From the NCBI RefSeq assembly GCF_018603515.1, contig NZ_JACATN010000002.1, forward strand, positions 620,001 to 684,000: DNA of 64,000 nucleotides. The letters run 5' to 3'. Each line of letters begins with the position of its first letter. Positions within the stretch are counted from its first letter, which is position 1. The notes beneath the pieces are model-generated. The model was not told the DNA's origin. It made no database searches and saw nothing but the letters and a program-made list of their open reading frames with translations. The position numbers were made by a program, and so were the translations under genes. Shown here piece after piece: positions 1 through 64,000 of this stretch. Origin of the DNA: Zobellia barbeyronii (GTDB taxonomy: Bacteria; Bacteroidota; Bacteroidia; Flavobacteriales; Flavobacteriaceae).

Positions 1-273
1 CATGTAGTAATCTGCAATCCACTGCCAGTGCTTTAACTGAATAGTATTTATAACAGGGTGTTCGTCAAGTATGCGGTCTATTTCCTTGGCTTCATAAATC
101 TCAGGTTTGTTGGTATGCACATTATGCACCAAACCCGTATAAATTTTAGATTTACCAAAAGGAACACCCACACGCATACCCGGACGCAAAAACTCAGCTT
201 CTGTCTCGGAAACAGAATAGGTGAAAAGTTTCTCTAAGGGAATCGGTAAAATTACATCGATAAAATACTGCAT
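1..273 (-). CDS. priA: Primosomal protein N' (PriA helicase), N-terminal fragment
   Basis: The first 91 codons run off the left edge of the window. They read MQYFIDVILPIPLEKLFTYS, then a GMRVGVPFG segment and LKHWQWIADYYM. This is the N-terminal DNA 3'-end-binding domain of PriA, which recognises stalled forks and restarts replication in the cytoplasm. The helicase motifs would lie outside the window. The gene starts 16 bp after the stop of the DUF2147 gene on the same strand, so it is probably the last gene of the nadC-yihY-DUF2147 run. The assignment rests on the typical PriA N-terminus only. Confidence 0.85.
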   Translation of the reverse strand, partial: MQYFIDVILPIPLEKLFTYSVSETEAEFLRPGMRVGVPFGKSKIYTGLVHNVHTNKPEIYEAKEIDRILDEHPVINTIQLKHWQWIADYYM

Positions 274-288
274 ACTTCCGTTCGAATT

Positions 289-729
289 CTATCCTTCTAC
301 ACGTACCCAAGTCTGGGTACGATAAATAAAAGCTAAATAACCCCTTACCTTAAGTTCATTAGGGTTTTCTGGATTAAGCCAAATTTTACATCTAAAAGTC
401 ATTGCCTGCTGAGGGTCAAAAAGAGTCTCGCCTTTATAAACACCATTCCCATGATGTTCTGCATCTTCAATTATGGTCATGCCCAATACAGGTTTGTCTT
501 TCCGGTCTCCTTCGCACTTGCCACAAATAAAATTTTCCTTTCCCTCTTCTACGATTTCAATAATTTTACCATGCATCATCCCATCCTCTTCATATATTTC
601 AATGATAGCTTTTGGCTTACCTGTACGGTCGTCTATAGTTTTCCATTTTCCAAAAACTCCTTGGGAGTGACTTACTGGAGATAACATGAAGATAAAAACA
701 AAAAAACTTAAAATTGCGCTTGTATTCAT
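289..729 (-). CDS. DUF2147 family secreted protein
   Basis: This 146-residue protein has a signal peptide of about 22 residues ending near SHSQ. The mature part begins with GKWKTIDD, followed by KAIIEIYEEDG and GKI; this is the start of the beta-rich, lipocalin-like DUF2147 fold. Cysteines sit at about residues 69 and 72 (CGKC) and 114. The family is exported and its function is not established. The ATG overlaps the last bases of the upstream YihY gene (ATGA type), which indicates translational coupling. Fatty-acid or other small-ligand binding would be a guess from the fold. Confidence 0.85.
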   Translation of the reverse strand: MNTSAILSFFVFIFMLSPVSHSQGVFGKWKTIDDRTGKPKAIIEIYEEDGMMHGKIIEIVEEGKENFICGKCEGDRKDKPVLGMTIIEDAEHHGNGVYKGETLFDPQQAMTFRCKIWLNPENPNELKVRGYLAFIYRTQTWVRVEG

Positions 730-1694
730 TTCTTAGTGTATGTTTTTCTTAAAGAGTTCAACGATGCATTAAGCTCGAACCCGAGCAACAATATATTAGA
801 ATTTAACCAGATATAGACCATAAGTATCAATAAACCTCCTAAAGCACCATACAATTCATTATATCTAGCAAACTTTTCTACATAAACACCAAAGAGGTAT
901 GAGGTTAACATGAACAGTAAAGTAGTCATAAATGCTCCTGCTGAAAAAAACCGAGCATGTTTGCCTTCTGTAGTTCCAAAATAATACAATATAGCGGTAG
1001 TGAAATAAGATAATATAATGAAAAACAACACCTTACCTATCTTAGCACCCACAATATCATTCTCAGTAAGGTCATATCCCCTGGTCTTAGCGGCCCAAAC
1101 ACTTAGGTAGTCTATTATATACAACTCAAAATAACCATAAGCTACAGCGCCTACAATTAACAAAATTGATAGAATTAAACCCACCATAAGCGCATATAAA
1201 TACTGACGGAAGAAATGCCGAGTCAATTCTACATGATACGAGTTTTCAAACCCTCCAAAAATAGCATTAACCCCATTCGCCATTAAAAAAATAGAAAACA
1301 AAAAAGCGGAAGACAATAACCCTCCTTGTTTCTGATCTTTTATTTGTTGGTAAATCTCTCCAAAATAATCACTAGTTGCCGATGGCAAGAAAGATTCTAA
1401 AAACACTAGGAATTGAGAATCAAAATTATCGTTACCTACACTTACATATGGCAGTATGAAGGGAATTAACGTAATTAAAAATATAAGCAATGGAAATAAC
1501 GCCAAAAACAAGCTAAAAGCAATTGCACTGGCACGCGTAGAAATGGCTCCTCGGAAAACACCAAGAATATACATTTCAATTAAGTCATAAAGAGATAGCC
1601 CTTCAAAAGCCGGTAGTTTTACTTGTTTCAGTAAACGAGCGACCCAATTGACAATAGGAATTTTTTCAATTCTCTTCTCTATATCTTGCGACAT
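726..1694 (-). CDS. YihY/virulence factor BrkB family membrane protein
   Basis: This 322-residue inner-membrane protein has about six hydrophobic segments. The family pattern is visible: RASAIAFSLFLALFPLLIF near residue 60, a loop ending in FGGFENSYHV near residue 150, and GALGGLLILMVYIWLNSNILLLG near residue 290. The family was once proposed to be RNase BN but is now regarded as a transporter-like or envelope protein of unknown substrate. The start codon follows the nadC stop directly, with no gap, and the 3' end overlaps DUF2147 by 4 bp, so the three genes are probably co-transcribed. Confidence 0.88.
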   Translation of the reverse strand: MSQDIEKRIEKIPIVNWVARLLKQVKLPAFEGLSLYDLIEMYILGVFRGAISTRASAIAFSLFLALFPLLIFLITLIPFILPYVSVGNDNFDSQFLVFLESFLPSATSDYFGEIYQQIKDQKQGGLLSSAFLFSIFLMANGVNAIFGGFENSYHVELTRHFFRQYLYALMVGLILSILLIVGAVAYGYFELYIIDYLSVWAAKTRGYDLTENDIVGAKIGKVLFFIILSYFTTAILYYFGTTEGKHARFFSAGAFMTTLLFMLTSYLFGVYVEKFARYNELYGALGGLLILMVYIWLNSNILLLGFELNASLNSLRKTYTKK

Positions 1695-2552
1695 TTATAC
1701 CGCTTTTAAGCTTAAATCCATATTATACACCGAATGGGTAAGCGCACCAGAAGAAATATAATCCACACCACACTCCGCATACTTGCGCAAAGTATCCTCA
1801 TTAATTCCTCCCGAAGATTCCGTTAAGCATATATCACCAATTAACTTAACTGCTTTACGGGTATCTTCATAATTAAAATTATCTATAAGAATACGGTATA
1901 CACCACCCGCCTTAAGAATTTGCTTTATCTCATCTAAATCTCTTGCTTCCACAATGATTTTTAGATCACGATTAGTTTCCTTTAAATAATCTTTAGTTTT
2001 CTGAATGGCTTTATCTATGCCTCCCGCAAAATCTATGTGATTATCTTTTAGCATAATCATATCGTATAGAGCGAATCTGTGATTTTCACCTCCACCAATC
2101 TTAACGGCCCACTTCTCCAAAGCACGAATACCAGGAGTAGTTTTTCTAGTATCCAGGATTTTAGTTCCTGTACCCTCCAATAACTTTACAAACGAATTTG
2201 TTTTTGTTGCAATAGCACTCATACGTTGCATAGCATTCAAAACCAAACGTTCTGCTTTTAAGATACTCTGTGAACTTCCTGAAACGTAAAAAACGATATC
2301 ACCATGCTTTACCGGAGAGCCATCGTTAATTAGAGTTTCTATCTCCATGTTAGAATCCACATATTTGAAGACCTCTTTAGCAAATTCTACTCCAGCAATA
2401 ATGCCTTCGTCCTTCACTAACAGCTTTGCTTTTCCTTTCGCAGTATCAGGAATACAGGCCAACGAACTGTGGTCTCCATCGCCAACATCTTCACGAATGG
2501 CATTTTTTATGATATAATCTATTTCTTCTTGGAATTGTTCTTTGGAAATCAT
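1695..2552 (-). CDS. nadC: Nicotinate-nucleotide pyrophosphorylase (carboxylating)
   Basis: This enzyme turns quinolinate and PRPP into nicotinate mononucleotide, CO2 and pyrophosphate in de novo NAD synthesis. The 285 residues match the usual length. Diagnostic segments are LDTRKTTPGIRALEKWAV (about residues 133-150), GGGENHR with the substrate-binding histidine and arginine, MLKDNHI, VEARDLDEI, ILIDNF and ESSGGI near the C-terminus. It is the first gene of a leftward run with the YihY, DUF2147 and priA genes. No nadA or nadB lies nearby. The start is supported by the standard MISKEQF-type N-terminus and by an untranslated stretch upstream. Confidence 0.95.
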   Translation of the reverse strand: MISKEQFQEEIDYIIKNAIREDVGDGDHSSLACIPDTAKGKAKLLVKDEGIIAGVEFAKEVFKYVDSNMEIETLINDGSPVKHGDIVFYVSGSSQSILKAERLVLNAMQRMSAIATKTNSFVKLLEGTGTKILDTRKTTPGIRALEKWAVKIGGGENHRFALYDMIMLKDNHIDFAGGIDKAIQKTKDYLKETNRDLKIIVEARDLDEIKQILKAGGVYRILIDNFNYEDTRKAVKLIGDICLTESSGGINEDTLRKYAECGVDYISSGALTHSVYNMDLSLKAV

Positions 2553-2682
2553 GTACGGGATTTTACTTATAGCTAAATTAGTAAATAGTTGGGGGTTTAT
2601 AGACCTTAGCCCAAGGCTTATTTATTAGAATAGGTGCATATCTCAATACATAAAACTTATTATTTCAAATTATATTTGCTGT

Positions 2683-3156
2683 ATGACCGTAAAACTCATT
2701 GCAATAGGAAAAACAGATAGCAAGGCTTTATTGCAGCTTATTTCTGAATATGAGAACCGATTGAAACACTATATTAAGTTTGAATTGGAAATCATACCCG
2801 ATATTAAAAACACCAAAAACCTCTCCGAAGCGCAACAAAAAGAAAAAGAAGGTGAGCTCATTTTAAAAAACCTGAGCAATACTGATGTTCTAGTACTCTT
2901 AGACGAAAACGGAAAACAGTTTTCTTCAGTAGATTTTTCTGGTTATTTGCAAAAAAAGATGAATGCAGGCCTTAAGCAGCTTGTTTTTGTAATTGGTGGC
3001 CCATACGGTTTCAGTACAGATGTTTACAATAAAGCTCAAGGCAAAATCAGTTTATCAAAAATGACCTTTTCTCACCAGATGGTTCGCCTTTTTGTTGTTG
3101 AGCAAGTCTATAGAGCTTTTACCATACTACGCAACGAACCTTATCACCATCAATAA
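2683..3156 (+). CDS. rlmH: 23S rRNA (pseudouridine1915-N3)-methyltransferase
   Basis: RlmH is a small SPOUT methyltransferase that methylates pseudouridine 1915 in helix 69 of 23S rRNA on assembled 70S ribosomes. The protein is 157 residues, the usual size. It starts MTVKLIAIGKTDSKAL, and has LLDENGKQFSS, the SAM-binding FVIGGPYGFS loop and the C-terminal LSKMTFSHQMVRLFVVEQVY-type trefoil-knot motif ending RNEPYHHQ. It stands alone on this strand and ends at a strong terminator shared with the convergent serine-pathway gene. Confidence 0.96.
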   Translation: MTVKLIAIGKTDSKALLQLISEYENRLKHYIKFELEIIPDIKNTKNLSEAQQKEKEGELILKNLSNTDVLVLLDENGKQFSSVDFSGYLQKKMNAGLKQLVFVIGGPYGFSTDVYNKAQGKISLSKMTFSHQMVRLFVVEQVYRAFTILRNEPYHHQ

Positions 3157-3165
3157 AAATTGAGC

Positions 3166-3203
3166 AAAAAAAAAGCCTTCTTTTTAAAGAAGGCTTTTTT
3201 TTT
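3166..3203. terminator. Bidirectional intrinsic terminator between rlmH and serA
   Basis: A perfect 11-bp stem, AAGCCTTCTTT / AAAGAAGGCTT, with a 2-base loop is flanked by an A-run on the left and a T-run on the right. It therefore works for both the rightward rlmH and the leftward fused serine gene, whose stop lies about 20 bp away. Confidence 0.93.
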
Positions 3204-3221
3204 GTGAAGATTATTTAAGAC

Positions 3222-5141
3222 CTAGTACAACACTCTAAATTTAATAGTGTTCTCTACCTTTCTAAGGGCTTTTATAACATCTTTATTGTATTCTTTATCC
3301 AAATCTGTAATTACATACCCTACCTCACTATCGGTAGACAAAAATTGTCCAGAGATATTTAAGCCATATTTAGCGCATACCTCATTAATCTTAGCCATAA
3401 TTCCAGGCACATTTTTATGTATATGCAAGAAACGGTGTGCATTCTGCTGTTTTGGTAAACGAATATTTGGGAAATTTACAGCATCTACAGTGTTACCTGA
3501 GTTGATGTAATCCATTATTTTGTTTGGAACAAAATCTGCTATATCACGTTGTGCTTCTTCTGTACTACCACCAACATGCGGTGTAAGAATAACATTGTTC
3601 AAACCTTGAAGTGGCGTATAAAATTCACCGTTACTACGTGGCTCCTCTGGATATACATCAATAGCTGCACCACCTATTTTACCAGATTTCAAACCTTTTG
3701 CCAAAGCTTCAATATCAACTACAAAACCTCTTGACAAGTTAATGAGCATGGCTCCGTTCCTCATCTGGCTAATTTCTCGCTCGCCTATGAAATCCTTATT
3801 CGCTTTATTATCATCTATATGTAGAGTAACTACATCTGAAACATTTAATAAATCTTCTAACGTATTGCATTTTTTAGCATTACCCATTGACAGTTTATCA
3901 TCAACATCGTAATAATACACACGCATACCCAAGGCTTCTGCCAAGATAGAAAGTTGCTTCCCAATATTACCGTAACCAACAATACCAAGATTCTTACCAC
4001 GAACCTCTCTTGAACCTTCGGCAGTCTTTTGCCATTGTCCGCTGTGAATTTCACTACTTCTAGAGAATACACTTCTCATTAACATAATAATCTGTCCAAT
4101 AGCCAATTCAACTACTGAACGCGTATTACTGTAAGGTGCGTTAAAAACTACAACTCCATTTCTCTTTGCATGAAGCAAATCTATTTGCGTAGTACCAATA
4201 CAGAAAGCACCAACTACCAAAAGCTTATCAGCAGCATCCAATACTTTTTGAGTCACTTGGGTTTTAGAACGTATACCCAATACGTGAACTCCTTTTATTT
4301 TTTCAATTAATTCGGCTTCATCAATACTATGTTTTACCAGTTCAACGGAAAAACCGTCATCTGATAAATTCTTGAAAGCATCCGGATGAACATTTTCTAG
4401 AAGTAATATTTTAATTCTATTCTTTGGATATGAAATATTACGAGGTAAATCGTTTACGAAAAGAAATTCATCCATATTTGGAGTTATATAATCTGCATTT
4501 TTAGCCGCTTTCTCACGGTGTACATTTTCAGTATAAGCAAAGAACTTATCTGCAATACCAGCTTCACGCATAACATAATCGCTATACCCATCACCAATAA
4601 CCTGAACTTCACCTTCAAGATTCATGTCTTTAAGACATTGTATTTTACCATTATGTTGAGAAAGTACATTTTCAGAATCAAAACCTACAATGTTACCTTC
4701 TTTATCAAATTCAAAAGTATTGGCATACACCCTATCCGATGGAATGTTATACTCTTTTACGATAGGATCAATAAATTCTTTAAATCCACAAGAGATCACG
4801 TAGATATCATCTGAGAATTTTTCAAAGAATTCTTTATTGGAAGCAATAGACTTGGAAATTTTATGACGAAGCTCTTCTACCAACGGTCCTAAATCATCTT
4901 TATGAGCGTGTAATAATTTTATACGTCTTTCAAGAGATTCAGTAAAAGATATATCACCATCAATACCCAAATTGGTGATTTCTTGAATTTTCTTAATGAT
5001 TTCGTCTTTATTAGAATTGCCTTCCAGGGTCCTTTCGGCTAGTACATCTAGGGCTTCAACTCTTGTTAAAGTACTATCAAAATCGAATACGTATTTCCTA
5101 CCTGCTTCTACCATGTCCTTGCTAAAAAAATTAAGGGACAA
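3222..5141 (-). CDS. serA: Fused phosphoserine phosphatase / D-3-phosphoglycerate dehydrogenase
   Basis: This 639-residue protein carries two serine-pathway enzymes. Residues about 15-215 are a HAD phosphatase of the SerB type: nucleophile motif DFDSTLT (D20, D22), then VISCGFKEF and the metal-binding VIGDGYSDYV. Residues about 240-560 are an NAD-dependent hydroxyacid dehydrogenase: Rossmann motif GIVGYGNIGKQ, catalytic Arg in INLSRGFVVD, Glu in DVYPEEP, His in LTPHVGGSTEE. The tail (about 565-639) is an ACT-type regulatory domain beginning RFLHIHKNVPGIM. The protein thus joins the first and third steps of serine synthesis; the middle enzyme SerC is not in this window. An internal ATG at codon 10 is an alternative start. 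The fusion is seen directly; activity of both halves is inferred from intact motifs. Confidence 0.93.
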   Translation of the reverse strand: MSLNFFSKDMVEAGRKYVFDFDSTLTRVEALDVLAERTLEGNSNKDEIIKKIQEITNLGIDGDISFTESLERRIKLLHAHKDDLGPLVEELRHKISKSIASNKEFFEKFSDDIYVISCGFKEFIDPIVKEYNIPSDRVYANTFEFDKEGNIVGFDSENVLSQHNGKIQCLKDMNLEGEVQVIGDGYSDYVMREAGIADKFFAYTENVHREKAAKNADYITPNMDEFLFVNDLPRNISYPKNRIKILLLENVHPDAFKNLSDDGFSVELVKHSIDEAELIEKIKGVHVLGIRSKTQVTQKVLDAADKLLVVGAFCIGTTQIDLLHAKRNGVVVFNAPYSNTRSVVELAIGQIIMLMRSVFSRSSEIHSGQWQKTAEGSREVRGKNLGIVGYGNIGKQLSILAEALGMRVYYYDVDDKLSMGNAKKCNTLEDLLNVSDVVTLHIDDNKANKDFIGEREISQMRNGAMLINLSRGFVVDIEALAKGLKSGKIGGAAIDVYPEEPRSNGEFYTPLQGLNNVILTPHVGGSTEEAQRDIADFVPNKIMDYINSGNTVDAVNFPNIRLPKQQNAHRFLHIHKNVPGIMAKINEVCAKYGLNISGQFLSTDSEVGYVITDLDKEYNKDVIKALRKVENTIKFRVLY

Positions 5142-5258
5142 AAATAAAGATTATTTCTGTCCAAATTAGACTAATGTTGCTAAAAGTTATCCTTATAACT
5201 AATCTACTTCTTTTTGATATGATTTGAATTTTTCACGGACGCTAGAAACATGAATATT

Positions 5259-6059
5259 TTAGTCTAAAAAGGAAACTACCGCTTCTGAAAATGCCTTAGT
5301 CTTATAGGTTCCGTTGTGGTCTCCTTCCACAATTACAAATTCACTTTTAGGAATAGCTTTATGTAATTTTTCTGGACTACCATTATCTAAATCTTCATTG
5401 CCCGCTATGACCAAAACTTTAGCTTGCACATAAGCTAAGTGGCTTTTTCTTGTATTGGGCTGAAAACGCTGCTGTAGATACAAGCTTCTAAAATCCGCAT
5501 TAATAGATTTGGCATAATCTACCGCCTCCTTGGTCTCTTCAGTTGCTTTTCCATTAAAAGCATTCATAAATTTAATTTTTCGCGGCCACCGGTAATCTGT
5601 AAAATCGATTCCCATGCCACCCAAAACCGCTTTTTTAACACGCTTATCTTTGAGTAATAATTTAGCAAGAACAATACTACCCCTAGAGTAGCCTACCGCC
5701 ATATATTTTTTTAACCGCAAATACTGCATAAGAAACATAATATCCATAACCTCTGCATCAAAACTATATGCTTCTTCCGTTTGTGGCTTCTCAGATTCGC
5801 CATTACCTCTCAAATCAAGAGCCACCACTCTAAAACCTTCTGCTAACAAATCTTCTTTTAGACTTGTATTTTTCCACGATTCCTTAGTGTTTATAAAACC
5901 ATGAATCAATAAAACAGCATCTCCTTTGCCCTCATCAGTGTAGGCTATTTTAGTATCATCAAAAGAATTAAAAAATTCCGTTTGTCCCCATGAGGAGGTA
6001 ATGAACATAAATAATACCGCCACAAAAAAGATATGCATTGCGCTTCTATATATTGACAT
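5259..6059 (-). CDS. Exported alpha/beta hydrolase
   Basis: This 266-residue alpha/beta-hydrolase has a signal peptide (hydrophobic to about residue 22, ending WGQ). The fold markers are LLIHGF (oxyanion hole, residues about 51-55), LDLRGNGES, the nucleophile elbow GYSRGS with Ser125, VIAGNEDLD for the acid and GDHNGTY for the histidine. The substrate cannot be told. The annotated start overlaps the DUF3307 gene by 14 bp; an ATG seven codons later (6038) would remove the overlap and still leave the signal peptide, and is equally plausible. It lies third in the satD-DUF3307 transcription unit, but the functional link is not evident. Confidence 0.85.
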   Translation of the reverse strand: MSIYRSAMHIFFVAVLFMFITSSWGQTEFFNSFDDTKIAYTDEGKGDAVLLIHGFINTKESWKNTSLKEDLLAEGFRVVALDLRGNGESEKPQTEEAYSFDAEVMDIMFLMQYLRLKKYMAVGYSRGSIVLAKLLLKDKRVKKAVLGGMGIDFTDYRWPRKIKFMNAFNGKATEETKEAVDYAKSINADFRSLYLQQRFQPNTRKSHLAYVQAKVLVIAGNEDLDNGSPEKLHKAIPKSEFVIVEGDHNGTYKTKAFSEAVVSFLD

Positions 6060-6744
6060 AGATAATTCCTGTAATTACTGCAAGTCCAAAACTTAACAGC
6101 GTTCCTATTAAGATATATTCGGTAAGTTTCCTGTTATTGCTTTCCTTTAAATCATTAAATCGAAAAACAGATTTTGCTCCGATCAATAAACCGATAGCTT
6201 CCCACCTACCCATAATAATGAACATAAGAACAAACAACCGCTCTATAATTCCTATATATTTTCCGGCATTGGGCAGCGATTTATGGTCCAGTTCTATTTT
6301 GTCCGACATGGCTTCCAATAACTTCCCCATAATAATTGCGGCAGGAGAGCTCACAAATACAATTGCCGTTACCAGAGGCCAATCTAGGTTTTCAAAAAGA
6401 GCTACAGTATGCTCTATTAGATTGCCATAATACACACAAATATATAATACGAGAACATGAAGCACTTGGTCAATAAAAAAGGGAATACTTTTTAGCTTGA
6501 ACAAAGGCGTAGCATATAATTTGGCTAGATCAATAAAATAGTGCGAAACCATAATAATCAATGCTATTTTCCAAAACTTCAAATCCCACACAAGTAGCAT
6601 CGTCAGTGCAAAATGAAGCAAAACATGCGCGTAGAGGTATTTTGATTTTTCTTTATTAGCCTCCTTATGAATGACCCAGCGGTTGGGCTGCAATAAAAAA
6701 TCACCTATTAAATGTGCCAGTAAAAGTTTTGTGAACAGAATCAT
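6046..6744 (-). CDS. DUF3307 multi-pass membrane protein
   Basis: This 232-residue integral membrane protein has about six to seven hydrophobic segments and fits DUF3307. Histidine and aspartate residues lie in or beside the membrane segments: AHLIGDFLLQ at the N-terminus, YAHVLLHFA, MVSHYFIDLAK and FIDQVLHVL. The pattern recalls the YdjM-type membrane metal-dependent hydrolases, but that is only a resemblance. The start codon follows the satD stop at once (no gap), so expression should be coupled to the regulator. A DUF3307 gene beside satD is a known Bacteroidota arrangement; the biochemical role is unknown. Confidence 0.85.
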   Translation of the reverse strand: MILFTKLLLAHLIGDFLLQPNRWVIHKEANKEKSKYLYAHVLLHFALTMLLVWDLKFWKIALIIMVSHYFIDLAKLYATPLFKLKSIPFFIDQVLHVLVLYICVYYGNLIEHTVALFENLDWPLVTAIVFVSSPAAIIMGKLLEAMSDKIELDHKSLPNAGKYIGIIERLFVLMFIIMGRWEAIGLLIGAKSVFRFNDLKESNNRKLTEYILIGTLLSFGLAVITGIIYVNI

Positions 6745-7353
6745 CTAACTTAATTCTTTTAAAGTTTTTGAATAATACTCTAATAATTCTAGAACCAAAT
6801 CTAGACGAGCCCTTTTTTGACGTTGACTAACCGCAGACTGTTGAATATTTAGCCTTTCGGCTATTTCACGTTGCGAAGCATTAGGATTATCTAAAGCCAA
6901 TACAATTATCTCTGCCGATACCGTGCTCCAATCATCCATAAAATGAAGCGCCAACTTAAGCATAAGATTTAAAGTATCATCAAAAAAACCATTGCCCGTA
7001 GCAATCGTTAAATTGAGTTTGTCTTCTTTAAGGGATTCAAAAGTTCTTCCTGATCTATGATAAGCAGGACCGTTAGACTCACTAACACCAACACCCTTAA
7101 ATGTCTCTCCGCCCAAGCCAATGCCCATACGAACATCTAAACCCTTTACCGTTTTTATTAACGCCTTAATATGTATAGCCGCCTGCAAAGCATCTTCCTT
7201 TGCTATTTTTAATTGAAACTCGTCTCCTCTATAAACTTCCCAATCTACGGGTGATTTACCCAGTTTGGATAAGTAATCCTTAAGAATACCTAGCCACTCT
7301 GATGAGTTGTGGTTCTCGGAGTTAATAATATCTCCAGTAATTATTGCTATCAT
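6745..7353 (-). CDS. SatD family protein with nucleotidyl-cyclase-like N-domain and helix-turn-helix
   Basis: This 202-residue protein belongs to the SatD family. The N-terminal part has IITGDI (Asp8) on a predicted first strand, YRGDEFQL at residues 41-48 and RMGIGLGG at 75-82; this order resembles the class III cyclase/GGDEF fold, although the protein is shorter. Residues about 158-186 (NASQREIAERLNIQQSAVSQ) are a winged helix-turn-helix of the kind that binds DNA. It is the first gene of the satD-DUF3307-hydrolase unit, and three palindromes lie directly upstream of its ATG, which suggests autoregulation. The family name comes from a streptococcal sat locus; its function is not settled. 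Cyclase or nucleotide-sensing activity is my inference. Confidence 0.85.
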   Translation of the reverse strand: MIAIITGDIINSENHNSSEWLGILKDYLSKLGKSPVDWEVYRGDEFQLKIAKEDALQAAIHIKALIKTVKGLDVRMGIGLGGETFKGVGVSESNGPAYHRSGRTFESLKEDKLNLTIATGNGFFDDTLNLMLKLALHFMDDWSTVSAEIIVLALDNPNASQREIAERLNIQQSAVSQRQKRARLDLVLELLEYYSKTLKELS

Positions 7354-7357
7354 AATT

Positions 7358-7435
7358 ATATAAGCTAAAACGCTAATATATAAAAATATAAGCTAAAACG
7401 CTAATATATTACATTATAAGCTATATTGCTTATAA
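7358..7435 (-). promoter_or_regulatory. Three phased palindromes upstream of satD (putative operator)
   Basis: Three copies of an imperfect palindrome are spaced exactly 28 bp apart (GC of the AAGC half-site at 7364, 7392 and 7420). Two copies read TATAAGCTAAAACGCTAATA. The third, TATAAGCTATATTGCTTATA, is a perfect inverted repeat with arms TATAAGC/GCTTATA. The array starts 4 bp before the satD ATG and fills the gap to the next gene. Because SatD carries a helix-turn-helix, the simplest reading is an operator to which it binds; this is inferred from position and symmetry. Confidence 0.7.
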
Positions 7436-7436
7436 T

Positions 7437-7889
7437 TCAAAACCACCTTCGGACATTTACACAATACTGTTTGTATCCTTTACCAAAAAGTTTCAAGAGT
7501 GCTATTTCTTCTGGAATGATTTGAAACCGATTCATATATCCAACAAAACCTGCTGCAAGCAAAGTATTGAATGCATTACCAAGCCATACGCCCAAAGCCA
7601 ACAAAAGCACAAGCAAAGCCAGATACATGGGGTTTCTAGAATAGGCGAAAATTCCGTTTTCCACCAACTTACTCGCCTTAGCAGGGTTAGTTGGATCAAT
7701 AGTAGTTCGCAAACGAAGAAATTGAAAAAGAGCAATTGCAGCCACAATACCAGCAAAAGCTAATAAAAAAATGATTAAATAATACCTGCCAAAAAAATCG
7801 AAATAACCAAAAGGCAAAAACGTAGCAAGCAGATACATCAAACCTGCAAAAATCAGAAAAACAACTGCGGGAGGTATCTTTAACTCCAT
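7437..7889 (-). CDS. Isoprenylcysteine carboxyl methyltransferase-like membrane protein
   Basis: The protein reads MELKIPPAVVFLIFAGL from the preferred start at 7889; a longer frame begins at 7943 but its extra 18 residues look untranslated. About 150 residues with four hydrophobic segments. The ICMT/phospholipid methyltransferase signature is present: FAYSRNPMYLALLVLLLALG, and near the end IPEEIALLKLFGKGYKQY, which matches the SAM-binding RxxPE-E...FG..Y pattern (here FQIIPEE). The true acceptor in bacteria is unknown. The gene lies upstream of the satD operator and divergent from rdgB. Confidence 0.82.
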   Translation of the reverse strand: MELKIPPAVVFLIFAGLMYLLATFLPFGYFDFFGRYYLIIFLLAFAGIVAAIALFQFLRLRTTIDPTNPAKASKLVENGIFAYSRNPMYLALLVLLLALGVWLGNAFNTLLAAGFVGYMNRFQIIPEEIALLKLFGKGYKQYCVNVRRWF

Positions 7890-7973
7890 ATTGAAATATT
7901 TATAGCTTTTCAAAATTACTATTTTTGAGACCGCTAAAGGCATTCGTTTAAAAACAATCTTAAATCAATTTAC

Positions 7974-8543
7974 ATGAAACTTGTTTTCGCTACACATAAC
8001 AAAAACAAATTAGACGAAGTTAAAAAACTCGTCCCTCCACATATAGAATTGGTCTCATTAACTGATATTGGCTGTTTTGACGAAATACCTGAAACCGGCA
8101 CAACCTTAGAAGAGAATGCAAAAATAAAAGCCGACTATGTTACCAAAACCTATGGCCTAGCATGCTTTGCAGATGATACAGGTCTCATAGTAGACATTTT
8201 AAATGGTGAACCCGGCGTGTATTCTGCTAGATATGCAGGCGAAACTAAAAATGCTGACGACAATATGAATAAACTTTTGCAAAACCTAGAGGGCAAAAAA
8301 AGTCGTGAAGCTCACTTTAAAACAGTAATTGCCTTAAACATAAATAAAGAGCAGCACGTATTCAATGGTATTGTAGAAGGTATAATAATAAAAGAAAAGA
8401 AAGGTGTTAAAGGTTTTGGATATGACCCTATATTTCAACCAAACGGCTATAAACAAACTTTTGCCCAGCTTCCTCAAGAAACAAAAAATAGTATAAGCCA
8501 CAGGGGCTTAGCCATGAAAAAGCTATTAGATTTTCTACAATAA
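7974..8543 (+). CDS. rdgB: Non-canonical purine NTP pyrophosphatase (ITPase, RdgB/HAM1)
   Basis: RdgB hydrolyses dITP, ITP and XTP to monophosphates and so keeps deaminated purines out of nucleic acids. The 189 residues match the family length. Motifs: FATHNKNKLDEV at residues 4-15 (substrate loop), ETGTTLEENAKIKA, CFADDTGLIVD with the general base Asp, GEPGVYSARYAG, KGFGYDPIFQP and ISHRGLAMKK. A TATTTTTG box (TAnnTTTG type) lies about 50 bp upstream of the ATG, consistent with its own promoter in the gap to the divergent methyltransferase gene. Confidence 0.95.
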   Translation: MKLVFATHNKNKLDEVKKLVPPHIELVSLTDIGCFDEIPETGTTLEENAKIKADYVTKTYGLACFADDTGLIVDILNGEPGVYSARYAGETKNADDNMNKLLQNLEGKKSREAHFKTVIALNINKEQHVFNGIVEGIIIKEKKGVKGFGYDPIFQPNGYKQTFAQLPQETKNSISHRGLAMKKLLDFLQ

Positions 8544-8565
8544 TAGGTATTTAAATAATAAAACG

Positions 8566-8684
8566 TACCTTTGCGCCTTAATTTTAACGCCGCCGGTATG
8601 GCAGGTGTTGTTCTGAGTACTAAGGTTATATACGATAATCGCTCTATGCAACACACCTATTAGCGATTTAAGTATACCTTTTTT
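8566..8684 (+). promoter_or_regulatory. Promoter -7 box and structured leader of the DEAD-box helicase gene
   Basis: TACCTTTG at 8566-8573 matches the Bacteroidota -7 consensus; the -33 element is weak. The leader of roughly 105 nt contains nested inverted repeats: AGGTGT (8603-8608) with ACACCT (8653-8658), and AATCGCT (8637-8643) with AGCGATT (8662-8668). The two pairings overlap and cannot both form (8637-8643 lies in the loop of the first, 8653-8658 in the loop of the second). Alternative structures of this kind are common in leaders of cold-responsive RNA helicases, but regulation here is inferred. Confidence 0.5.
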
Positions 8685-10499
8685 ATGACAAAATTTGAAG
8701 AATTAGGGCTAAGTCAGCCCCTATTAGATGCTGTAAAAGATATGGGTTTTGAAACCCCATCTGAAGTACAGGAAAAAGCAATCCCACTTTTATTGGAAAG
8801 CGAAATAGATCTTGTTGCGCTTGCGCAAACAGGAACTGGTAAAACGGCCGCCTTTGGTTTTCCGTTAATCCAGAAACTAGATAGCGCCAGTAGAACTACC
8901 CAAGGTTTAATACTCTCCCCTACTCGTGAACTATGTTTACAGATTACAAATGAGATACAAGCTTACTCTAAATATGTAAAAGGCCTAAACACCGTTGCTA
9001 TTTATGGTGGAGCTAGCATAACAGACCAAGCAAGACAGATCAAACGTGGCGCACAGATAGTTGTTGCAACTCCTGGCCGAATGAAAGATATGATCAGCCG
9101 TGGTCTTGTTGATATTACAAAAATTGATTACTGTATTCTTGATGAAGCTGATGAAATGCTCAACATGGGCTTTTTTGAAGATATAAAGGATATTCTTTCG
9201 AATACTCCTAAAGATAAGTCTACTTGGTTGTTTTCAGCAACTATGCCAAGAGAAGTGGCAACCATCGCTAAAAAATTCATGAACAACCCTACGGAAATTA
9301 CAGTAGGAGCTAAAAATGCAGGAACTTCAACTGTACAACACGAATATTACGTAGTTGGCGGAAGAGATAGATACCCTGCTCTTAAGAGACTTGCGGATGC
9401 TAACCCAGATATTTTCTCGGTAGTTTTCTGTAGAACTAAAAGAGATACGCAACGTGTAGCTGAAAAGCTTATCGAAGACGGGTACAGTGCAGGAGCATTA
9501 CATGGCGATTTAAGTCAAAACCAACGAGATTTAGTAATGAACTCGTTTCGTAAGAAACAAATACAAATGTTGGTTGCAACAGATGTAGCTGCTCGTGGTA
9601 TTGATGTTGATGATATTACACACGTTATCAACTACCAACTTCCCGATGAAATCGAAACTTATACGCACCGTAGTGGTCGTACAGGTAGAGCTGGTAAATC
9701 TGGTATTTCAATGGTAATTATCACCAGAAGTGAAATGCGTAAGATTAACGCCATGGAGAAAAAGATTCAACAAGCTTTTCTTTCTAAAAAGATTCCAACC
9801 GGAATTGAAATATGCGAAATACAACTGTATCACTTGGCTAACAAAATCAAGGATACTAAAATAAACAAAGATGTTGAAAATTACCTACCGGCAATTAACG
9901 ACGTTCTTGAAGGTATAGATCGCGATGAACTTATCAAGAAAATAGTATCTGTTGAGTTTACACGTTTTTCAAACTACTACAACAAAACAAAAGATATAAG
10001 CAGCTCTGATGACCGTGGTCGCGATAGAGAAAGAGGAGATAGAGATAGAGGTGAAAATGCACCTTCTAACGGATCTGTTCGTTACTTTATTAATGTTGGA
10101 GAAAAAGATGGTTACGATTGGATGTCTTTAAAAGATTTCTTACGTGATACATTAAGCCTTGGAAAAGATGATGTTTATAAGGTTGATACAAAGGATTCAT
10201 TCTCTTTCTTTAATACGGAAGCTGAACATACAGAACAAATTCTTTCATTTTTTACCGACTTTAAATTAGAAGGTAGATTCATTAACGTTGAAGTTTCTAA
10301 AAACCCTGGCGGAAGCGGCGGTGGTAATAGAGGTAGAAGCGGCGGTGGCAGAGGAAGAAGTGACCGTGATAGCAGTGACCGTGGCGGTAGATCTAGAAGC
10401 AGAGACAATAATAGAAGCTCTTCTAGAGGTAAATCTAGCCATTCAGGAAAGAGAAGAAGTGGTAGCAGCAGCAGCAAAAGCAGAAGCGACTTCTTTTAG
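8685..10499 (+). CDS. DEAD-box ATP-dependent RNA helicase (DeaD/DbpA-like)
   Basis: This is a 604-residue RNA helicase of the kind that works in ribosome assembly and RNA turnover. The helicase core shows the Q motif region TPSEVQEKAI, motif I AQTGTGKT (47-54), SPTREL, TPGR, motif II DEAD (153-156), motif III SAT, and motif VI HRSGRTGRAG. Residues about 465-535 (RYFINVGEKDGYDWMSLKDF) form a DbpA-type RNA-binding domain. The tail from about 540 is rich in Gly, Ser, Arg and Asp, a flexible RNA-binding extension. The gene is a single transcription unit with its own leader and a UUCG-loop terminator. Assignment to csdA, dbpA or rhlE orthology is not certain. Confidence 0.94.
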   Translation: MTKFEELGLSQPLLDAVKDMGFETPSEVQEKAIPLLLESEIDLVALAQTGTGKTAAFGFPLIQKLDSASRTTQGLILSPTRELCLQITNEIQAYSKYVKGLNTVAIYGGASITDQARQIKRGAQIVVATPGRMKDMISRGLVDITKIDYCILDEADEMLNMGFFEDIKDILSNTPKDKSTWLFSATMPREVATIAKKFMNNPTEITVGAKNAGTSTVQHEYYVVGGRDRYPALKRLADANPDIFSVVFCRTKRDTQRVAEKLIEDGYSAGALHGDLSQNQRDLVMNSFRKKQIQMLVATDVAARGIDVDDITHVINYQLPDEIETYTHRSGRTGRAGKSGISMVIITRSEMRKINAMEKKIQQAFLSKKIPTGIEICEIQLYHLANKIKDTKINKDVENYLPAINDVLEGIDRDELIKKIVSVEFTRFSNYYNKTKDISSSDDRGRDRERGDRDRGENAPSNGSVRYFINVGEKDGYDWMSLKDFLRDTLSLGKDDVYKVDTKDSFSFFNTEAEHTEQILSFFTDFKLEGRFINVEVSKNPGGSGGGNRGRSGGGRGRSDRDSSDRGGRSRSRDNNRSSSRGKSSHSGKRRSGSSSSKSRSDFF

Positions 10500-10537
10500 G
10501 ACTACAAAACAACTTACATTTTAAGTTAATTCTATAT

Positions 10538-10568
10538 TAAAAAATACGCTTCGGCGTATTTTTTTGTT
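10538..10568 (+). terminator. Intrinsic terminator after the helicase gene
   Basis: AATACGC-TTCG-GCGTATT gives a stable stem capped by a UUCG tetraloop, followed by a T-rich run. It lies about 40 bp after the helicase stop codon. Confidence 0.92.
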
Positions 10569-10591
10569 TTGTTTAGTATTTTTAACCCCGT

Positions 10592-11380
10592 ATGCTAAAA
10601 GCAATGAAACCAATCTCAATTATAGTTCTGCTCTTTATATCAACTTTCTCGTTTGCTCAAGAAGAAGAAATTCTAGAAGAAAAAGAAATAAAGGCTCTAG
10701 TTGTCAACGCCCAGACAGATGCCCCTATGGGTAGTGTTCATATTATAAACTTGAACAAGGTTAAGGGAACTATCACAAAAGATGATGGAGAGTTTACAAT
10801 TATTGCATCTGTAGATGACATCTTGTACTTTTCCTATTTAGGCTTCAAGTCTCAAAAAATTAGGGTTACGAATGACATGTTCAAATTTGAGAACACTAAA
10901 ATTGCCCTAACAGAACTTGCCTATGCTTTAGAAGAGGTAATTGTTAGACCTTATCAACTTACAGGCTATCTTGAAATAGACGTTAAGAACGCTCCTATAA
11001 ATAATGCATACCAGTATAGTATCTCCGGTCTTTCGGTAGGTTACGAAGGAGGTAACAAGAACCCTAGCGCCGTTACCAAGGTTTTAGGAGCCATCTTGAA
11101 CCCTGCAGATTTGTTGCGTAATCTCTTTGGTAAGCAGCCAAACCAGATGAAAAAACTGCGTAAAATAAAAGAAGATGACCAAATACGTGATCTTTTGGCT
11201 TCTAAATTTGATCGTGAGGTTCTAATGGAACTGCTTCAGATAGAGAAGCTAGACATTCAAGATATTCTAAATAATTGCAATTACTCAAAATCGTTCATAA
11301 AAACTGCCAACGATTTGCAAATTTTAGATGCGATAAGTAGTTGCTACGAAGATTTCAAAGTATTGAATCGTAAAAAATAA
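10592..11380 (+). CDS. Secreted protein with CarboxypepD_reg-like (SusC N-terminal type) domain
   Basis: This 262-residue protein begins with a signal peptide (hydrophobic to about residue 23, ending SFAQ). Residues about 33-115 form a carboxypeptidase-D regulatory-like beta-sandwich: VNAQTDAPMGSVHIINLNKV, GTITKDDGEF and YLGFKSQKI, the domain usually found in front of TonB-dependent SusC receptors. Here no barrel follows; the C-terminal half is charged, helical and unrecognised. It is probably periplasmic. An ATG four codons downstream (10604) is an equally good start. It lies between the helicase terminator and the GH13 gene, 50 bp before the latter, so the two may be co-transcribed. Function unknown. 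Confidence 0.8.
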   Translation: MLKAMKPISIIVLLFISTFSFAQEEEILEEKEIKALVVNAQTDAPMGSVHIINLNKVKGTITKDDGEFTIIASVDDILYFSYLGFKSQKIRVTNDMFKFENTKIALTELAYALEEVIVRPYQLTGYLEIDVKNAPINNAYQYSISGLSVGYEGGNKNPSAVTKVLGAILNPADLLRNLFGKQPNQMKKLRKIKEDDQIRDLLASKFDREVLMELLQIEKLDIQDILNNCNYSKSFIKTANDLQILDAISSCYEDFKVLNRKK

Positions 11381-11430
11381 ATTTTCTATTTCCCATTGCA
11401 TTTTATAGCTTTAGAGAAAATAGAACTCTT

Positions 11431-13146
11431 ATGAAAAGACTGCTCTCTGCGGTTATTATACTTCTAATCCTTGCTTCCTGCAAAGAACAACGCAAGGATA
11501 TTGTAGAAGAGGTAGCGGTAAAAATCGATACCATTTCCAAATCTATTGAACCCCAAAAGAATATTCCTTTTGCCTGGGAAGGAGCCAACATCTACTTTTT
11601 ATTGACCGATAGGTTCAATAATGGCAATACCAAAAACGACGTAAATTTTGACCGAACCGAACCAACTGGGCCTTTAAGAGGTTTTATGGGCGGGGATATT
11701 CAAGGAATTACAAAAAAAATAGAAGAAGGTTATTTTTCAGACTTAGGTATTAACGCCATATGGTTCACCCCTGTTATAGAACAAATTCACGGCAGTACTG
11801 ATGAAGGTACGGGAAATACCTACGGTTATCACGGGTATTGGGCCAAAGATTGGACAAATCTTGACCCTAATTTCGGGACTAGAAAGGATTTAGAAACCAT
11901 GGTAAAGACCGCGCATAAAAACGGTATTCGCGTTTTGCTAGATGTTGTCCTCAACCACACTGGCCCCGTTACAGAAATTGATGGGACTTGGCCAGATGAA
12001 TGGGTTAGAAAGGAACCTACATGTGATTTTACCACCTATGAAACTACGGTTGAATGTACTTTGGTAGAAAACCTACCGGACATCCGAACTGAATCCAACG
12101 AACCTGTTGAACTTCCTGACGCACTTTTGGCCAAATGGAAAGAAGAAGGCCGTTTAAGCCAAGAACTAGACGAATTACAGTTGTTCTTTGAACGAACCGG
12201 TTACCCGAGAGCTCCAAGATACTATGTTATAAAATGGCTTACTGATTATGTCAATAACCTAGGTGTAGATGGTTTTAGGGTAGATACCGTAAAACATGTA
12301 AACGAAGAGGCATGGTCAGAACTCTACAAAGAGGCTTCGTACGCTTTTCAAAACTGGAAAAAAATGCACCCTGACAAAGTGCTTGATGACAAACCTTTCT
12401 ATATGGTTGGCGAAGTCTACAACTATGGCATCTCCAATGGAAGAGAATACGAATTTAATGACAAAAAAGTAGATTACTTTGCCCACGGGTTTAAAAGTCT
12501 TATCAATTTTGAGCTTAAGGAAGATGCTACAAAAGATTATGAATCTATCTTTCGTAAGTACAACAAAATGTTGAATACTGACCTTATCGGTAAAAGTGTA
12601 GTAAACTACCTCACTTCTCATGATGACGGGAGTCCTTTTGACCCTGAAAGAAAAGACCCTTTTAGAGCTGCAAACGTTCTACTTCTCACGCCAGGAGCTT
12701 CACAAATCTATTACGGAGATGAAACCGCTCGTGATTTAACCATAGAAGGCACTGCAGACAATCCAGTTGAAGGCGATGCTACACTACGCTCATTTATGAA
12801 CTGGGATGAGCTAGATAGTCTTCCTAGAACTCAAGAGGTACTGCTGCACTGGAAAAAACTAGGAACGTTTAGAAGAAATCATTTAGCTGTAGGAGCTGGA
12901 AAACATAAAAGACTTGGCAAAAAACCTTACGTTTTTAGCAGAACTTTTATTGAAGGGAACTTTAAAGACAAGGTTGTCATAGGACTAGACTTACCTAAGG
13001 GTAAAAAATCTATTTGGGTAAAAGGTTTCTTTGGTGACGGAACAAAACTATACGATACCTATTCAGAAACAGAAGTTGTTGTTGCAAATGGTAAAATACT
13101 TCTGGAAAACGATTTTAATATCGCGCTTTTAGAGCTAAAAGAGTAG
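11431..13146 (+). CDS. GH13 alpha-amylase family lipoprotein
   Basis: This 571-residue glycoside hydrolase family 13 enzyme acts on alpha-glucans. It starts with a lipoprotein signal (MKRLLSAVIILLILASC). The four conserved GH13 regions are present: DVVLNHTG; GFRVDTVKH with the nucleophile Asp285; MVGEVYNYG with the acid/base Glu328; and YLTSHDDGS with the stabilising Asp398. The C-terminal 90 residues look like the usual beta domain C. No acidic export signal follows the cysteine (CKEQRK), so a periplasmic rather than surface position is likely. No susC/susD or maltose genes flank it; the exact specificity cannot be told. Confidence 0.93.
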   Translation: MKRLLSAVIILLILASCKEQRKDIVEEVAVKIDTISKSIEPQKNIPFAWEGANIYFLLTDRFNNGNTKNDVNFDRTEPTGPLRGFMGGDIQGITKKIEEGYFSDLGINAIWFTPVIEQIHGSTDEGTGNTYGYHGYWAKDWTNLDPNFGTRKDLETMVKTAHKNGIRVLLDVVLNHTGPVTEIDGTWPDEWVRKEPTCDFTTYETTVECTLVENLPDIRTESNEPVELPDALLAKWKEEGRLSQELDELQLFFERTGYPRAPRYYVIKWLTDYVNNLGVDGFRVDTVKHVNEEAWSELYKEASYAFQNWKKMHPDKVLDDKPFYMVGEVYNYGISNGREYEFNDKKVDYFAHGFKSLINFELKEDATKDYESIFRKYNKMLNTDLIGKSVVNYLTSHDDGSPFDPERKDPFRAANVLLLTPGASQIYYGDETARDLTIEGTADNPVEGDATLRSFMNWDELDSLPRTQEVLLHWKKLGTFRRNHLAVGAGKHKRLGKKPYVFSRTFIEGNFKDKVVIGLDLPKGKKSIWVKGFFGDGTKLYDTYSETEVVVANGKILLENDFNIALLELKE

Positions 13147-13152
13147 AATACA

Positions 13153-13199
13153 AAAAACTATGATTTTTGAAAACAAAATTTTCAAAAATCATAGTTTTT
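13153..13199. terminator. Very long bidirectional terminator between GH13 and trmH
   Basis: A perfect 21-bp inverted repeat (arms 13153-13173 and 13179-13199) encloses a 5-base loop, CAAAA. The arm ends are A-run and T-run, so the hairpin can end transcription from both convergent genes. It is longer than any other terminator in the window. Confidence 0.9.
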
Positions 13200-13267
13200 A
13201 TTACACGTATCTTCATCTATTCTTAAAAAATTCAACTTGGTTCTAGTTTTGAAAAGATTTGTTCATT

Positions 13268-13939
13268 TTATGCATCACCATTTTTGATTTCCGTTTCATA
13301 TCTTTTTAAGATATCCTCAATACTCCTAACCGATTTCTTGGTCCAATCCAATCGCTTTTCTAGTTTTTCATCATCAGTTAACTTCCATTCAATATTTGAA
13401 TTTCGCATTTTAGTCACCAAATCTTGTATGATTATTGCCGCAGATACGGATATATTCAAACTTTCGGTAAAGCCCAACATGGGAATTTTCAGAAATCCGT
13501 CACTCATATCAATAGCCTCTTGACTAAGCCCATTTCGTTCAGTACCAAACAATAGAGCTGTTTTTCCTTCGATTTCAAAATCTACTAAAAAATTGGAGTC
13601 ATTATGTGGGGTGGTAGCTATAATTTTATATCCATCTTCTCTAAGCGCTTCTATACAATTGCGAGTACTTTTATGACGATGCACGTCTACCCATTTTTGA
13701 GCACCCATAGCTATTTCATCATCTAACTTCTTACCAAACCGCGATTCTATAACGTGTGCCTCCTGAATCCCAAAGACCTCGCAACTACGGATTACTGCAC
13801 TGGTATTATGCATTTGGTACAAGTCTTCAATTGCTACCGTCACCAATTTGGTACGGTCTTTAAGTATCTCCAGAAACCGTTGTTTCCTTTCTTCGCTTAT
13901 AAAATTCTCTAAATATTCAAGAAGCTGTTCATCTGCCAT
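13268..13939 (-). CDS. trmH: tRNA (guanosine-2'-O-)-methyltransferase, SpoU/TrmH family
   Basis: This 223-residue SPOUT enzyme methylates the 2'-OH of a tRNA guanosine, probably G18 in the D-loop. SpoU motif 1 is HNTSAVIRSCEVFGIQEAHV (about residues 43-62), with the catalytic Arg. Motif 2 is LLFGTERNGLS and motif 3 is IPMLGFTESLNISVSAAI near residues 150-170. The C-terminal extension after the knot resembles TrmH rather than RlmB. It stands alone, divergent from the sirtuin gene by 35 bp. Confidence 0.9.
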   Translation of the reverse strand: MADEQLLEYLENFISEERKQRFLEILKDRTKLVTVAIEDLYQMHNTSAVIRSCEVFGIQEAHVIESRFGKKLDDEIAMGAQKWVDVHRHKSTRNCIEALREDGYKIIATTPHNDSNFLVDFEIEGKTALLFGTERNGLSQEAIDMSDGFLKIPMLGFTESLNISVSAAIIIQDLVTKMRNSNIEWKLTDDEKLEKRLDWTKKSVRSIEDILKRYETEIKNGDA

Positions 13940-13974
13940 GTACCGAATATAATAAAAACTCTATTTTTATAACG

Positions 13975-14676
13975 ATGAAGAAAAGAATTACTGTTTTGAC
14001 TGGTGCTGGTATTAGTGCCGAAAGTGGAATAAATACGTTTAGAGATGCAGGTGGGCTATGGGAAGGGCATGATGTAATGGATGTTGCCTCGCCCGAAGGG
14101 TTTGCTAGAAATCCAAAACTGGTTCTTGATTTTTATAATCAAAGACGAAGGCAGCTACCCGAAGTTTTACCAAACGAAGCTCATAAGGCACTTTTTAAGC
14201 TTGAAGAATTTTATGATGTTACCATCGTAACACAAAATGTAGATGACCTTCATGAAAGAGCGGGAAGCACTAACCTTATCCATATTCATGGTGAACTCCT
14301 AAAAGCCAGAAGCACCAAAAATGAAAATGTGATTATTACCTGGTCAAAAGATTTGAACTTAGGAGACTATTGTGAAAAAGGCCATCAATTACGCCCTCAT
14401 ATTGTTTGGTTTGGCGAGGCTGTACCACTTTTAGAACAGGCAGCAATAGCTACTCAAAATGCTGATATCGTTATAATCATTGGCACATCTATGCAAGTGT
14501 ATCCAGCAGCAAGCCTTATTGATTACACCCAAAGTGGTGTCCCCATTTATTTTATAGACCCACAACCAAGTGTTTCAGAAAATAATTATGAAAACCTTTC
14601 TATTATTGCAAAAACAGCCGTAGAAGGTTTACCCAATCTTGTGACAGAACTTACTGAAACAGCCAAAAGACAATAA
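13975..14676 (+). CDS. NAD-dependent protein deacylase (class III sirtuin, CobB-like)
   Basis: This 233-residue sirtuin removes acyl groups from protein lysines at the expense of NAD. It has the NAD-binding VLTGAGISAESGINTFR at residues 7-23, TQNVDDLHERAG, the catalytic histidine in HIHGEL (His105) and GTSMQVYPAA. DFYNQRRRQ supplies the Tyr-x-x-Arg pair that, in SIRT5/CobB, accepts negatively charged acyl groups, so desuccinylation is possible. The four zinc-binding cysteines of the family are not present: only Cys133 remains in the small domain (YCEKGHQLRPH). The gene is followed after 25 bp by a HEAT-like gene on the same strand. Confidence 0.93.
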   Translation: MKKRITVLTGAGISAESGINTFRDAGGLWEGHDVMDVASPEGFARNPKLVLDFYNQRRRQLPEVLPNEAHKALFKLEEFYDVTIVTQNVDDLHERAGSTNLIHIHGELLKARSTKNENVIITWSKDLNLGDYCEKGHQLRPHIVWFGEAVPLLEQAAIATQNADIVIIIGTSMQVYPAASLIDYTQSGVPIYFIDPQPSVSENNYENLSIIAKTAVEGLPNLVTELTETAKRQ

Positions 14677-14701
14677 TAAAAGAGTACAATTTCCTGCTTT
14701 A

Positions 14702-15274
14702 ATGACCAAAGAAGAACTTTACAAAGCTCTAGATTACGTAAATCATTCTCGTGAAAAACGAGCAGAAATGGCTGGTTTGATTACGCGAAACCCGCAACTG
14801 GTAAAACCTTTAATGCATATTGCTTTTAATGTAGATGACCCCATATCCAATAGAGCTTGTTGGGTGTTGGAGTTTACGGCAAAGGAAAACCTACCTTTTA
14901 TCTACCCACATTTAGATCATTTTACCGCTAATCTCGGCAGGGTTCATTTTGATTCCGCCGTACGACCAATGGCTAAAATTTGTGAATATTTGACAAAAAC
15001 ATATTTCTCAAAACAGAAAAATGAATTACAACAAATAATGACCGAGAGTCAGTTGGAGCAGATAACTTCAGCCTGTTTTGATTGGTTGATAGGAGAACAC
15101 AAAGTGGCAACTAAAGCTTACTCTATTACTTCATTATGGCTACTAGGTCAAAAATACCCATGGATTCACCCCGAATTGAAAATTATACTTGAGCAAAGCT
15201 ACGCAGAGGGCAGCGCTGCTTATAAAGCAAGAGCCAGAGATATTTTGGCCAAACTAAAGAAGTATTCCGCATAA
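14702..15274 (+). CDS. HEAT-like helical protein upstream of purB
   Basis: This 190-residue soluble protein has no signal peptide or membrane segment. It is all-helical in appearance, with repeats of the type NPQLVKPLMHIAFNVDDPISNRACWVLEFT and a later VATKAYSITSLWLLGQKYPWIHPELK, resembling HEAT or armadillo scaffolds. I do not know a function. Similar genes are often found just before purB in flavobacteria and can be mislabelled as adenylosuccinate lyase because of that position; the sequence has no lyase motif. A purB promoter lies between the two genes, so co-regulation is not assured. Confidence 0.8.
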   Translation: MTKEELYKALDYVNHSREKRAEMAGLITRNPQLVKPLMHIAFNVDDPISNRACWVLEFTAKENLPFIYPHLDHFTANLGRVHFDSAVRPMAKICEYLTKTYFSKQKNELQQIMTESQLEQITSACFDWLIGEHKVATKAYSITSLWLLGQKYPWIHPELKIILEQSYAEGSAAYKARARDILAKLKKYSA

Positions 15275-15331
15275 AAACCAAGTTATTAACTTTTTAAGGA
15301 CATCTTTTTAGAACAAGAAACTCTAAAACCT

Positions 15332-15361
15332 TTTAATACTACCCATCTTAGGGTATCTTTG
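15332..15361 (+). promoter_or_regulatory. Promoter of purB
   Basis: TATCTTTG at 15354-15361 matches the Bacteroidota -7 element (TAnnTTTG). TTT at 15332-15334 lies 19 bp upstream, the expected place of the -33 TTG. Transcription would start about 25 nt before the purB ATG. Confidence 0.6.
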
Positions 15362-15392
15362 CTTTTTTTCAAAATCAACCTTAAACAACGTT

Positions 15393-16736
15393 ATGTCGCT
15401 AAACGCTTTGAACGCTATTTCGCCTATAGATGGGCGCTACAGAAGTAAAACTGAACCATTGGCACCGTTTTTCTCGGAAGAAGCCCTAATCAAATACAGG
15501 GTACGAGTAGAAATTGAATATTTTATTGCCCTTTGTGAGATTCCATTACCTCAACTTTCAGGTTTTGACAACTCCAAATTTGGAGCGCTTCGGGAAATCT
15601 ATATCAATTTTGATACGGTTGATGCACAAGAAATAAAAGAAATAGAGAAAACCACAAATCACGATGTAAAAGCAGTAGAATATTTTATAAAAGCTGCTTT
15701 TGATAAATTAGGGCTTTCCGCTCATAAAGAGTTCATTCATTTTGGACTTACCTCTCAGGACATCAATAACACCGCTATTCCTCTTTCTATTAAAGAAGCG
15801 ACTAACGAAGTTTATGTACCTGAATATACTATACTATTGAATAAAATTCAGGAGTTAGCAAAAGAATGGGCAGACATACCAATGTTAGCCAGAACACATG
15901 GACAACCGGCATCGCCTACACGTCTTGGTAAAGAAATAGAGGTTTTTGCAGTTCGATTAAAAGAACAATTCAACCTATTGAACGATATACCTAGTGCCGC
16001 TAAATTTGGTGGTGCTACCGGAAATTATAATGCACACAAAGTTGCCTATCCATCAATTGATTGGAAAGCTTTTGGAACTAAATTTGTACAAGAGAAATTA
16101 GGACTGCACCACTCCTTCCCTACTACACAAATTGAACATTATGACCATATGGCTGCCTTGTTCGATAACCTTAAGCGTATAAATACTATTATCCTTGATT
16201 TAGACCGTGATTTCTGGACCTATGTTTCCATGGATTATTTTAAACAAAGAATTAAAGAAGGTGAAGTTGGGTCTTCGGCTATGCCACATAAAGTAAACCC
16301 AATAGATTTTGAAAATTCTGAAGGTAACTTAGGTATAGCAAACGCCTTATTTGAGCACTTATCCGCTAAATTACCGGTATCTAGACTACAGAGAGACCTT
16401 ACGGATAGTACAGTTCTTAGAAATGCCGGTATGCCTTTTGCCCATACAATTATTGCTTTTCAGTCTACTTTAAAAGGATTAAACAAACTCTTATTGAACA
16501 AAGAAAAGTTTGAACAAGACCTTGAGAATAATTGGGCCGTAGTTGCAGAAGCTATACAGACTATCTTACGTAGAGAAGGCTATCCTAATCCTTACGAAGC
16601 ATTAAAAGGTCTGACTAGAACCAATGCTAAAATAAATAAGAACTCTATTGCTGAGTTTATTGATACGCTTGAAGTTTCTAATGAAATTAAACAAGAACTA
16701 AAGGTAATTACACCAAGTAACTATACTGGTATTTAA
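15393..16736 (+). CDS. purB: Adenylosuccinate lyase
   Basis: PurB acts twice in purine synthesis, on SAICAR and on adenylosuccinate, releasing fumarate each time. The 447-residue length is right. Motifs include ISPIDGRYR at the N-terminus, TNHDVKAVEYF, FGLTSQDINNTA, ARTHGQPASPTRLGKE with the catalytic His, and the signature loop GSSAMPHKVNPIDFENSEGN with the catalytic Ser. It ends at a hairpin shared with the convergent mscS gene. It has its own promoter and is probably monocistronic. Confidence 0.97.
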   Translation: MSLNALNAISPIDGRYRSKTEPLAPFFSEEALIKYRVRVEIEYFIALCEIPLPQLSGFDNSKFGALREIYINFDTVDAQEIKEIEKTTNHDVKAVEYFIKAAFDKLGLSAHKEFIHFGLTSQDINNTAIPLSIKEATNEVYVPEYTILLNKIQELAKEWADIPMLARTHGQPASPTRLGKEIEVFAVRLKEQFNLLNDIPSAAKFGGATGNYNAHKVAYPSIDWKAFGTKFVQEKLGLHHSFPTTQIEHYDHMAALFDNLKRINTIILDLDRDFWTYVSMDYFKQRIKEGEVGSSAMPHKVNPIDFENSEGNLGIANALFEHLSAKLPVSRLQRDLTDSTVLRNAGMPFAHTIIAFQSTLKGLNKLLLNKEKFEQDLENNWAVVAEAIQTILRREGYPNPYEALKGLTRTNAKINKNSIAEFIDTLEVSNEIKQELKVITPSNYTGI

Positions 16737-16760
16737 TAATTACTAAAATATCCTAAACGA

Positions 16761-16784
16761 AAAAAAGGCCGCAAATGCGGCCTT
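16761..16784 (-). terminator. Intrinsic terminator of the mscS gene, between convergent genes
   Basis: AAGGCCGC-AAAT-GCGGCCTT forms an 8-bp GC-rich stem. An A-run lies on its left side, giving a U-run for leftward transcripts, so it serves the mscS gene best. On the right side there is only CTTCTTC, so its strength for purB is uncertain. Confidence 0.85.
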
Positions 16785-16818
16785 CTTCGGGGGATAATGG
16801 TTAGTGTTTACGTAATAA

Positions 16819-17634
16819 TCATCCTTTCTTTTGTATCTCAACTTGATGTGGGTAAGGAATTTCAATTCCAGCTTTATCAAGTGCTAACTTACAGTTTTCT
16901 AAAGTTCCAAAATATACATCCCAGTAATCTTCTGGCTTACAGAACGGGCGTACTGCAAAATTTACTGAGCTATCTGCCAATTCAGAAACGTTTACAGATG
17001 GAGCAGGGTCTTTCAATACCTTTGGATCTGCTAAAAGAACATTAAGCAGAACTTCTTTTGCTGTTTTAATGTCTTCACCGTAACCAACTCCTATAGTAGT
17101 ATCAACTCTCATTTTACCTTCGGCAGTATAGTTAATTATATTTCCGTTAGCCATTGCGCCATTAGGTATAATGGCCAATTTGTTATCAGGCGTAATAAGT
17201 TTAGTAGTGAAAATTTCTATCTCCTTCACAACTCCAAGTGCTCCTTGTGCTTCTACCAAATCGCCAATTTTATAAGGCTTGAAGATAATGATCAAAACCC
17301 CGCCTGCAAAATTGGATAAGGAACCTTGCAGTGCAAGACCTATTGCCAAACCTGCTGCTGCAATTATAGCGGCAAAACTTGTAGTCTCTACTCCTAACTT
17401 AGAAATTACCGTAATTATCAAGAAAATAGTCAAGGCCCATTTTACTAGGCTCAATAAAAATTTCTGCAGAGACTTATCGTACTCTTGTTTTGTCATTCCT
17501 TTTTGAACAACCTTAACTATCTTTTTTATAACCCATGAACCAATAATGTAAATTACGATTGCCCCTATTACTTTAGGTCCGTAATCAACGGCGAATTCAA
17601 TACCTTTATTCATCCATACTTCTGCTTGTTCCAT
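16819..17634 (-). CDS. Small-conductance mechanosensitive channel (MscS family)
   Basis: This 271-residue inner-membrane channel opens under membrane tension and protects against hypo-osmotic shock. It has three predicted transmembrane helices; the pore-lining third helix reads SFAAIIAAAGLAIGLALQGS and continues LSNFAGGVLIIIFKPYKIGD, the MscS hallmark with small residues at helix contacts. The C-terminal soluble vestibule contains IFTTKLITPDNKLAIIPNG and ends FKLALDKAGIEIPYPHQ-like. The length is close to the E. coli minimal MscS (286). It is monocistronic between two terminators. Confidence 0.95.
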   Translation of the reverse strand: MEQAEVWMNKGIEFAVDYGPKVIGAIVIYIIGSWVIKKIVKVVQKGMTKQEYDKSLQKFLLSLVKWALTIFLIITVISKLGVETTSFAAIIAAAGLAIGLALQGSLSNFAGGVLIIIFKPYKIGDLVEAQGALGVVKEIEIFTTKLITPDNKLAIIPNGAMANGNIINYTAEGKMRVDTTIGVGYGEDIKTAKEVLLNVLLADPKVLKDPAPSVNVSELADSSVNFAVRPFCKPEDYWDVYFGTLENCKLALDKAGIEIPYPHQVEIQKKG

Positions 17635-17720
17635 AATCGTTTCTCGTGTTAAGGGTTAATGCTTTAATATTTAAGACACCCGATTTATCTAAAGGTCACT
17701 AAAAACTTTAAATTTTATTC

Positions 17721-17758
17721 AAAAAAAAAACAAACCAGTCAATTTGGTTTGTTTTTTT
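17721..17758 (-). terminator. Terminator of the sigma/DUF4252 operon
   Basis: An ACAAACCA / TGGTTTGT stem with an A-run on the left and T-run on the right lies about 20 bp beyond the last DUF4252 stop and separates that operon from mscS. Confidence 0.85.
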
Positions 17759-17779
17759 AAGCGAAACATGTTGTTGTTT

Positions 17780-18316
17780 TTACTTCATATAGTCCATGAC
17801 CTTAGATAGTTCATCTCCTTTAAACTCTGATTTTTCTAAAGCTTGAACAAACTGAATCATTTTTGCCGGATTCATGTTTTTTCCTAAAACCCGAACAACT
17901 AAAAAGCCTTTATCTTCATTATCTCCGTAAATCACCACCTCATCAATGGCATCTTCGTCTCCAAGATACTTGATTGTGGCCCTACCAAAATCCGTATTCA
18001 TTTTCATGAGCTCCGTGAAGTCTTCACTCTTTAAAATAGACTTTATAATAGTTTGCTCTTTCAGAAAGTCGGCTTGGTTTGCTTCAGTTTTCTTAAAAGC
18101 CAGAACATTTAGCTTTTTTAATGAGCCAAGACTCTCTTTTTGTTCTGAAGACAATTGCGCCTCCCTTATATTCAAAAGGCCTACCGGCAAATCTAAAGTC
18201 AAAAAATTAGGGTTCTCAGAATTTGTTACATAATACTGTTGTAAGCTAGGTGTGGAATTACAAGCACTTACAATACATAGTAGCAGGATAGCTATAACCA
18301 TTGTTATTCTTTTCAT
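17780..18316 (-). CDS. DUF4252 lipoprotein
   Basis: This 178-residue protein has a lipoprotein signal (LLLCIVSAC, cysteine at about 19). The mature part resembles the two upstream DUF4252 proteins: LPVGLLNIREAQLS, then ADFLKEQTIIKSILKSEDFTELMKMN, and KMIQFVQALEKSEFKGDEL near the end. It is the most divergent of the three and the only one with a lipid-anchor cysteine. It is the last gene of the ECF sigma cluster. The function of DUF4252 is not known; the position suggests an envelope protein made when the sigma factor is active. Confidence 0.85.
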   Translation of the reverse strand: MKRITMVIAILLLCIVSACNSTPSLQQYYVTNSENPNFLTLDLPVGLLNIREAQLSSEQKESLGSLKKLNVLAFKKTEANQADFLKEQTIIKSILKSEDFTELMKMNTDFGRATIKYLGDEDAIDEVVIYGDNEDKGFLVVRVLGKNMNPAKMIQFVQALEKSEFKGDELSKVMDYMK

Positions 18317-18360
18317 ATAAATGTCTTTAGGGTATTGAATTAGACTTAGAGGGTGTTCTT

Positions 18361-18906
18361 TTACCTTCCTCCTACTTCGTTTAACTCTTCAGGAAGATTC
18401 ATCTTTCTAGTCAGTGCTCCAATTTTGTTCAAATCTATATCTCCGGTCATAGATACCAATACACTTTCAAATTTTCTATTGCCCATATCTAGCTCATCGC
18501 TATTAATATCGGACACGAACAACAAAAGCTCACTAACATGATCTTCATCTCTTCCTTCTTTAATATAGAACTTTACAGTAGCATCTTTGTCCTTCACTCT
18601 CATCAGCTCTTCTAGGTTAGAAGATTTTAGATACTTTTTAACCGTTTTACCCATATCCTCGGATATTCCAGCATCTTCGGTAATAAATACCTTAATACCA
18701 TCCAAGCCTTGGGCTATAGAAGCAAAATCTTGAGAATCTTGATCACTCTCGTCAAAAGCAGCTATATTACCCGCTAGTCTAATCATACTTTTGTTTACGG
18801 TAACAGAACCTACATTCTTCATGTTATCATATTTGTCAAACATAGATTGAGAAATTCCAAAAAATGGTAATATTACTAGTACTAAAAATACACTTAGCTT
18901 TTTCAT
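18361..18906 (-). CDS. DUF4252 secreted protein (middle copy)
   Basis: This 181-residue protein has a cleavable signal peptide (MKKLSVFLVLVILPFFGISQ). It is closely similar to the upstream copy at 18966-19511: both contain SMFDKYD/SLFDKYED, KVFITEDAGIS/KVFITEDKSIS, LEELMRVKDKDA, VKFYI and DHVSELL, and both finish GDIDLNKIG then MNLPEELNE. The pair is an evident tandem duplication. It lies 59 bp downstream of its paralogue in the sigma operon. Function unknown. Confidence 0.87.
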   Translation of the reverse strand: MKKLSVFLVLVILPFFGISQSMFDKYDNMKNVGSVTVNKSMIRLAGNIAAFDESDQDSQDFASIAQGLDGIKVFITEDAGISEDMGKTVKKYLKSSNLEELMRVKDKDATVKFYIKEGRDEDHVSELLLFVSDINSDELDMGNRKFESVLVSMTGDIDLNKIGALTRKMNLPEELNEVGGR

Positions 18907-18965
18907 GATTGTTCGTTTTAAGATTAATGCTTGTTTTTGATTATTGATTGATGATGATTAATTTA

Positions 18966-19511
18966 CTATCTATTCTTACCTGCCTCGTTCAACTCTTCTG
19001 GCAAGTTCATTTTTTTTGTTAAAGAACCTATCTTGTTCAGGTCTATATCTCCTGTTAACGATAACAGTACAGTTTCAAACTTTCTACCGTTTACATCTAC
19101 ATTTACGTTGTTTATACCTGTCACGAACATTAGAAGCTCGCTAACGTGGTCATCGTCTTTACCAGCACGGATATAGAACTTAACGTTAGCATCTTTATCT
19201 TTTACACGCATAAGCTCTTCTAACTTAGCTGATTTAAGATATTTCTCTACGGACAATTTCATGTCTGTAGAAATAGACTTGTCCTCAGTAATGAAAACCT
19301 TTAAGTTATTTAAACTCTTAGCTATATCCATAAAATCTTTTGCTTCTGGATCATCTACCTCAACGTCTATTTTACTCAGTAAATTAAACATGCTACGGTT
19401 TACAACTACCGCACTTACCTCATCTAGGTCTTCATATTTATCAAATAGGGACTGTGAAAAGCCCATTACCGGCAACACCGCTACTATTAGTACAATTAAT
19501 ATCTGTTTCAT
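18966..19511 (-). CDS. DUF4252 secreted protein (first copy)
   Basis: This 181-residue exported protein begins MKQILIVLIVAVLPVMGFSQ, a signal peptide. Its mature part carries the DUF4252 pattern SAVVVNRSMFNLLSKI, LKVFITEDKSIS, LEELMRVKDKDANVKFYIRA and GDIDLNKIGSLTKKMNLPEE. It is the near-identical partner of the next gene and lies 16 bp after the putative anti-sigma gene, so it is very likely in the same transcript. It has no lipobox cysteine and should be free in the periplasm or outside. Confidence 0.88.
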   Translation of the reverse strand: MKQILIVLIVAVLPVMGFSQSLFDKYEDLDEVSAVVVNRSMFNLLSKIDVEVDDPEAKDFMDIAKSLNNLKVFITEDKSISTDMKLSVEKYLKSAKLEELMRVKDKDANVKFYIRAGKDDDHVSELLMFVTGINNVNVDVNGRKFETVLLSLTGDIDLNKIGSLTKKMNLPEELNEAGKNR

Positions 19512-19527
19512 TTCTCGGGTTTTAATT

Positions 19528-19977
19528 TTAATTCTTATTATAAATTTTTTGTTTTGCTACAACAAACTCATTGAGGTATCCTATTTTTTCCGTACCTCTT
19601 TCCATATTATGACTAAGCATGTCCAACGCTTTTTTTGTTTCGTTGTAGGCATAAAGAGCCTGTTGCTGCTCTAGTTCCTTTTCGTCATAATAATTTTTTC
19701 CTAAATACACTCCGAACATTAGCATAACTGCTGCTGCAATAGACATCCATTTATAGAAATTTTTACTAGTACCTTTTGTTTCAGGCTCCAATAAAACTTC
19801 CTTGGAAAACTGCTCTTTTTTAGCTCCGTCCATAAAACTGAACAAAGGAATATATTGTTGCAGGTTCTCAGGTATATCCTTTTTAGAAAAATACGTTCGG
19901 AGCAGCTTTTCTTCTGCAACTGTTGTATCTGCTTCAAAGTACTTTTCAAGCAATTTTTCTATTTTATCCAATTCCAT
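19528..19977 (-). CDS. Putative anti-sigma factor, single-pass membrane protein
   Basis: This 149-residue protein starts MELDKIEKLLEKYFEADTT, a short acidic-helical N-domain, followed by one transmembrane segment at about residues 74-92 (KWMSIAAAVMLMFGVYLGK) and a coiled, charged C-terminal part. The order is that of a type II membrane anti-sigma factor with a cytosolic N-terminus. It overlaps the sigma-factor gene by 14 bp, strong evidence of coupling. I infer the role from topology and gene position; no zinc-binding HxxxCxxC motif is visible. Confidence 0.75.
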   Translation of the reverse strand: MELDKIEKLLEKYFEADTTVAEEKLLRTYFSKKDIPENLQQYIPLFSFMDGAKKEQFSKEVLLEPETKGTSKNFYKWMSIAAAVMLMFGVYLGKNYYDEKELEQQQALYAYNETKKALDMLSHNMERGTEKIGYLNEFVVAKQKIYNKN

Positions 19978-20473
19978 AACTGTGTTTTTGTATTAATTTT
20001 TCCCTCACGGTCTTCCTTGCCCTAGACAAAGCTACTCTTACCGCTGTTGGCTGCATTTCTAACATTTTGGCAATCTCATCATAGTCATATTCTTCTACGT
20101 CTCTCAACTGCAATACCATTTTTTGCTGTTCAGGTAAATCGTCCATTATTTTTTCTACCCATGAAACACTATCGTTTGCTTCTATCTTTTTTTGTAACGA
20201 GCTCCCTTTTTCTTCATAATTGGTATGAACTAGTTTTAAATTCCCAGCCTGCTTAGATTTTAATCTGTCTAAGCAAAAGTTTTTGGTCATCGTCATAGCA
20301 AAAGCTTCAACACTTTTATATTGCTCTATACTCTTGTTCTTAGTCCATAGCTTCAATAGAATCTCTTGCGTGGCATCTTCTGCTTCTTCCCTAGACACCA
20401 ACAACCGTTTTGCCAAACGATATAACTTGTCTTGAAAAGGGCCAATAATTTTTATAAAATCTGCCTGTTGCAT
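19964..20473 (-). CDS. ECF-type RNA polymerase sigma factor
   Basis: This 169-residue sigma-70 family protein has region 2 at about residues 10-75 (LYRLAKRLLVSREEAEDATQ, then LLKLW) and region 4 at about 108-160 (LPEQQKMVLQLRDVEEYDYD, EIAKMLEM, AVRVALSRARK), with no regions 1 or 3, as expected for extracytoplasmic-function sigma factors. It heads the operon with a putative membrane anti-sigma factor and three DUF4252 genes. Its stimulus and promoter are unknown. A divergent gap of about 240 bp separates it from the S41 peptidase genes, which might be under its control. Confidence 0.93.
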   Translation of the reverse strand: MQQADFIKIIGPFQDKLYRLAKRLLVSREEAEDATQEILLKLWTKNKSIEQYKSVEAFAMTMTKNFCLDRLKSKQAGNLKLVHTNYEEKGSSLQKKIEANDSVSWVEKIMDDLPEQQKMVLQLRDVEEYDYDEIAKMLEMQPTAVRVALSRARKTVREKLIQKHSYGIG

Positions 20474-20710
20474 TCTAATGGTCTGGTTATTATAAACACT
20501 TTTTAAAGGTGCTACATAAGGAAGACGAGCTACTCTTAATTATGTTACAAATATTTTTTATATTTTAGTTATGTAAGTAATTACTACAACCTTTTACTAA
20601 CTATCTACGTATACTAACTTAGTACCTTTAATTTAGACTCCCCCGTTATATTATCATCATTCTTTTGGAACGGTAATTGATTTGGTAGTTTTATCGCATA
20701 ATAAAAAACT

Positions 20711-22213
20711 ATGAAAAAGTACCTCTTATTGTTCCTTGTTACAGGATTTTTATTTATTAGTTGTAAAAATGACGATAACATTTTTCCAGAGGAAGTTAAA
20801 ACAGCAGCCGACTATCCTGCACAACATTTTATGTATCAGGTAATGAATGAATGGTATTTTTGGCAAGCCGATGTCCACAACCTCGCCGATGATAAATTTG
20901 GAGGTTCTAATGATCCTGATTATATTTCTTTCTTAGCTTCAGAATCCAACCCAAGTGATTTTTTCTATAATGACCTTGCCTATAACCATAAAGAATCTGT
21001 AGGAGATAACGCCTCTGCGACAGACAGGTTTAGTATTGCCGTTGAAAACTACAAAGACCTTGTAAATTCTTTGCAAGGCATTTCTAGTAGCAATGGTTTA
21101 GAATTTAACCTTTATCGGGCAAGTAACAATGATATTTTTGGTGTTGTAACTTATATCTTACCGGATTCAGATGCCTCCGCGAAGGATATTGCAAGAGGTG
21201 ACGTCTTTAACGGAGTAGACGGACAAGCTTTGACAGATAGCAATTTGGGAGATTTACTTTTTGGTGATAATGCGAGTTATACTCTAAATATGGCAGATTT
21301 TTCGGGAGATTCTGTCATAGGCAATGGTAAAGAAGTAGCTCTGACCAAGATTGAGAATTTTTCAGAAAATCCTATACATATTAATAAAATCATTGAGCAG
21401 AACGGAAAGAAAATAGGCTACTTAATGTATAATAGTTTTCTAGCCGCCTATGACGATCAATTAAATACTGTTTTTGGCGAATTTAAAGCAGAAAACATTG
21501 ACGAGTTAATTTTAGATTTTAGATATAACGGAGGTGGTAGAGTCACCTCTGCAATTCAAATGGCAAGCGCTGTTTATGGAACGGAAACGGACCAGCTATT
21601 TTTAAGAGCGCGTTACAATAATAAAAAAATGGCAATTTTGGCGGGAGACGATAATTTTACGGATAAAACCTTTGATAGTAAAATAGATCTTAACACACTT
21701 AATTTAAAAAAAGTATATATCATTGCTACGGACCGAACAGCATCTTCCAGTGAATTGGTAATGAACGGTCTGGCTCCATATGTAGATGTTGTACATATAG
21801 GCGAAGTGACAGTGGGTAAAAGTGAGTTTTCTAATACCTTTGTTGATGACCCTGACCCTTCAACTGGTTACTTCTATACAGGAAATAACGATAGTAACAT
21901 TAACCCTAATAATCAATGGGGAATTCAACCCTTATTAGGTAAGAATGAAAATGCAGATGGGTTCTCTGATTATGAAAATGGGTTAATACCTGATTACGAA
22001 ATACCAGAAGATATTGAAAATCTAGGTATGCTAGGAGATGTAGACGAGCCCCTTTTGGCATTAACATTATCTGTAATTTCTGGCAATACCGCTAAAAGAA
22101 ATTTCAACCATGGTTCTTTCTCTAAATCATTTGCTCACTCAAGAATATTTTCTTTAACAAACAATTCTATGGTTATGGATGGATTACTAAAACCGTTAAA
22201 ATCAGAAAACTGA
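20711..22213 (+). CDS. S41 family C-terminal-processing-like peptidase, surface lipoprotein (first copy)
   Basis: This 500-residue protein has a lipoprotein signal (LLLFLVTGFLFISC) followed by KNDDN, an acidic stretch that fits the Bacteroidota lipoprotein surface-export signal. A PDZ-like part (about 140-200, GDVFNGVDGQAL) precedes the S41 catalytic domain, which shows DFRYNGGG and then DRTASSSELVMNG. The catalytic Ser and the Lys of VTVGKSEF are 25 residues apart, as in Tsp/CtpA, so the Ser-Lys dyad looks intact. It is followed after 79 bp by a close paralogue. Substrate unknown. Confidence 0.9.
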   Translation: MKKYLLLFLVTGFLFISCKNDDNIFPEEVKTAADYPAQHFMYQVMNEWYFWQADVHNLADDKFGGSNDPDYISFLASESNPSDFFYNDLAYNHKESVGDNASATDRFSIAVENYKDLVNSLQGISSSNGLEFNLYRASNNDIFGVVTYILPDSDASAKDIARGDVFNGVDGQALTDSNLGDLLFGDNASYTLNMADFSGDSVIGNGKEVALTKIENFSENPIHINKIIEQNGKKIGYLMYNSFLAAYDDQLNTVFGEFKAENIDELILDFRYNGGGRVTSAIQMASAVYGTETDQLFLRARYNNKKMAILAGDDNFTDKTFDSKIDLNTLNLKKVYIIATDRTASSSELVMNGLAPYVDVVHIGEVTVGKSEFSNTFVDDPDPSTGYFYTGNNDSNINPNNQWGIQPLLGKNENADGFSDYENGLIPDYEIPEDIENLGMLGDVDEPLLALTLSVISGNTAKRNFNHGSFSKSFAHSRIFSLTNNSMVMDGLLKPLKSEN

Positions 22214-22292
22214 AAATAAGATGGATTTTTTTACGTTGTGATATTCTATTACGGTGTTCCTTAAAACTCCCCTTTAAACTATATCAGCAATC

Positions 22293-23780
22293 ATGAAAAA
22301 AAGCGTAACGACAGGATTATTTCTTTCACTTTTTCTAATATTTTCTTGTTCAGAAAACGACGATTTTAGCATTCCTGATACAGTAGACCCTGACCCAGAT
22401 GCAGGGGTTGAAGTACAAGATTTTATGTGGAAAGCCATGAACTTTTGGTATTTCTGGCAATCTGATGTAGAAAACTTATCTGACGCAAACTTCCCCAACA
22501 CGCCTGAAGGCTCTGTAATTTATACAGAATTTCTTTCTTCTGAATCAGACCCAGGAAAATTCTTTGATGATAAATTACTTTTTTCTGAGGATAGGTTTAG
22601 TTTCTTTTCAGATGATTATGTAGAGCTTACACAGTCTTTAGCCGGTATTTCTAAAAGCAACGGACTTATGTTTGGCTTGGTAAGACAGAAAGCAAATAAC
22701 AGTGAACTTTATGGCTACGTGCAATACATTGTGCCTAATTCAAATGCATCAACCAAAAATATAAAACGTGGAGACCTTTTTACCGGTGTGAACGGAACTA
22801 CCCTTACCGATCAAAATTACATATCTCTCCTTTTTGGAGATAGTGATTCTTACACACTAAATATGGCAAGCATAGTTGGAGAAAATGCCGAGCCTAACGG
22901 AAATGACATTCAATTAACTAAAGAAGTAGATCTTAGAGAAAACCCTATTTTTTTGGATGAAATCATAGAAATACAAGATAGTAAAATTGGTTATCTAGCA
23001 TACACTGGTTTTACAAACGAATACGATGAACAGCTTAATACCGTTTTTGGAAGATTTAAGTCTAGTGGTGTAAATGAATTGGTATTAGACCTTCGTTACA
23101 ACCCTGGAGGCTCTGTTAATACGGCAGTTCTTTTATCTAGTATGATATACGGCACTAATTCAAAAGATGTCTTCCTTAAAGCCCTTTATAATGAAAAATA
23201 TCAAAAAGTATTAGATGACAGCGATACTGAACTAAGACGCTTTTTTGCTGAAAAAACAGGGAAAGGAACGGCTATAAATACTTTAAATTTAAAAAAAGTA
23301 TACATCTTAACCACAACAGGAACTGCCTCTGCAAGTGAGTTAATTATAAACGGACTAAGACCCTATATGGATATTGTTCAAATAGGTGAAACCACACGTG
23401 GAAAAAATGAATTTTCTGTCACTATGGTAGATGATAGAGGTAATAACTACATCTACAGCGCAGAAAGAGCTAGTAAAATTAACTCAAAGAACAAATGGGC
23501 TATTCAACCTTTATTGGGAAGAAATGAAAATGCAGAAGGATTTTCAAATTTTACCAGTGGACTTTTACCGGATGAACCATTACAAGAAGACATTACAAAC
23601 ATGGGCGTGTTAGGTGATTTAAAAGAACCATATCTAGCAAAAGCTATAGAATTGATAACTGGCTCCTCTGCCAAAGGTATACAGAAAGTTGAGCTACCCA
23701 TTGAAACTATGACAAGCTCAAAAATGTTTACCCCTCTAAAAGATAATATGTATGTTACCGACCCACCTATAATCTGGTAA
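22293..23780 (+). CDS. S41 family peptidase, surface lipoprotein (second copy)
   Basis: This 495-residue paralogue of the preceding gene starts with a lipoprotein signal (LFLSLFLIFSC) followed by SENDDF. It shares FMWKAMNFWYFWQSDVENL with the first copy, a PDZ-like region (GDLFTGVNG) and the S41 core: DLRYNPGGSVNTA and GTASASELIINGL, with the dyad lysine 25 residues after the catalytic Ser (ETTRGKNEF). The family cuts near protein C-termini; being on the surface, the pair more likely degrades external proteins. It ends at a strong bidirectional terminator. Confidence 0.9.
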   Translation: MKKSVTTGLFLSLFLIFSCSENDDFSIPDTVDPDPDAGVEVQDFMWKAMNFWYFWQSDVENLSDANFPNTPEGSVIYTEFLSSESDPGKFFDDKLLFSEDRFSFFSDDYVELTQSLAGISKSNGLMFGLVRQKANNSELYGYVQYIVPNSNASTKNIKRGDLFTGVNGTTLTDQNYISLLFGDSDSYTLNMASIVGENAEPNGNDIQLTKEVDLRENPIFLDEIIEIQDSKIGYLAYTGFTNEYDEQLNTVFGRFKSSGVNELVLDLRYNPGGSVNTAVLLSSMIYGTNSKDVFLKALYNEKYQKVLDDSDTELRRFFAEKTGKGTAINTLNLKKVYILTTTGTASASELIINGLRPYMDIVQIGETTRGKNEFSVTMVDDRGNNYIYSAERASKINSKNKWAIQPLLGRNENAEGFSNFTSGLLPDEPLQEDITNMGVLGDLKEPYLAKAIELITGSSAKGIQKVELPIETMTSSKMFTPLKDNMYVTDPPIIW

Positions 23781-23798
23781 TTTGATATAACTAAGAAC

Positions 23799-23835
23799 AA
23801 AAAAGCGGCCTGTTTAAAACAGGCCGCTTTTTTAT
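23799..23835. terminator. Bidirectional terminator after the S41 genes
   Basis: AAGCGGCCTGTTT and AAACAGGCCGCTT form a 13-bp stem with a minimal loop, with an A-run to the left and a T-run to the right. It serves both the S41 pair and the convergent B12 operon. Confidence 0.94.
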
Positions 23836-23852
23836 TTAATTAATATTTTTTT

Positions 23853-24779
23853 TTAGAATTCGTAAAACTTTTGGTACTTGCGTTTTAAACGCGTTGGTAC
23901 GGAGATAACCTCTGGGTGAAACAATCCTGCCAACAATTCTATACCATCCACCAACGTTCCTGCAGATGATTGGGTGAACAAATCAAAATCAGTTATAAAT
24001 ACCTGTTGATTCTGAACTGCTTCCAATGAATTCCACCCATCTTTTAAAAGTAATAAGTGCATTTCTGTCATTGTTCTTTTCATACTAAATCCGCATGGGG
24101 CTATGACAATCACTTCTGGATTGTACGCTAAAATATCTTCCCAAGAAATAACCCCGCTATTCCCAGATGGATTAGATAACATATCTACACCACCGGCAAA
24201 ATCTATCTGATGAGGAATCCAATGTCCACAATTATAAATAGGTTCCAACCATTCTAACAACAACACCCTCTTTTTAGGAGCCTTGGATGCTATTATGGTA
24301 TCCATAACATGATTAACACGATCATTTAACTTTATTAAATATGCGTAAGCAACCTCTTCTTTATCCAATGCTTTTGCTATAGTAACGGCATTTTGAAAAA
24401 CATCATCAAAACCCATAGGACTAATAGAAATGAGCTCTGGCTGTTTATCAAGATTTGCAACGGCTGCTGCCGTACATTCCGTATCAATCTGGCAAACATC
24501 GCACATATCTTGCGTGAAGATGATATCAGGGGCTATTTCGGCAAGCGCTTGTTCGTCTACATAATAAAGTTTCTTCCCTTCTTTTTTACTTTCAGAAAAA
24601 AAGACATCTATCTGTTTACTTGTATAGTTCTTACCTTCTAAGATACACCGCACTACTGGCTTTTTCTCTTTCAGCGCTTGTGGTGGACATTCAAACGTAA
24701 TACCATACAAATGTTCTTGCAAACCCATATCATAGAGCATTTGCGTAACAGCAGGCATAAAAGAACAGACTTTAAGCAT
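23853..24779 (-). CDS. BtuF-like cobalamin-binding protein without signal peptide
   Basis: This 308-residue protein has the two-lobed periplasmic-binding fold of the BtuF/FecB group: LKVCSFMPAVTQMLYDMGLQ at the N-terminus, PDIIFTQDMCDVCQIDTEC in the first lobe and NPEVIVIAPCGFS in the second. There is no signal peptide or lipobox, so it should be cytoplasmic. The CDVCQ motif is typical of a B12-associated subfamily often labelled cobalamin-binding protein. It is third in the riboswitch-controlled unit after btuB and btuG, five bases after btuG. A role in cytosolic handling of corrinoids, rather than transport, is inferred. Confidence 0.85.
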   Translation of the reverse strand: MLKVCSFMPAVTQMLYDMGLQEHLYGITFECPPQALKEKKPVVRCILEGKNYTSKQIDVFFSESKKEGKKLYYVDEQALAEIAPDIIFTQDMCDVCQIDTECTAAAVANLDKQPELISISPMGFDDVFQNAVTIAKALDKEEVAYAYLIKLNDRVNHVMDTIIASKAPKKRVLLLEWLEPIYNCGHWIPHQIDFAGGVDMLSNPSGNSGVISWEDILAYNPEVIVIAPCGFSMKRTMTEMHLLLLKDGWNSLEAVQNQQVFITDFDLFTQSSAGTLVDGIELLAGLFHPEVISVPTRLKRKYQKFYEF

Positions 24780-24784
24780 TGTAT

Positions 24785-25849
24785 TTAATTAAAATATATA
24801 CCTCCTGGAATTATGCCTACAGAAATAGTGTTGGTTAATTCCTTGGTATTTAAATCATATATAAACAAATCTCCTTTACTAGCATAATCTTTTGCATCTG
24901 TACCGTAAAGTTTACCGTCATTAACAGTCATACTGTAAAACGAGACATTATTTAAAAAAGCTTCAGTTGGCAAAGCATCCAATCCAGATTCAAATGTATA
25001 AACAGCATTAGACATCCCAAAATAAAATGTATCATCTTCCACACTTAAATCGCCAGGATGTTCTGTAGTTTCAAAATCAAAAGTCTGTACTATACTATTA
25101 TCTGATGTATTAATTTCCGTAAGTGTTCCATTGGTTTCTTCTCCTGTATATTCTGGCGCACCACCACTTAATACCCATAAGTTTCCGGAGGTATCCCATT
25201 GCATAGAGTTAGGAAAATCTCCAACAGTAAGTGTGGATGATACAACATCCGTAGAAGCATCAATAATAGAAACCTTATTATTTTGACCAAATGCTCCTTG
25301 ATGTGCTACATATACAAAATCTGAGTTCGAAGTAATTGCTTCTGGTCCTAACTCAACAGGAATAGAACTTGAAACTACATTAGCATTCAAATCAATAATC
25401 GAAACATAATCATCCGTCTCATCGGCTGAATCTCCCCAATTGGTAACATACCCTTTGCCGTTAGCTACGGTCATATACCTAGGGTTTAAAAGCCCCTCTT
25501 CTATTACGGCCTCGCTTTTAAAAGTATACCGATTGACCACATGAATTTTATGTGAATTATTAACCACAATATAAGCTCGTTCTTCGTCAAAAGCGATAGA
25601 TTGAACAATATTACCGAGGTCTTCATTATTTTCTAATTTAAAAATAGCATCTTTTACTAGTAATGAATCGTTGGATATATAAGTTACCGTTCCGCTACCG
25701 TTGTTAAAGGGGCCTTCATTTACTATTAATATTCCATTCTGGTAATCTCCCTTCACTTCTTCAATTACAACTCCATCGTCATCATTTGAACAGCTAACTA
25801 CAAATAAAGCCGCCATGGCTACTAAAACTGATACTTTGTTGATTTTCAT
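24785..25849 (-). CDS. btuG: BtuG-like surface B12-binding beta-propeller lipoprotein
   Basis: This 354-residue YncE/DUF5074-like seven-bladed propeller has a lipoprotein signal (AALFVVSC, Cys20) followed by SNDDDG, an acidic surface-export signal. Repeated blades read like NPRYMTVANGKGYVTNWGDS, GPEAITSNSDFVYVAH and FPNSMQWDTSGNLWVLSGG. In Bacteroides, BtuG is a surface lipoprotein that caps BtuB and binds vitamin B12 with extreme affinity. Here the gene lies directly after the TonB receptor (12 bp) under a cobalamin riboswitch, which makes the same role very likely. Confidence 0.86.
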   Translation of the reverse strand: MKINKVSVLVAMAALFVVSCSNDDDGVVIEEVKGDYQNGILIVNEGPFNNGSGTVTYISNDSLLVKDAIFKLENNEDLGNIVQSIAFDEERAYIVVNNSHKIHVVNRYTFKSEAVIEEGLLNPRYMTVANGKGYVTNWGDSADETDDYVSIIDLNANVVSSSIPVELGPEAITSNSDFVYVAHQGAFGQNNKVSIIDASTDVVSSTLTVGDFPNSMQWDTSGNLWVLSGGAPEYTGEETNGTLTEINTSDNSIVQTFDFETTEHPGDLSVEDDTFYFGMSNAVYTFESGLDALPTEAFLNNVSFYSMTVNDGKLYGTDAKDYASKGDLFIYDLNTKELTNTISVGIIPGGIYFN

Positions 25850-25861
25850 TTTGTTCTACTT

Positions 25862-27706
25862 TTAGATTTTAATTTTTAATTTTAATTGAACATTTCTGTT
25901 TGGCATTGGTCGATAAGCTACATTTTGATAATTTTTATTGAATAAGTTATTGACTTGAAGCGAAGTCTCAATATTCAATTTTTCCTTTATTTTGAAACCT
26001 CTACTCAAACCTAAGTTGGATACGGAATAACCAGACAAAGACTCAGAGTTATCTGAAGTGACAAAGACGCTACTATTTACGAATAATTGATAAAACAATC
26101 GCCAGTCAGAATACGCATACGTTAAACTAGTGGTTACCTTATGCCGTGGCACATACATTAGCGAATTTTCAGTCTCAGAATCGACCGCCTCAGTCAGTGC
26201 ATAGCTATTTTTCCAAGTAACATGATGGTTTCCCCATTTTTCCGCTAACTCTAAAGAAACTTCAAGACCATAGTTTGACGCGTCTTTGATATTGATGGGA
26301 GTCCAAATCCCATCATTGTTAGGCCTCCATTGTATCAAATTCTCCGAATCAATATAAAAAGCAGCCCATTGAAAAGTATATTTCTCTTTTTTGAACGTTT
26401 GTCCTATTTCTGCCTGTAGTGAAGATTCAGGTCTAATATCAGGGTTACCACCTGACCCTCCTCCTAAAATCCAATAGACTTCATTGAACGTGGGAACCCT
26501 GTAGTTTTTTGAAGCATTAAAATAAACAGAGTGATAAGAATTGAACGAATATCTAGCATTTAAAGAATATACAAATGGACTTTTGTAGTCGTTTACAAAT
26601 TCTTTTCTAAGGTTGGCTCCGTAGGTAATTTTCTCCCCAAGATTATGCTTAAATAAAAGGGTCGTGGCCAATGTATTTCTCTTCCCATTTTCAATATCAG
26701 TTCCTTTTGCTTCAATATAACTGTAATCAACAATTCCGTTAAGAATAATATCATTTAGATCAATTTTATAATCATAATTAACCAAAAAAGTATTGGTGTT
26801 TCCAAAAGTAAAACTCTCTCTTTCTTTGTTATCATAGTATTTGTACTTTTCGTACAAGTAACCAAACTTAACACGGTGAATACGTTTTTCATTGAAATGA
26901 CTCCATTCCAAAAGGTTACGGGAATTATAATCGCGATAATTAGAATTCGAAGATGCAGTAATAGTACCTGAAAAGTCACGGTCGCCAATAAAAGTATTAT
27001 GATAGAATTTTAGTAATTGTCCTTCTGCTATTTCATGTCCTACGTTAGCATTGACATTAATATTATTAAAGGCTCCATTTTCATTCCTTTGGTCGGTTCC
27101 TAAATATTTATAGTCATTTTCGGAAACAAGATAATTTACGCCAAAACCAACCGTGGTCCTCTTTGTCCCAATAGAAGTGCTATAGTTAAAATTCTTGGTA
27201 TCAAAACTTCCATAACTAACTAGTAACTGGTGTTCTGAGTGTTTATCAAATCGGAATACATCGTTCAAATGCACACTCCCACCAATTGCTCCACTACCAA
27301 ATTGCACACTCCCTCCTCCACTTCTAACACTTATAGAGCCATAATTTCTTGGCACAATTGTATTAAAATCAACCTGACCAGTAAGTTGTGAATTAATATT
27401 GATGCCATTCCAGATAACGGCTGTTTGTGAGGCGTTAGTTCCGCGAAAAGATGGAGAAGAAATCATTCCTAACCCATTTTCTTTCAAATAAATACTAGAG
27501 TTAAACTGTAAAAGGTCAGTCAAAGAACTACCATTACGGTCAACTATAGAATCTTTTAAAACGTCTACCTTTCCATTCGAGAAATGCAAAAGGCGGACAT
27601 CAGTAAGAATTACTTCGTCTAGAACAGTTATGCTATCGCGTTGCGCATAGCCGCAAACACCACATAATGAAATTAGAATAAAAAAAAATGGTTTATAGTT
27701 TCTCAT
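25862..27706 (-). CDS. btuB: TonB-dependent vitamin B12 receptor (BtuB-like)
   Basis: This 614-residue outer-membrane receptor has a signal peptide (to about residue 21, GYAQ), a TonB-box-like segment (ITVLDEVILTD), a plug domain (about 45-155, with GLGMISSPSFRGTNASQTAV and NINSQLTGQVDFN) and a beta barrel ending in aromatic-rich strands (NRNVQLKLKIKI). It is about the size of E. coli BtuB and smaller than SusC. It starts 40 bp after a cobalamin riboswitch. Corrinoid specificity is inferred from that switch and from btuG downstream. Confidence 0.93.
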   Translation of the reverse strand: MRNYKPFFFILISLCGVCGYAQRDSITVLDEVILTDVRLLHFSNGKVDVLKDSIVDRNGSSLTDLLQFNSSIYLKENGLGMISSPSFRGTNASQTAVIWNGININSQLTGQVDFNTIVPRNYGSISVRSGGGSVQFGSGAIGGSVHLNDVFRFDKHSEHQLLVSYGSFDTKNFNYSTSIGTKRTTVGFGVNYLVSENDYKYLGTDQRNENGAFNNINVNANVGHEIAEGQLLKFYHNTFIGDRDFSGTITASSNSNYRDYNSRNLLEWSHFNEKRIHRVKFGYLYEKYKYYDNKERESFTFGNTNTFLVNYDYKIDLNDIILNGIVDYSYIEAKGTDIENGKRNTLATTLLFKHNLGEKITYGANLRKEFVNDYKSPFVYSLNARYSFNSYHSVYFNASKNYRVPTFNEVYWILGGGSGGNPDIRPESSLQAEIGQTFKKEKYTFQWAAFYIDSENLIQWRPNNDGIWTPINIKDASNYGLEVSLELAEKWGNHHVTWKNSYALTEAVDSETENSLMYVPRHKVTTSLTYAYSDWRLFYQLFVNSSVFVTSDNSESLSGYSVSNLGLSRGFKIKEKLNIETSLQVNNLFNKNYQNVAYRPMPNRNVQLKLKIKI

Positions 27707-27709
27707 ACC

Positions 27710-27725
27710 GTAAAAGACCTTTTAC
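27710..27725 (-). promoter_or_regulatory. Small hairpin just before the btuB start codon
   Basis: GTAAAAGACCTTTTAC is a 6-bp palindromic stem with a 4-base loop that ends three bases before the btuB ATG. It lies beyond the B12 box of the riboswitch and could be the part that opens or hides the initiation region; that role is inferred from its place. Confidence 0.5.
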
Positions 27726-27744
27726 CCGAAAGTCTTGTTTAAGG

Positions 27745-27945
27745 TTATGAACATGGCAGGTCTCCTGACTTGTTCAATGTTATCTAACCTTCCCATCTAT
27801 TTATAGACAGTGGTGTTGAAGAAAATAACACCCTCTTAAGAGGTACCTAGCATAGCTTGGCATGAACTTACAGTTGCGGGAACAGTTCCGGATTTTAACC
27901 GGATTCCCTTTTAATCGATAAAATATATGTTACTTTATCGAACCA
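27745..27945 (-). promoter_or_regulatory. Cobalamin (AdoCbl-type) riboswitch
   Basis: Read on the minus strand, the leader carries the classical B12 box AAGTCAGGAGACCTGCC at 27755-27771. Upstream are GGGAATCCGGTTAAAATCCG followed by GAACTGTTCCCGCAACTG (27881-27909 region) and CACCACTGTC with GATGGGAAGG. These are the conserved core, P6 and junction elements of cobalamin riboswitches. The aptamer ends about 40 nt before the btuB ATG with no terminator hairpin, so translational control is more likely than attenuation. It controls the btuB-btuG-btuF-like unit. Confidence 0.96.
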
Positions 27946-27955
27946 AAATTCGCGG

Positions 27956-27985
27956 CGAAGGTAGTGAATTCATTGACAAATACAA
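27956..27985 (-). promoter_or_regulatory. Promoter of the B12 uptake operon
   Basis: On the minus strand TTG (27983-27985) is followed by a 19-bp spacer and TACCTTCG (27956-27963), one base off the TAnnTTTG consensus. Transcription would begin near 27949, just before the riboswitch 5' end. Confidence 0.65.
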
Positions 27986-27989
27986 CCTA

Positions 27990-28020
27990 AAAAAAATACC
28001 CTTCGCTTGAAGGGTATTTT
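27990..28020 (-). terminator. Terminator of the FKBP gene
   Basis: AATACCCTTC-GCTT-GAAGGGTATT is a 10-bp stem with A- and T-runs on its sides, located 20 bp after the FKBP stop and just before the B12 operon promoter. Confidence 0.93.
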
Positions 28021-28039
28021 TATCGTATAGCATTATAAT

Positions 28040-28510
28040 TTAATTTACTTCTATAAGATTAACTTCAAAAACAAGTACGGAGCCACCGGGAATACCACTC
28101 CTATCCGAATTCCCATAACCTAAGGCCGCTGGAACTAAAAGTATACCGTTTCCTCCTTCTTTGAAATAAGTAATACCTTCTGTCCACCCAGCAATAACAC
28201 CTGAAAGAGGAAAAGTAGCACCACTTGAGCCACTTTGATCAAAAACATTTCCATCTAAAAAATAACCTTTATAAGCCACAGTTACATCTGAACTAGCCGT
28301 AGGTCTTTCACCTGTACCTTCTTCTTCTATAACATAGTAAAGACCAGAATTACTTCTAGTTGCATCCAAACCGTTTGCTTCAATATATTCCTTTATATCC
28401 AATTCATTCTTAACTGTATAATCTACAACCTCTTTTGGTTCATTTTTATCATCATCTCCACAAGAAGCAAATACAACCAAGGCCAAAACAAATAAAACTT
28501 TCTTCATCAT
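28040..28510 (-). CDS. FKBP-type peptidyl-prolyl isomerase, lipoprotein
   Basis: This 156-residue protein has a lipoprotein signal (LALVVFASC) followed by GDDDKNE, an acidic surface-export signal. The FKBP domain spans about residues 60-155: TVAYKGYFLDGNVFDQSG, then VIAGWTEGITYFKEGGNG, LLVPAALGYG and VLVFEVNLIEV at the C-terminus, with active-site aromatic and aspartate positions kept. It is a folding catalyst outside the inner membrane. It stands alone, divergent from the transporter gene at 28727. Confidence 0.92.
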   Translation of the reverse strand: MMKKVLFVLALVVFASCGDDDKNEPKEVVDYTVKNELDIKEYIEANGLDATRSNSGLYYVIEEEGTGERPTASSDVTVAYKGYFLDGNVFDQSGSSGATFPLSGVIAGWTEGITYFKEGGNGILLVPAALGYGNSDRSGIPGGSVLVFEVNLIEVN

Positions 28511-28671
28511 AATTATTTTTAAGCGTCAAATATAATGAACTAATAACAGGGCTTAAACTATTTTAGCATATCTAAATTTGAACTTAATTGAATAATGGTA
28601 ATTATCCGGTTATAAGCCCTCTTCCGTAAAATTAATTAGCAAGTGCCTTTCTTCTTAGTAGATAAACACAT

Positions 28672-28679
28672 TACCTTTA
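28672..28679 (+). promoter_or_regulatory. Possible -7 element of the substrate-binding lipoprotein gene
   Basis: TACCTTTA differs by one base from TAnnTTTG. TTT lies close to 19-20 bp upstream. A start of transcription near 28686 would place the TTG at 28727 as first usable start and exclude the longer frame from the GTG at 28643. No riboswitch motif is seen in this gap; an AGGGCTTA/TAAGCCCT pair (28548-28555, 28613-28620) has a 57-nt loop and unclear meaning. Confidence 0.4.
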
Positions 28680-28726
28680 GCACCGTAACAAAGCATACTC
28701 CAAGTAACAACTACAAACCGAATACA

Positions 28727-29875
28727 TTGAAAAACAGCATTTTAATCTTAATGTTTTGCCTTTTTATCGCTTGTAAGACCGATAAAAAAACTGATTTTTC
28801 TTTACCGAATACACCTGCAGCTGAAATTGAAATAAGCCATGCAAAGGGTTTTACAATTGAAAAATCAAACAACGGACTTACCATAATTGAAGTTTCATCT
28901 GCTTGGCCAGGAGCCAATACTTCTTTTAAATACGCACTGATTCCAAAAGATAAAATGGCATCGATGACTCTCAACAAAGATGATTACGATGCTATTATTA
29001 CCACCCCTGTAGAACGTTTAATTGTAACCTCTACGACCCACATCCCTTCTCTTGAAGCTCTAGGTGTTATTGATAAGTTAGTAGGCTTTCCTAAAACTGA
29101 ACTAATCTCTTCCGAAAACACCCGTAAACTAATTGATAATGGAGAGATTAAAGAATTAGGTAATAATGAAACTTTAAATACGGAGATTACTATTAGCCTA
29201 AGACCAGATGTTGTAGTTGGGTTTGGAATGAACAACCAAAACAAGGCATACGAAACCGTAATTCGCTCTAATATTCCCCTTGTTTATAATGGCGATTGGA
29301 CAGAAGAATCTCCTTTAGGAAAGGCGGAGTGGATTAAATTTTTTGCCCCTTTTTTCGGTCTTGAAACTAAAGCTGATAGTGTTTTTAAGTCGATAGAAAA
29401 ATCATATTTGCAAACGAAGGCAATTGTAAAAAATGTCACTAAAAAACCAACGGTACTTACTGGTGGACTTTATAAAGATGTTTGGCATGTTGCTGGAGGA
29501 AAAAGCTGGATGGCGCAATTTCTTAAGGATGCCAAAACCGATTATCTATGGAAAGACACACCGGAAACCGGAGGTATTGGTCAAAGTCTTGAGACTGTTC
29601 TTGCTACAGCACAACATGCAGATTATTGGCTCAACCCTTCTATGCTTACCTCGTATGAAGATATGGAAGAATCCAATAAGCATTATACGCAATTTGATGC
29701 CTACAAAAATAAAATGGTTTTTTCCAATACGCTAGCAAAAGGCGCTACAGGTGGTTTACTCTATTACGAATTAGCACCAATGCGTCCGGATATTGTTTTA
29801 AAAGATCTCATTCATATTTTTCATCCTGAATTGTTACCTGATCACGAACTTTACTTTTTTAAGCCTTTAGAATAG
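28727..29875 (+). CDS. ABC transporter substrate-binding lipoprotein (BtuF/FecB type)
   Basis: From the TTG at 28727 the protein begins MKNSILILMFCLFIAC, a proper lipoprotein signal; the frame is open back to a GTG at 28643, but that would bury the signal peptide. About 382 residues with the helical-backbone class III binding fold: VERLIVTSTTHIPSLEALGV, SLRPDVVVGFG and PTVLTGGLYKDVWHVAGGKS. The residues after the cysteine (KTDKK) are not acidic, so it should stay in the periplasm. It forms a cluster with the permease and ATPase downstream. Corrinoid import is suggested by the neighbouring riboswitch operon, but an iron chelate is possible. Confidence 0.85.
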   Translation: MKNSILILMFCLFIACKTDKKTDFSLPNTPAAEIEISHAKGFTIEKSNNGLTIIEVSSAWPGANTSFKYALIPKDKMASMTLNKDDYDAIITTPVERLIVTSTTHIPSLEALGVIDKLVGFPKTELISSENTRKLIDNGEIKELGNNETLNTEITISLRPDVVVGFGMNNQNKAYETVIRSNIPLVYNGDWTEESPLGKAEWIKFFAPFFGLETKADSVFKSIEKSYLQTKAIVKNVTKKPTVLTGGLYKDVWHVAGGKSWMAQFLKDAKTDYLWKDTPETGGIGQSLETVLATAQHADYWLNPSMLTSYEDMEESNKHYTQFDAYKNKMVFSNTLAKGATGGLLYYELAPMRPDIVLKDLIHIFHPELLPDHELYFFKPLE

Positions 29876-30907
29876 TTGCAAACCCCTAAAACATATCGCT
29901 CTTCTTTTGTTCTTCTGCTTACTGTTCTAGTAATTGCTTTGGGCATTAATATTTCTTTGGGTTCAGTTTCTATTCCATTTTCAGAAACCCTGCATTCCGT
30001 TTTTGGAGGAACTTTGGATAATACAGCTTGGGATTACATTATCTGGAACTACAGAGTGCCTAAAGCTTTCACAGCTATATTGGTAGGTGCAGGACTATCC
30101 TTAAGCGGACTCTTAATGCAAACCTTATTTAGAAACCCACTTGCGGGACCTTTTGTATTGGGTATAAGTTCCGGGGCAAGTTTGGGAGCTGCTTTTTTAA
30201 TTATGGGTTCAGCAACCCTTTCTTCCTTATTTGGGTTCAGTCTTGTAACAGATGTGTCGCTAGCTATTGTCTCCAGTATTGGTAGCTTTCTAGTTCTATT
30301 GGCTGTTATAACTGTAGCATCAAAAGTAAAAGACACCATGGCGCTTTTAATTATTGGCCTTATGTTCGGAAGCATTAGCGCAGCAATCGTTAGTGTTCTC
30401 TCTTATTTTACCGATGCACAAAAACTGCAGCAGTTCGTATACTGGTCCTTTGGTAGTGTTGGGAATTTATCTTGGCATCAACTAGGGTTATTATTTGTTA
30501 TTTTAATTATTGGAATAGTTCTAGGTATATTATCAATAAAACCTTTAAATGCTTTGCTCCTTGGTGAAAACTACGCCAAAAGTCTAGGTGTAAATTTAGT
30601 CCGCTCACGTTATCTCATCATAATAGCTACCGGTCTTCTGGCTGGTGGTGTTACTGCTTTTGCCGGTCCTATCGCTTTCATTGGCTTGGCTGTACCACAT
30701 TTAACCCGTCAAATATTTAATACTACAGAACACCGCGTTTTAGTACCCGCAGTTCTGGTATATGGTGCTATTCTCATGCTTATATGCGATACCATTGCAC
30801 AATTGCCTAGCAGCGCAGAAGTACTTCCTATAAATGCTATTACAAGTATTTTAGGAGCTCCTGTAGTTATATGGCTATTGGTAAGAAAAAGAAAGATGGT
30901 ATTTTGA
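29876..30907 (+). CDS. FecCD/BtuC family ABC transporter permease
   Basis: This 343-residue inner-membrane permease with about nine to ten helices matches BtuC/FecCD. Visible are NYRVPKAFTAILVGAGLSLSG, the conserved NPLAGPFVLGISSGASLGAA, and TAFAGPIAFIGLAVPHLTRQ, which touches the ATPase. The start is a TTG that follows the stop of the substrate-binding gene with no gap, so the two are translationally coupled. It would pass corrinoid or chelate from the binding protein to the cytoplasm. The matching ATPase lies about 1 kb further on, after a DUF1080 gene. Confidence 0.93.
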   Translation: MQTPKTYRSSFVLLLTVLVIALGINISLGSVSIPFSETLHSVFGGTLDNTAWDYIIWNYRVPKAFTAILVGAGLSLSGLLMQTLFRNPLAGPFVLGISSGASLGAAFLIMGSATLSSLFGFSLVTDVSLAIVSSIGSFLVLLAVITVASKVKDTMALLIIGLMFGSISAAIVSVLSYFTDAQKLQQFVYWSFGSVGNLSWHQLGLLFVILIIGIVLGILSIKPLNALLLGENYAKSLGVNLVRSRYLIIIATGLLAGGVTAFAGPIAFIGLAVPHLTRQIFNTTEHRVLVPAVLVYGAILMLICDTIAQLPSSAEVLPINAITSILGAPVVIWLLVRKRKMVF

Positions 30908-31046
30908 TAAAACCTTCGTTTCAAAAAACTTTAATTTATACACATTAGACCATATGTTATACTTGTCACAATTGTAATTCAATAGTTTTACCTGTACATA
31001 AGATTAAAATCTTTCATCATTTTTCCATTCACAAATCAGATCCAAT

Positions 31047-31919
31047 ATGAGAACCAAATTAACTTACCTTTTCCTTCTTCTAATAAGTGTGGCTAGCAGC
31101 TTAAATGCTCAGAATAATGATAAAGATTGGGTAAATCTTTTAGATAAAGACTTAACTAACTGGGATGTTTTCATAGGCGTTCCTCATACCTCGTTAGAAT
31201 TAGAAGGTTATGAAAAAGGAGATGGAATGCATGGAACTCCAATCGGCCTGAATAACGACCCATTAAATGTTTTCTCTACTACTCAAGAAAATGGTGAAAT
31301 TGTTTTAAACGTTAGTGGTGAAATTTATGGTGGATTAAGCACTAAAAAAGAATACGATAACTATCATTTGGTTTTTGATATTAAATGGGGTACTAAAAAA
31401 TTTGAACCACGCCTAAAGGACAAAAGAGATAGTGGCGTACTTTATCATGCTCAAGAACCGCACGGCCAATTTTGGAATGTTTGGATGCGTGCCCCAGAAA
31501 TGCAAATACAAGAAACAGATTGTGGCGACTTCTTTCCTTTAGCAGGCGTCAGTATGGACATTAAGGCAACTAAACGAAGTGAAGACGGTAAAGAATTTTG
31601 GTTCTACGATCCAAAAGGAGAAATGCGCACATTTAAAACTGGTGGTGATGGTCGTTGCAGAAGAATGGCTAATTTTGAAAATCCGCATGGCGAATGGACT
31701 CGCGTTGAGCTTATCTGCATTAAAGATAAGGCCTACCATATTGTAAACGGTAAAGTGGTTATGGTTCTGGAAAATGCAAAAGAGTATAATGAGGATGTTG
31801 CAACGTCCCTAACAAAAGGGAAAATTCAGTTTCAATCTGAAGCTTGTGAAGTATATTACAAGAATATAAAAATAAAGAATATCAGTAAATTACCTAAAAA
31901 CATTAAAAAACAACTTTAA
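31047..31919 (+). CDS. DUF1080 (3-keto-disaccharide hydrolase-type) secreted protein
   Basis: This 290-residue protein has a signal peptide (to about residue 22, LNAQ). The concanavalin-like DUF1080 fold is shown by WVNLLDKDLTNWDVFIG, KEYDNYHLVFDIKWG, KRDSGVLYHAQEPHGQFWNV, MQIQETDCGDFF and WTRVELICI. Some members hydrolyse 3-keto-disaccharides. It is placed between the permease and ATPase genes of one transporter, with 139 bp before it and no gap to the ATPase frame. Nothing in its sequence links it to B12; it may have been inserted into the cluster. Confidence 0.9.
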   Translation: MRTKLTYLFLLLISVASSLNAQNNDKDWVNLLDKDLTNWDVFIGVPHTSLELEGYEKGDGMHGTPIGLNNDPLNVFSTTQENGEIVLNVSGEIYGGLSTKKEYDNYHLVFDIKWGTKKFEPRLKDKRDSGVLYHAQEPHGQFWNVWMRAPEMQIQETDCGDFFPLAGVSMDIKATKRSEDGKEFWFYDPKGEMRTFKTGGDGRCRRMANFENPHGEWTRVELICIKDKAYHIVNGKVVMVLENAKEYNEDVATSLTKGKIQFQSEACEVYYKNIKIKNISKLPKNIKKQL

Positions 31920-32714
31920 ATAGAAATCGCCGTCGCCCTTCACACAAAACATAATACACTTACCGCTGCTAATCTCTCTATTGGGTATGGCAAAAAAGCT
32001 ATTGCAGAAAATATAAATTTTGCTTTAGCTCCTGGTGAACTTACCGCTATAGTAGGTATTAATGGTATTGGAAAATCTACCTTGTTGCGGACTTTAGGCA
32101 ATGCGCAACCAGATTTAGGGGGATGTCTTGCTGTTAAGGGCAAACCTATTGTTTCTTATGCTCCATTAGAATTATCGGCAGAAATAAGCATGGTATTAAC
32201 GGAGCCTATTGCTTCTAAAAACTTATCTGTCTTGGAATTGGTGGCATTGGGCAGGCAACCCTACACCAACTGGTTAGGTACGCTCACAGATACGGACAAG
32301 CAAAAAATCAAAGATGCAATCAGTTCATTAGAACTAGATGAGTTGCAGCATAAGAAATGCTACGAGTTAAGTGATGGTCAATTACAGCGTGTGATGGTTG
32401 CTCGTGCTTTTGCACAAGACACCTCCATTATACTTCTAGATGAGCCTACCACTCACTTAGACCTTTATCATAAAATTCAGATTTTAAAGCTTCTGCGCTC
32501 TATTGCCCATACCACACAAAAAACAGTAGTCTTTACTACTCACGAGATTGAAATGGCTATTCAGCTATGCGATAAAATGGTTTTACTAGATGGTAAAAAC
32601 AATTATTTTGGACAACCTTGTGAGTTAATTGAACAAAAAGCCTTTGAGTCGTTATTTCCTTCGGATACCGTCTCGTTCGACCCTAAAACAGGTTCTTTTC
32701 GGATTACAAAGTAA
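31920..32714 (+). CDS. ABC transporter ATP-binding protein (BtuD/FecE type), start codon unclear
   Basis: The conserved frame begins right after the TAA of the DUF1080 gene and is in the same phase. It reads LTAANLSIGYGKKAIAENIN, Walker A GINGIGKST (codons about 46-54), Q-loop region, signature LSDGQLQRVMVARA, Walker B SIILLDEPTTHLD and the H-loop FTTHEIEMA. There is no in-frame ATG, GTG or TTG before the Walker A motif; the first usable start (TTG at 32082) would cut off half of it. Translation must begin at a rare codon (ATA 31920 or ATC 31926 are candidates), or the start was lost. Length of about 264 residues is normal for the family if it begins at the 5' end of the frame. Confidence 0.82.
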   Translation: MEIAVALHTKHNTLTAANLSIGYGKKAIAENINFALAPGELTAIVGINGIGKSTLLRTLGNAQPDLGGCLAVKGKPIVSYAPLELSAEISMVLTEPIASKNLSVLELVALGRQPYTNWLGTLTDTDKQKIKDAISSLELDELQHKKCYELSDGQLQRVMVARAFAQDTSIILLDEPTTHLDLYHKIQILKLLRSIAHTTQKTVVFTTHEIEMAIQLCDKMVLLDGKNNYFGQPCELIEQKAFESLFPSDTVSFDPKTGSFRITK

Positions 32715-32727
32715 CATAAGAGTAGTG

Positions 32728-32757
32728 TTTGGATTTAAAGCCAATCTTGTATCTTTA
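32728..32757 (+). promoter_or_regulatory. Promoter of rmuC
   Basis: TTTG at 32728-32731 and TATCTTTA at 32750-32757 are 18 bp apart, close to the Bacteroidota pattern. Transcription would start about 15 nt before the rmuC ATG. Confidence 0.6.
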
Positions 32758-32779
32758 CCCCAAACACTTTACCTTATAA

Positions 32780-34129
32780 ATGAATATTTACCTCGTATAT
32801 TTATTAATTGGAGTTGTATGCCTTGCCTTGGGGTACTTCTTAGGGAACTATATTCAGAACTTAAAAACGAAGTCTACAAATAGTGCCCTTGAAGAACGTG
32901 AGCAGCAATTAAACACTAACCTTGGCGTATTAGAGCAGCGATTACGAGATAGCGATGTACTTAAAATAAATCTACAGGCAGAAAAGGAACAAATGGGAAA
33001 CCAGATTGTTCGGTATCAAGCAGATTTAGAAAATCTTCAACTTAAAAATACAGAACAAAAAGAAGAAGTAGAAAAGCTGCAAGAAAAATTCACCAAAGAA
33101 TTTGAGAACCTTGCCAATAAAATTTTAGAGGAAAAAAGCTTAAAGTTCACTGAACGTAACGAGAAGAATATTAAAGATATTTTATCTCCTTTAAATGATA
33201 AAATACAGCTTTTTGAAAAAAAGGTCGAAGAAAGCCAGAAAGAAAATATTAGCATTCATTCCGCTTTAAAAGAGCAACTTTTAAACCTTCAGAGCCAAAA
33301 CCTAAAGATTACCCAAGAGGCCGAAAATCTTACCAAAGCTTTAAAAGGCGATAGTAAAATGCAAGGAAACTGGGGAGAACTGGTATTGGAACGCGTACTT
33401 GAAAAATCGGGGTTAGAAAAAGACCGTGAATATACGGTTCAACAAAGTTTTACTAGAGAAGATGGTTCTAGAGTACTTCCTGATGTGGTTATACACCTTC
33501 CTGACGGCAAAAAGATGGTTGTGGATTCAAAAGTATCCCTTACCGATTATGAACGTTTCGTAAATGCAGAAGATGATAATCTTCGCGATAAATTCCTGAA
33601 AGACCACATCAATTCACTCAAAAGGCACGTAGACCAACTTTCAGCAAAAAAGTACGAAGACCTTTATGCTATGGAAAGTCCGGATTTTGTCCTGATGTTC
33701 GTTCCTATAGAACCTGCTTTTGCCATTGCCATAAACAACGATAATAACCTGTATAACAAAGCTTTTGAACAAAATATCATTATCGTTACCCCATCTACCC
33801 TATTAGCTACATTACGTACTATAGATAGTATGTGGAATAACGAAAAACAACAACGTAATGCTTTGGAAATTGCTAGACAGGCAGGTGCCCTTTATGACAA
33901 ATTTGAAGGTTTTGTAAACGACCTTACCAAGGTTGGCAAGAAAATGGACGAGGCCAAATCCGAATACAAGGGAGCTATGAACAAGCTTGTTGAAGGCCGC
34001 GGAAACATTGTAGTAAGTATAGAGAAATTAAAAATAATGGGAGCAAAAGCTAAAAAATCAATCCCAGAACCAATATTAAAACGCGCTCAAGATGATCATT
34101 TTGAAAGCGAACTAAAACTAAAATCATGA
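32780..34129 (+). CDS. rmuC: DNA recombination protein RmuC
   Basis: This 449-residue protein has an N-terminal membrane anchor (YLVYLLIGVVCLALGYFLG), a long coiled coil from about residue 30 to 185 (rich in Glu, Lys, Gln, Leu) and the RmuC nuclease-like domain: KMQGNWGELVLERVLEKSGL, then REDGSRVLPDVVIHLPDGK and VVDSKVSLTDYERF, with the D...D-x-K pattern of PD-(D/E)XK enzymes. It later has FVPIEPAFAIAI. RmuC limits DNA rearrangements and inverted repeats. The 3' end overlaps the next gene by 4 bp. Confidence 0.94.
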   Translation: MNIYLVYLLIGVVCLALGYFLGNYIQNLKTKSTNSALEEREQQLNTNLGVLEQRLRDSDVLKINLQAEKEQMGNQIVRYQADLENLQLKNTEQKEEVEKLQEKFTKEFENLANKILEEKSLKFTERNEKNIKDILSPLNDKIQLFEKKVEESQKENISIHSALKEQLLNLQSQNLKITQEAENLTKALKGDSKMQGNWGELVLERVLEKSGLEKDREYTVQQSFTREDGSRVLPDVVIHLPDGKKMVVDSKVSLTDYERFVNAEDDNLRDKFLKDHINSLKRHVDQLSAKKYEDLYAMESPDFVLMFVPIEPAFAIAINNDNNLYNKAFEQNIIIVTPSTLLATLRTIDSMWNNEKQQRNALEIARQAGALYDKFEGFVNDLTKVGKKMDEAKSEYKGAMNKLVEGRGNIVVSIEKLKIMGAKAKKSIPEPILKRAQDDHFESELKLKS

Positions 34130-34491
34130 AAAAGTCGCTTTTTGTAACCTTGGGGATTATTGTAGCCCTCTTTGGAATTGTTTACGCATTTATTTATTTT
34201 GTAACCTATAGTGATGGCATAAGGACTGGCGAGCTCATTAAAATAAGCCATAAAGGAGTAATTATAAAAACTTGGGAAGGCGAAATAAGCCAGGGGATTT
34301 CTGGAGCTCAAATCTTTTCTTTTTCCGTTTTAGATAAGGATAAAGAAGTAATTGAACAATTACAGGAACACCAAGGTCAGTATGTAAAATTACACTATGT
34401 AGAGCGCTTTGCCACTTTTCTTTGGCTAGGCGATAGTAAATATTTTGTAACCAAAGTAGAGCAAGAAAATTCACCTCATTTTAAGAACTAA
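34126..34491 (+). CDS. Small single-pass membrane protein of unknown function
   Basis: This 121-residue protein has one N-terminal transmembrane segment (LFVTLGIIVALFGIVYAFIY) and a short beta-rich outer domain: TGELIKISHKGVIIKTWEGE, ISGAQIFSFSVLDKD and YVKLHYVERF. It overlaps rmuC by 4 bp and the thioesterase gene by 1 bp, so all three should be one transcript. Such genes are sometimes labelled 6-phosphogluconate dehydrogenase in flavobacteria because of nearby gnd; the sequence has no dehydrogenase motif. I do not recognise a function. Confidence 0.8.
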   Translation: MKKSLFVTLGIIVALFGIVYAFIYFVTYSDGIRTGELIKISHKGVIIKTWEGEISQGISGAQIFSFSVLDKDKEVIEQLQEHQGQYVKLHYVERFATFLWLGDSKYFVTKVEQENSPHFKN

Positions 34492-35036
34492 TGGAAAAAT
34501 TTAAAACCGCTAACGAATCTAGGGTATCAATTACAGAACTCATGCTGCCCTCCCACTCTAATTTTGGCGGAAAGGTTCATGGAGGACATATTCTTAGCCT
34601 CATGGACCAGATTGCTTTTGCATGCGCCTCAAAACATTCGCAAATGTATTGTGTAACTGCTTCTGTAAACCGAGTAGATTTTTTACATCCCGTAGAAGTA
34701 GGCGAGTTATTAACGCTTCGCGCTTCTATAAACTACACAGGAAGAACATCTATGGTAGTTGGTGTTCGTGTTGAATCTCAAGACATTAAGTCTGGTACAA
34801 AGCGCCACTGCAACTCATCATATTTTACCATGGTGGCAAAAGATGAAGATGGCAGAGGCGTACCAATACCTGGTCTACTTTTAGACAACGAACAAGGTGT
34901 TAGGCGTTTTGCCAGAAGTAAGAAACGAAAAGAAGAAGCTTTCTCCAGAGACACCGAGTTCGACTCTACTCAATTTAAATCAGAATTGCATTTAGAAAGT
35001 CTAAACGGTGAAAACGTTAAACTTGACCTTCCCTGA
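34491..35036 (+). CDS. Acyl-CoA thioesterase (hotdog fold)
   Basis: This 181-residue hotdog protein hydrolyses acyl-CoA esters. The core is LPSHSNFGGKVHGGHILSLM followed by DQIAFACASKHS, with the aspartate on the central helix used for catalysis in the YciA/BACH group, and then ASINYTGRTSMVVGVRVE. Residues after about 135 (FARSKKRKEEAFSRDTEF) form a charged tail. It shares one base with the preceding membrane gene and its 3' end overlaps the convergent pgl by 20 bp, with no terminator between. Confidence 0.92.
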   Translation: MEKFKTANESRVSITELMLPSHSNFGGKVHGGHILSLMDQIAFACASKHSQMYCVTASVNRVDFLHPVEVGELLTLRASINYTGRTSMVVGVRVESQDIKSGTKRHCNSSYFTMVAKDEDGRGVPIPGLLLDNEQGVRRFARSKKRKEEAFSRDTEFDSTQFKSELHLESLNGENVKLDLP

Positions 35037-35742
35037 TTTTAGCAGCTGCGGCCTTATCTAAAAACCAAACTAAATCACCCAATGTTGGGGCTACTAAATT
35101 AGCGGGGTAAGTATCACACGCACCATCACAATTTAGAATTTCCCCAACCTTTTCTTCCTTGCTAGCTCCTGTAACAAGAAAAGCAACGGTTTTAGAATGA
35201 TTGATAAGGTTACCCGTTATTGTAATTCTTTTTTGACCTGAGTCCGGATGAGCGGCTACCTCACAAAGGTTTACAGATTTCCATAGTTCCATTTCATATG
35301 GAAAAATAGATGCGGTATGACCATCGTCTCCCATGCCTAAAATCACCAAATCAAACTGTGGAAAACCATTTTTTCCAGGAAGCTCATCTTTTAGCACTTG
35401 GGCATAACGAACAGCTTCTTCCTCTGGATCATTCTCTCCCTTAATTCTATGGATATTCTCTTCTGGAATTTCAATTTTTGACAATAGGTGTTCTACTGTC
35501 ATTTTATAATTGCTTTCATCATCAGTAGGAAGTACACAACGTTCATCTCCCCAATAGAAATGAACTAGCTTCCAGTCTATACTCGTGCCAAATTCCTTTG
35601 CAAGAACATCAAAAACTATTTTTGGTGTACTTCCTCCAGAAAGTGCCACATGAAAGGGCTCGTCTCCTTTTGCTTTCTCAGCAAAATACTTTGAAAACTC
35701 TTGAGCAACTTCGTTCTTATCTTGATATATCTTTAATTCCAT
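35017..35742 (-). CDS. pgl: 6-phosphogluconolactonase
   Basis: This 241-residue SOL/DevB-type lactonase is step two of the oxidative pentose phosphate pathway. Family segments: FHVALSGGSTPKIVFDVLA near residue 32, HFYWGDERCVLPTDDESNYK near 85, HRIKGE, FDLVILGMGDDGHTASIFP near 150 and KRITITGNLINHSK. It lies 55 bp downstream of zwf on the same strand, so they are probably one operon. The 3' end runs into the convergent thioesterase gene. Confidence 0.95.
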   Translation of the reverse strand: MELKIYQDKNEVAQEFSKYFAEKAKGDEPFHVALSGGSTPKIVFDVLAKEFGTSIDWKLVHFYWGDERCVLPTDDESNYKMTVEHLLSKIEIPEENIHRIKGENDPEEEAVRYAQVLKDELPGKNGFPQFDLVILGMGDDGHTASIFPYEMELWKSVNLCEVAAHPDSGQKRITITGNLINHSKTVAFLVTGASKEEKVGEILNCDGACDTYPANLVAPTLGDLVWFLDKAAAAKIREGQV

Positions 35743-35797
35743 AGTCTATTTTAAATTGTATAAAAGGCTGCTCTAGGAACATCACCCAAAGCAATAA

Positions 35798-37330
35798 TTA
35801 ACAAATGACACAAAAACCAGGGTCGTCCGTTAAGTTTGGTCCAGGATTTCTCCACTCACCAATACCTTCTATTAATTCATGAGAATTTTCAGGACCCCAT
35901 ACACCTGCGGCGTACCCGTACATTCTAACATCCTTACCACTAGACCAATACTTTAATATAGGATCTACAAATTCCCAAGCAGCTTCAACTTCATCTGCTC
36001 TAGCATATAACGTAGCATCACCTTGCATAGCATCTAACAATAAACGTTCGTATGCATCCATAACATGAGTCTCTGCTAAACTAGAATAGTAAAAATCTAA
36101 ATTAGCTCGCTCCACTTTAAATCCTTGACCAGGTACTTTTACTCCAAATTTCAATAATATACCTTCATCTGGCTGAATACGGATAACCAACTTGTTATCC
36201 TTACTATCCAATCCTGATTCCTGAAAAATCTGGTGATGTGGTGTTTTAAAGTGTATAACTACTTCTGTAGCCTTTGTTGGCATTCTCTTGGCAGTACGCA
36301 CGTAGAACGGTGTATCTTTCCACCGCCAGTTATCAACAAAAAACTTAATGGCAGCAAACGTTTCTGTAGTAGAATCTTTATTTACTCCCTCTTCTTCGCG
36401 ATACCCTTTTACTTCCTGACCATCAATTACAGATTTGGTGTACTGAGCTCTAATGGTGTTATCGAAAAGCTCTTTATCGGTTTTCATTACCCTAAGGGAT
36501 TTAAGCGCCTTTACTTTTTCGTTTCGGATATCTTCTGGAGCATCACTAATAGGTGGCTCCATAACAATTAATGAAACTATCTGTAGCAAATGGTTTTGGA
36601 ACATATCTCTTAGAGCTCCGGATGTATCATAATAACCACCTCTTTTCTCAACACCAACACTTTCTGCATTGGTAATTTCTACATGGTGAATATAATTACG
36701 ATTCCATAGGGGCTCAAAAATACTATTGGCAAAACGTGTGATCAGAAGATTCTGCACCGTTTCTTTACCCAAATAATGATCTATTCTATAGATTTGATCT
36801 TCTTTAAAAAACTTCTGAAGACCAGTATTCAGCTGTTTAGCCGTATCTAGACTATAACCAAAAGGTTTTTCAACAATTAATCTTTTCCACCCGTTGTTTT
36901 GGGTATTCATACCGGCTTCCGCCAAGTTATGAGCTATTGTCTCGTACAATGTAGGAGGCGTGGAAAGGTAATATATAATGTTACCAGAAGTCTGGTATTT
37001 ATTCTTTAGGTCCTCTACTCTTTTACGCAGACGGCTATAATCCGTATCGTAACTTCCACCTAAATCTTCATAAAAGAATTTATTTGCAAAGTTTTTTATA
37101 CCCTCATCCGATAGGCCTTCTAGCTTACCTTTTAAGTATGTACTCTCTGACACCACTTTTTTTCTAAAAGCACTATCTGTCATATCACTTCTACTTGCCC
37201 CTAGAACTATAAAATTATCAGGAAGTTGATCTGCCTGATGAAGATTAAAAAGTGCGGGTACAAGTTTTCTTGCAGTTAGGTCGCCAGATGCGCCAAATAT
37301 CACAAGAATCTGATTTTCTGTTTTATTCAT
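35798..37330 (-). CDS. zwf: Glucose-6-phosphate 1-dehydrogenase
   Basis: This 510-residue enzyme oxidises glucose 6-phosphate with NADP, the entry to the pentose phosphate pathway. The coenzyme motif is IFGASGDLTARKLVPALF at residues 11-28, the active-site segment is RIDHYLGKETVQN near residue 185, and EKPFGYSLDTAK comes before it. The C-terminal half has FFVDNWRWKDTPFYVRTAKR. It precedes pgl and is divergent from gnd, so the complete oxidative branch is coded here. No clear promoter was seen in the 172-bp divergent gap. Confidence 0.97.
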   Translation of the reverse strand: MNKTENQILVIFGASGDLTARKLVPALFNLHQADQLPDNFIVLGASRSDMTDSAFRKKVVSESTYLKGKLEGLSDEGIKNFANKFFYEDLGGSYDTDYSRLRKRVEDLKNKYQTSGNIIYYLSTPPTLYETIAHNLAEAGMNTQNNGWKRLIVEKPFGYSLDTAKQLNTGLQKFFKEDQIYRIDHYLGKETVQNLLITRFANSIFEPLWNRNYIHHVEITNAESVGVEKRGGYYDTSGALRDMFQNHLLQIVSLIVMEPPISDAPEDIRNEKVKALKSLRVMKTDKELFDNTIRAQYTKSVIDGQEVKGYREEEGVNKDSTTETFAAIKFFVDNWRWKDTPFYVRTAKRMPTKATEVVIHFKTPHHQIFQESGLDSKDNKLVIRIQPDEGILLKFGVKVPGQGFKVERANLDFYYSSLAETHVMDAYERLLLDAMQGDATLYARADEVEAAWEFVDPILKYWSSGKDVRMYGYAAGVWGPENSHELIEGIGEWRNPGPNLTDDPGFCVIC

Positions 37331-37502
37331 AATGAGATGGTATCCATATACTATTTGAAAGGTTAAAAGTATCGAAAAGATGCAGTAATACCAACGAGTT
37401 TACCCTAAGATAATCTTACATTTCAATAATTTCGTTTAATTTTGATTGTATCGACCAATAATATCACTTTTATGGTCGTCCATGTAATTTTAAAATTAGA
37501 AG

Positions 37503-38915
37503 ATGGAAGAAAAATATGATTTTGGATTAGTTGGCCTTGGAGTTATGGGGCGTAACTTTATATTAAATGTAGCCGATAATGGTTTTTCTGCCTACGGATA
37601 TGATTTAGACCCTGAAAAAGTAGCCGCTTTAAAAGAAGAAGGTGGTCACGAAGCCAAGGTAAATGCCGCTACAAATATTAAAACATTTGTTCAGGCGCTA
37701 AAACAACCTAGAAAAATTATGCTTTTGGTTCCCGCAGGTAAGATTGTGGATGCCGTAATTGAAAGCCTATTACCGCATATTGATCGAGGAGACATTATTA
37801 TAGATGGTGGTAATTCATTCTTTACGGATACTGACCGTCGTGAAGCTTATCTACATGACAAGGCTATCAACTTCTTTGGAGCAGGTGTTTCCGGTGGTGC
37901 TAAAGGTGCTCGCTTAGGACCAAGTATCATGCCTGGAGGTTCAAAATCTGCTTACCAACACATCAAACCTATTTTTGAAGCGGTTTCGGCAAAATATAAA
38001 GGGGAACCTTGTGTAGCTTACTTAGGTCCAAAATCATCTGGTAACTATGTAAAAATGGTTCACAATGGTATTGAGTACGGATTAATGCAACTTACTTCTG
38101 AAGTTTATGATTTGCTTAAAAAAGCTGGTGATTTTTCTAATGAAGAAATGCACGATACCTTTTCTAAATGGAACGCAGGTCGTTTACAGTCTTTTTTAGT
38201 TGAAATTACTTCTAAAATTCTTGAGCAAAAAGATGAACTTGGTTTAGACAAAGGGCATTTAGTAGATCAAATTTTAGACAAAGCAAAACAAAAAGGTACT
38301 GGAAAATGGACTAGCCAAAACGCAATGGATTTAGGTATTCCTGTTCCTTCTATTGATATTGCCGTTAGCATGCGTGAGATATCAGGTCTTAAAGACGAAA
38401 GAATAGAAGCCGATAAGTTATACGACCGTCCAGAAATTGAGAAATTAGATAAAAAAGAATTGGAAAAAATGGCCGAAGAAGCACTTTACTTCTCTTTCAT
38501 TATCACCTATGCTCAAGGACTTCATCAATTGGCGGACGCATCCAAAGAATACAACTACAACCTAGATATTACAACAATTGCAAAAATCTGGCGTGCAGGC
38601 TGTATTATTAGAGCTGGCTTATTAGCTGATATTTCTGAGGCTTTTGAAGCTGATAAAGATTTACCAAACCTTTTACTTTCTAGTCATTTTATTGATAAAG
38701 TGAAGAGTACGGTAGGTTCTACTAGAAAGCTAGTGGCACATGCAGCTGCAAATGGTATTCCTTTACCTGGAATTTCAAACTCTCTTACTTATTTTGATGC
38801 ATATACCTCTAGCAGATTGCCATTGAACTTAATTCAAGCACAAAGAGATTTCTTTGGTTCGCACACTTACGAGAGATTGGATAAAGAAGGTATTTTTCAT
38901 ACAGAATGGGAATAG
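37503..38915 (+). CDS. gnd: 6-phosphogluconate dehydrogenase, NADP-dependent, decarboxylating
   Basis: This 470-residue enzyme makes ribulose 5-phosphate, CO2 and NADPH. The coenzyme fold GLVGLGVMGRNFILNVADNG is at residues 9-28; LLVPAGKIVD, GDIIIDGGNSFFTDT, then GAGVSGGAKGARLGPSIMPG and MVHNGIEYGLMQL follow, the last with catalytic Lys-His-Asn. The C-terminus ends RDFFGSHTYERLD. It is divergent from zwf-pgl. Length and motifs are those of the long Gnd form. Confidence 0.97.
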   Translation: MEEKYDFGLVGLGVMGRNFILNVADNGFSAYGYDLDPEKVAALKEEGGHEAKVNAATNIKTFVQALKQPRKIMLLVPAGKIVDAVIESLLPHIDRGDIIIDGGNSFFTDTDRREAYLHDKAINFFGAGVSGGAKGARLGPSIMPGGSKSAYQHIKPIFEAVSAKYKGEPCVAYLGPKSSGNYVKMVHNGIEYGLMQLTSEVYDLLKKAGDFSNEEMHDTFSKWNAGRLQSFLVEITSKILEQKDELGLDKGHLVDQILDKAKQKGTGKWTSQNAMDLGIPVPSIDIAVSMREISGLKDERIEADKLYDRPEIEKLDKKELEKMAEEALYFSFIITYAQGLHQLADASKEYNYNLDITTIAKIWRAGCIIRAGLLADISEAFEADKDLPNLLLSSHFIDKVKSTVGSTRKLVAHAAANGIPLPGISNSLTYFDAYTSSRLPLNLIQAQRDFFGSHTYERLDKEGIFHTEWE

Positions 38916-38966
38916 ACAAATAGTTTGGAAGTATCAAAATTTAATGAGGACAGAACGTTAAAGGCA

Positions 38967-39524
38967 ATGAACAAATACAGCAATAGAAGCTTTTTTATTG
39001 AAAAACCTATTTGGGCAATAGCCAGCGCTCTTGTACTTATTATTCTAGTTACTTCATGCAAGCGACCAACCGAGGAAAAGCCGGTAAAGGTTCTTGACGA
39101 ACATACTTTAAATAGAAGGGTTGACCGTTCTACGGTTGACCCTCTTACCAAACAGGTATACGTACCCATATACTCTGATATTTATAACCAAACCAGGGAT
39201 TCTAGAACATTATTGACTGCAACTTTAAGTATAAGAAATACGAGCTTAAAAGACAGTCTCTTTATTACGACCATAGATTATTACAATACAGGTGGTGATT
39301 TGGTGAGAAGTTATTTAGACCAAGCAATCTACCTTCGGCCTATGGAATCTATAGATTACGTTATTGAGCAGCAAGATACTTCTGGTGGTAGTGGAGCTAA
39401 TTTTATAATTGATTGGTACTCTAAACGCCCTATTAACCCTTTGTTCCAAGCTGTAATGGTTGGCGGGCTAGGTGCTCAAGCCTTTTCTTTTACTACTGAA
39501 GGAATTGACGTAGAAGCACCATAA
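38967..39524 (+). CDS. DUF3124 lipoprotein
   Basis: From the ATG at 38967 the protein is about 185 residues; a longer frame opens at a TTG at 38925 but the later ATG puts the signal (AIASALVLIILVTSC) nearer the N-terminus. The domain reads QVYVPIYSDIYNQTRDSRTL, ATLSIRNTSLKDSLFIT, YYNTGGDLVRSYLDQAI and ANFIIDWYSKRPINPLFQAV, which is DUF3124. The function is not known. It lies shortly after gnd on the same strand, with no terminator between, so it may be read through from gnd. Confidence 0.85.
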   Translation: MNKYSNRSFFIEKPIWAIASALVLIILVTSCKRPTEEKPVKVLDEHTLNRRVDRSTVDPLTKQVYVPIYSDIYNQTRDSRTLLTATLSIRNTSLKDSLFITTIDYYNTGGDLVRSYLDQAIYLRPMESIDYVIEQQDTSGGSGANFIIDWYSKRPINPLFQAVMVGGLGAQAFSFTTEGIDVEAP

Positions 39525-39582
39525 TCTTATTAAAACGTAACTAGAGCATAGTTATAGAGGTGCCATTTATCAATGAATTGCC

Positions 39583-39606
39583 TACTTCGCAGTCTATTGC
39601 GAAGTA
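39583..39606. repeat. Isolated inverted repeat before the hybrid kinase gene
   Basis: TACTTCGCA-GTCTAT-TGCGAAGTA forms a perfect 9-bp stem with a 6-base loop between the DUF3124 stop and the kinase ATG. No T-run follows, so it is either a weak terminator or a protein/RNA recognition site. Confidence 0.5.
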
Positions 39607-39669
39607 AATTCCTATATTAGCTAGCCAAAAAGGTCATACCCACAATTTTATACTGGCCCAAATATTCTT

Positions 39670-41898
39670 ATGAGTATATTAAGAGCACTTGTATTCGTAT
39701 TTTTTCTTTCCCATTTAACCAATGTACAGGCTCAGAATACTACAGAATGGCAAAGAGACACCTTGGAGTCGTATGTCAACAAATCCAATGAAGCTTACGA
39801 ACAATACAATTACAAAGACGCTATAAAATATGCCTCTACACTTATAGAAAAAGGGCATGAATACAACTACGATTACTACGAGTTTTTAGGATACGATATT
39901 TTAGGTGGAATTTATTCTGAAACCGAGGATACTATAAAAGGAAGGATTTATTCTGAAAAAGCTCTAGAACTAGCAAGAACCACTCAAGCAGATAGCCTAG
40001 TGGCATGGGGAGCACTTAACTTAGGTATTCTTTACTCCGATAATAAGCAGACATATCCAAAAGCAATTAAGTTCTTTAAAGAAAGTATAAGTCTAAATGA
40101 AAAGAACAAAGACTATGACGAGGTTTATTTAACCTATGTTAACCTTATCTGGACATACTTAGATAACAACCAAATAGATAAGGCATATACCTTTCTTCAA
40201 AAAGCAGAAGCACTTTCTACTAAAAATGTAGACTCTCTTGACAAATTATATATAGACCTTTTGTATGGCAAGTATTACTTAGCAAAGAAAAAATATGATT
40301 CCGCTGCTCAAAAGCTTGAAAACATTGCACTTACTGCCGATAAAAATGAAAATACAGATTTAGCTATTGAAGCCTATGAAGATTTATCTAAGCTATACAG
40401 TGAAACTGATGATTATAGAAAAGCATTTGCCAATCTAGACAAATACAATCAATTCAAGCAAAAGGCGTATACCTTAAAGAAGTTAGAGGAAACGGAAAAG
40501 GCTAGGGCAAAATTCGATTTAGAGCAGACACAAAAAGACTTACAATCCGCTTTAAAAGAACACGCCTATTCCGAAGAGCTTATTTCTAAGTCAAAGTCGC
40601 TTACCACTCTTCTTGTTGTTGCTATTGTTATTCTTGTTCTAGCCCTATTTGGCATCATTGTTTTTTATAAGACAAGAAAGATTTACATTAATAATCTTAA
40701 AGCAAAAAATAAGCAACTTAGTATAGCCAATGAAAAAGCAGAGAAGCTTTCTAAGGTAAAAACTAAGTTTCTTTCTACCGTAAGTCATGAACTACGAACT
40801 CCATTGTACGGGGTTATTGGTATCTCTACGTTACTAAAAGAAGATGAAAATTTAAAGGCCTATGCAGATGACCTTAGTTCTTTAAAATTTTCGGCAGATT
40901 ATTTACTTGCCCTCATTAATGATGTGTTGCTACTAAGTAAGATGGATGCAGAGGCCATTACCTTATCCAAAATTCCTTATGAACTAGATGTACTCATCCA
41001 AAACATTGTTCGTTCTTTTGAATTTTCGCTACATGAAAACAGTAATAAGCTGCACTTACATATAGATAAAAACATACCTAATAATCTTGTTGGCGACCCT
41101 ATACGGTTTTCTCAAATACTTATAAATCTGATGGGTAATGCCATTAAATTTACCGAGAACGGAAACATTTGGCTAAAGCTTATTTTAGTAGAACCCGCTG
41201 ATAGCACCACCTGCAAAATAAAATTTATCGTAAAGGATGATGGCGTTGGTATTCCTCTGCATATGCAAAAGGAAATTTTTAACGAGTTTACCCAGATTGA
41301 AAACAAAAACCACAATTATACAGGTACAGGACTAGGACTCACTATTGTAAAAAAGATTTTGGCACTTTATGAAAGTGAAATTAAACTAACCAGCGAACCC
41401 AATAAAGGGGCTAAATTCTGCTTTCAACTAACGCTTAAAAAACAAACCGAACAAAACACAGAAATACCAGTTATAAATGGTATTCACAATACCTCTGATG
41501 AGCCTAAAAACGGAAATTTAGCTCACGTACTTATTGTAGATGACAATAGAATAAATCAAAAAGTAACTCAAAAGACTTTAGAAAGACGAAACATTAAATC
41601 TAGTTTGGCAGATGATGGAGCTCAAGCCGTAGCTATGAGTAAAGCCAATAATTATGATTTAATATTGATGGATATTAACATGCCGAATATAAACGGAATG
41701 GAAGCCTCAATAATGATTCGTAAGTTTGATAAAAATATTCCTATAATAGCTTTGACCGCCGTTGAATTAGATGAAGGAAGAGAAGAAATACTCAATTCGG
41801 GCATCAACGATATCATACATAAGCCTTACAATATTCCTGAGTTCTTGAATACCATTTTCAAATACCTTCCCAAGGAAGAAATGGATTTATCACACTAA
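39670..41898 (+). CDS. TPR-containing hybrid histidine kinase
   Basis: This 742-residue membrane sensor has a signal peptide, a periplasmic TPR region (about residues 40-300, with repeats such as YNYKDAIKYASTLIEKG and YPKAIKFFKESISLNEKN), one transmembrane helix (about 312-338), a HisKA domain with phospho-acceptor His373 in STVSHELRTP, an HATPase domain (NLMGNAIKF, DDGVGIPLH, GTGLGLTIV) and a C-terminal receiver (about 618-735) with Asp668 in LILMDINMPNINGM. Phosphate should pass from His373 to Asp668. No output domain is attached and no partner regulator lies beside it. The signal sensed is unknown. Confidence 0.93.
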   Translation: MSILRALVFVFFLSHLTNVQAQNTTEWQRDTLESYVNKSNEAYEQYNYKDAIKYASTLIEKGHEYNYDYYEFLGYDILGGIYSETEDTIKGRIYSEKALELARTTQADSLVAWGALNLGILYSDNKQTYPKAIKFFKESISLNEKNKDYDEVYLTYVNLIWTYLDNNQIDKAYTFLQKAEALSTKNVDSLDKLYIDLLYGKYYLAKKKYDSAAQKLENIALTADKNENTDLAIEAYEDLSKLYSETDDYRKAFANLDKYNQFKQKAYTLKKLEETEKARAKFDLEQTQKDLQSALKEHAYSEELISKSKSLTTLLVVAIVILVLALFGIIVFYKTRKIYINNLKAKNKQLSIANEKAEKLSKVKTKFLSTVSHELRTPLYGVIGISTLLKEDENLKAYADDLSSLKFSADYLLALINDVLLLSKMDAEAITLSKIPYELDVLIQNIVRSFEFSLHENSNKLHLHIDKNIPNNLVGDPIRFSQILINLMGNAIKFTENGNIWLKLILVEPADSTTCKIKFIVKDDGVGIPLHMQKEIFNEFTQIENKNHNYTGTGLGLTIVKKILALYESEIKLTSEPNKGAKFCFQLTLKKQTEQNTEIPVINGIHNTSDEPKNGNLAHVLIVDDNRINQKVTQKTLERRNIKSSLADDGAQAVAMSKANNYDLILMDINMPNINGMEASIMIRKFDKNIPIIALTAVELDEGREEILNSGINDIIHKPYNIPEFLNTIFKYLPKEEMDLSH

Positions 41899-41913
41899 AA
41901 AATCTATTTTAAA

Positions 41914-42264
41914 ATGGCCAAAACTGAATACCGTATCTACGTCATAGAGCTTTCCAAAAAAGTATTCACAGAAAACAGGCGTTTTCGCGAAGCAAATCCT
42001 CAGTTTAACGGTGTTTTAGAATGTGTGTATGTTGGCATGACCAGCAAAACCCCAAAAGAACGTTTTGAACAGCATAAAACAGGGTACAGAAACAAAAAGG
42101 GACACAACCTATCTTCTAACATTGTAAAAAAATACGGGTCTTATTTACGCCCCAGTCTTTACAATCATATTAAACCATTGACCACTAGAGCTGCAGCCTT
42201 AAAAATGGAAGAAATCTTAGCTCTGGAACTTCGCCGAAAACGGTACGCTGTCTGGTTTAACTAA
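41914..42264 (+). CDS. Small GIY-YIG-like protein
   Basis: This 116-residue protein carries a likely GIY-YIG nuclease core: YRIYVIEL in place of GIY, then VYVGMTSKTPKERFEQHKTG (YIG equivalent plus the Arg and His), and EEILALELRRKRYAVWF with the metal-binding Glu. It has no other domain and is close in size to the UPF0213 group, though longer between the two strands. It starts 15 bp after the hybrid kinase, so it may be co-transcribed. Activity on DNA is not established; the GIY-YIG reading is inferred from the motif order. Confidence 0.7.
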   Translation: MAKTEYRIYVIELSKKVFTENRRFREANPQFNGVLECVYVGMTSKTPKERFEQHKTGYRNKKGHNLSSNIVKKYGSYLRPSLYNHIKPLTTRAAALKMEEILALELRRKRYAVWFN

Positions 42265-42351
42265 GTACCTCCTTCCCTTTTCCATTACATATCAAAAATT
42301 AGTAACTTTAGAGAAGTATGTCTCAACGATTAAATACTTCAACTACAGCTT

Positions 42352-43977
42352 ATGGAAGGATTGATAATGGATTACCCTCTCACCACAACGACAATTCTTG
42401 AATACGGAAATAGTGCATTCAAGCATAAAAAAATAATTAGTCACCTACCCAACGGTTCCAGGCATGAATATACATTTGGCGACCTTCACAAAAGATGCAA
42501 GCAGCTAGCAAATGTACTTACCCATAAACTAGGGGTCACTAAAGGTGATATGATCGGCACTTTTGCTTGGAACCATTACCAACATGTAGAACTTTATTAT
42601 GGAATACCAAGTGTTGGGGCAATTTGTCATACCATAAATATCAGGCTCTCATCTCATCAAACTGAATTCATCATAAATCATTCTGAGGACAAAGTAATTT
42701 TTGTAGATGCCTCACTTGTTCCTTTATTAGAAAAAATTGCGGGTCAGCTAGAAACTGTGGAGCACTACGTTATTATGAATGCCCCGGAAAAATTCAGCAC
42801 TACGCTTTTGAACGTGCTTCATTATGAAGACTTGTTAGAAGGTGAATCAGAAGAGTTTGAATGGCCAACCTTAAGTGAGAATGACGCTTGCGGTATGTGT
42901 TATACTAGTGGCACAACTGGTTTACCAAAGGGTGTACTTTATACGCACAGATCCACATACTTGCATGCACTGACTATTTCTACCCCAAATGCAGCCAATT
43001 ATGATAATTCGGACATTGTGTTGCTCATAGTTCCACAGTTTCATGTTATGGCTTGGGGATATCCTTATTTATGTCTTATAACCGGTTCCGATATGGTATT
43101 ACCATCTTCTAATCTACAGCCAGAAGCTATTATCTCCATTTTGCAAGAAGAAAAAATCACAAAAGCCAATGGTGTGCCCACTATTTGGATGGGAGTTTAC
43201 GAAGCAATGAAAAAGAATCCGCCAAGACCAAAATTAGCATTACAAGAGTATCTAGTTGGAGGCTCTGCACTCACCGCGAGTCTCATTAAAGGCATGGACG
43301 ACGATTTCGGTATTAAGGGCGTACAAGCATGGGGAATGACAGAGACTTCCCCTTTGGGTACCGTAAGCCGCTTGCAGCCCCATCATGAAAAACTAAGTAC
43401 AGAAGAAAAAATAAAAATACGTGCCAAACAAGGTATTGAATTTCCTGGCATTGAAATGCGCGTTGTTGACAATAACGGCAAGGTAGCGGAGCGTGACGGA
43501 AAAACCATGGGTGAACTACAGGTTAAAGGAGCTTGGGTTATTAAGTCCTATTTTAAAACAAATAATAGGGATAATTTTACGGATGACGGGTGGTTTAGAA
43601 CAGGTGATGTAAGCACGGTGGATAGCGATGGCTATATGCATATTACAGACCGAACAAAAGATTTAATCAAAAGTGGAGGCGAATGGATATCTAGCGTTGC
43701 CTTAGAATCTGCATTGATGTCTCACCCAAAGGTTAAAGAAGCAGCCGTAATAGCCATACCAGACGAAAAATGGGCCGAAAGACCATTAGCGGTAATTGTT
43801 CTGACGGATGAAGATGAAGTGGTCTTAGATGCCAATTTTAAAGAATTTTTATCTCGAGATTTTGCAAATTACCAAATACCTGATAACTATGTTTTTGTTA
43901 ATCAAGTTCCCCGTACCAGCGTAGGTAAATTTGATAAAAAAGAAATTAGAAGACTTTATGCACAAGGCGAGTTATAA
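42352..43977 (+). CDS. Fatty-acid/acyl-CoA ligase (AMP-forming)
   Basis: This 541-residue ANL-family enzyme activates a carboxylic acid with ATP and CoA. The AMP-binding signature is CYTSGTTGLPKGVLYTHRS near residue 183; WGMTETSPLG, GWFRTGD, DRTKDLIKSGGEWIS and the C-terminal lysine in RTSVGKFDKKEIR follow. The segment MAWGYPYLCLITGSD resembles medium- and long-chain ligases and the LCFA-CoA ligase group used in alkane or aromatic-chain catabolism. The ATG six codons in (42367) is another start. No beta-oxidation genes flank it. Confidence 0.92.
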   Translation: MEGLIMDYPLTTTTILEYGNSAFKHKKIISHLPNGSRHEYTFGDLHKRCKQLANVLTHKLGVTKGDMIGTFAWNHYQHVELYYGIPSVGAICHTINIRLSSHQTEFIINHSEDKVIFVDASLVPLLEKIAGQLETVEHYVIMNAPEKFSTTLLNVLHYEDLLEGESEEFEWPTLSENDACGMCYTSGTTGLPKGVLYTHRSTYLHALTISTPNAANYDNSDIVLLIVPQFHVMAWGYPYLCLITGSDMVLPSSNLQPEAIISILQEEKITKANGVPTIWMGVYEAMKKNPPRPKLALQEYLVGGSALTASLIKGMDDDFGIKGVQAWGMTETSPLGTVSRLQPHHEKLSTEEKIKIRAKQGIEFPGIEMRVVDNNGKVAERDGKTMGELQVKGAWVIKSYFKTNNRDNFTDDGWFRTGDVSTVDSDGYMHITDRTKDLIKSGGEWISSVALESALMSHPKVKEAAVIAIPDEKWAERPLAVIVLTDEDEVVLDANFKEFLSRDFANYQIPDNYVFVNQVPRTSVGKFDKKEIRRLYAQGEL

Positions 43978-44294
43978 AAGAAAATCGTGATCAATTGAAT
44001 TAAACACATCTATTATTTACAGTAAATACAGCTGAACATCTATTCTAGATTTTCAGCTTTTTTTTTGTAAAAACACCTCCATTTTATGCGGTTTAACACC
44101 AATGTATAGCCTTTAAAATGTAAGTATTAGTTATTCCTTTTTATATAAATGTTGAGAATATAGAATATCTACTCTTCTATAAACCAGTTTTTTACCACAA
44201 CATAGCCTTATTAGGCAACAAAAATTTATATCATACGGTAATCATTCATAAATTGTAAGAGTTAACCTACTTTAAATAAGTCTATCCAGTTATT
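43978..44294. other. Intergenic stretch without gene
   Basis: This 317-bp gap holds the terminator of the acyl-CoA ligase gene near its left end. The rest is AT-rich sequence in front of the propeller kinase, presumably with its promoter; I see no clear TAnnTTTG box with a -33 element, no repeat and no RNA motif. Confidence 0.6.
44030..44066 (+). terminator. Terminator of the acyl-CoA ligase gene
   Basis: AGCTGAA (44030-44036) and TTCAGCT (44052-44058) form a 7-bp stem with a 15-nt loop, followed by a run of T to 44066. Confidence 0.8.
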
Positions 44295-47200
44295 ATGATT
44301 TCACCCAAGCAATCAGCTACACTAGTGTTATGGTCGTCTTTACTACTGCTATGTTGTAAGCTTGCTTTTGCGCAGCAAAATCAAAACCCTTTGTCTTTTC
44401 AACACTTACCGGGTGGTTTATCTCAAAGCTCTGCTAACGTAATATATGAGGATAGCTATGGTTACTTATGGATTGGCACCAGAAATGGACTCAATAAATA
44501 CGATGGTAAAAACTTTCAAATATATGAGCAGGCTCAAGATACCAAGACAGGGCTAACCAATGGCTATATAGAGGATATTTACGAAGACAATAATAGACAA
44601 CTATATATAGGTACGGTTCAAGGTTTAAACATCTATAACCGAGAAATGGATATCCTAAAGTCCTACCCCTTCATTGGCGAGGGCGAAAAACTAGCTTTAG
44701 AACATTTCTATTCTGTTGTTAAATCTTCAGATTTCCTTTGGTTAGGAACCACCACTAGCATCTTCAGGTATCATATTACCACAGGCGAAACCAAAGAATT
44801 TAAATATCACGGAACACCTGCACAAGATAACTTTTTTGTGAAAATTGCTAAATTAGATAATGAAAGAACTTTAGTCATAATTGATAACGACATATGGATA
44901 TTAAATAGTGAATTACAAGTCTTATCAAAACTTCATGAAAATCATAGAATACGAAGTGTAATACAACAAAGCTCATCTCAGTTTTTAATTGGCTTACACA
45001 ATGGTGAGCTAATCGAATTAAAAATCAAAAATGATAATTCTATAAACATAGAAAGAACAAGCATAAGTAGTGGCTACCCCATACTATCATTATCAATTGC
45101 CGCAAATGGTGATTATTGGATAGGCAGTGAAAATGATGGACTTTATATCTACTCAAAAAGCACCAAACAATTATCAAATTTAAAGTATGATAGTAAAAAT
45201 ATAGAATCGATTTCTAGTAACTCTATATGGTCTATATATAATAATAAAGGAATTATGTGGCTTGGTCCATATAAAAAAGGTCTAAGCTTCTACGATCCCA
45301 TATATCATAAATTTAAGCATGTAAAAAATGAACCTTTTAATTCTCAGTCTTTAAATAACAATAACATAAACTCCTTCATTCAGGATAGAAATGATACTAA
45401 TGACCACCTTTGGATTGGAACCGATGGCGGTGGACTAAATTATTGGGATAGAACTACTAATTCTTTTGTCAAATACAGTTTAGATAATAAAAATCTTAAT
45501 ACCAATGTCGTCCTTAGTATGCTACAAGATAAAAACGACCAACTATGGTTGGGGTCTTGGGGCAAAGGAATTACCATCTTTAATATCAAGGATAAAAACT
45601 ATGAGGTATTAACCAAAGAAAATTCCTTTTTACTATCAAATAACGTATTCAATCTAATGATGGATAGTAAAGGGCGCATATGGATTGCAACTTTTCACGG
45701 TGGATTACAATTCTATAATCCTGAAACCGAAACTCATAAAAACATAGACCTTAAAAACAATATCAATAACACTAAGGTCTCTACCATCACAACTTTAACC
45801 GAAGATAAAAATGGAAATATTTGGGTTGGAACCCAAATTTCCGGACTATTTAAACTTGTTGAAAAAAACGAGGAGTGGCAATACACAAGTTATAACAGCC
45901 TTGAGAAGGAACAAATCTTAAGTAACGACTTCATTAATGCAATTGTAGAAGATACGGAGGGTAACTTATGGGTGGGTACACAAGCCGGTTTAAATAAATA
46001 TAATTCCACAACAGATTCCTTTCAATCGATCCCACACAATGAAGAATTAAAAAATGACGCTGTTAAAGGAATTATAGAAGACACTAACCATTTGCTATGG
46101 CTTAGCACCGGTTCTGGAATTACGCAATACAACCCTAAAAGCACAGCATCTATACATTACTATATTAATGATGGTTTACAAGGCAGCGAATTCAATACAA
46201 ATTCTTTCTATAAGACCAAAAACAACGAATTAATTTTTGGTGGTAGTAATGGCTTCAATTTATTTCAAGCAAAGGACATTAAAAAAAGGGAGGATAAACC
46301 TATTGTAAGTATTACCAGTCTAAAAATATTCAACAAACCTATTTATGCAGACGATGAATCTAAAATATTAAAAAAGCACATCGCGCAAGTAGATTCCATT
46401 ACCCTATCGTATGATAATACTGTGGTGGATTTTGAGTTCAATGCTTTAACTTTTCGTCATCCAGATAAAGTAAACTACGCTTATTTCTTGGATGGTTTTG
46501 AAACGAATTGGAATTATGTTGGTCACAAAAACAACGCTACTTATACCAGTTTAGAACCAGGTAAGTATACACTTCGAATAAAATCTAGTAATTCTGATGG
46601 TATATGGAATAGCAATGAAACTGACTTACACATTACAATTACCCCTCCTTTTTGGAAAACCTGGTGGTTTCGCGTACTCATGATAGCTTTGTTAATTTCT
46701 GCTATTTATTTAGTCTTATTTCTCCGGGTTAGAAACATAAAAAAGTATCAATTAACACTGGAAAAAGAGATAGGTGAACGTACTCAAGAATTACAACTAC
46801 AAAAGAAAGAACTAGAAAAAGTAGCAGATGAATTAACCACGAAAAATCAAGAAATTCAGCGTTTTACTTTTGCAGTTTCTCACGACCTTAAAAGTCCGTT
46901 AAGTGGTATAAAAGGTATTGCAAGCCTAATTCCTATGGAGTTTGTGATGAAAGATTTCCCTGAATTAGAACAGTACCTAGAAATGATTAATATTTCATGT
47001 GATACTATGAATAACCTTATTGCCGATATTACCAAAATTGCGAAAATTGGTAAAATTGAGAACAAAAATGAAGTGCTCGATACTAATGAAATTGTATCAC
47101 TATCAACCACTTTGGTTAAAGGAAAATTAAAAGTATCTAAAGTAAAACTCATAGTTGAAGAAAACCTACCAAATATTTATGGCGACAGAAATAGAATTAT

Positions 47201-47579
47201 ACAAGTCTTTGGAAATCTTCTAGATAACGCCATAAAGTATATGGGCGACCAAAAACAACCTGTAGTTCATATTAGAGCAGAAGAAACCGGAGAAAAAATA
47301 CAGTTCTCTGTTTCAGATAACGGTTCTGGAATGGATGAAAAATCTTTAAAAAAGCTCTTCTCCCCTTTTGAGCGATTTCACGCTGACGTAAATGGTACGG
47401 GGCTTGGCCTTTATATGATTAAGCAAATTGTTGAGTCCCACGATGGCATTATCTATGCAGAATCTGAGGGAAAAGGAAAAGGAACTACTTTTAGTGTAAT
47501 CCTGCCAAACGTTGTAGGTCAGCAGATAAAAAATATGATCGATAATGATATAGTTCCTGAAAAAACCGATGACAATTAG
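44295..47579 (+). CDS. Two-component-propeller sensor histidine kinase (no regulator domains)
   Basis: This 1094-residue sensor has a signal peptide (to about residue 27, AFAQ), then many Reg_prop repeats (about residues 35-660, typical units DSYGYLWIGTRNGLNKYDG, DKNGNIWVGTQISGLF, DTEGNLWVGTQAGLNKY), a Y_Y_Y domain (about 700-785, ending ITITPPFWKTWWF), a transmembrane helix (about 790-812), a coiled coil, HisKA with His863 in FAVSHDLKSPLSG, and HATPase (NLLDNAIKYM, DNGSGMDEKS, GTGLGLYMIK). Hybrid two-component systems of Bacteroides share this sensor but add receiver and AraC domains; here the protein stops after the kinase. A polysaccharide or other external ligand is inferred. No response regulator is adjacent. 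Confidence 0.92.
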   Translation: MISPKQSATLVLWSSLLLLCCKLAFAQQNQNPLSFQHLPGGLSQSSANVIYEDSYGYLWIGTRNGLNKYDGKNFQIYEQAQDTKTGLTNGYIEDIYEDNNRQLYIGTVQGLNIYNREMDILKSYPFIGEGEKLALEHFYSVVKSSDFLWLGTTTSIFRYHITTGETKEFKYHGTPAQDNFFVKIAKLDNERTLVIIDNDIWILNSELQVLSKLHENHRIRSVIQQSSSQFLIGLHNGELIELKIKNDNSINIERTSISSGYPILSLSIAANGDYWIGSENDGLYIYSKSTKQLSNLKYDSKNIESISSNSIWSIYNNKGIMWLGPYKKGLSFYDPIYHKFKHVKNEPFNSQSLNNNNINSFIQDRNDTNDHLWIGTDGGGLNYWDRTTNSFVKYSLDNKNLNTNVVLSMLQDKNDQLWLGSWGKGITIFNIKDKNYEVLTKENSFLLSNNVFNLMMDSKGRIWIATFHGGLQFYNPETETHKNIDLKNNINNTKVSTITTLTEDKNGNIWVGTQISGLFKLVEKNEEWQYTSYNSLEKEQILSNDFINAIVEDTEGNLWVGTQAGLNKYNSTTDSFQSIPHNEELKNDAVKGIIEDTNHLLWLSTGSGITQYNPKSTASIHYYINDGLQGSEFNTNSFYKTKNNELIFGGSNGFNLFQAKDIKKREDKPIVSITSLKIFNKPIYADDESKILKKHIAQVDSITLSYDNTVVDFEFNALTFRHPDKVNYAYFLDGFETNWNYVGHKNNATYTSLEPGKYTLRIKSSNSDGIWNSNETDLHITITPPFWKTWWFRVLMIALLISAIYLVLFLRVRNIKKYQLTLEKEIGERTQELQLQKKELEKVADELTTKNQEIQRFTFAVSHDLKSPLSGIKGIASLIPMEFVMKDFPELEQYLEMINISCDTMNNLIADITKIAKIGKIENKNEVLDTNEIVSLSTTLVKGKLKVSKVKLIVEENLPNIYGDRNRIIQVFGNLLDNAIKYMGDQKQPVVHIRAEETGEKIQFSVSDNGSGMDEKSLKKLFSPFERFHADVNGTGLGLYMIKQIVESHDGIIYAESEGKGKGTTFSVILPNVVGQQIKNMIDNDIVPEKTDDN

Positions 47580-47603
47580 TCTGCAAAGAAAAACTATTGA
47601 TAT

Positions 47604-47638
47604 AAAAAAAGCTTGAGCAATATGCTCAAGCTTTTTTT
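47604..47638. terminator. Bidirectional terminator between the propeller kinase and carB
   Basis: AAGCTTGAGCA-ATA-TGCTCAAGCTT extends into an A-run at the left and T-run at the right, a 16-base arm on each side including the runs. It serves both convergent genes. Confidence 0.94.
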
Positions 47639-47658
47639 ATGTTTAAAAATAGTATCTA

Positions 47659-50514
47659 CTACTTACTTAAGTACATTTTTCTGCGGCCGTAAAGCTCATA
47701 GAACTGATCGTCTTTTAAACTATCAATAAAGAGAATACTCTCTCCCGTACTTTTCATTTCAGGACCTAAGTTCTTATTTACATTAGGGAATTTATTAAAA
47801 GAGAAAACTGGTTGCTTAATCGCAAAACCTTCCAATTGCGGATTGAAATTAAAGTCCTTCACTTTCTTTTCACCTAACATTACCTTTGTAGCGTAGTTCA
47901 CGTAAGGCTCTTTATAAGCCTTAGCAATAAACGGTACCGTTCTAGAGGCTCTTGGGTTAGCTTCAATGATATAGACCATATCGTCTTTTATAGCAAACTG
48001 AATATTGATCAAACCAACTGTATTCAATGCTAAAGCAATTTTCTTTGTATGATCTTTTATCTGCTGCATAACAAACTCACCAAGGTTAAACGGTGGCAAG
48101 GTTGCATTAGAATCTCCTGAGTGAATCCCACAAGGCTCAATATGCTCCATTATACCAATAATGTACACATCTTCGCCATCACAAATTGCATCGGCTTCTG
48201 CCTCAATAGCTCCATCCAAATAATGGTCTAAAAGTAATTTGTTATTGGGGATTTTTCTTAGAAGGTCTACTACATGCGATTCTAGCTCTTCCTTATTAAT
48301 TACAATCTTCATTCCCTGCCCTCCTAGTACATAGGATGGTCTTACTAATAAAGGAAAGTCTAATTGGTCTGCAAGCGCTAAAGCCTCATCTGCTGTTTCC
48401 GCAATACCGTATTGAGGAAAAGGAATATTATTTTCTTTCAGCATTTCAGAGAAACTACCTCTGTCTTCAGCTAAATCTAATGCTTCAAAGCTGGTACCTA
48501 TAATTTTGATTCCGTATTTAGATAGTTTTTCAGCTAATTTTAAAGCTGTCTGCCCACCTAACTGTACAATAACACCTTCTGGCTTTTCGTGACGGATAAT
48601 ATCGTAAATATGCTCCCAAAAAACAGGCTCAAAATAAAGTTTGTCTGCTGTATCAAAATCAGTTGAAACCGTTTCAGGGTTACAATTGATCATGATAGTT
48701 TCATAACCACATTCCGCTGCCGCCAATACGCCATGTACACAACAGTAATCAAATTCAATTCCCTGTCCGATCCTGTTGGGACCAGAACCAAGAACTACAA
48801 TCTTCTTACGGTCTGTAACAATACTATCATTCTCTACATAACGGGTTCCATCTGGCTTTTCTATTTCTGCTTCAAAAGTAGAATAGTAGTATGGAGTCAT
48901 CGCCTTAAACTCGGCTGCACAGGTATCTACCAATTTGTAGACCCTATTAATGTTCATTTCTTCCGTACGTTTCTTATGCACTTCGCTCTCATAGCAATCT
49001 AGCATGTGAGCTATCTGTCTATCTGCAAAACCTTTTTGCTTAGCTTCCAACATTAAATCTTTGGTAAGCGTTGCAATAGTATATGTAGAGATTTCTTTTT
49101 CTAATAAATGAAGTTCTTCATATTGTTTCAAGAACCACATATCAATTTTTGTAATCTCATGAATTCTTGACAACGGAATACCCAATTGAATAGCATCATA
49201 GATTACAAATACTCTATCCCAACTTGGGATGGTCAATTTTTGAATGATTTGGTCGTAATTGGTATAACTTTTACCATCCGCACCTAATCCGTTTCTTTTT
49301 ATTTCTAGAGATTGAGTTGCTTTGTGTAATGCCTCTTGGAACGAACGTCCAATACCCATTACTTCTCCAACAGATTTCATCTGAAGTCCTAAAGTACGGT
49401 CAGAACCTTCAAATTTATCAAAGTTCCAACGTGGTATTTTTACAATTACATAATCTAAAGTCGGTTCAAATAAAGCAGAAGTAGATTTTGTAATTTGATT
49501 GTCTAATTCATTTAAATGATACCCGATAGCTAATTTAGTTGCAATCTTGGCAATAGGATACCCGGTTGCTTTTGAAGCTAAAGCAGAAGAACGAGAAACC
49601 CTTGGGTTAATCTCAATTGCAATAATATCTTCTTCATCATCAGGACTAACTGCGAACTGCACATTACATCCTCCGGCAAAATCACCAATACTACGCATCA
49701 TATGAATTGCCATATCACGCATTTTTTGGTACGTTCTATCTGACAGGGTCATTGCTGGTGCAACAGTTATAGAATCTCCTGTATGAATACCCATCGGATC
49801 CATATTTTCTATTGCACAAATAATAACTACGTTATCATTATCATCACGCAATAACTCTAACTCATATTCTTTCCAGCCCAATAAGGCTTTATCGATCATT
49901 ACTTCATGAATAGGAGAAATTTCTAATCCACGACTTAATAACTCATCAAAATCTTCTGGTTTGTATACTATAGCAGCTCCTGCACCTCCTAAAGTATATG
50001 ATGCTCTTATTACTAATGGAAAGCCAAATTCCTGAGCTATTTCTTTTCCTTTCAAGAATGATGTTGCCGTTGCCTGTGGTGCCATGCCAACACCAATTTT
50101 AAGCATTAACTCACGGAATTGCTCACGATCTTCTGTAATGTTTATCGCATCAATATCAACACCTATAAGATCTACTCCAAAATCTTTCCAAATTCCCTTT
50201 TCATCTGCCTCAATACATAGATTAAGAGCCGTCTGGCCACCCATAGTTGGTAGCACTGCATCAATTTGAGGATGTTCTTTTAGTATTTCAATTATTGACT
50301 TGGTAGTCAACGGTTTTAAATACACATGATCAGCCATTGATGGGTCCGTCATAATTGTTGCCGGATTACTATTTATTAGTATAGTCTCAATACCGTCTTC
50401 ACGTAATGAACGTAATGACTGTGAACCTGCGTAATCAAATTCACAAGCTTGACCTATAACAATGGGACCGGAACCGATCAGTAGTATGGATTTTAAATCT
50501 TTTCTTTTTGGCAT
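47659..50514 (-). CDS. carB: Carbamoyl-phosphate synthase large subunit, without allosteric domain
   Basis: CarB makes carbamoyl phosphate for pyrimidine and arginine synthesis from ammonia supplied by CarA. Two homologous ATP-grasp halves are visible: the first starts ILLIGSGPIVIGQACEFDYAG (about residue 10) with SRSSALASKATGYPIAK; the second starts VVLGSGPNRIGQGIEFDYCC (about residue 570) with EANPRASRTVPFIAKAY. The protein has 951 residues against about 1070 in E. coli and ends soon after LGPEMKSTGESILFI, so the C-terminal MGS-like allosteric domain is lacking. carA is not in this window. No upstream gene is in the same transcription unit. Confidence 0.96.
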   Translation of the reverse strand: MPKRKDLKSILLIGSGPIVIGQACEFDYAGSQSLRSLREDGIETILINSNPATIMTDPSMADHVYLKPLTTKSIIEILKEHPQIDAVLPTMGGQTALNLCIEADEKGIWKDFGVDLIGVDIDAINITEDREQFRELMLKIGVGMAPQATATSFLKGKEIAQEFGFPLVIRASYTLGGAGAAIVYKPEDFDELLSRGLEISPIHEVMIDKALLGWKEYELELLRDDNDNVVIICAIENMDPMGIHTGDSITVAPAMTLSDRTYQKMRDMAIHMMRSIGDFAGGCNVQFAVSPDDEEDIIAIEINPRVSRSSALASKATGYPIAKIATKLAIGYHLNELDNQITKSTSALFEPTLDYVIVKIPRWNFDKFEGSDRTLGLQMKSVGEVMGIGRSFQEALHKATQSLEIKRNGLGADGKSYTNYDQIIQKLTIPSWDRVFVIYDAIQLGIPLSRIHEITKIDMWFLKQYEELHLLEKEISTYTIATLTKDLMLEAKQKGFADRQIAHMLDCYESEVHKKRTEEMNINRVYKLVDTCAAEFKAMTPYYYSTFEAEIEKPDGTRYVENDSIVTDRKKIVVLGSGPNRIGQGIEFDYCCVHGVLAAAECGYETIMINCNPETVSTDFDTADKLYFEPVFWEHIYDIIRHEKPEGVIVQLGGQTALKLAEKLSKYGIKIIGTSFEALDLAEDRGSFSEMLKENNIPFPQYGIAETADEALALADQLDFPLLVRPSYVLGGQGMKIVINKEELESHVVDLLRKIPNNKLLLDHYLDGAIEAEADAICDGEDVYIIGIMEHIEPCGIHSGDSNATLPPFNLGEFVMQQIKDHTKKIALALNTVGLINIQFAIKDDMVYIIEANPRASRTVPFIAKAYKEPYVNYATKVMLGEKKVKDFNFNPQLEGFAIKQPVFSFNKFPNVNKNLGPEMKSTGESILFIDSLKDDQFYELYGRRKMYLSK

Positions 50515-50575
50515 TAGTTGTATTCTTTAAAACTTTGGCTATAATTTGTTACAAATATCAATACAAATCTGACAT

Positions 50576-50608
50576 AAAAAAAGGTGTTACTTATAAAAAG
50601 TAACACCT
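50576..50608 (-). terminator. Terminator of rpmH
   Basis: AGGTGTTACTT-ATAAA-AAGTAACACCT is an 11-bp stem with an A-run at the left, giving a U-run for the leftward rpmH transcript. It separates rpmH from carB. Confidence 0.9.
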
Positions 50609-50633
50609 ATATATTTCTTAAAAAATAAAATCA

Positions 50634-50801
50634 TTATTTCTTATGTCTCGGTTCAGAGGATACAGAAAGTTTTTTTCTACCTTTAGCTCTTCTACGAGCT
50701 AAAACTTTTCTTCCGTTTACGGATGCCATACGCTCCCTAAATCCATGTTTATTTCTTCTTTTTCTCTTTGAAGGCTGATATGTTCTTTTCTGTCCGGGCA
50801 T
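50634..50801 (-). CDS. rpmH: 50S ribosomal protein L34
   Basis: This short gene encodes a 55-residue, very basic protein that starts [20 protein letters not shown], continues [20 protein letters not shown] and ends in PRHKK. This is the full L34 pattern, including the T(Y/F)QPS and HGFRxRM segments. L34 is a late-assembly part of the 50S subunit. It has a textbook promoter upstream and a terminator downstream and is a single-gene unit; dnaA and rnpA, its usual neighbours in many bacteria, are not here, as is common in Bacteroidota. Confidence 0.97.
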
Positions 50802-50860
50802 TGTATTATCCTTTTCTTTGTGTGATAAGAGATAGCGAAACCGCTCGCTAAAACTGGGCG

Positions 50861-50891
50861 CAAATATACAAAGACTTTTGGCTTTGCCAAA
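50861..50891 (-). promoter_or_regulatory. Consensus Bacteroidota promoter of rpmH
   Basis: On the minus strand TTTG (50888-50891) is followed by exactly 19 bp and TATATTTG (50861-50868), a perfect match to TTTG-N19-TAnnTTTG. Transcription would start near 50854, about 50 nt before the rpmH ATG. Confidence 0.88.
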
Positions 50892-50986
50892 TACATTTGT
50901 AAAAATATTTTTATTGAATGCCTGCCGCCTAGAGATAGGTTTTTATTACTTTTGCCAAAATCGGATTATAGCAACAGATTCAATAT

Positions 50987-51892
50987 ATGAGAAACTTTTT
51001 GGGCATTATTTTTATTGTTCTTTCAAGTACCGTTTCTTTAGCCCAGACACAACTTGAGTACAAATTAGAGAAAAACGCCGTCTTCACCGTAAAGCAAAAC
51101 GCCGAGCAAACCATTACACAAGAACTGGATGGGGCCTCTCATATTCTAACCAATAAAATTAATGGTATTCTAGAGTTCAAGGTACTAGAAGTAAGAGATA
51201 CCACATATAAGATAGCTTTAAAATTTAAAGATCTTAATTTAAATATGTCTTCTAGCATACAAGGAGAATTAATGGATGTGCATGCTAAAGAAGTGGACGA
51301 AAGCAATATGCAGTCGCAAATTTTCCATAGCCTTCTAAACCATCCTGTAAACATTATTCTATCTAAAACAGGTGATATTATTGAAGTAAAAGGTGGCGAC
51401 AATCTTGTAGCTAAAATGGCCGAAGCATCTGGTCTTGAAGACCAATTTTCTTTGAATATGATGAAAAAATCTTTGGAAAAAGAATTTGGGTCGGAGGCGC
51501 TTTCTAACAGTTACAAGCAAATGACCTTCATTTATCCTTCTAAAAAAGTAAAATTAGAGGATACTTGGAAAAATCAATATTTGGGCAAATTGCAAGCCAA
51601 TAACACTTGGACCCTAAAAGCAATTTCTGCTGACACTGTAAATTTAATAGGAACAGCAGATGTTATAATGAATGTTACCGAAGCTGCAACAGCAATGCAT
51701 CTTAAAGGAACTCAGAAAACAAATATTACTACTAATGCCATAACAGGCTTTATAAAGAAAATGACCGTTGAAGGCACTTCTAAAGGATCATCTAGCATGA
51801 CTCAAATGCAGGACCAAGAAATACCCACAACTATAGCGTCTTTTACATCATACGAACTCATTCCTAATTTAAACGAACCGATCAATAATTAA
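50987..51892 (+). CDS. DUF6263 family secreted protein
   Basis: This 301-residue protein has a signal peptide (MRNFLGIIFIVLSSTVSLAQ). The mature protein is beta-rich: LEYKLEKNAVFTVKQNAEQT, ITQELDGASHILTNKINGIL, FKVLEVRDTTYKIALKF and the closing FIYPSKKVKLEDTWKNQYLG, which fit DUF6263. No cysteines or catalytic motif stand out. It is followed after 5 bp by a TPR membrane gene on the same strand, and the two are likely one unit. Function unknown. Confidence 0.83.
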   Translation: MRNFLGIIFIVLSSTVSLAQTQLEYKLEKNAVFTVKQNAEQTITQELDGASHILTNKINGILEFKVLEVRDTTYKIALKFKDLNLNMSSSIQGELMDVHAKEVDESNMQSQIFHSLLNHPVNIILSKTGDIIEVKGGDNLVAKMAEASGLEDQFSLNMMKKSLEKEFGSEALSNSYKQMTFIYPSKKVKLEDTWKNQYLGKLQANNTWTLKAISADTVNLIGTADVIMNVTEAATAMHLKGTQKTNITTNAITGFIKKMTVEGTSKGSSSMTQMQDQEIPTTIASFTSYELIPNLNEPINN

Positions 51893-51897
51893 TACAC

Positions 51898-52413
51898 ATG
51901 TTCAACAAAAATCTTAAAATAGTCATAGCAGGACTTATCATAGCATACGCCATATATCAATTTATAGAAGGAAATATAGGCAACGGAATTGCTTTGATTC
52001 TTTTATCTTCAATCTTTATATTTCTTTATTTCAGAAACGAGATAATTCTATTAGCTTTTCTACGCATGAGAAAGCAAGATTTAGAAGGAACTCAAAAGTG
52101 GCTTGATAAAATTAAAAACCCAGAAGCTGCATTAGTTACAAAGCAACAAGGGTACTTTAACTACCTACACGGTATTATACTTTCTCAAAAGAACTTAACA
52201 CAGGCCGAAAAGTATTTCAAAAAAGCATTGAAGTTAGGCCTTACAATGGATTATGATATAGCTATGGCTAAATTAAGTCTTGCAGGTATTGCTATGCAGA
52301 AAAGAAGAAAAAGAGAAGCTACAACTCTTTTGAGAGAAGCTAAAAAGTTAGACAAAAGCAATATGCTTACTGATCAGATAAAAATGATGCAACAGCAGAT
52401 GAAGAAAATCTAA
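51898..52413 (+). CDS. TPR-containing membrane protein of unknown function
   Basis: This 171-residue protein has two N-terminal hydrophobic segments (KIVIAGLIIAYAIYQFI and GIALILLSSIFIFLYF), then a helical cytosolic part with TPR-like repeats: GYFNYLHGIILSQKNLTQAE with KYFKKALKLG, and IAMQKRRKREATTLLREAKK. Such proteins often hold partners at the membrane. It lies 5 bp after the DUF6263 gene. I do not recognise a specific family beyond the repeats. Confidence 0.8.
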   Translation: MFNKNLKIVIAGLIIAYAIYQFIEGNIGNGIALILLSSIFIFLYFRNEIILLAFLRMRKQDLEGTQKWLDKIKNPEAALVTKQQGYFNYLHGIILSQKNLTQAEKYFKKALKLGLTMDYDIAMAKLSLAGIAMQKRRKREATTLLREAKKLDKSNMLTDQIKMMQQQMKKI

Positions 52414-52458
52414 CTGACTGTATTTATTTAAAATCTGTCTCTAAGAGTTTAACTTACA

Positions 52459-53931
52459 TTATAGAAGTGGTGCCCATAACCTACTAAAAGATTCCTTTAG
52501 TTTACGTCTTAGGCCACGGTTTTGCCATCTTTCTAACTCAACCTCTTCACATTCCTTTAAATCATCTAAGAAAGTTGCCGCTAGTTTAAGGTTTATTTCC
52601 TTGTTGTATAGCATAGCATTGATTTCAAAGTTGATGGAAAAACTTCTATAATCTAAGTTGGCCGTTCCTACGGTTGAAAACAAATCATCTATAACCATGG
52701 TTTTAGCATGAATAAAGCCTTTTGTATACCTGTAAATTTTAATGCCTGACTCCAAGCAATATTCAATATAAGAGTCACCAGCGTACTGCGCTGCCCAGGA
52801 ATCAGATTCATAAGGAACAATTACCCGAACATCAATACCACTTCTAGCAGCGGTAGCTAAGGCCGTTAAAATAGCATCATTGGGCATAAAGTAAGGTGAA
52901 GTAATATAAATGCGTTCTTTTGCCGAACTAATGGCACAAAAGATAGCTTCCATAATATTAGCCCAATCCGTGTCTGGTCCGCTGGCTGCAATCTGTACAG
53001 CAACGGGTTGATTCATCTCCGGTTTACTTTTTGGAAAAAATGATTTTTCTATTTCTACTTCATTATGAGAAGCAAAGTTCCAATTTAACAAAAAAGACGA
53101 TTGTAACGAACCTACTGCCGCACCCTGAAGCCTTAGATGTGTATCTCTCCAATACCTTGGATTATCATATGAATTATCATAACGTTTGGCCATGTTTATA
53201 CCTCCTACGTAGCCAACCTTCCCGTCTATGACCACAATTTTCCTATGGTCTCTATAATTAAGTTTACCCGTAGAATTTGAAAAAATTACAGGCATAAATG
53301 CGTAATGCTCAATTCCCGATTTGGTCATTTTATGTTTTACACTCCTTGCAATCTTACTACCAACATCATCATAAACCAACCTAACTTTAACACCAGCCTT
53401 GGCTTTTTCCATGAGGATTTCAATAATTTTATTCCCAAGTTCATCACTAAAAAGAACAAAATATTCTATGTGGATATGGCTCTCGGCATTTCTTAAATCC
53501 TCAAACAAACGCTTAAATTTCTCTTCGCCATTAATTAAAACCTCTACATTGTTATCAAAAGTAAGAACAGCCTTCTCGTTGTTTTTCAATAATTTATACA
53601 CTTTAAAAATACCCTCACCATAAGTTTCTTCAAAATCTTCCCTTTCTTCACAATCCAATTTAAAATTGGCTCGCCATTCCATTATTTTCTTATTATCCAG
53701 AAAATATTTCTTTTCAAAAATTTTAGATTTTCTATAGTCTTGTCCAAATAGATAATACACAATCAACCCTAAAAAAGGCAATACAGCAAGAGCAAAAAGA
53801 AACGAAAGCGTCTTTACCGGGTTCTTATTTTTTAAAAGGATGAAAAAGGAAAGCACAATAACAAGCCCATAATTAATCGTTAGAAGAATTAACCAGAGAT
53901 TATCGTTAAAAAGTTGTAGTGCGGTATCCAT
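52459..53931 (-). CDS. cls: Cardiolipin synthase (phospholipase D family)
   Basis: This 490-residue enzyme condenses two phosphatidylglycerols to cardiolipin and glycerol. Two N-terminal transmembrane helices (about residues 12-33 and 40-62) precede two phospholipase D domains with HKD motifs: DHRKIVVIDGKVGYVGGINM and HAKTMVIDDLFSTVGTANLD. The ITSPYFMPNDAIL segment between them is typical of bacterial Cls. The length matches ClsA. It is monocistronic and lies between a convergent TPR gene and a lytic transglycosylase. Confidence 0.94.
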   Translation of the reverse strand: MDTALQLFNDNLWLILLTINYGLVIVLSFFILLKNKNPVKTLSFLFALAVLPFLGLIVYYLFGQDYRKSKIFEKKYFLDNKKIMEWRANFKLDCEEREDFEETYGEGIFKVYKLLKNNEKAVLTFDNNVEVLINGEEKFKRLFEDLRNAESHIHIEYFVLFSDELGNKIIEILMEKAKAGVKVRLVYDDVGSKIARSVKHKMTKSGIEHYAFMPVIFSNSTGKLNYRDHRKIVVIDGKVGYVGGINMAKRYDNSYDNPRYWRDTHLRLQGAAVGSLQSSFLLNWNFASHNEVEIEKSFFPKSKPEMNQPVAVQIAASGPDTDWANIMEAIFCAISSAKERIYITSPYFMPNDAILTALATAARSGIDVRVIVPYESDSWAAQYAGDSYIEYCLESGIKIYRYTKGFIHAKTMVIDDLFSTVGTANLDYRSFSINFEINAMLYNKEINLKLAATFLDDLKECEEVELERWQNRGLRRKLKESFSRLWAPLL

Positions 53932-54056
53932 CTTTGTGATTGCTGAATAAACTCTTAGAACATTCTAAGCGAACTAGCATTTAAAGATGGGAAATAAAGT
54001 GGCGTAAAATGACCTCAATGCGAAATTAATATAACGCATTGAGGCTTTAAAATTAA

Positions 54057-55022
54057 CTATTTGCCAATTTTATAATATCCCTTATTTGGAATTTCAATAA
54101 TATATTTTTTACGCGAACTGTTGTTCAAGTGCGCCTCTCTAAGCCAAGGATTATGTCTTTTCAATATTTTATAATTGATTTCGTACTGTTGCGCGTAATC
54201 TGCAAAGCTTAATACAGGCTCATCTAGCTCTACTTTAAAAGTAGGCACTGCCTGGTACATATCTTCTTTATCAATATCAAAACCATACTTCTCCGGATGA
54301 CTCAATATTTCTTTTATGGCCATAATACGAAATACATATCTACCTGTCTCCTGCCCTAGAAGAAGGTCATAGTAATTACTTACTTGCTGGATACCCAAAT
54401 ACTTATTAATAGCACCTGCACCTGCATTATAAGAAGCAGCAGTCAACGTCCAACTGCCATACCTTTTATAGTTTCTGTTTAAATATTCACAAGCTACCTC
54501 AGTAGCTTTTTCTAAATTATAACGCTCATCTACGTTTCCGTTTACCTCCAAGCCATGCTCCTGCCCAGTAGCTTTCATAATTTGCCAAAAACCAGCAGCA
54601 CCCGCATGTGATTTCACATTCTGAAGTCCGCTTTCTGCAACTGCTAAATATTTAAAATCATCAGGAATACCATTCTTTGCTAAAATAGGCTCTATAATAG
54701 GAAAGTACATGTTGGCCCTTTTTATTAATAGTACAGCATTTGATTGCCAATACGTATTAACCAAGAACTCACGATCTATACGTTCCATAACCTCTGGATC
54801 ATCCTGAGGGACAACCTCACTAGCAAAATTTAAATCTTCAGGTATTTCTATAGCAGAAATACGGTACCCTTCGGCAACGCTTTTATCTACTTCTTTTGCT
54901 TCATTTTCAGCATAATCAGCATCACCTTCAGCAGGCTCCGCATTATTCTGTACGGCAAATATCAAAGTGCTCACGACAAAAAAGACACCCAAGAGCATCA
55001 ATACATTCTTTAAAATCTTCAT
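54057..55022 (-). CDS. Lytic transglycosylase (SLT domain, MltD-like)
   Basis: This 321-residue enzyme cleaves the MurNAc-GlcNAc bond of peptidoglycan. An N-terminal hydrophobic anchor or signal (residues 5-23) is followed by an acidic linker and the SLT domain (about 100-240): LAVAESGLQNVKSHAGAAGF with catalytic Glu130, then WQIMKATGQEHG, TAASYNAGAGAINK and TGRYVFRIMAIKEIL. The C-terminal 60 residues (FADYAQQYEINYKILKRHNP, IIEIPNKGYY) look like a LysM-type wall-binding module. It stands alone on its strand. Confidence 0.92.
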   Translation of the reverse strand: MKILKNVLMLLGVFFVVSTLIFAVQNNAEPAEGDADYAENEAKEVDKSVAEGYRISAIEIPEDLNFASEVVPQDDPEVMERIDREFLVNTYWQSNAVLLIKRANMYFPIIEPILAKNGIPDDFKYLAVAESGLQNVKSHAGAAGFWQIMKATGQEHGLEVNGNVDERYNLEKATEVACEYLNRNYKRYGSWTLTAASYNAGAGAINKYLGIQQVSNYYDLLLGQETGRYVFRIMAIKEILSHPEKYGFDIDKEDMYQAVPTFKVELDEPVLSFADYAQQYEINYKILKRHNPWLREAHLNNSSRKKYIIEIPNKGYYKIGK

Positions 55023-55208
55023 TTTTTGGTATTGTACGGTTTATTCAAAGTTAATAAACTCTTTTCTAATTTTTCTACCTGAAACGCACTCATATTCAGC
55101 ATTGACTTTAATTATCTTAAAAGCCAAATCTAATTGTCTTTATTCAAAATCAGACCTTATGAATGTGATTAGTGCAAAGGGGGAAACGAGTCTATTAATA
55201 CAACTCAT

Positions 55209-55871
55209 TTATTGCAAAATAATTGTAGGCAAATGCTCGTTAAACCATCTAGCTCTATGAATAATCATGGTGTGTGTACCGTTTTTCACAGTAATGCAGT
55301 CTTTTATGTTATCTATAGGAAAAACAACATCTTTTTTACCATGAATATGAACAAGCCCTGGAATTGGCTCAACTTGTTTCCAATTAACAATTTGATCAAT
55401 AGACCAATCTATATAGTATTTATCCCTGACGGAGAGGTATTCTTCATAAAGTGCCAGACGCTTATTTACGTTTTCTCCAAAAGCATATTTTGTTAAAAGT
55501 TCCATATTGTTCACTATACCAGTTGGTAAGAGCTTGTGCACGTTAGTGTATTTCGCAAATATCATGCGCTTAGGTAACTCCGATGCATCTTTAACACTTG
55601 AAATAATTATAATTTTCCGAAATGATTTAAACCTAGCCATCTCCTGCACCAACATACCACCAAATGAAACCCCTATCAAAACGGCATTTTCATGGTGAAT
55701 GTTTTCGTTCATTTTTTTGGCATATGCTTCCAAAGACATATTTTTCTCAGGTACGAACCATTCCAAAAGATGTTGTTCAAATTTGTGCTCTGGTAGTGCA
55801 ATATTTTTAAATATTGATGGGTTGGCTGCCATTCCTGGCATAAAATATATGTGAATCTTAGAATCGCTCAT
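55209..55871 (-). CDS. Cytosolic alpha/beta hydrolase
   Basis: This 220-residue protein has no signal peptide. The alpha/beta-hydrolase marks are YFMPGMAANPSIF (oxyanion region), the elbow GVSFGGM with Ser69, HIHGKKDVVFP with the acid Asp, and NGTHTMIIHRA with the histidine. The size is at the small end of the family. The substrate is unknown and there is no functional clue from its neighbours, the lytic transglycosylase on the same strand and a mini-GNAT gene divergent. Confidence 0.83.
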   Translation of the reverse strand: MSDSKIHIYFMPGMAANPSIFKNIALPEHKFEQHLLEWFVPEKNMSLEAYAKKMNENIHHENAVLIGVSFGGMLVQEMARFKSFRKIIIISSVKDASELPKRMIFAKYTNVHKLLPTGIVNNMELLTKYAFGENVNKRLALYEEYLSVRDKYYIDWSIDQIVNWKQVEPIPGLVHIHGKKDVVFPIDNIKDCITVKNGTHTMIIHRARWFNEHLPTIILQ

Positions 55872-56040
55872 TATTACAACACATAGGAATTGTTAGGAAA
55901 TTAACATTATTTTCACTACTTTTGGTATCGACTTTGGGGGATTTCCATAGTTTATACAAATATGAGCAAAAGTATACAAAATTACGATTTGAGAACACCG
56001 TGATTTTCTTACCTCTTGCCGTCATCTAAAATCAAACTAT

Positions 56041-56334
56041 ATGAATGAAGTAGAAATTATTGACAACACTTTCTTGCGTCAATTCGAAACTACGGTTGAA
56101 GGCATCTTGGCCAAAATCGAGTATTCTTCGCAAGAACGTAAAGTATTTCTAACAAAATTAGTAGTGCCTGAGGAAATCACAAAAGAGGGTTTCAAAGAAG
56201 ATTTTATTAAGTCGGTTCTTCACCGTATTCAGGAGCAGAATCTTAGAGTAGTCCCTACGAGTCCACAAATTGCTGGTTTTTTACGTAAAAACAGACAGTA
56301 CAAAGAAATGTTGCCCGTAGGCATAAGAATCTAA
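56041..56334 (+). CDS. Mini GNAT-like (YjdJ-type) acetyltransferase fold protein
   Basis: This 97-residue protein resembles the short GNAT family represented by YjdJ: KIEYSSQERKVFLTKLVVPE then ITKEGFKEDFIKSVLHRIQE, and RVVPTSPQIAGFLRKNRQYK, the last matching the family's KVVPxCPFVxxYxxxHPEY. The acetyl-CoA-binding loop that normally reads PPELRGKGIA appears here as PEEITKEGFK, losing the glycine-rich pattern. It stands alone before a terminator. Whether it still binds CoA is doubtful. Confidence 0.72.
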   Translation: MNEVEIIDNTFLRQFETTVEGILAKIEYSSQERKVFLTKLVVPEEITKEGFKEDFIKSVLHRIQEQNLRVVPTSPQIAGFLRKNRQYKEMLPVGIRI

Positions 56335-56361
56335 CGTATTTCAAAGTTTTTTTTGAAGATG

Positions 56362-56388
56362 AATCCCGCAACTAGCGGGATTTTTTTT
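56362..56388 (+). terminator. Terminator of the mini-GNAT gene
   Basis: AATCCCGC-AACTA-GCGGGATT forms an 8-bp stem followed by a run of T. It lies 28 bp after the stop and ends just before the mtaB stop on the other strand. Confidence 0.92.
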
Positions 56389-56391
56389 ATT

Positions 56392-57720
56392 CTAAACCTC
56401 AGTAGTAATCTTTTCAAAATCAAAACGAACAAGGCCGTCCTCATCTATCTCCGTAAGAGACACATTATGTAAAGTATTAACCAATTCTGGATTCCAAGGA
56501 GACTTAACCTTAACATAATTACTGGTAAACCCGTGAATGTACCCTTCTTTGTTCTCTCCTTCAAAAAGAACTTGGTATGTTTTACCTAATTGACTTTCAT
56601 AAAAAGCCCTTCTTTTTTTAACAGAAAGCCCGCGAAGCATCTTACTACGTTTACTTCTCACCTGCTTAGAAACCACACCATCCATTTCTGCAGCAGCCGT
56701 ATTATCTCGTTCCGAATACGTAAAAACATGCAAATAGGATATGTCTAGTTCATTAAGAAAATGATAGGTCTCTAAAAAGTGCTCATCTGTTTCTCCCGGA
56801 AAACCAACAATAACATCAACACCTATGCAGGCGTGAGGCATGGTTTCTTTAATCTTATTGACCCTATCTATATATAAACCGCTCATATACCTGCGGCGCA
56901 TCAACTTTAAAATATCATCGCTACCACTCTGTAATGGAATATGAAAATGCGGTACAAATGAATTGCTCTGAGAAACGAAATCTATGGTTTCATTCTTCAA
57001 TAAATTAGGTTCTATAGATGATATACGTAAACGATGAATACCCTCTACCCCATCTAAAGCCTTTACCAAGTCTAAAAATGTATGTTCGTGAGTTTTATTT
57101 CCAAACTCTCCCTTTCCATAATCCCCAATATTAACACCGGTCAATACAATCTCTTTAATGCCCTTCGCAGATATCTCAGCAGCATTATCTAATACGTTCT
57201 GCAACGTATCACTCCGTGAAATACCTCTGGCCAAAGGAATGGTGCAATAAGTACATTTATAATCGCATCCGTCTTGAACCTTAAGAAAAGCACGTGTTCG
57301 GTCTCCAATAGCGTAGCTACCCACGTAAAAATCTGCTTCTTCTATCTCACAGGAATGAACTTCACCAAAATCATTTTTAGTCAGGTCGTTTATATAATCT
57401 CCAATCTTAAATTTCTCCGTCGCACCCAAAACTAAATCCACTCCATCTACAGCAGCCAATTCCTCTGGTTTTAATTGAGCATAACAACCAATTGCTGCCA
57501 CAAAAGCTTCAGGATTTATTTTTTGCGCTTGTTTTACTATTGTTTTGAATCTTTTATCTGCATTTTCGGTTACCGAACACGTATTAATTACATACATATC
57601 TGCATATTCCGAGAAATCTACACGGTCAAAACCGTCTTCCTGAAAACCTCTTGCTATAGTAGAAGTTTCAGAAAAATTAAGTTTACAGCCCAATGTATAG
57701 AAGGCAACTTTCTTTTTCAT
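56392..57720 (-). CDS. mtaB: tRNA t6A37 C2-methylthiotransferase MtaB
   Basis: MtaB converts t6A37 of tRNA to ms2t6A using two 4Fe-4S clusters and SAM. The UPF0004 domain begins MKKKVAFYTLGCKLNFSE (from 57720, which I take as the start; an ATG ten codons upstream is also open) and includes YVINTCSVTENADKR and AIGCYAQL. The radical-SAM motif is DGCDYKCTYCTIPLARG, and the TRAM domain lies at the C-terminus. Family sibling MiaB has a different N-terminus and CxxxCxxC context. The gene is single, with a TATATTTG box upstream at 57777-57784. Confidence 0.93.
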   Translation of the reverse strand: MKKKVAFYTLGCKLNFSETSTIARGFQEDGFDRVDFSEYADMYVINTCSVTENADKRFKTIVKQAQKINPEAFVAAIGCYAQLKPEELAAVDGVDLVLGATEKFKIGDYINDLTKNDFGEVHSCEIEEADFYVGSYAIGDRTRAFLKVQDGCDYKCTYCTIPLARGISRSDTLQNVLDNAAEISAKGIKEIVLTGVNIGDYGKGEFGNKTHEHTFLDLVKALDGVEGIHRLRISSIEPNLLKNETIDFVSQSNSFVPHFHIPLQSGSDDILKLMRRRYMSGLYIDRVNKIKETMPHACIGVDVIVGFPGETDEHFLETYHFLNELDISYLHVFTYSERDNTAAAEMDGVVSKQVRSKRSKMLRGLSVKKRRAFYESQLGKTYQVLFEGENKEGYIHGFTSNYVKVKSPWNPELVNTLHNVSLTEIDEDGLVRFDFEKITTEV

Positions 57721-57942
57721 ATCCTGATCTCTTTCCGCTTTCGTATTCAATTGAAACTATTTTTTTTTAGAGAATGCAAATATACAAACTTGTACCTAGC
57801 CCATAGCAAACATGAACGGTATCAATTTATTAACCCATTAAAAACACGTCTTTACCTGCCGCTCTTAATCTAATATTCTATATTTGACCGAAAATAAAAC
57901 ACTTGTTTGTAAGCAGTTTATATGCTAACCAACCATTAACTC

Positions 57943-59673
57943 TTGAAACCAACTACTGTGATTTTTACTTCTAAACACATCCCTTCATTCTTAGCTCCTA
58001 TTCTAATAATTTTTCTGCTTTTCACTTCTAGCATTGCAATTGCTCAAGAATCTGTGTTAAAAGAGAAAACAGCCAAAATTCAAGAATTACTGAGCACGGT
58101 AGAAGCAAACAAATTAACTTTCAATCAAGAGCTTACTACCATTTCCCCCGGTTATTACGATTATACGGTTCGCGAAGTAAATAGTAAAGGGAACGAAGTT
58201 GCAACCACATACTCGTTTGCACTTTCGGACATTAATACAAATGCAGTTAGATCTTTTACAAAACGAGATGTTTTTCTTATAGAATTAACGGTTAAAGGAA
58301 AACAAAAACTGATTAAGAGAATAACGGATGAAGGTAACAAAATAGCCTACATTCCAAGCTTTACCTTATATGGCCTAAATGCAGATAACGGTCGTGATTT
58401 AGAAAATGCTATTGAAGATGCCATCCCTGAAGCAATTGAAGTTGATAAAAAGACACTTGTTTTAAATTCTTATGAAGAGCACTTGCAATGGCTAAAAAAT
58501 AATATTGGTAACGTTAATCTACCAAAACATGAAATTGTACAACAGCTTAATACAGATACCAAAAGACCTGGTCTCGTTATTTTGGAACGAACATTGGGGT
58601 CAAAAAAGGAGCGTTTTGAATTTAACTTATCCCTACTAAATCCTAACTCGGTAAATTATAAGATTTCCGGCGATGAGTTTCTAATTGAAATGGGAACGAA
58701 AAAAGATATTGCAGGTATTAAGTTCTACAGCGATGACGTTCTTAAAGGCTATACTGATAAAGTGCTATTTTATGCTAATTCATTGGCCAATGGAAAAAAC
58801 ATACACAAGGTCCTTAAAGGAGTTGCTCCACTAGCAAAAACAGAATTTGACTTCTCCAAACCGGATATCACTACCGTAGAGAATGCATTAAAGTATATAA
58901 ACGACAATATTGATGGAATAGAATCTGACGGTAGAACCACAGTTCAAAACTTAGTTTTGGAAGATTATATGGCCACTTTTTCTCAAAAAGAAACAGTATC
59001 CGACAAAAATGAGGAGCATCTATATTTCTTTAACCTTACGGATATAAATGAAAACGGCATAAGTTTTAAAGACAAAAAAACAAGACTTTACCTTGTTTTA
59101 AACACCAATAAAGGTGCCTACTATATTGGTCACTCCCTTAATGGTGAGACAGAAGATTACGAAAAGCAACTTTTCCTATACTTCAATTCCTATGACGAAG
59201 CTATTATTGGCAAAGAAGCATTTCAATTCCTAATAGAGCACTTTAAAAACCAAGTAACCGAAAGAGCCGAAGAACCCGCAACAAGCTTAGAAGAAGCATT
59301 GTCACTTCTTAGCAACGAAATAAAGCCTATACAAAGCACCAACCTTCAATATGAACAACAAATAGAACTTTTAGAAACAGAAACTAGCACGTTTAGATTT
59401 ACCAAAATAGAATCTAGCTCCAAAAAGACTATTGAAAATGTGTTTGAATTCAGCGCTCAAGACCTAAATAAACAAAACAGCAAAGTTAAGGTGTCCGGAA
59501 AAAGGGTTTGGGCAGAAATTGGCATCAAGTCTTCCGAAAAACTAGTAAAGGTTTACGAAGATGGTGAGGTTCAAAACTACGAAAACAGAATTGAGATTGA
59601 AGCCCCTAGTATTGAAAACGCCAAAAGCATAGTGGCCATTTTAAAACGATTGGCAGCTTCTCAAAATAAATAG
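57943..59673 (+). CDS. Secreted protein made of four tandem repeats, family not recognised
   Basis: This 576-residue protein starts at a TTG and has a long signal peptide (hydrophobic about residues 15-34, IAIAQ). The mature part is four copies of a unit of 130-142 residues: about 36-174, 175-304, 305-446 and 447-576. Each unit has a helix, a beta hairpin region, the line F-x-L/F-S/T-x-x-x-L/I-N (TYSFALSDINTNAV, FEFNLSLLNPNSV, LYFFNLTDINENGI, FEFSAQDLNKQNS), then a strand (FLIEL, FLIEM, LYLVL, VWAEI) and a final helix (DLENAIEDA, NIHKVLKGV, IIGKEAFQF, NAKSIVAIL). There are no cysteines or catalytic motif. It is monocistronic. A binding or scaffold role outside the inner membrane is likely, but unproven. 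Confidence 0.8.
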   Translation: MKPTTVIFTSKHIPSFLAPILIIFLLFTSSIAIAQESVLKEKTAKIQELLSTVEANKLTFNQELTTISPGYYDYTVREVNSKGNEVATTYSFALSDINTNAVRSFTKRDVFLIELTVKGKQKLIKRITDEGNKIAYIPSFTLYGLNADNGRDLENAIEDAIPEAIEVDKKTLVLNSYEEHLQWLKNNIGNVNLPKHEIVQQLNTDTKRPGLVILERTLGSKKERFEFNLSLLNPNSVNYKISGDEFLIEMGTKKDIAGIKFYSDDVLKGYTDKVLFYANSLANGKNIHKVLKGVAPLAKTEFDFSKPDITTVENALKYINDNIDGIESDGRTTVQNLVLEDYMATFSQKETVSDKNEEHLYFFNLTDINENGISFKDKKTRLYLVLNTNKGAYYIGHSLNGETEDYEKQLFLYFNSYDEAIIGKEAFQFLIEHFKNQVTERAEEPATSLEEALSLLSNEIKPIQSTNLQYEQQIELLETETSTFRFTKIESSSKKTIENVFEFSAQDLNKQNSKVKVSGKRVWAEIGIKSSEKLVKVYEDGEVQNYENRIEIEAPSIENAKSIVAILKRLAASQNK

Positions 59674-59687
59674 TAAACAGAAAAAAC

Positions 59688-60863
59688 TTAGCAGTTACGC
59701 CACTTTTTAGTCAACTCAAAGACGTGTTCTAAAATACGGGCTTCCTTATCATCAAACTCTACATTTCTTCTGGCCATCATAACTTTGGCCGTCTCAAAAG
59801 CTTTTGATGTACCATAAGTAGAGAAACCTGAAGCCCCACCCCAACTAAAACTAGGGACAAAATTACGTGGAAAACCAGGAACGTAAATATTACAGTTTAC
59901 CCCTATTACCGTACCCGTATTGAACATTGTGTTTATAGCTGTTTTACTATGGTCACCCATCATTAGGCCGCAAAACTGTAAACCGGTTTGTTCAAAACTT
60001 TCGCTGGCATAATTCCATATACGGACATTAGCATAGTTATTTTTGAGGTTGGAGTTATTAGAATCTGCACCAATATTACACCACTCTCCTAAAACAGCAT
60101 TACCCAGATATCCCTCATGACCCTTACTAGAGTATCCAAAAATTACAGAGTTGCTAATTTCACCACAAACCTTTCCGTAAGGTCCTATAGTAGTAGCTCC
60201 ATAAATTTTTGCTCCCATTTTTACAACCGCATTATCACAAAGTGCAAAAGCGCCGCGAATAAGATTACCTTCCCACACCTCTGAGTTTTTACCTAAATAA
60301 ATAGGACCATCCGTAGCGTTCAAAATACTATGTTCTACCGTGGCACCTTCTTCCATGAAAATTCGCTCAGGGTGAATTAAAGTATTGCTTTTAGGAATAG
60401 GCTGGCTTTTTCTTCCTGCGGTAATAAAATCAAAATCCGCCTGTAAGGCTGCTCCATTTTTAGAGAAAATATCCCAAGTATTAACTATCTGGATTAATTC
60501 ATCTTCAAATTCAATTTGCTTATAAGTATCAAAATCTACTTCTTCTTGACTTTCATTGGTAAAAAAAGCGATGACTTCATCACCTTGAAAAATAGCCTCG
60601 TTTTCTTTTAGGTCCTGAACTAGGTCTATCAATTTTTGATTCGGTAAAAAAGAGGCATTGATCAGCACATTTTCCTCCATCTCAACCATTGGAAATTTCT
60701 CAGATAGATATTCTTCGGTTATAGTAGTTGTGGTATTCCCTAAATATTTTTCCCATTTTTCCCTAATGGTCAATATACCCACTCGTATATCGGCAACAGG
60801 CCTTGTAAAGGTGAAGGGTAACAAATTGTCTCTTACCGTACCGTCAAAAAGAATATAGTTCAT
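59688..60863 (-). CDS. GlmU-like sugar nucleotidyltransferase / acyltransferase-type protein
   Basis: This 391-residue protein belongs to the GlmU-like family of Bacteroidota. The N-terminal part starts LFDGTVRDNLLPFTFTRPVA, the family's altered pyrophosphorylase N-terminus without the usual GxGTRMxSxxPK loop. The C-terminal half (about 165-340) is a left-handed beta-helix of hexapeptide repeats: IYLGKNSEVWEGNLIRGAFA, KMGAKIYGATTIGPYGKVCG, AVLGEWCNIGADSNNSNLKN. True GlmU lacks this N-terminus, so the substrate is not certain; a nucleotide-sugar for envelope polymers is plausible. It lies downstream of rpmE on the same strand, behind a terminator. Confidence 0.85.
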   Translation of the reverse strand: MNYILFDGTVRDNLLPFTFTRPVADIRVGILTIREKWEKYLGNTTTTITEEYLSEKFPMVEMEENVLINASFLPNQKLIDLVQDLKENEAIFQGDEVIAFFTNESQEEVDFDTYKQIEFEDELIQIVNTWDIFSKNGAALQADFDFITAGRKSQPIPKSNTLIHPERIFMEEGATVEHSILNATDGPIYLGKNSEVWEGNLIRGAFALCDNAVVKMGAKIYGATTIGPYGKVCGEISNSVIFGYSSKGHEGYLGNAVLGEWCNIGADSNNSNLKNNYANVRIWNYASESFEQTGLQFCGLMMGDHSKTAINTMFNTGTVIGVNCNIYVPGFPRNFVPSFSWGGASGFSTYGTSKAFETAKVMMARRNVEFDDKEARILEHVFELTKKWRNC

Positions 60864-60948
60864 GGCTGGTTATTTTTTTACTAAAATAGGTATTCTGCTT
60901 TTCTAATCCGTTTGGACAATAGTATAAATATTGGCCATGTTATAAACT

Positions 60949-60978
60949 AAAAAAGCCTCCGACAATTGTGGAGGCTTT
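60949..60978 (-). terminator. Terminator of rpmE
   Basis: AAGCCTCC and GGAGGCTT form an 8-bp stem around a 9-base loop, with an A-run at the left that becomes the U-run of the leftward rpmE transcript. Confidence 0.88.
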
Positions 60979-60999
60979 GTAAATATATTATAAAAGAAA

Positions 61000-61308
61000 T
61001 TATTTTTCTTCTGTATCAGCTTTCTCTTCAGTAGCTGCCGGTGCTGGCGCTGCTGGTTTTTTCTTAAACTTGTCGTATTTGTTCTTGAACTTGTCAATAC
61101 GTCCTGCAGTATCCAGAAGTTTAGCTTTACCAGTATAAAAAGGATGAGATGTTCTTGAGATTTCCAATTTTACAACTGGGTATTCAACACCATCAACTTC
61201 TAAAGTTTCTTTGGTAACTGCTGTAGATTTAGTTAAAAAAACCTCGTCGTTAGACATGTCTTTAAAAGCTACTAATCTATAATTTTCTGGGTGTATATCT
61301 TTCTTCAT
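61000..61308 (-). CDS. rpmE2: 50S ribosomal protein L31, type B
   Basis: From the ATG at 61308 the protein is 102 residues and reads [20 protein letters not shown], the start of L31. It has no cysteines, so it is the zinc-free B type, and keeps [20 protein letters not shown] near the end of the fold. A tail of about 20 residues ([20 protein letters not shown]) extends beyond the usual length. The frame can be extended upstream by ten codons, but the internal ATG fits the family. It has a consensus promoter and a terminator and is a single-gene unit. Confidence 0.95.
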
Positions 61309-61359
61309 TATAAATAAAATTTTACGCACCCATTCCAACAGGCACTCATTTTAAGGCTG

Positions 61360-61389
61360 CAAATTTAATTAATTTTATTTAACCCACAA
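61360..61389 (-). promoter_or_regulatory. Consensus Bacteroidota promoter of rpmE2
   Basis: On the minus strand TTG (61387-61389) is followed by 19 bp and TAAATTTG (61360-61367), matching TTG-N19-TAnnTTTG. The transcript would start near 61353, about 45 nt before the ATG. Confidence 0.85.
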
Positions 61390-61488
61390 TCTAAATCCTA
61401 AAAAAAGAAACAAAAAAAGATATTTTCTTCTGTAACAAAGAAACAAAAACAACCACTAACTTTGAAAACAACCAAAAAAGATAATAAC

Positions 61489-62010
61489 ATGGAAGAAAGT
61501 AAAGCTGAAACAGGAAAGTTTGCTTTTAATTACGGCCTGCTTGTAGGTGGTATTGGTATTGCATTTGGCATAATGCTTTATACTATGGACATGCACTATG
61601 AACGCGGTCTTGCAGTTCAGGGTACGCAAACCTTAATTCTAGTTGTTGGTATAGTATTAGGCATCTATCAATTTAAAAAAAGTAATCTAAATTATCTTAC
61701 AATTTCCGAAGCCTTAAAAGTTGGTGCGGGCGTTGCTCTTATAGCAGGTATTTTAGGTATCCTTTATTTTTATGTTTTCTCTAGTTATGTAGAACCAGAA
61801 TATATGGACAAGATGTATGAGATTGCGAAACAGGAAGCCTTAGTAGATAATCCTAAACTAACCGAGGAAGAAATTGATAAAGGTATTGAAATGCAGAAGT
61901 CTTTCTCTTGGATGTCTTATCCAATAATTTTAATCATGAACATTCTTATTGGTCTTGTTGTAGGTGTTATTACTGGTCTAATCCTTAAGAAAGAGAAGCC
62001 AGCCTATTAA
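61489..62010 (+). CDS. DUF4199 membrane protein
   Basis: From the ATG at 61489 (MEESKAETGKFAFNYG) the protein has about 173 residues and four transmembrane segments: LLVGGIGIAFGIMLYTM, TLILVVGIVLGIYQF, ALIAGILGILYFYVF and IILIMNILIGLVVGVITGLI. This is the DUF4199 pattern. A TTG nine codons upstream overlaps a TAACTTTG -7 box (61457-61464) and so cannot be the start. It precedes a family 2 glycosyltransferase, an order common in flavobacteria. Function unknown. Confidence 0.85.
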   Translation: MEESKAETGKFAFNYGLLVGGIGIAFGIMLYTMDMHYERGLAVQGTQTLILVVGIVLGIYQFKKSNLNYLTISEALKVGAGVALIAGILGILYFYVFSSYVEPEYMDKMYEIAKQEALVDNPKLTEEEIDKGIEMQKSFSWMSYPIILIMNILIGLVVGVITGLILKKEKPAY

Positions 62011-62208
62011 AACCTTTTTTGATATTCATTAATTTATATTCAGTTAGGGTTCTTAATTTGATAATTATCAATATCTTAACTTATTCGAATATTATAAATT
62101 ATAATAATAAAAATTAAGTCCCCAACAAGAAAGAAGCGTTATAGCCGAAAAGTTTAAATGACTTCAGTATCAAAATTGTATTTTTGGTCAGACTTATAGA
62201 AACTGTGA

Positions 62209-63183
62209 ATGGATCTGTCCATAATTATACCCTTACTTAACGAAGAAGAATCTTTAAAAGAGCTTCATGATTGGATTGTAACCGTATTACGCTCCAATGA
62301 CTTTACGTACGAGATTCTTTTTATAGATGATGGTAGTACTGATGATTCTTGGAAGATTATTACAGGGCTTTCCGAATCTAATCCAAATGTAAAAGGATTA
62401 CGATTCAGAACTAATTTTGGTAAATCCCAGGCATTACACGCTGGTTTTAAAGCAGCAGAAGGCAACGTAGTTATTACTATGGATGCAGACTTACAGGACG
62501 ACCCGGAAGAAATACCGGAACTATACCGGTTAATAAAGGAAGACAAGTTTGATTTAGTTTCTGGCTGGAAGAAAAAACGTTTTGATTCCGTTCTCTTCAA
62601 GAACATGCCTTCTAAATTATTCAACTGGGCAGCTAGACGAACTTCGGGCGTAAAGCTCCACGACTTTAATTGCGGATTAAAAGCTTTTGACAAAAAAGTA
62701 ATTAAAACCATTGAGGTTTCAGGCGAAATGCATCGTTACATTCCCGTGTTAGCAAAAAACGCCGGCTACGGCAACATTGGCGAAAAAATTGTTAAGCATC
62801 AAGCCCGTAAGTACGGTAAGACCAAATTTGGAATGGAACGTTTTATAAACGGTTTTCTAGATTTGCTCACCATCTGGTTTGTTTCTAAATTTGGTCGTCA
62901 ACCCATGCATTTATTTGGTGCTTTGGGCGTCCTAATGTTCATAATAGGCTTTGGTTTTGCCATTTATTTAGGTGTCGATAAGCTTTTTATCAACCCTTAT
63001 GGACGATTAATAACTGATCGACCGCAATTTTTCATTGCGCTTACTGCAATGATTATAGGTACTCAATTATTTTTAGCTGGATTTTTAGGCGAAATTTTAA
63101 TAAGATCACGAAAAAACGAAACACGTTATACCATTTCCGAAGAAATAGGCTCAGACGCAAAAGCAAAGCAATATTCTTCGTAA
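62209..63183 (+). CDS. Family 2 glycosyltransferase, membrane-anchored
   Basis: This 324-residue enzyme resembles DPM1/GtrB/ArnC transferases that put a sugar on polyprenyl phosphate. The GT-A domain shows LSIIIPLLNEEESLKELHDW, the nucleotide-binding DDGSTDDSW, and the metal-binding DADLQDDPEE. After about residue 230 two transmembrane helices follow (LFGALGVLMFIIGFGFAIYL and ALTAMIIGTQLFLAGFLGEI). It lies between DUF4199 and the phosphosugar mutase, so it may take part in envelope glycan or lipid-linked sugar synthesis. The exact donor is not visible. Confidence 0.92.
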   Translation: MDLSIIIPLLNEEESLKELHDWIVTVLRSNDFTYEILFIDDGSTDDSWKIITGLSESNPNVKGLRFRTNFGKSQALHAGFKAAEGNVVITMDADLQDDPEEIPELYRLIKEDKFDLVSGWKKKRFDSVLFKNMPSKLFNWAARRTSGVKLHDFNCGLKAFDKKVIKTIEVSGEMHRYIPVLAKNAGYGNIGEKIVKHQARKYGKTKFGMERFINGFLDLLTIWFVSKFGRQPMHLFGALGVLMFIIGFGFAIYLGVDKLFINPYGRLITDRPQFFIALTAMIIGTQLFLAGFLGEILIRSRKNETRYTISEEIGSDAKAKQYSS

Positions 63184-63222
63184 TTTTAAACGCTAATAAA
63201 CACACATAATATAGACACGACT

Positions 63223-64000
63223 ATGGATACCATTTTAAATACCGCCAAATCTTGGTTAACCGATTTTTTTGACCCAGAAGTAAGAAAAGAAGTCCAAAAC
63301 TTAATCGATAATGATACCGATGAGCTAAAGGACCGTTTTTACAAACAAATGGAATTTGGTACGGGTGGTATGCGCGGTGTTATGGGCGTAGGTACAAATA
63401 GAATAAACAAATACACTTTAGGCAAGAGCACACAAGGCCTTAGTAACTACATTATAAAAACGTACGGTAAAAAAGATTTAAAAGTGGTTATCGCTTTTGA
63501 TTGCCGTCATAATAGTGATACCCTAGCAAGAACTGTGGCAGAAGTCCTTTCGGCAAACGGTATCAAGGTTTACTTGTTTTCAGAATTACGTACTACTCCA
63601 GAGCTTTCATTTGCCGTTAGACATTTAGAGTGTCATGCAGGTATTGTCTTGACTGCTTCTCACAACCCACCAGAATACAACGGTTATAAAGTATACTGGA
63701 CAGATGGTGGACAAATTGTACCACCACAAGATGGCGAAATCATTTCTGAAATCAACTCGCTTTCTTTTGAAGATATAAAATTTGAGGCAAACGATAGTCT
63801 TATTGAGATTATAGACAAAGATGTGGATGAAGCTTTTATTGAAGCTTCTGTAGCTAAAGGAAGCTTTAATGCTGCCGGTAAAGACGATTTTAAACTCGTT
63901 TTCACATCGCTTCACGGAACATCAATAACTGCTATTCCAGAAGTATTGAAAAGAGCAGGTTATAAGAATGTAACTATAATTGAAGAGCAAGCTAAACCAA
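63223..64000 (+). CDS. Phosphosugar mutase (phosphoglucomutase/phosphomannomutase), 5' part
   Basis: The first 259 codons run off the right edge. They read MDTILNTAKSWLTDFFDPEV, FGTGGMRGVMGVGTNRIN (sugar-phosphate loop) and GIVLTASHNPPEYNGYK with the phosphoserine at Ser146; LVFTSLHGTS follows. These are the alpha-D-phosphohexomutase signatures of the long PGM/PMM group. The enzyme links glucose 1- and 6-phosphate or the mannose pair. It follows the glycosyltransferase after 40 bp on the same strand. The metal and C-terminal domains are outside the window. Confidence 0.93.
   Translation, partial: MDTILNTAKSWLTDFFDPEVRKEVQNLIDNDTDELKDRFYKQMEFGTGGMRGVMGVGTNRINKYTLGKSTQGLSNYIIKTYGKKDLKVVIAFDCRHNSDTLARTVAEVLSANGIKVYLFSELRTTPELSFAVRHLECHAGIVLTASHNPPEYNGYKVYWTDGGQIVPPQDGEIISEINSLSFEDIKFEANDSLIEIIDKDVDEAFIEASVAKGSFNAAGKDDFKLVFTSLHGTSITAIPEVLKRAGYKNVTIIEEQAKP

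Follow-up and report, generated by a model that had tools for sequence, protein, structure and literature searches.

SatD of Zobellia barbeyronii: a predicted cyclase-fold and helix-turn-helix protein with an operator-like array and a membrane-protein partner

The satD locus and its membrane partner

The whole stretch of Zobellia barbeyronii DNA analysed here, a window of 64,000 nucleotides, carries on its minus strand a two-gene unit consisting of satD (positions 6745–7353; 202 aa) and a gene for a DUF3307 membrane protein (6046–6744; 232 aa, 10 predicted helices), the ATG of which directly follows the satD stop codon (gap 0). Upstream of satD, a 28-bp unit is repeated three times at 7359–7442. 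The satD product reaches 35.8 bits against Pfam SatD (PF16264; curated cut-off 29) and is thus a family member by score; its nearest named records are those of Zobellia, with SatD identities of 92–97%. PF16264 owes its name to the sat operon of S. mutans; within this family the Zobellia group forms a divergent branch, distinguished by YRGD in place of TLGD and by a DUF3307-bearing partner. The preliminary description of this locus had singled out the motifs IITGDI, YRGDEFQL and GIGLGG together with a helix-turn-helix (HTH), all of which are present in the open reading frame, with ITGDI at residues 5–9, YRGDEFQL at 41–48 and GIGLGG at 77–82. In an AlphaFold2 model based on a 63-sequence alignment (pLDDT 95.5, pTM 0.92), residues 1 to about 120 adopt a nucleotidyl-cyclase or palm fold bearing D8, S12 and G43-D44. 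This is followed by helices 122–139 and 144–155, which lie between palm fold and HTH, by the HTH itself (161–181; helices 161–168 and 172–181, the latter being the recognition helix with Q172, S173, A174 and Q177) and by a C-terminal helix (184–201). HTH models match within residues 148–186. As the model has no strand beyond residue 118, the winged helix of the preliminary description has to be replaced by an HTH without a beta wing.

The second gene had been described as a DUF3307 membrane gene coupled to satD without a gap, in agreement with its score of 97.2 bits against PF11750 (cut-off 23), a match confined to residues 3–109. This N-terminal module contains H11, D15, Q19, H40, H68, D72, K75, D92, Q93 and H96, and is joined by an unnamed C-terminal membrane domain (residues ~152–232) with G165, E168, R169, K191, R195, Y210, G214 and S218. 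The partner model consists of 10 helices (pLDDT 89.6, pTM 0.72); its fold found no match in the PDB (best E 0.64), and the named top matches among viral models were phage proteins consisting of DUF3307 alone (best E 0.055). When conservation was counted in 197 proteins collected by profile search, the most conserved residues all fell into the C-terminal domain, namely E168 (195), K191 and G165 (194 each) and R169 (193), accompanied by G214 (193), R195 (192) and S218 (190). In the group of loci with a strong Pfam SatD match, the partners retain the C-terminal domain and few DUF3307 residues, more than a third of them being only 105–115 aa long, and the C-terminal domain adjoins SatD in 27 of 30 such loci; DUF3307 was therefore rejected as the core of the partner. 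Phages carry the DUF3307 portion alone. In the three pieces of the C-terminal domain that were scanned, no Pfam or NCBIfam model scored above its cut-off, the one weak Pfam match having an E of 0.02, and by Pfam the partner contains no known nucleotide-binding domain. The charges E168, R169, K191 and R195 suggest a core that could handle a substrate, an ion or a lipid.

A survey of satD–DUF3307 adjacency, as envisaged in the preliminary description, bore out the pairing. We assembled 115 satD loci, 30 from the source genome and its relatives, 5 from plasmids and 80 from named genomes, of which 110 are distinct; the centres of the genome search were restricted to the phylum of the source organism. 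The partner lies immediately downstream of satD in 107 of the 110 distinct loci (112 of 115 with repeats); the three exceptions comprise one partner with a longer overlap (L063) and two loci without a partner match (L092, L096). In the reverse direction, satD lies immediately upstream in 54 of 60 DUF3307 regions from a 395-genome sample of the phylum, the regions having been picked from 95 DUF3307 genomes, 53 without and 7 with a nearby Pfam SatD match. The partner also follows satD in 38 of 40 further loci. In the flanks analysed, 46 of 47 lineages have it, as against 9 for the neighbour family that ranks next.

Fold and conserved residues of SatD

The motif order of SatD had been taken as reminiscent of class III cyclases and GGDEF proteins, and a comparison of the SatD model with known folds agrees with this. 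The best Foldseek matches in the PDB were mycobacterial adenylyl cyclases, GGDEF proteins (from rank 2 onward), Cas10 complexes and GTP cyclohydrolase III; these kinds account for 47 of the best 50 matches; of the other three, two are to a polyketide-synthase regulator and one is to a Thg1-like protein. The scores are modest, with no E at or below 0.001 and TM values of about 0.4–0.5, so that even rank 1 (probability 1.00, E 1.1e-3, TMt 0.48) represents a fold similarity of moderate score. Aligned by hhalign with 13 class III cyclase domains, SatD gave E values of 1.8e-5 and 1.1e-5 (probability 78 and 82%), and its D8 was paired with the first metal-site Asp of the cyclases, its G43-D44 with the cyclase GD.

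The transition-state Asn and Arg of class III cyclases, however, have no counterpart in SatD according to hhalign: the corresponding invariants of the class III profile (A4), N123 and R127, fall within a stretch that is absent from SatD; residue 103 of SatD is variable (R, E or K). The Pfam models Guanylate_cyc and GGDEF did not match SatD up to an E of 1, and a sequence search of the PDB returned no relative (best E 0.77). When 40 genomes were searched for GGDEF proteins of relatives as a basis for a second profile comparison, a single match below threshold resulted, which did not enter the analysis. Fold matches and missing Asn/Arg together imply that the link to cyclases and GGDEF proteins holds for the modelled fold, but not as membership in the class III cyclases. 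Conservation is similarly divided. Among 193 distinct SatD loci, D44 occurs in all, D8 in 192 (with one gap) and S12 in 192, while G43 is replaced by His in 13 and kept in 180; the anticipated conservation of D8 and of the RGDEF residues thus applies to the two aspartates and somewhat less to the glycine, but not to position 42 (Arg in 162, Leu in 27, with Lys also occurring) or position 45 (Glu in 126, Ser in 57). This variability, together with the lack of a Pfam GGDEF match, led us to reject the idea of a strict GGDEF enzyme. In sum, SatD shares fold, motif order, metal-site Asp and GD with class III cyclases (PF00211), from which it is set apart by the absent Asn/Arg and by its attached HTH, and it shares fold matches and RGDEF-like letters with the GGDEF domain (PF00990), albeit with a variable R42 and E45. 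D8 and D44 would be the metal-binding residues; given a palm fold in which both metal-site aspartates are kept, the palm domain of SatD most likely binds a metal-nucleotide.

The upstream array and the recognition helix

Each of the three 28-bp units before satD contains one 20-bp palindrome of 6-8-6 layout. On the minus strand, a palindrome search identified operator-like site 1 (TATAAG-N8-CTTATA) at 7415–7434; site 2 (TATTAG-N8-CTTATA, 7387–7406) lies 28 bp from it, and site 3, of the same spelling as site 2 (7359–7378), stops 5 nt short of the satD ATG. Of the 110 distinct regions upstream of satD, 50 contain at least three palindromes at exact 28-bp steps (55 of 115 when repeats are counted), compared to a chance level of 0.05 per 115 in dinucleotide shuffles. 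The pooled autocorrelation of 112 upstream regions is highest at lag 28 (+0.112) and lag 56 (+0.054), followed by lag 20 (+0.028), and a palindrome spacer of 8 was observed 201 times in 105 regions, with 22.9 expected. Since 8 bp separate the arms within a palindrome and 8 bp also separate neighbouring palindromes, half-sites follow one another at 14-bp intervals, with their orientation alternating. On this 14-bp lattice, 86 of 110 loci score at least 22 of 24, as against 0.2 in shuffles, while at other steps between 10 and 21 the same score is reached by 0 or 1 of the 110; 10 loci score below 21. Five repeats (L037–L039, L047 and L048) were dropped from this lattice count, whereas the autocorrelation and one palindrome count used all 115 loci. 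In a second set, the lattice is present in 22 of 54 loci and at other steps in 0, with 32 of 54 scoring below 22. The strong-Pfam SatD group contains no locus with the 14-bp lattice and has a 29-bp period instead (+0.061, versus −0.001 ± 0.005 in shuffles). Upstream of satD on plasmids of E. coli, P. fragi and E. kobei, palindromes of the TCAACC/GGTTGA type were discerned by eye.

Of the phased operator proposed in the preliminary description, the three palindromes at 28-bp steps are thus above chance, but 28 bp correspond to about 2.67 helical turns, which is not a whole number and makes 'phased' a loose word. At 10.5 bp per turn, 14 bp equal 1.33 turns, so that each half-site would be rotated by some 120 degrees against the one before, six half-sites together spanning eight turns (84 bp). 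A scan of the Zobellia genome yielded four array matches with 0–1 mismatch, all at satD; the other four matches, with 2 mismatches, are at the level of the control, which gave 9 matches in all. A wider SatD regulon was accordingly rejected, the remaining genome matches being no better than control. TAnnTTTG, a Bacteroidetes promoter motif, occurs at the start of the array or beyond it in 58 of 132 loci, compared with an expectation of 18.8 based on mononucleotide shuffles; in 21 loci it lies inside the array and in 37 downstream of it. With the motif in both places, a single promoter position throughout the loci was rejected, and this mixed placement also means that repressor and activator are not separable in general. 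For Zobellia, where site 3 ends 5 nt before the ATG, repression would be the likelier sign.

The spelling of the half-site differs among lineages (TATTAG/TATAAG, TATTAC, TATTCC, TATCGG, TATCGT, TGTTAC and others). We determined the information that each of the 202 SatD columns holds on each half-site letter, using 122 of the 131 loci that scored at least 21 on the lattice (the other nine lacked a T[AG]T half-site), reading GTAACA on the other strand as TGTTAC, and reducing the loci to 107 representatives (<95% identity), then to 47 and 23. With 107 representatives, residue 177 is the most informative of all 202 columns at positions 4, 5 and 6 of the half-site; at position 2 it is residue 172. 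In an enlarged set of 131 representatives the same residues are on top for the same positions, followed by residue 174 for position 5 and by residues 145 and 173 for position 6. Residue 177 and position 6 (n = 107) are paired as Q-G in 60, R-C in 28, K-C in 5, E-G in 4 and otherwise in 10 cases; residue 172 and position 2 are paired as Q-A in 103 of 103 and as R-G in 4 of 4, the latter all from one Flavobacterium-type group. Among all representatives, 10 have G177, a residue not covered by the prediction rule described below, and 9 of these have TATCGT. Distant SatD proteins show the same pairs: L031, 31% identical, combines R177 with C, and L028 (42%) combines K177 with CC.

A prediction rule was fixed before 40 held-out loci were fetched, of which 24 gave a half-site and 16 were not callable. 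The rule residue was present in 15 loci, and the prediction was right for 11 and wrong for 4 (shuffle mean 7.1, P = 0.005, in a shuffle that ignores kinship); nine of the 11 right predictions are E177-G6, which leaves 2 right out of 5 for other pairings. For position 2 the prediction held in 24 of 24 cases, which tests little, as all of them are Q-A. None of the held-out SatD proteins duplicates one collected earlier; L248–L250 and L252, more than 90% identical to L023, were not callable. Two loci came, contrary to the rule as set beforehand, from genomes with a previously fetched SatD locus; of these, L253 is a right call and L244 was not callable. In the held-out loci alone, residue 177 ranks fourth, fourth and fifth for positions 4, 5 and 6. 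For position 6, residue 145, which lies outside the recognition helix, comes close to residue 177 in information (0.88 versus 0.97), a near-tie as shared ancestry would give. Below 60% identity, residue 177 is surpassed by residue 174 for position 5 and matched by residue 186 for position 4; below 50% (12 sequences), residue 177 is not top. In a tree test, no supported independent pair runs the wrong way, with only 1–3 pairs per test and no significance; some of the pairs do not differ in residue class (2.1 of 3 for G6 versus Q/E177). Judged from these alignments, the spelling of the array covaries with residues 172, 174 and 177 of the predicted recognition helix, and array and residue–base covariation together suggest that SatD probably regulates the operon to which it belongs.

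Readings of the satD–partner module

We consider it probable that satD and its partner constitute a self-contained module, in which a metal-nucleotide-binding palm domain would switch an autoregulatory array that controls the membrane protein. SatD would be a one-component regulator whose HTH binds the alternating half-sites before its own gene as a row of cooperating dimers, and its occupancy of the array would set how much of both proteins is made. When bound by the palm domain, a metal-nucleotide would change the grip of SatD on the array, and the membrane protein would represent the output of the module. The earlier proposal of a regulator that controls a membrane enzyme gains from the array and the recognition code before the satD–partner operon, in that a predicted DNA target at the satD–partner promoter fits the control of a membrane protein; the view of the partner as an enzyme found no support. 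Restriction-modification controller (C) proteins are HTH regulators of their own operon, as SatD would be, and SatD differs from them by its cyclase-fold domain, its longer arrays and the alternating 14-bp lattice. The mechanism is testable at several points, namely a fold with both metal aspartates, a DNA target predicted for the majority of the closer loci examined, an amino-acid-to-base code and an unnamed membrane domain that is the constant part of the partner. If a nucleotide controls SatD, the protein would stand for a new regulator branch of the cyclase/GGDEF/Cas10 superfold.

Whereas SatD only senses a nucleotide in this main reading, it might also make one. SatD would then be a catalytically active nucleotidyl cyclase or a small cyclic-nucleotide synthase, the product of which holds or triggers the partner, with the array merely keeping dosage, similar to Panoptes, which two reports describe as the mCpol synthase OptS with the membrane effector OptE (PMC12657218, PMC12657230). 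Both are two-gene operons for a palm-fold protein and a membrane protein, and the fold of SatD also matches Cas10. A superfold common to class III cyclases, GGDEF proteins and Cas10 speaks for an active enzyme, as do the strict pairing with a membrane-protein gene and the metal aspartates kept in 192 and 193 of 193 loci, which a mere sensor could lose. So does carriage on plasmids, where the pair adjoins GajA and GajB in Enterobacter kobei, that is Gabija, and Pycsar and ThsB-like genes in Sphingomonas. These two cases, which are a lead without a statistic, come from a PADLOC scan of neighbours at four plasmid loci selected by annotated names; the single neighbour scanned at the Vibrio locus had a weak match (E 2.7e-5), and the one at the Segatella locus had none. 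In the Zobellia/Maribacter clade, by contrast, the neighbours of satD are presumably housekeeping genes, which counts against an active cyclase. The invariant class III Asn and Arg, too, lie in a segment that SatD is without in the hhalign alignment. PADLOC matched SatD only in its HTH region, at E 0.012 for the source protein and, for the SatD of pEC34A, with the CasR, CARF3 and Csa3 models at 9e-5 and weaker. Apart from this HTH the pair had no match in PADLOC, the 2023 library of which predates the description of Panoptes, and the partner has neither a PADLOC match nor a nucleotide-binding domain of Pfam. Panoptes effectors are of the S-2TM-beta, CARF or SAVED type, whereas the satD partner has 10 helices and no known soluble sensor domain, and SatD, unlike OptS, possesses an HTH and an operator-like array. 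We therefore regard nucleotide synthesis by SatD as possible, yet rather unlikely.

A broader reading, which we put forward as speculative and slightly more doubtful still, sees the pair as a mobile nucleotide-signalling module: a cyclase-fold/HTH protein would coat its own promoter on the 14-bp lattice, with dimers turned by about 120 degrees, make or sense a nucleotide and restrain a membrane effector with an undescribed core domain, and phages carrying DUF3307 only would interfere. A phage collection contained no SatD match with the source protein or that of pEC34A; viral contigs gave one relative with query A1 and none with the pEC34A SatD, and the pEC34A pair was not found in E. coli genomes.

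Alternatively, the pair could be a maintenance or defence module of the toxin–antitoxin kind, in which SatD represses a harmful membrane protein and drifting operators keep copies orthogonal. This would go well with a two-gene cassette amid changing neighbours, with a 3,770-bp E. coli plasmid that has five annotated genes, two of them the satD–partner pair, and with the divergence of operator spelling among lineages. In S. pyogenes, moreover, satD is reported to be essential in transposon screens, yet accessory, with presence in 178 of 249 genomes (PMC11323703). However, single chromosomal copies are found in 31 of 60 relatives, and the defence neighbours amount to 2 of 4 scanned plasmid loci that had been chosen by annotated names, so that we hold this explanation to be improbable. 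That another regulator binds the array, with SatD being only a cytoplasmic enzyme, is very improbable, as in the main set the recognition-helix residues are the most informative of all SatD columns on the half-site, and as the Zobellia genome shows the array pattern above control level only at satD.

A full-text search, which covered few subscription papers and preprints, did not turn up a function for SatD or DUF3307, nor a mention of PF16264 or PF11750. Within this search, DUF3307 occurred in one paper, as an entry in a phage gene table. SatD appears as a name in gene tables, an acid-tolerance label or an essentiality entry, without a mechanism in the accessible parts of these sources, one of which, a table of small-RNA targets, gives satD of S. 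suis as a DNA-binding protein.

Genomic surroundings of the pair

In the window, the satD gene and its abutting DUF3307 membrane partner gene (the pair) are followed by an alpha/beta hydrolase gene (5259-6059), which shares the last 14 bp of the DUF3307 gene. When the neighbouring families of satD loci were compared, this hydrolase family was found downstream of the pair at 25 loci from two lineages. At two loci (L150 and L153), where the partner is a short protein with the unnamed C-terminal membrane domain, the next gene presumably encodes a PAS-type sensor kinase-like protein. In several relatives (L017, L022 and L024), satD is divergent from a gene whose product is presumably an MscL-like mechanosensitive channel.

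Plasmid and phage occurrences

Two plasmid copies of the pair lie beside defence systems. On a Sphingomonas insulae plasmid (L036), the pair is flanked by an HTH/ImmA-type gene pair on one side and a Pycsar system on the other, with a ThsB-like TIR gene close by. On an Enterobacter kobei plasmid (L216), it stands about 2 kb downstream of the ends of Gabija GajA and GajB, from which it is separated by an IS3 transposase, and is followed by a DUF4365 protein and a recombinase. In large phages (records RsoM2USA, RP12 and SH-Ab 15599), DUF3307 proteins are stand-alone or short, measuring 119-134 aa where a length is given.

Genomes with two SatD matches

Eight Bacteroidota genomes (G112, G220, G228, G259, G267, G285, G330 and G338) hold two SatD matches each, in most cases one strong and one weak against Pfam. 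They constitute a natural test case for orthogonality of the operators, the palindrome arrays upstream of satD to which SatD is proposed to bind.

At the transcript level, one report describes binding of the small RNA rss03 by Streptococcus suis satD mRNA in gel retardation assays (PMC12005413).
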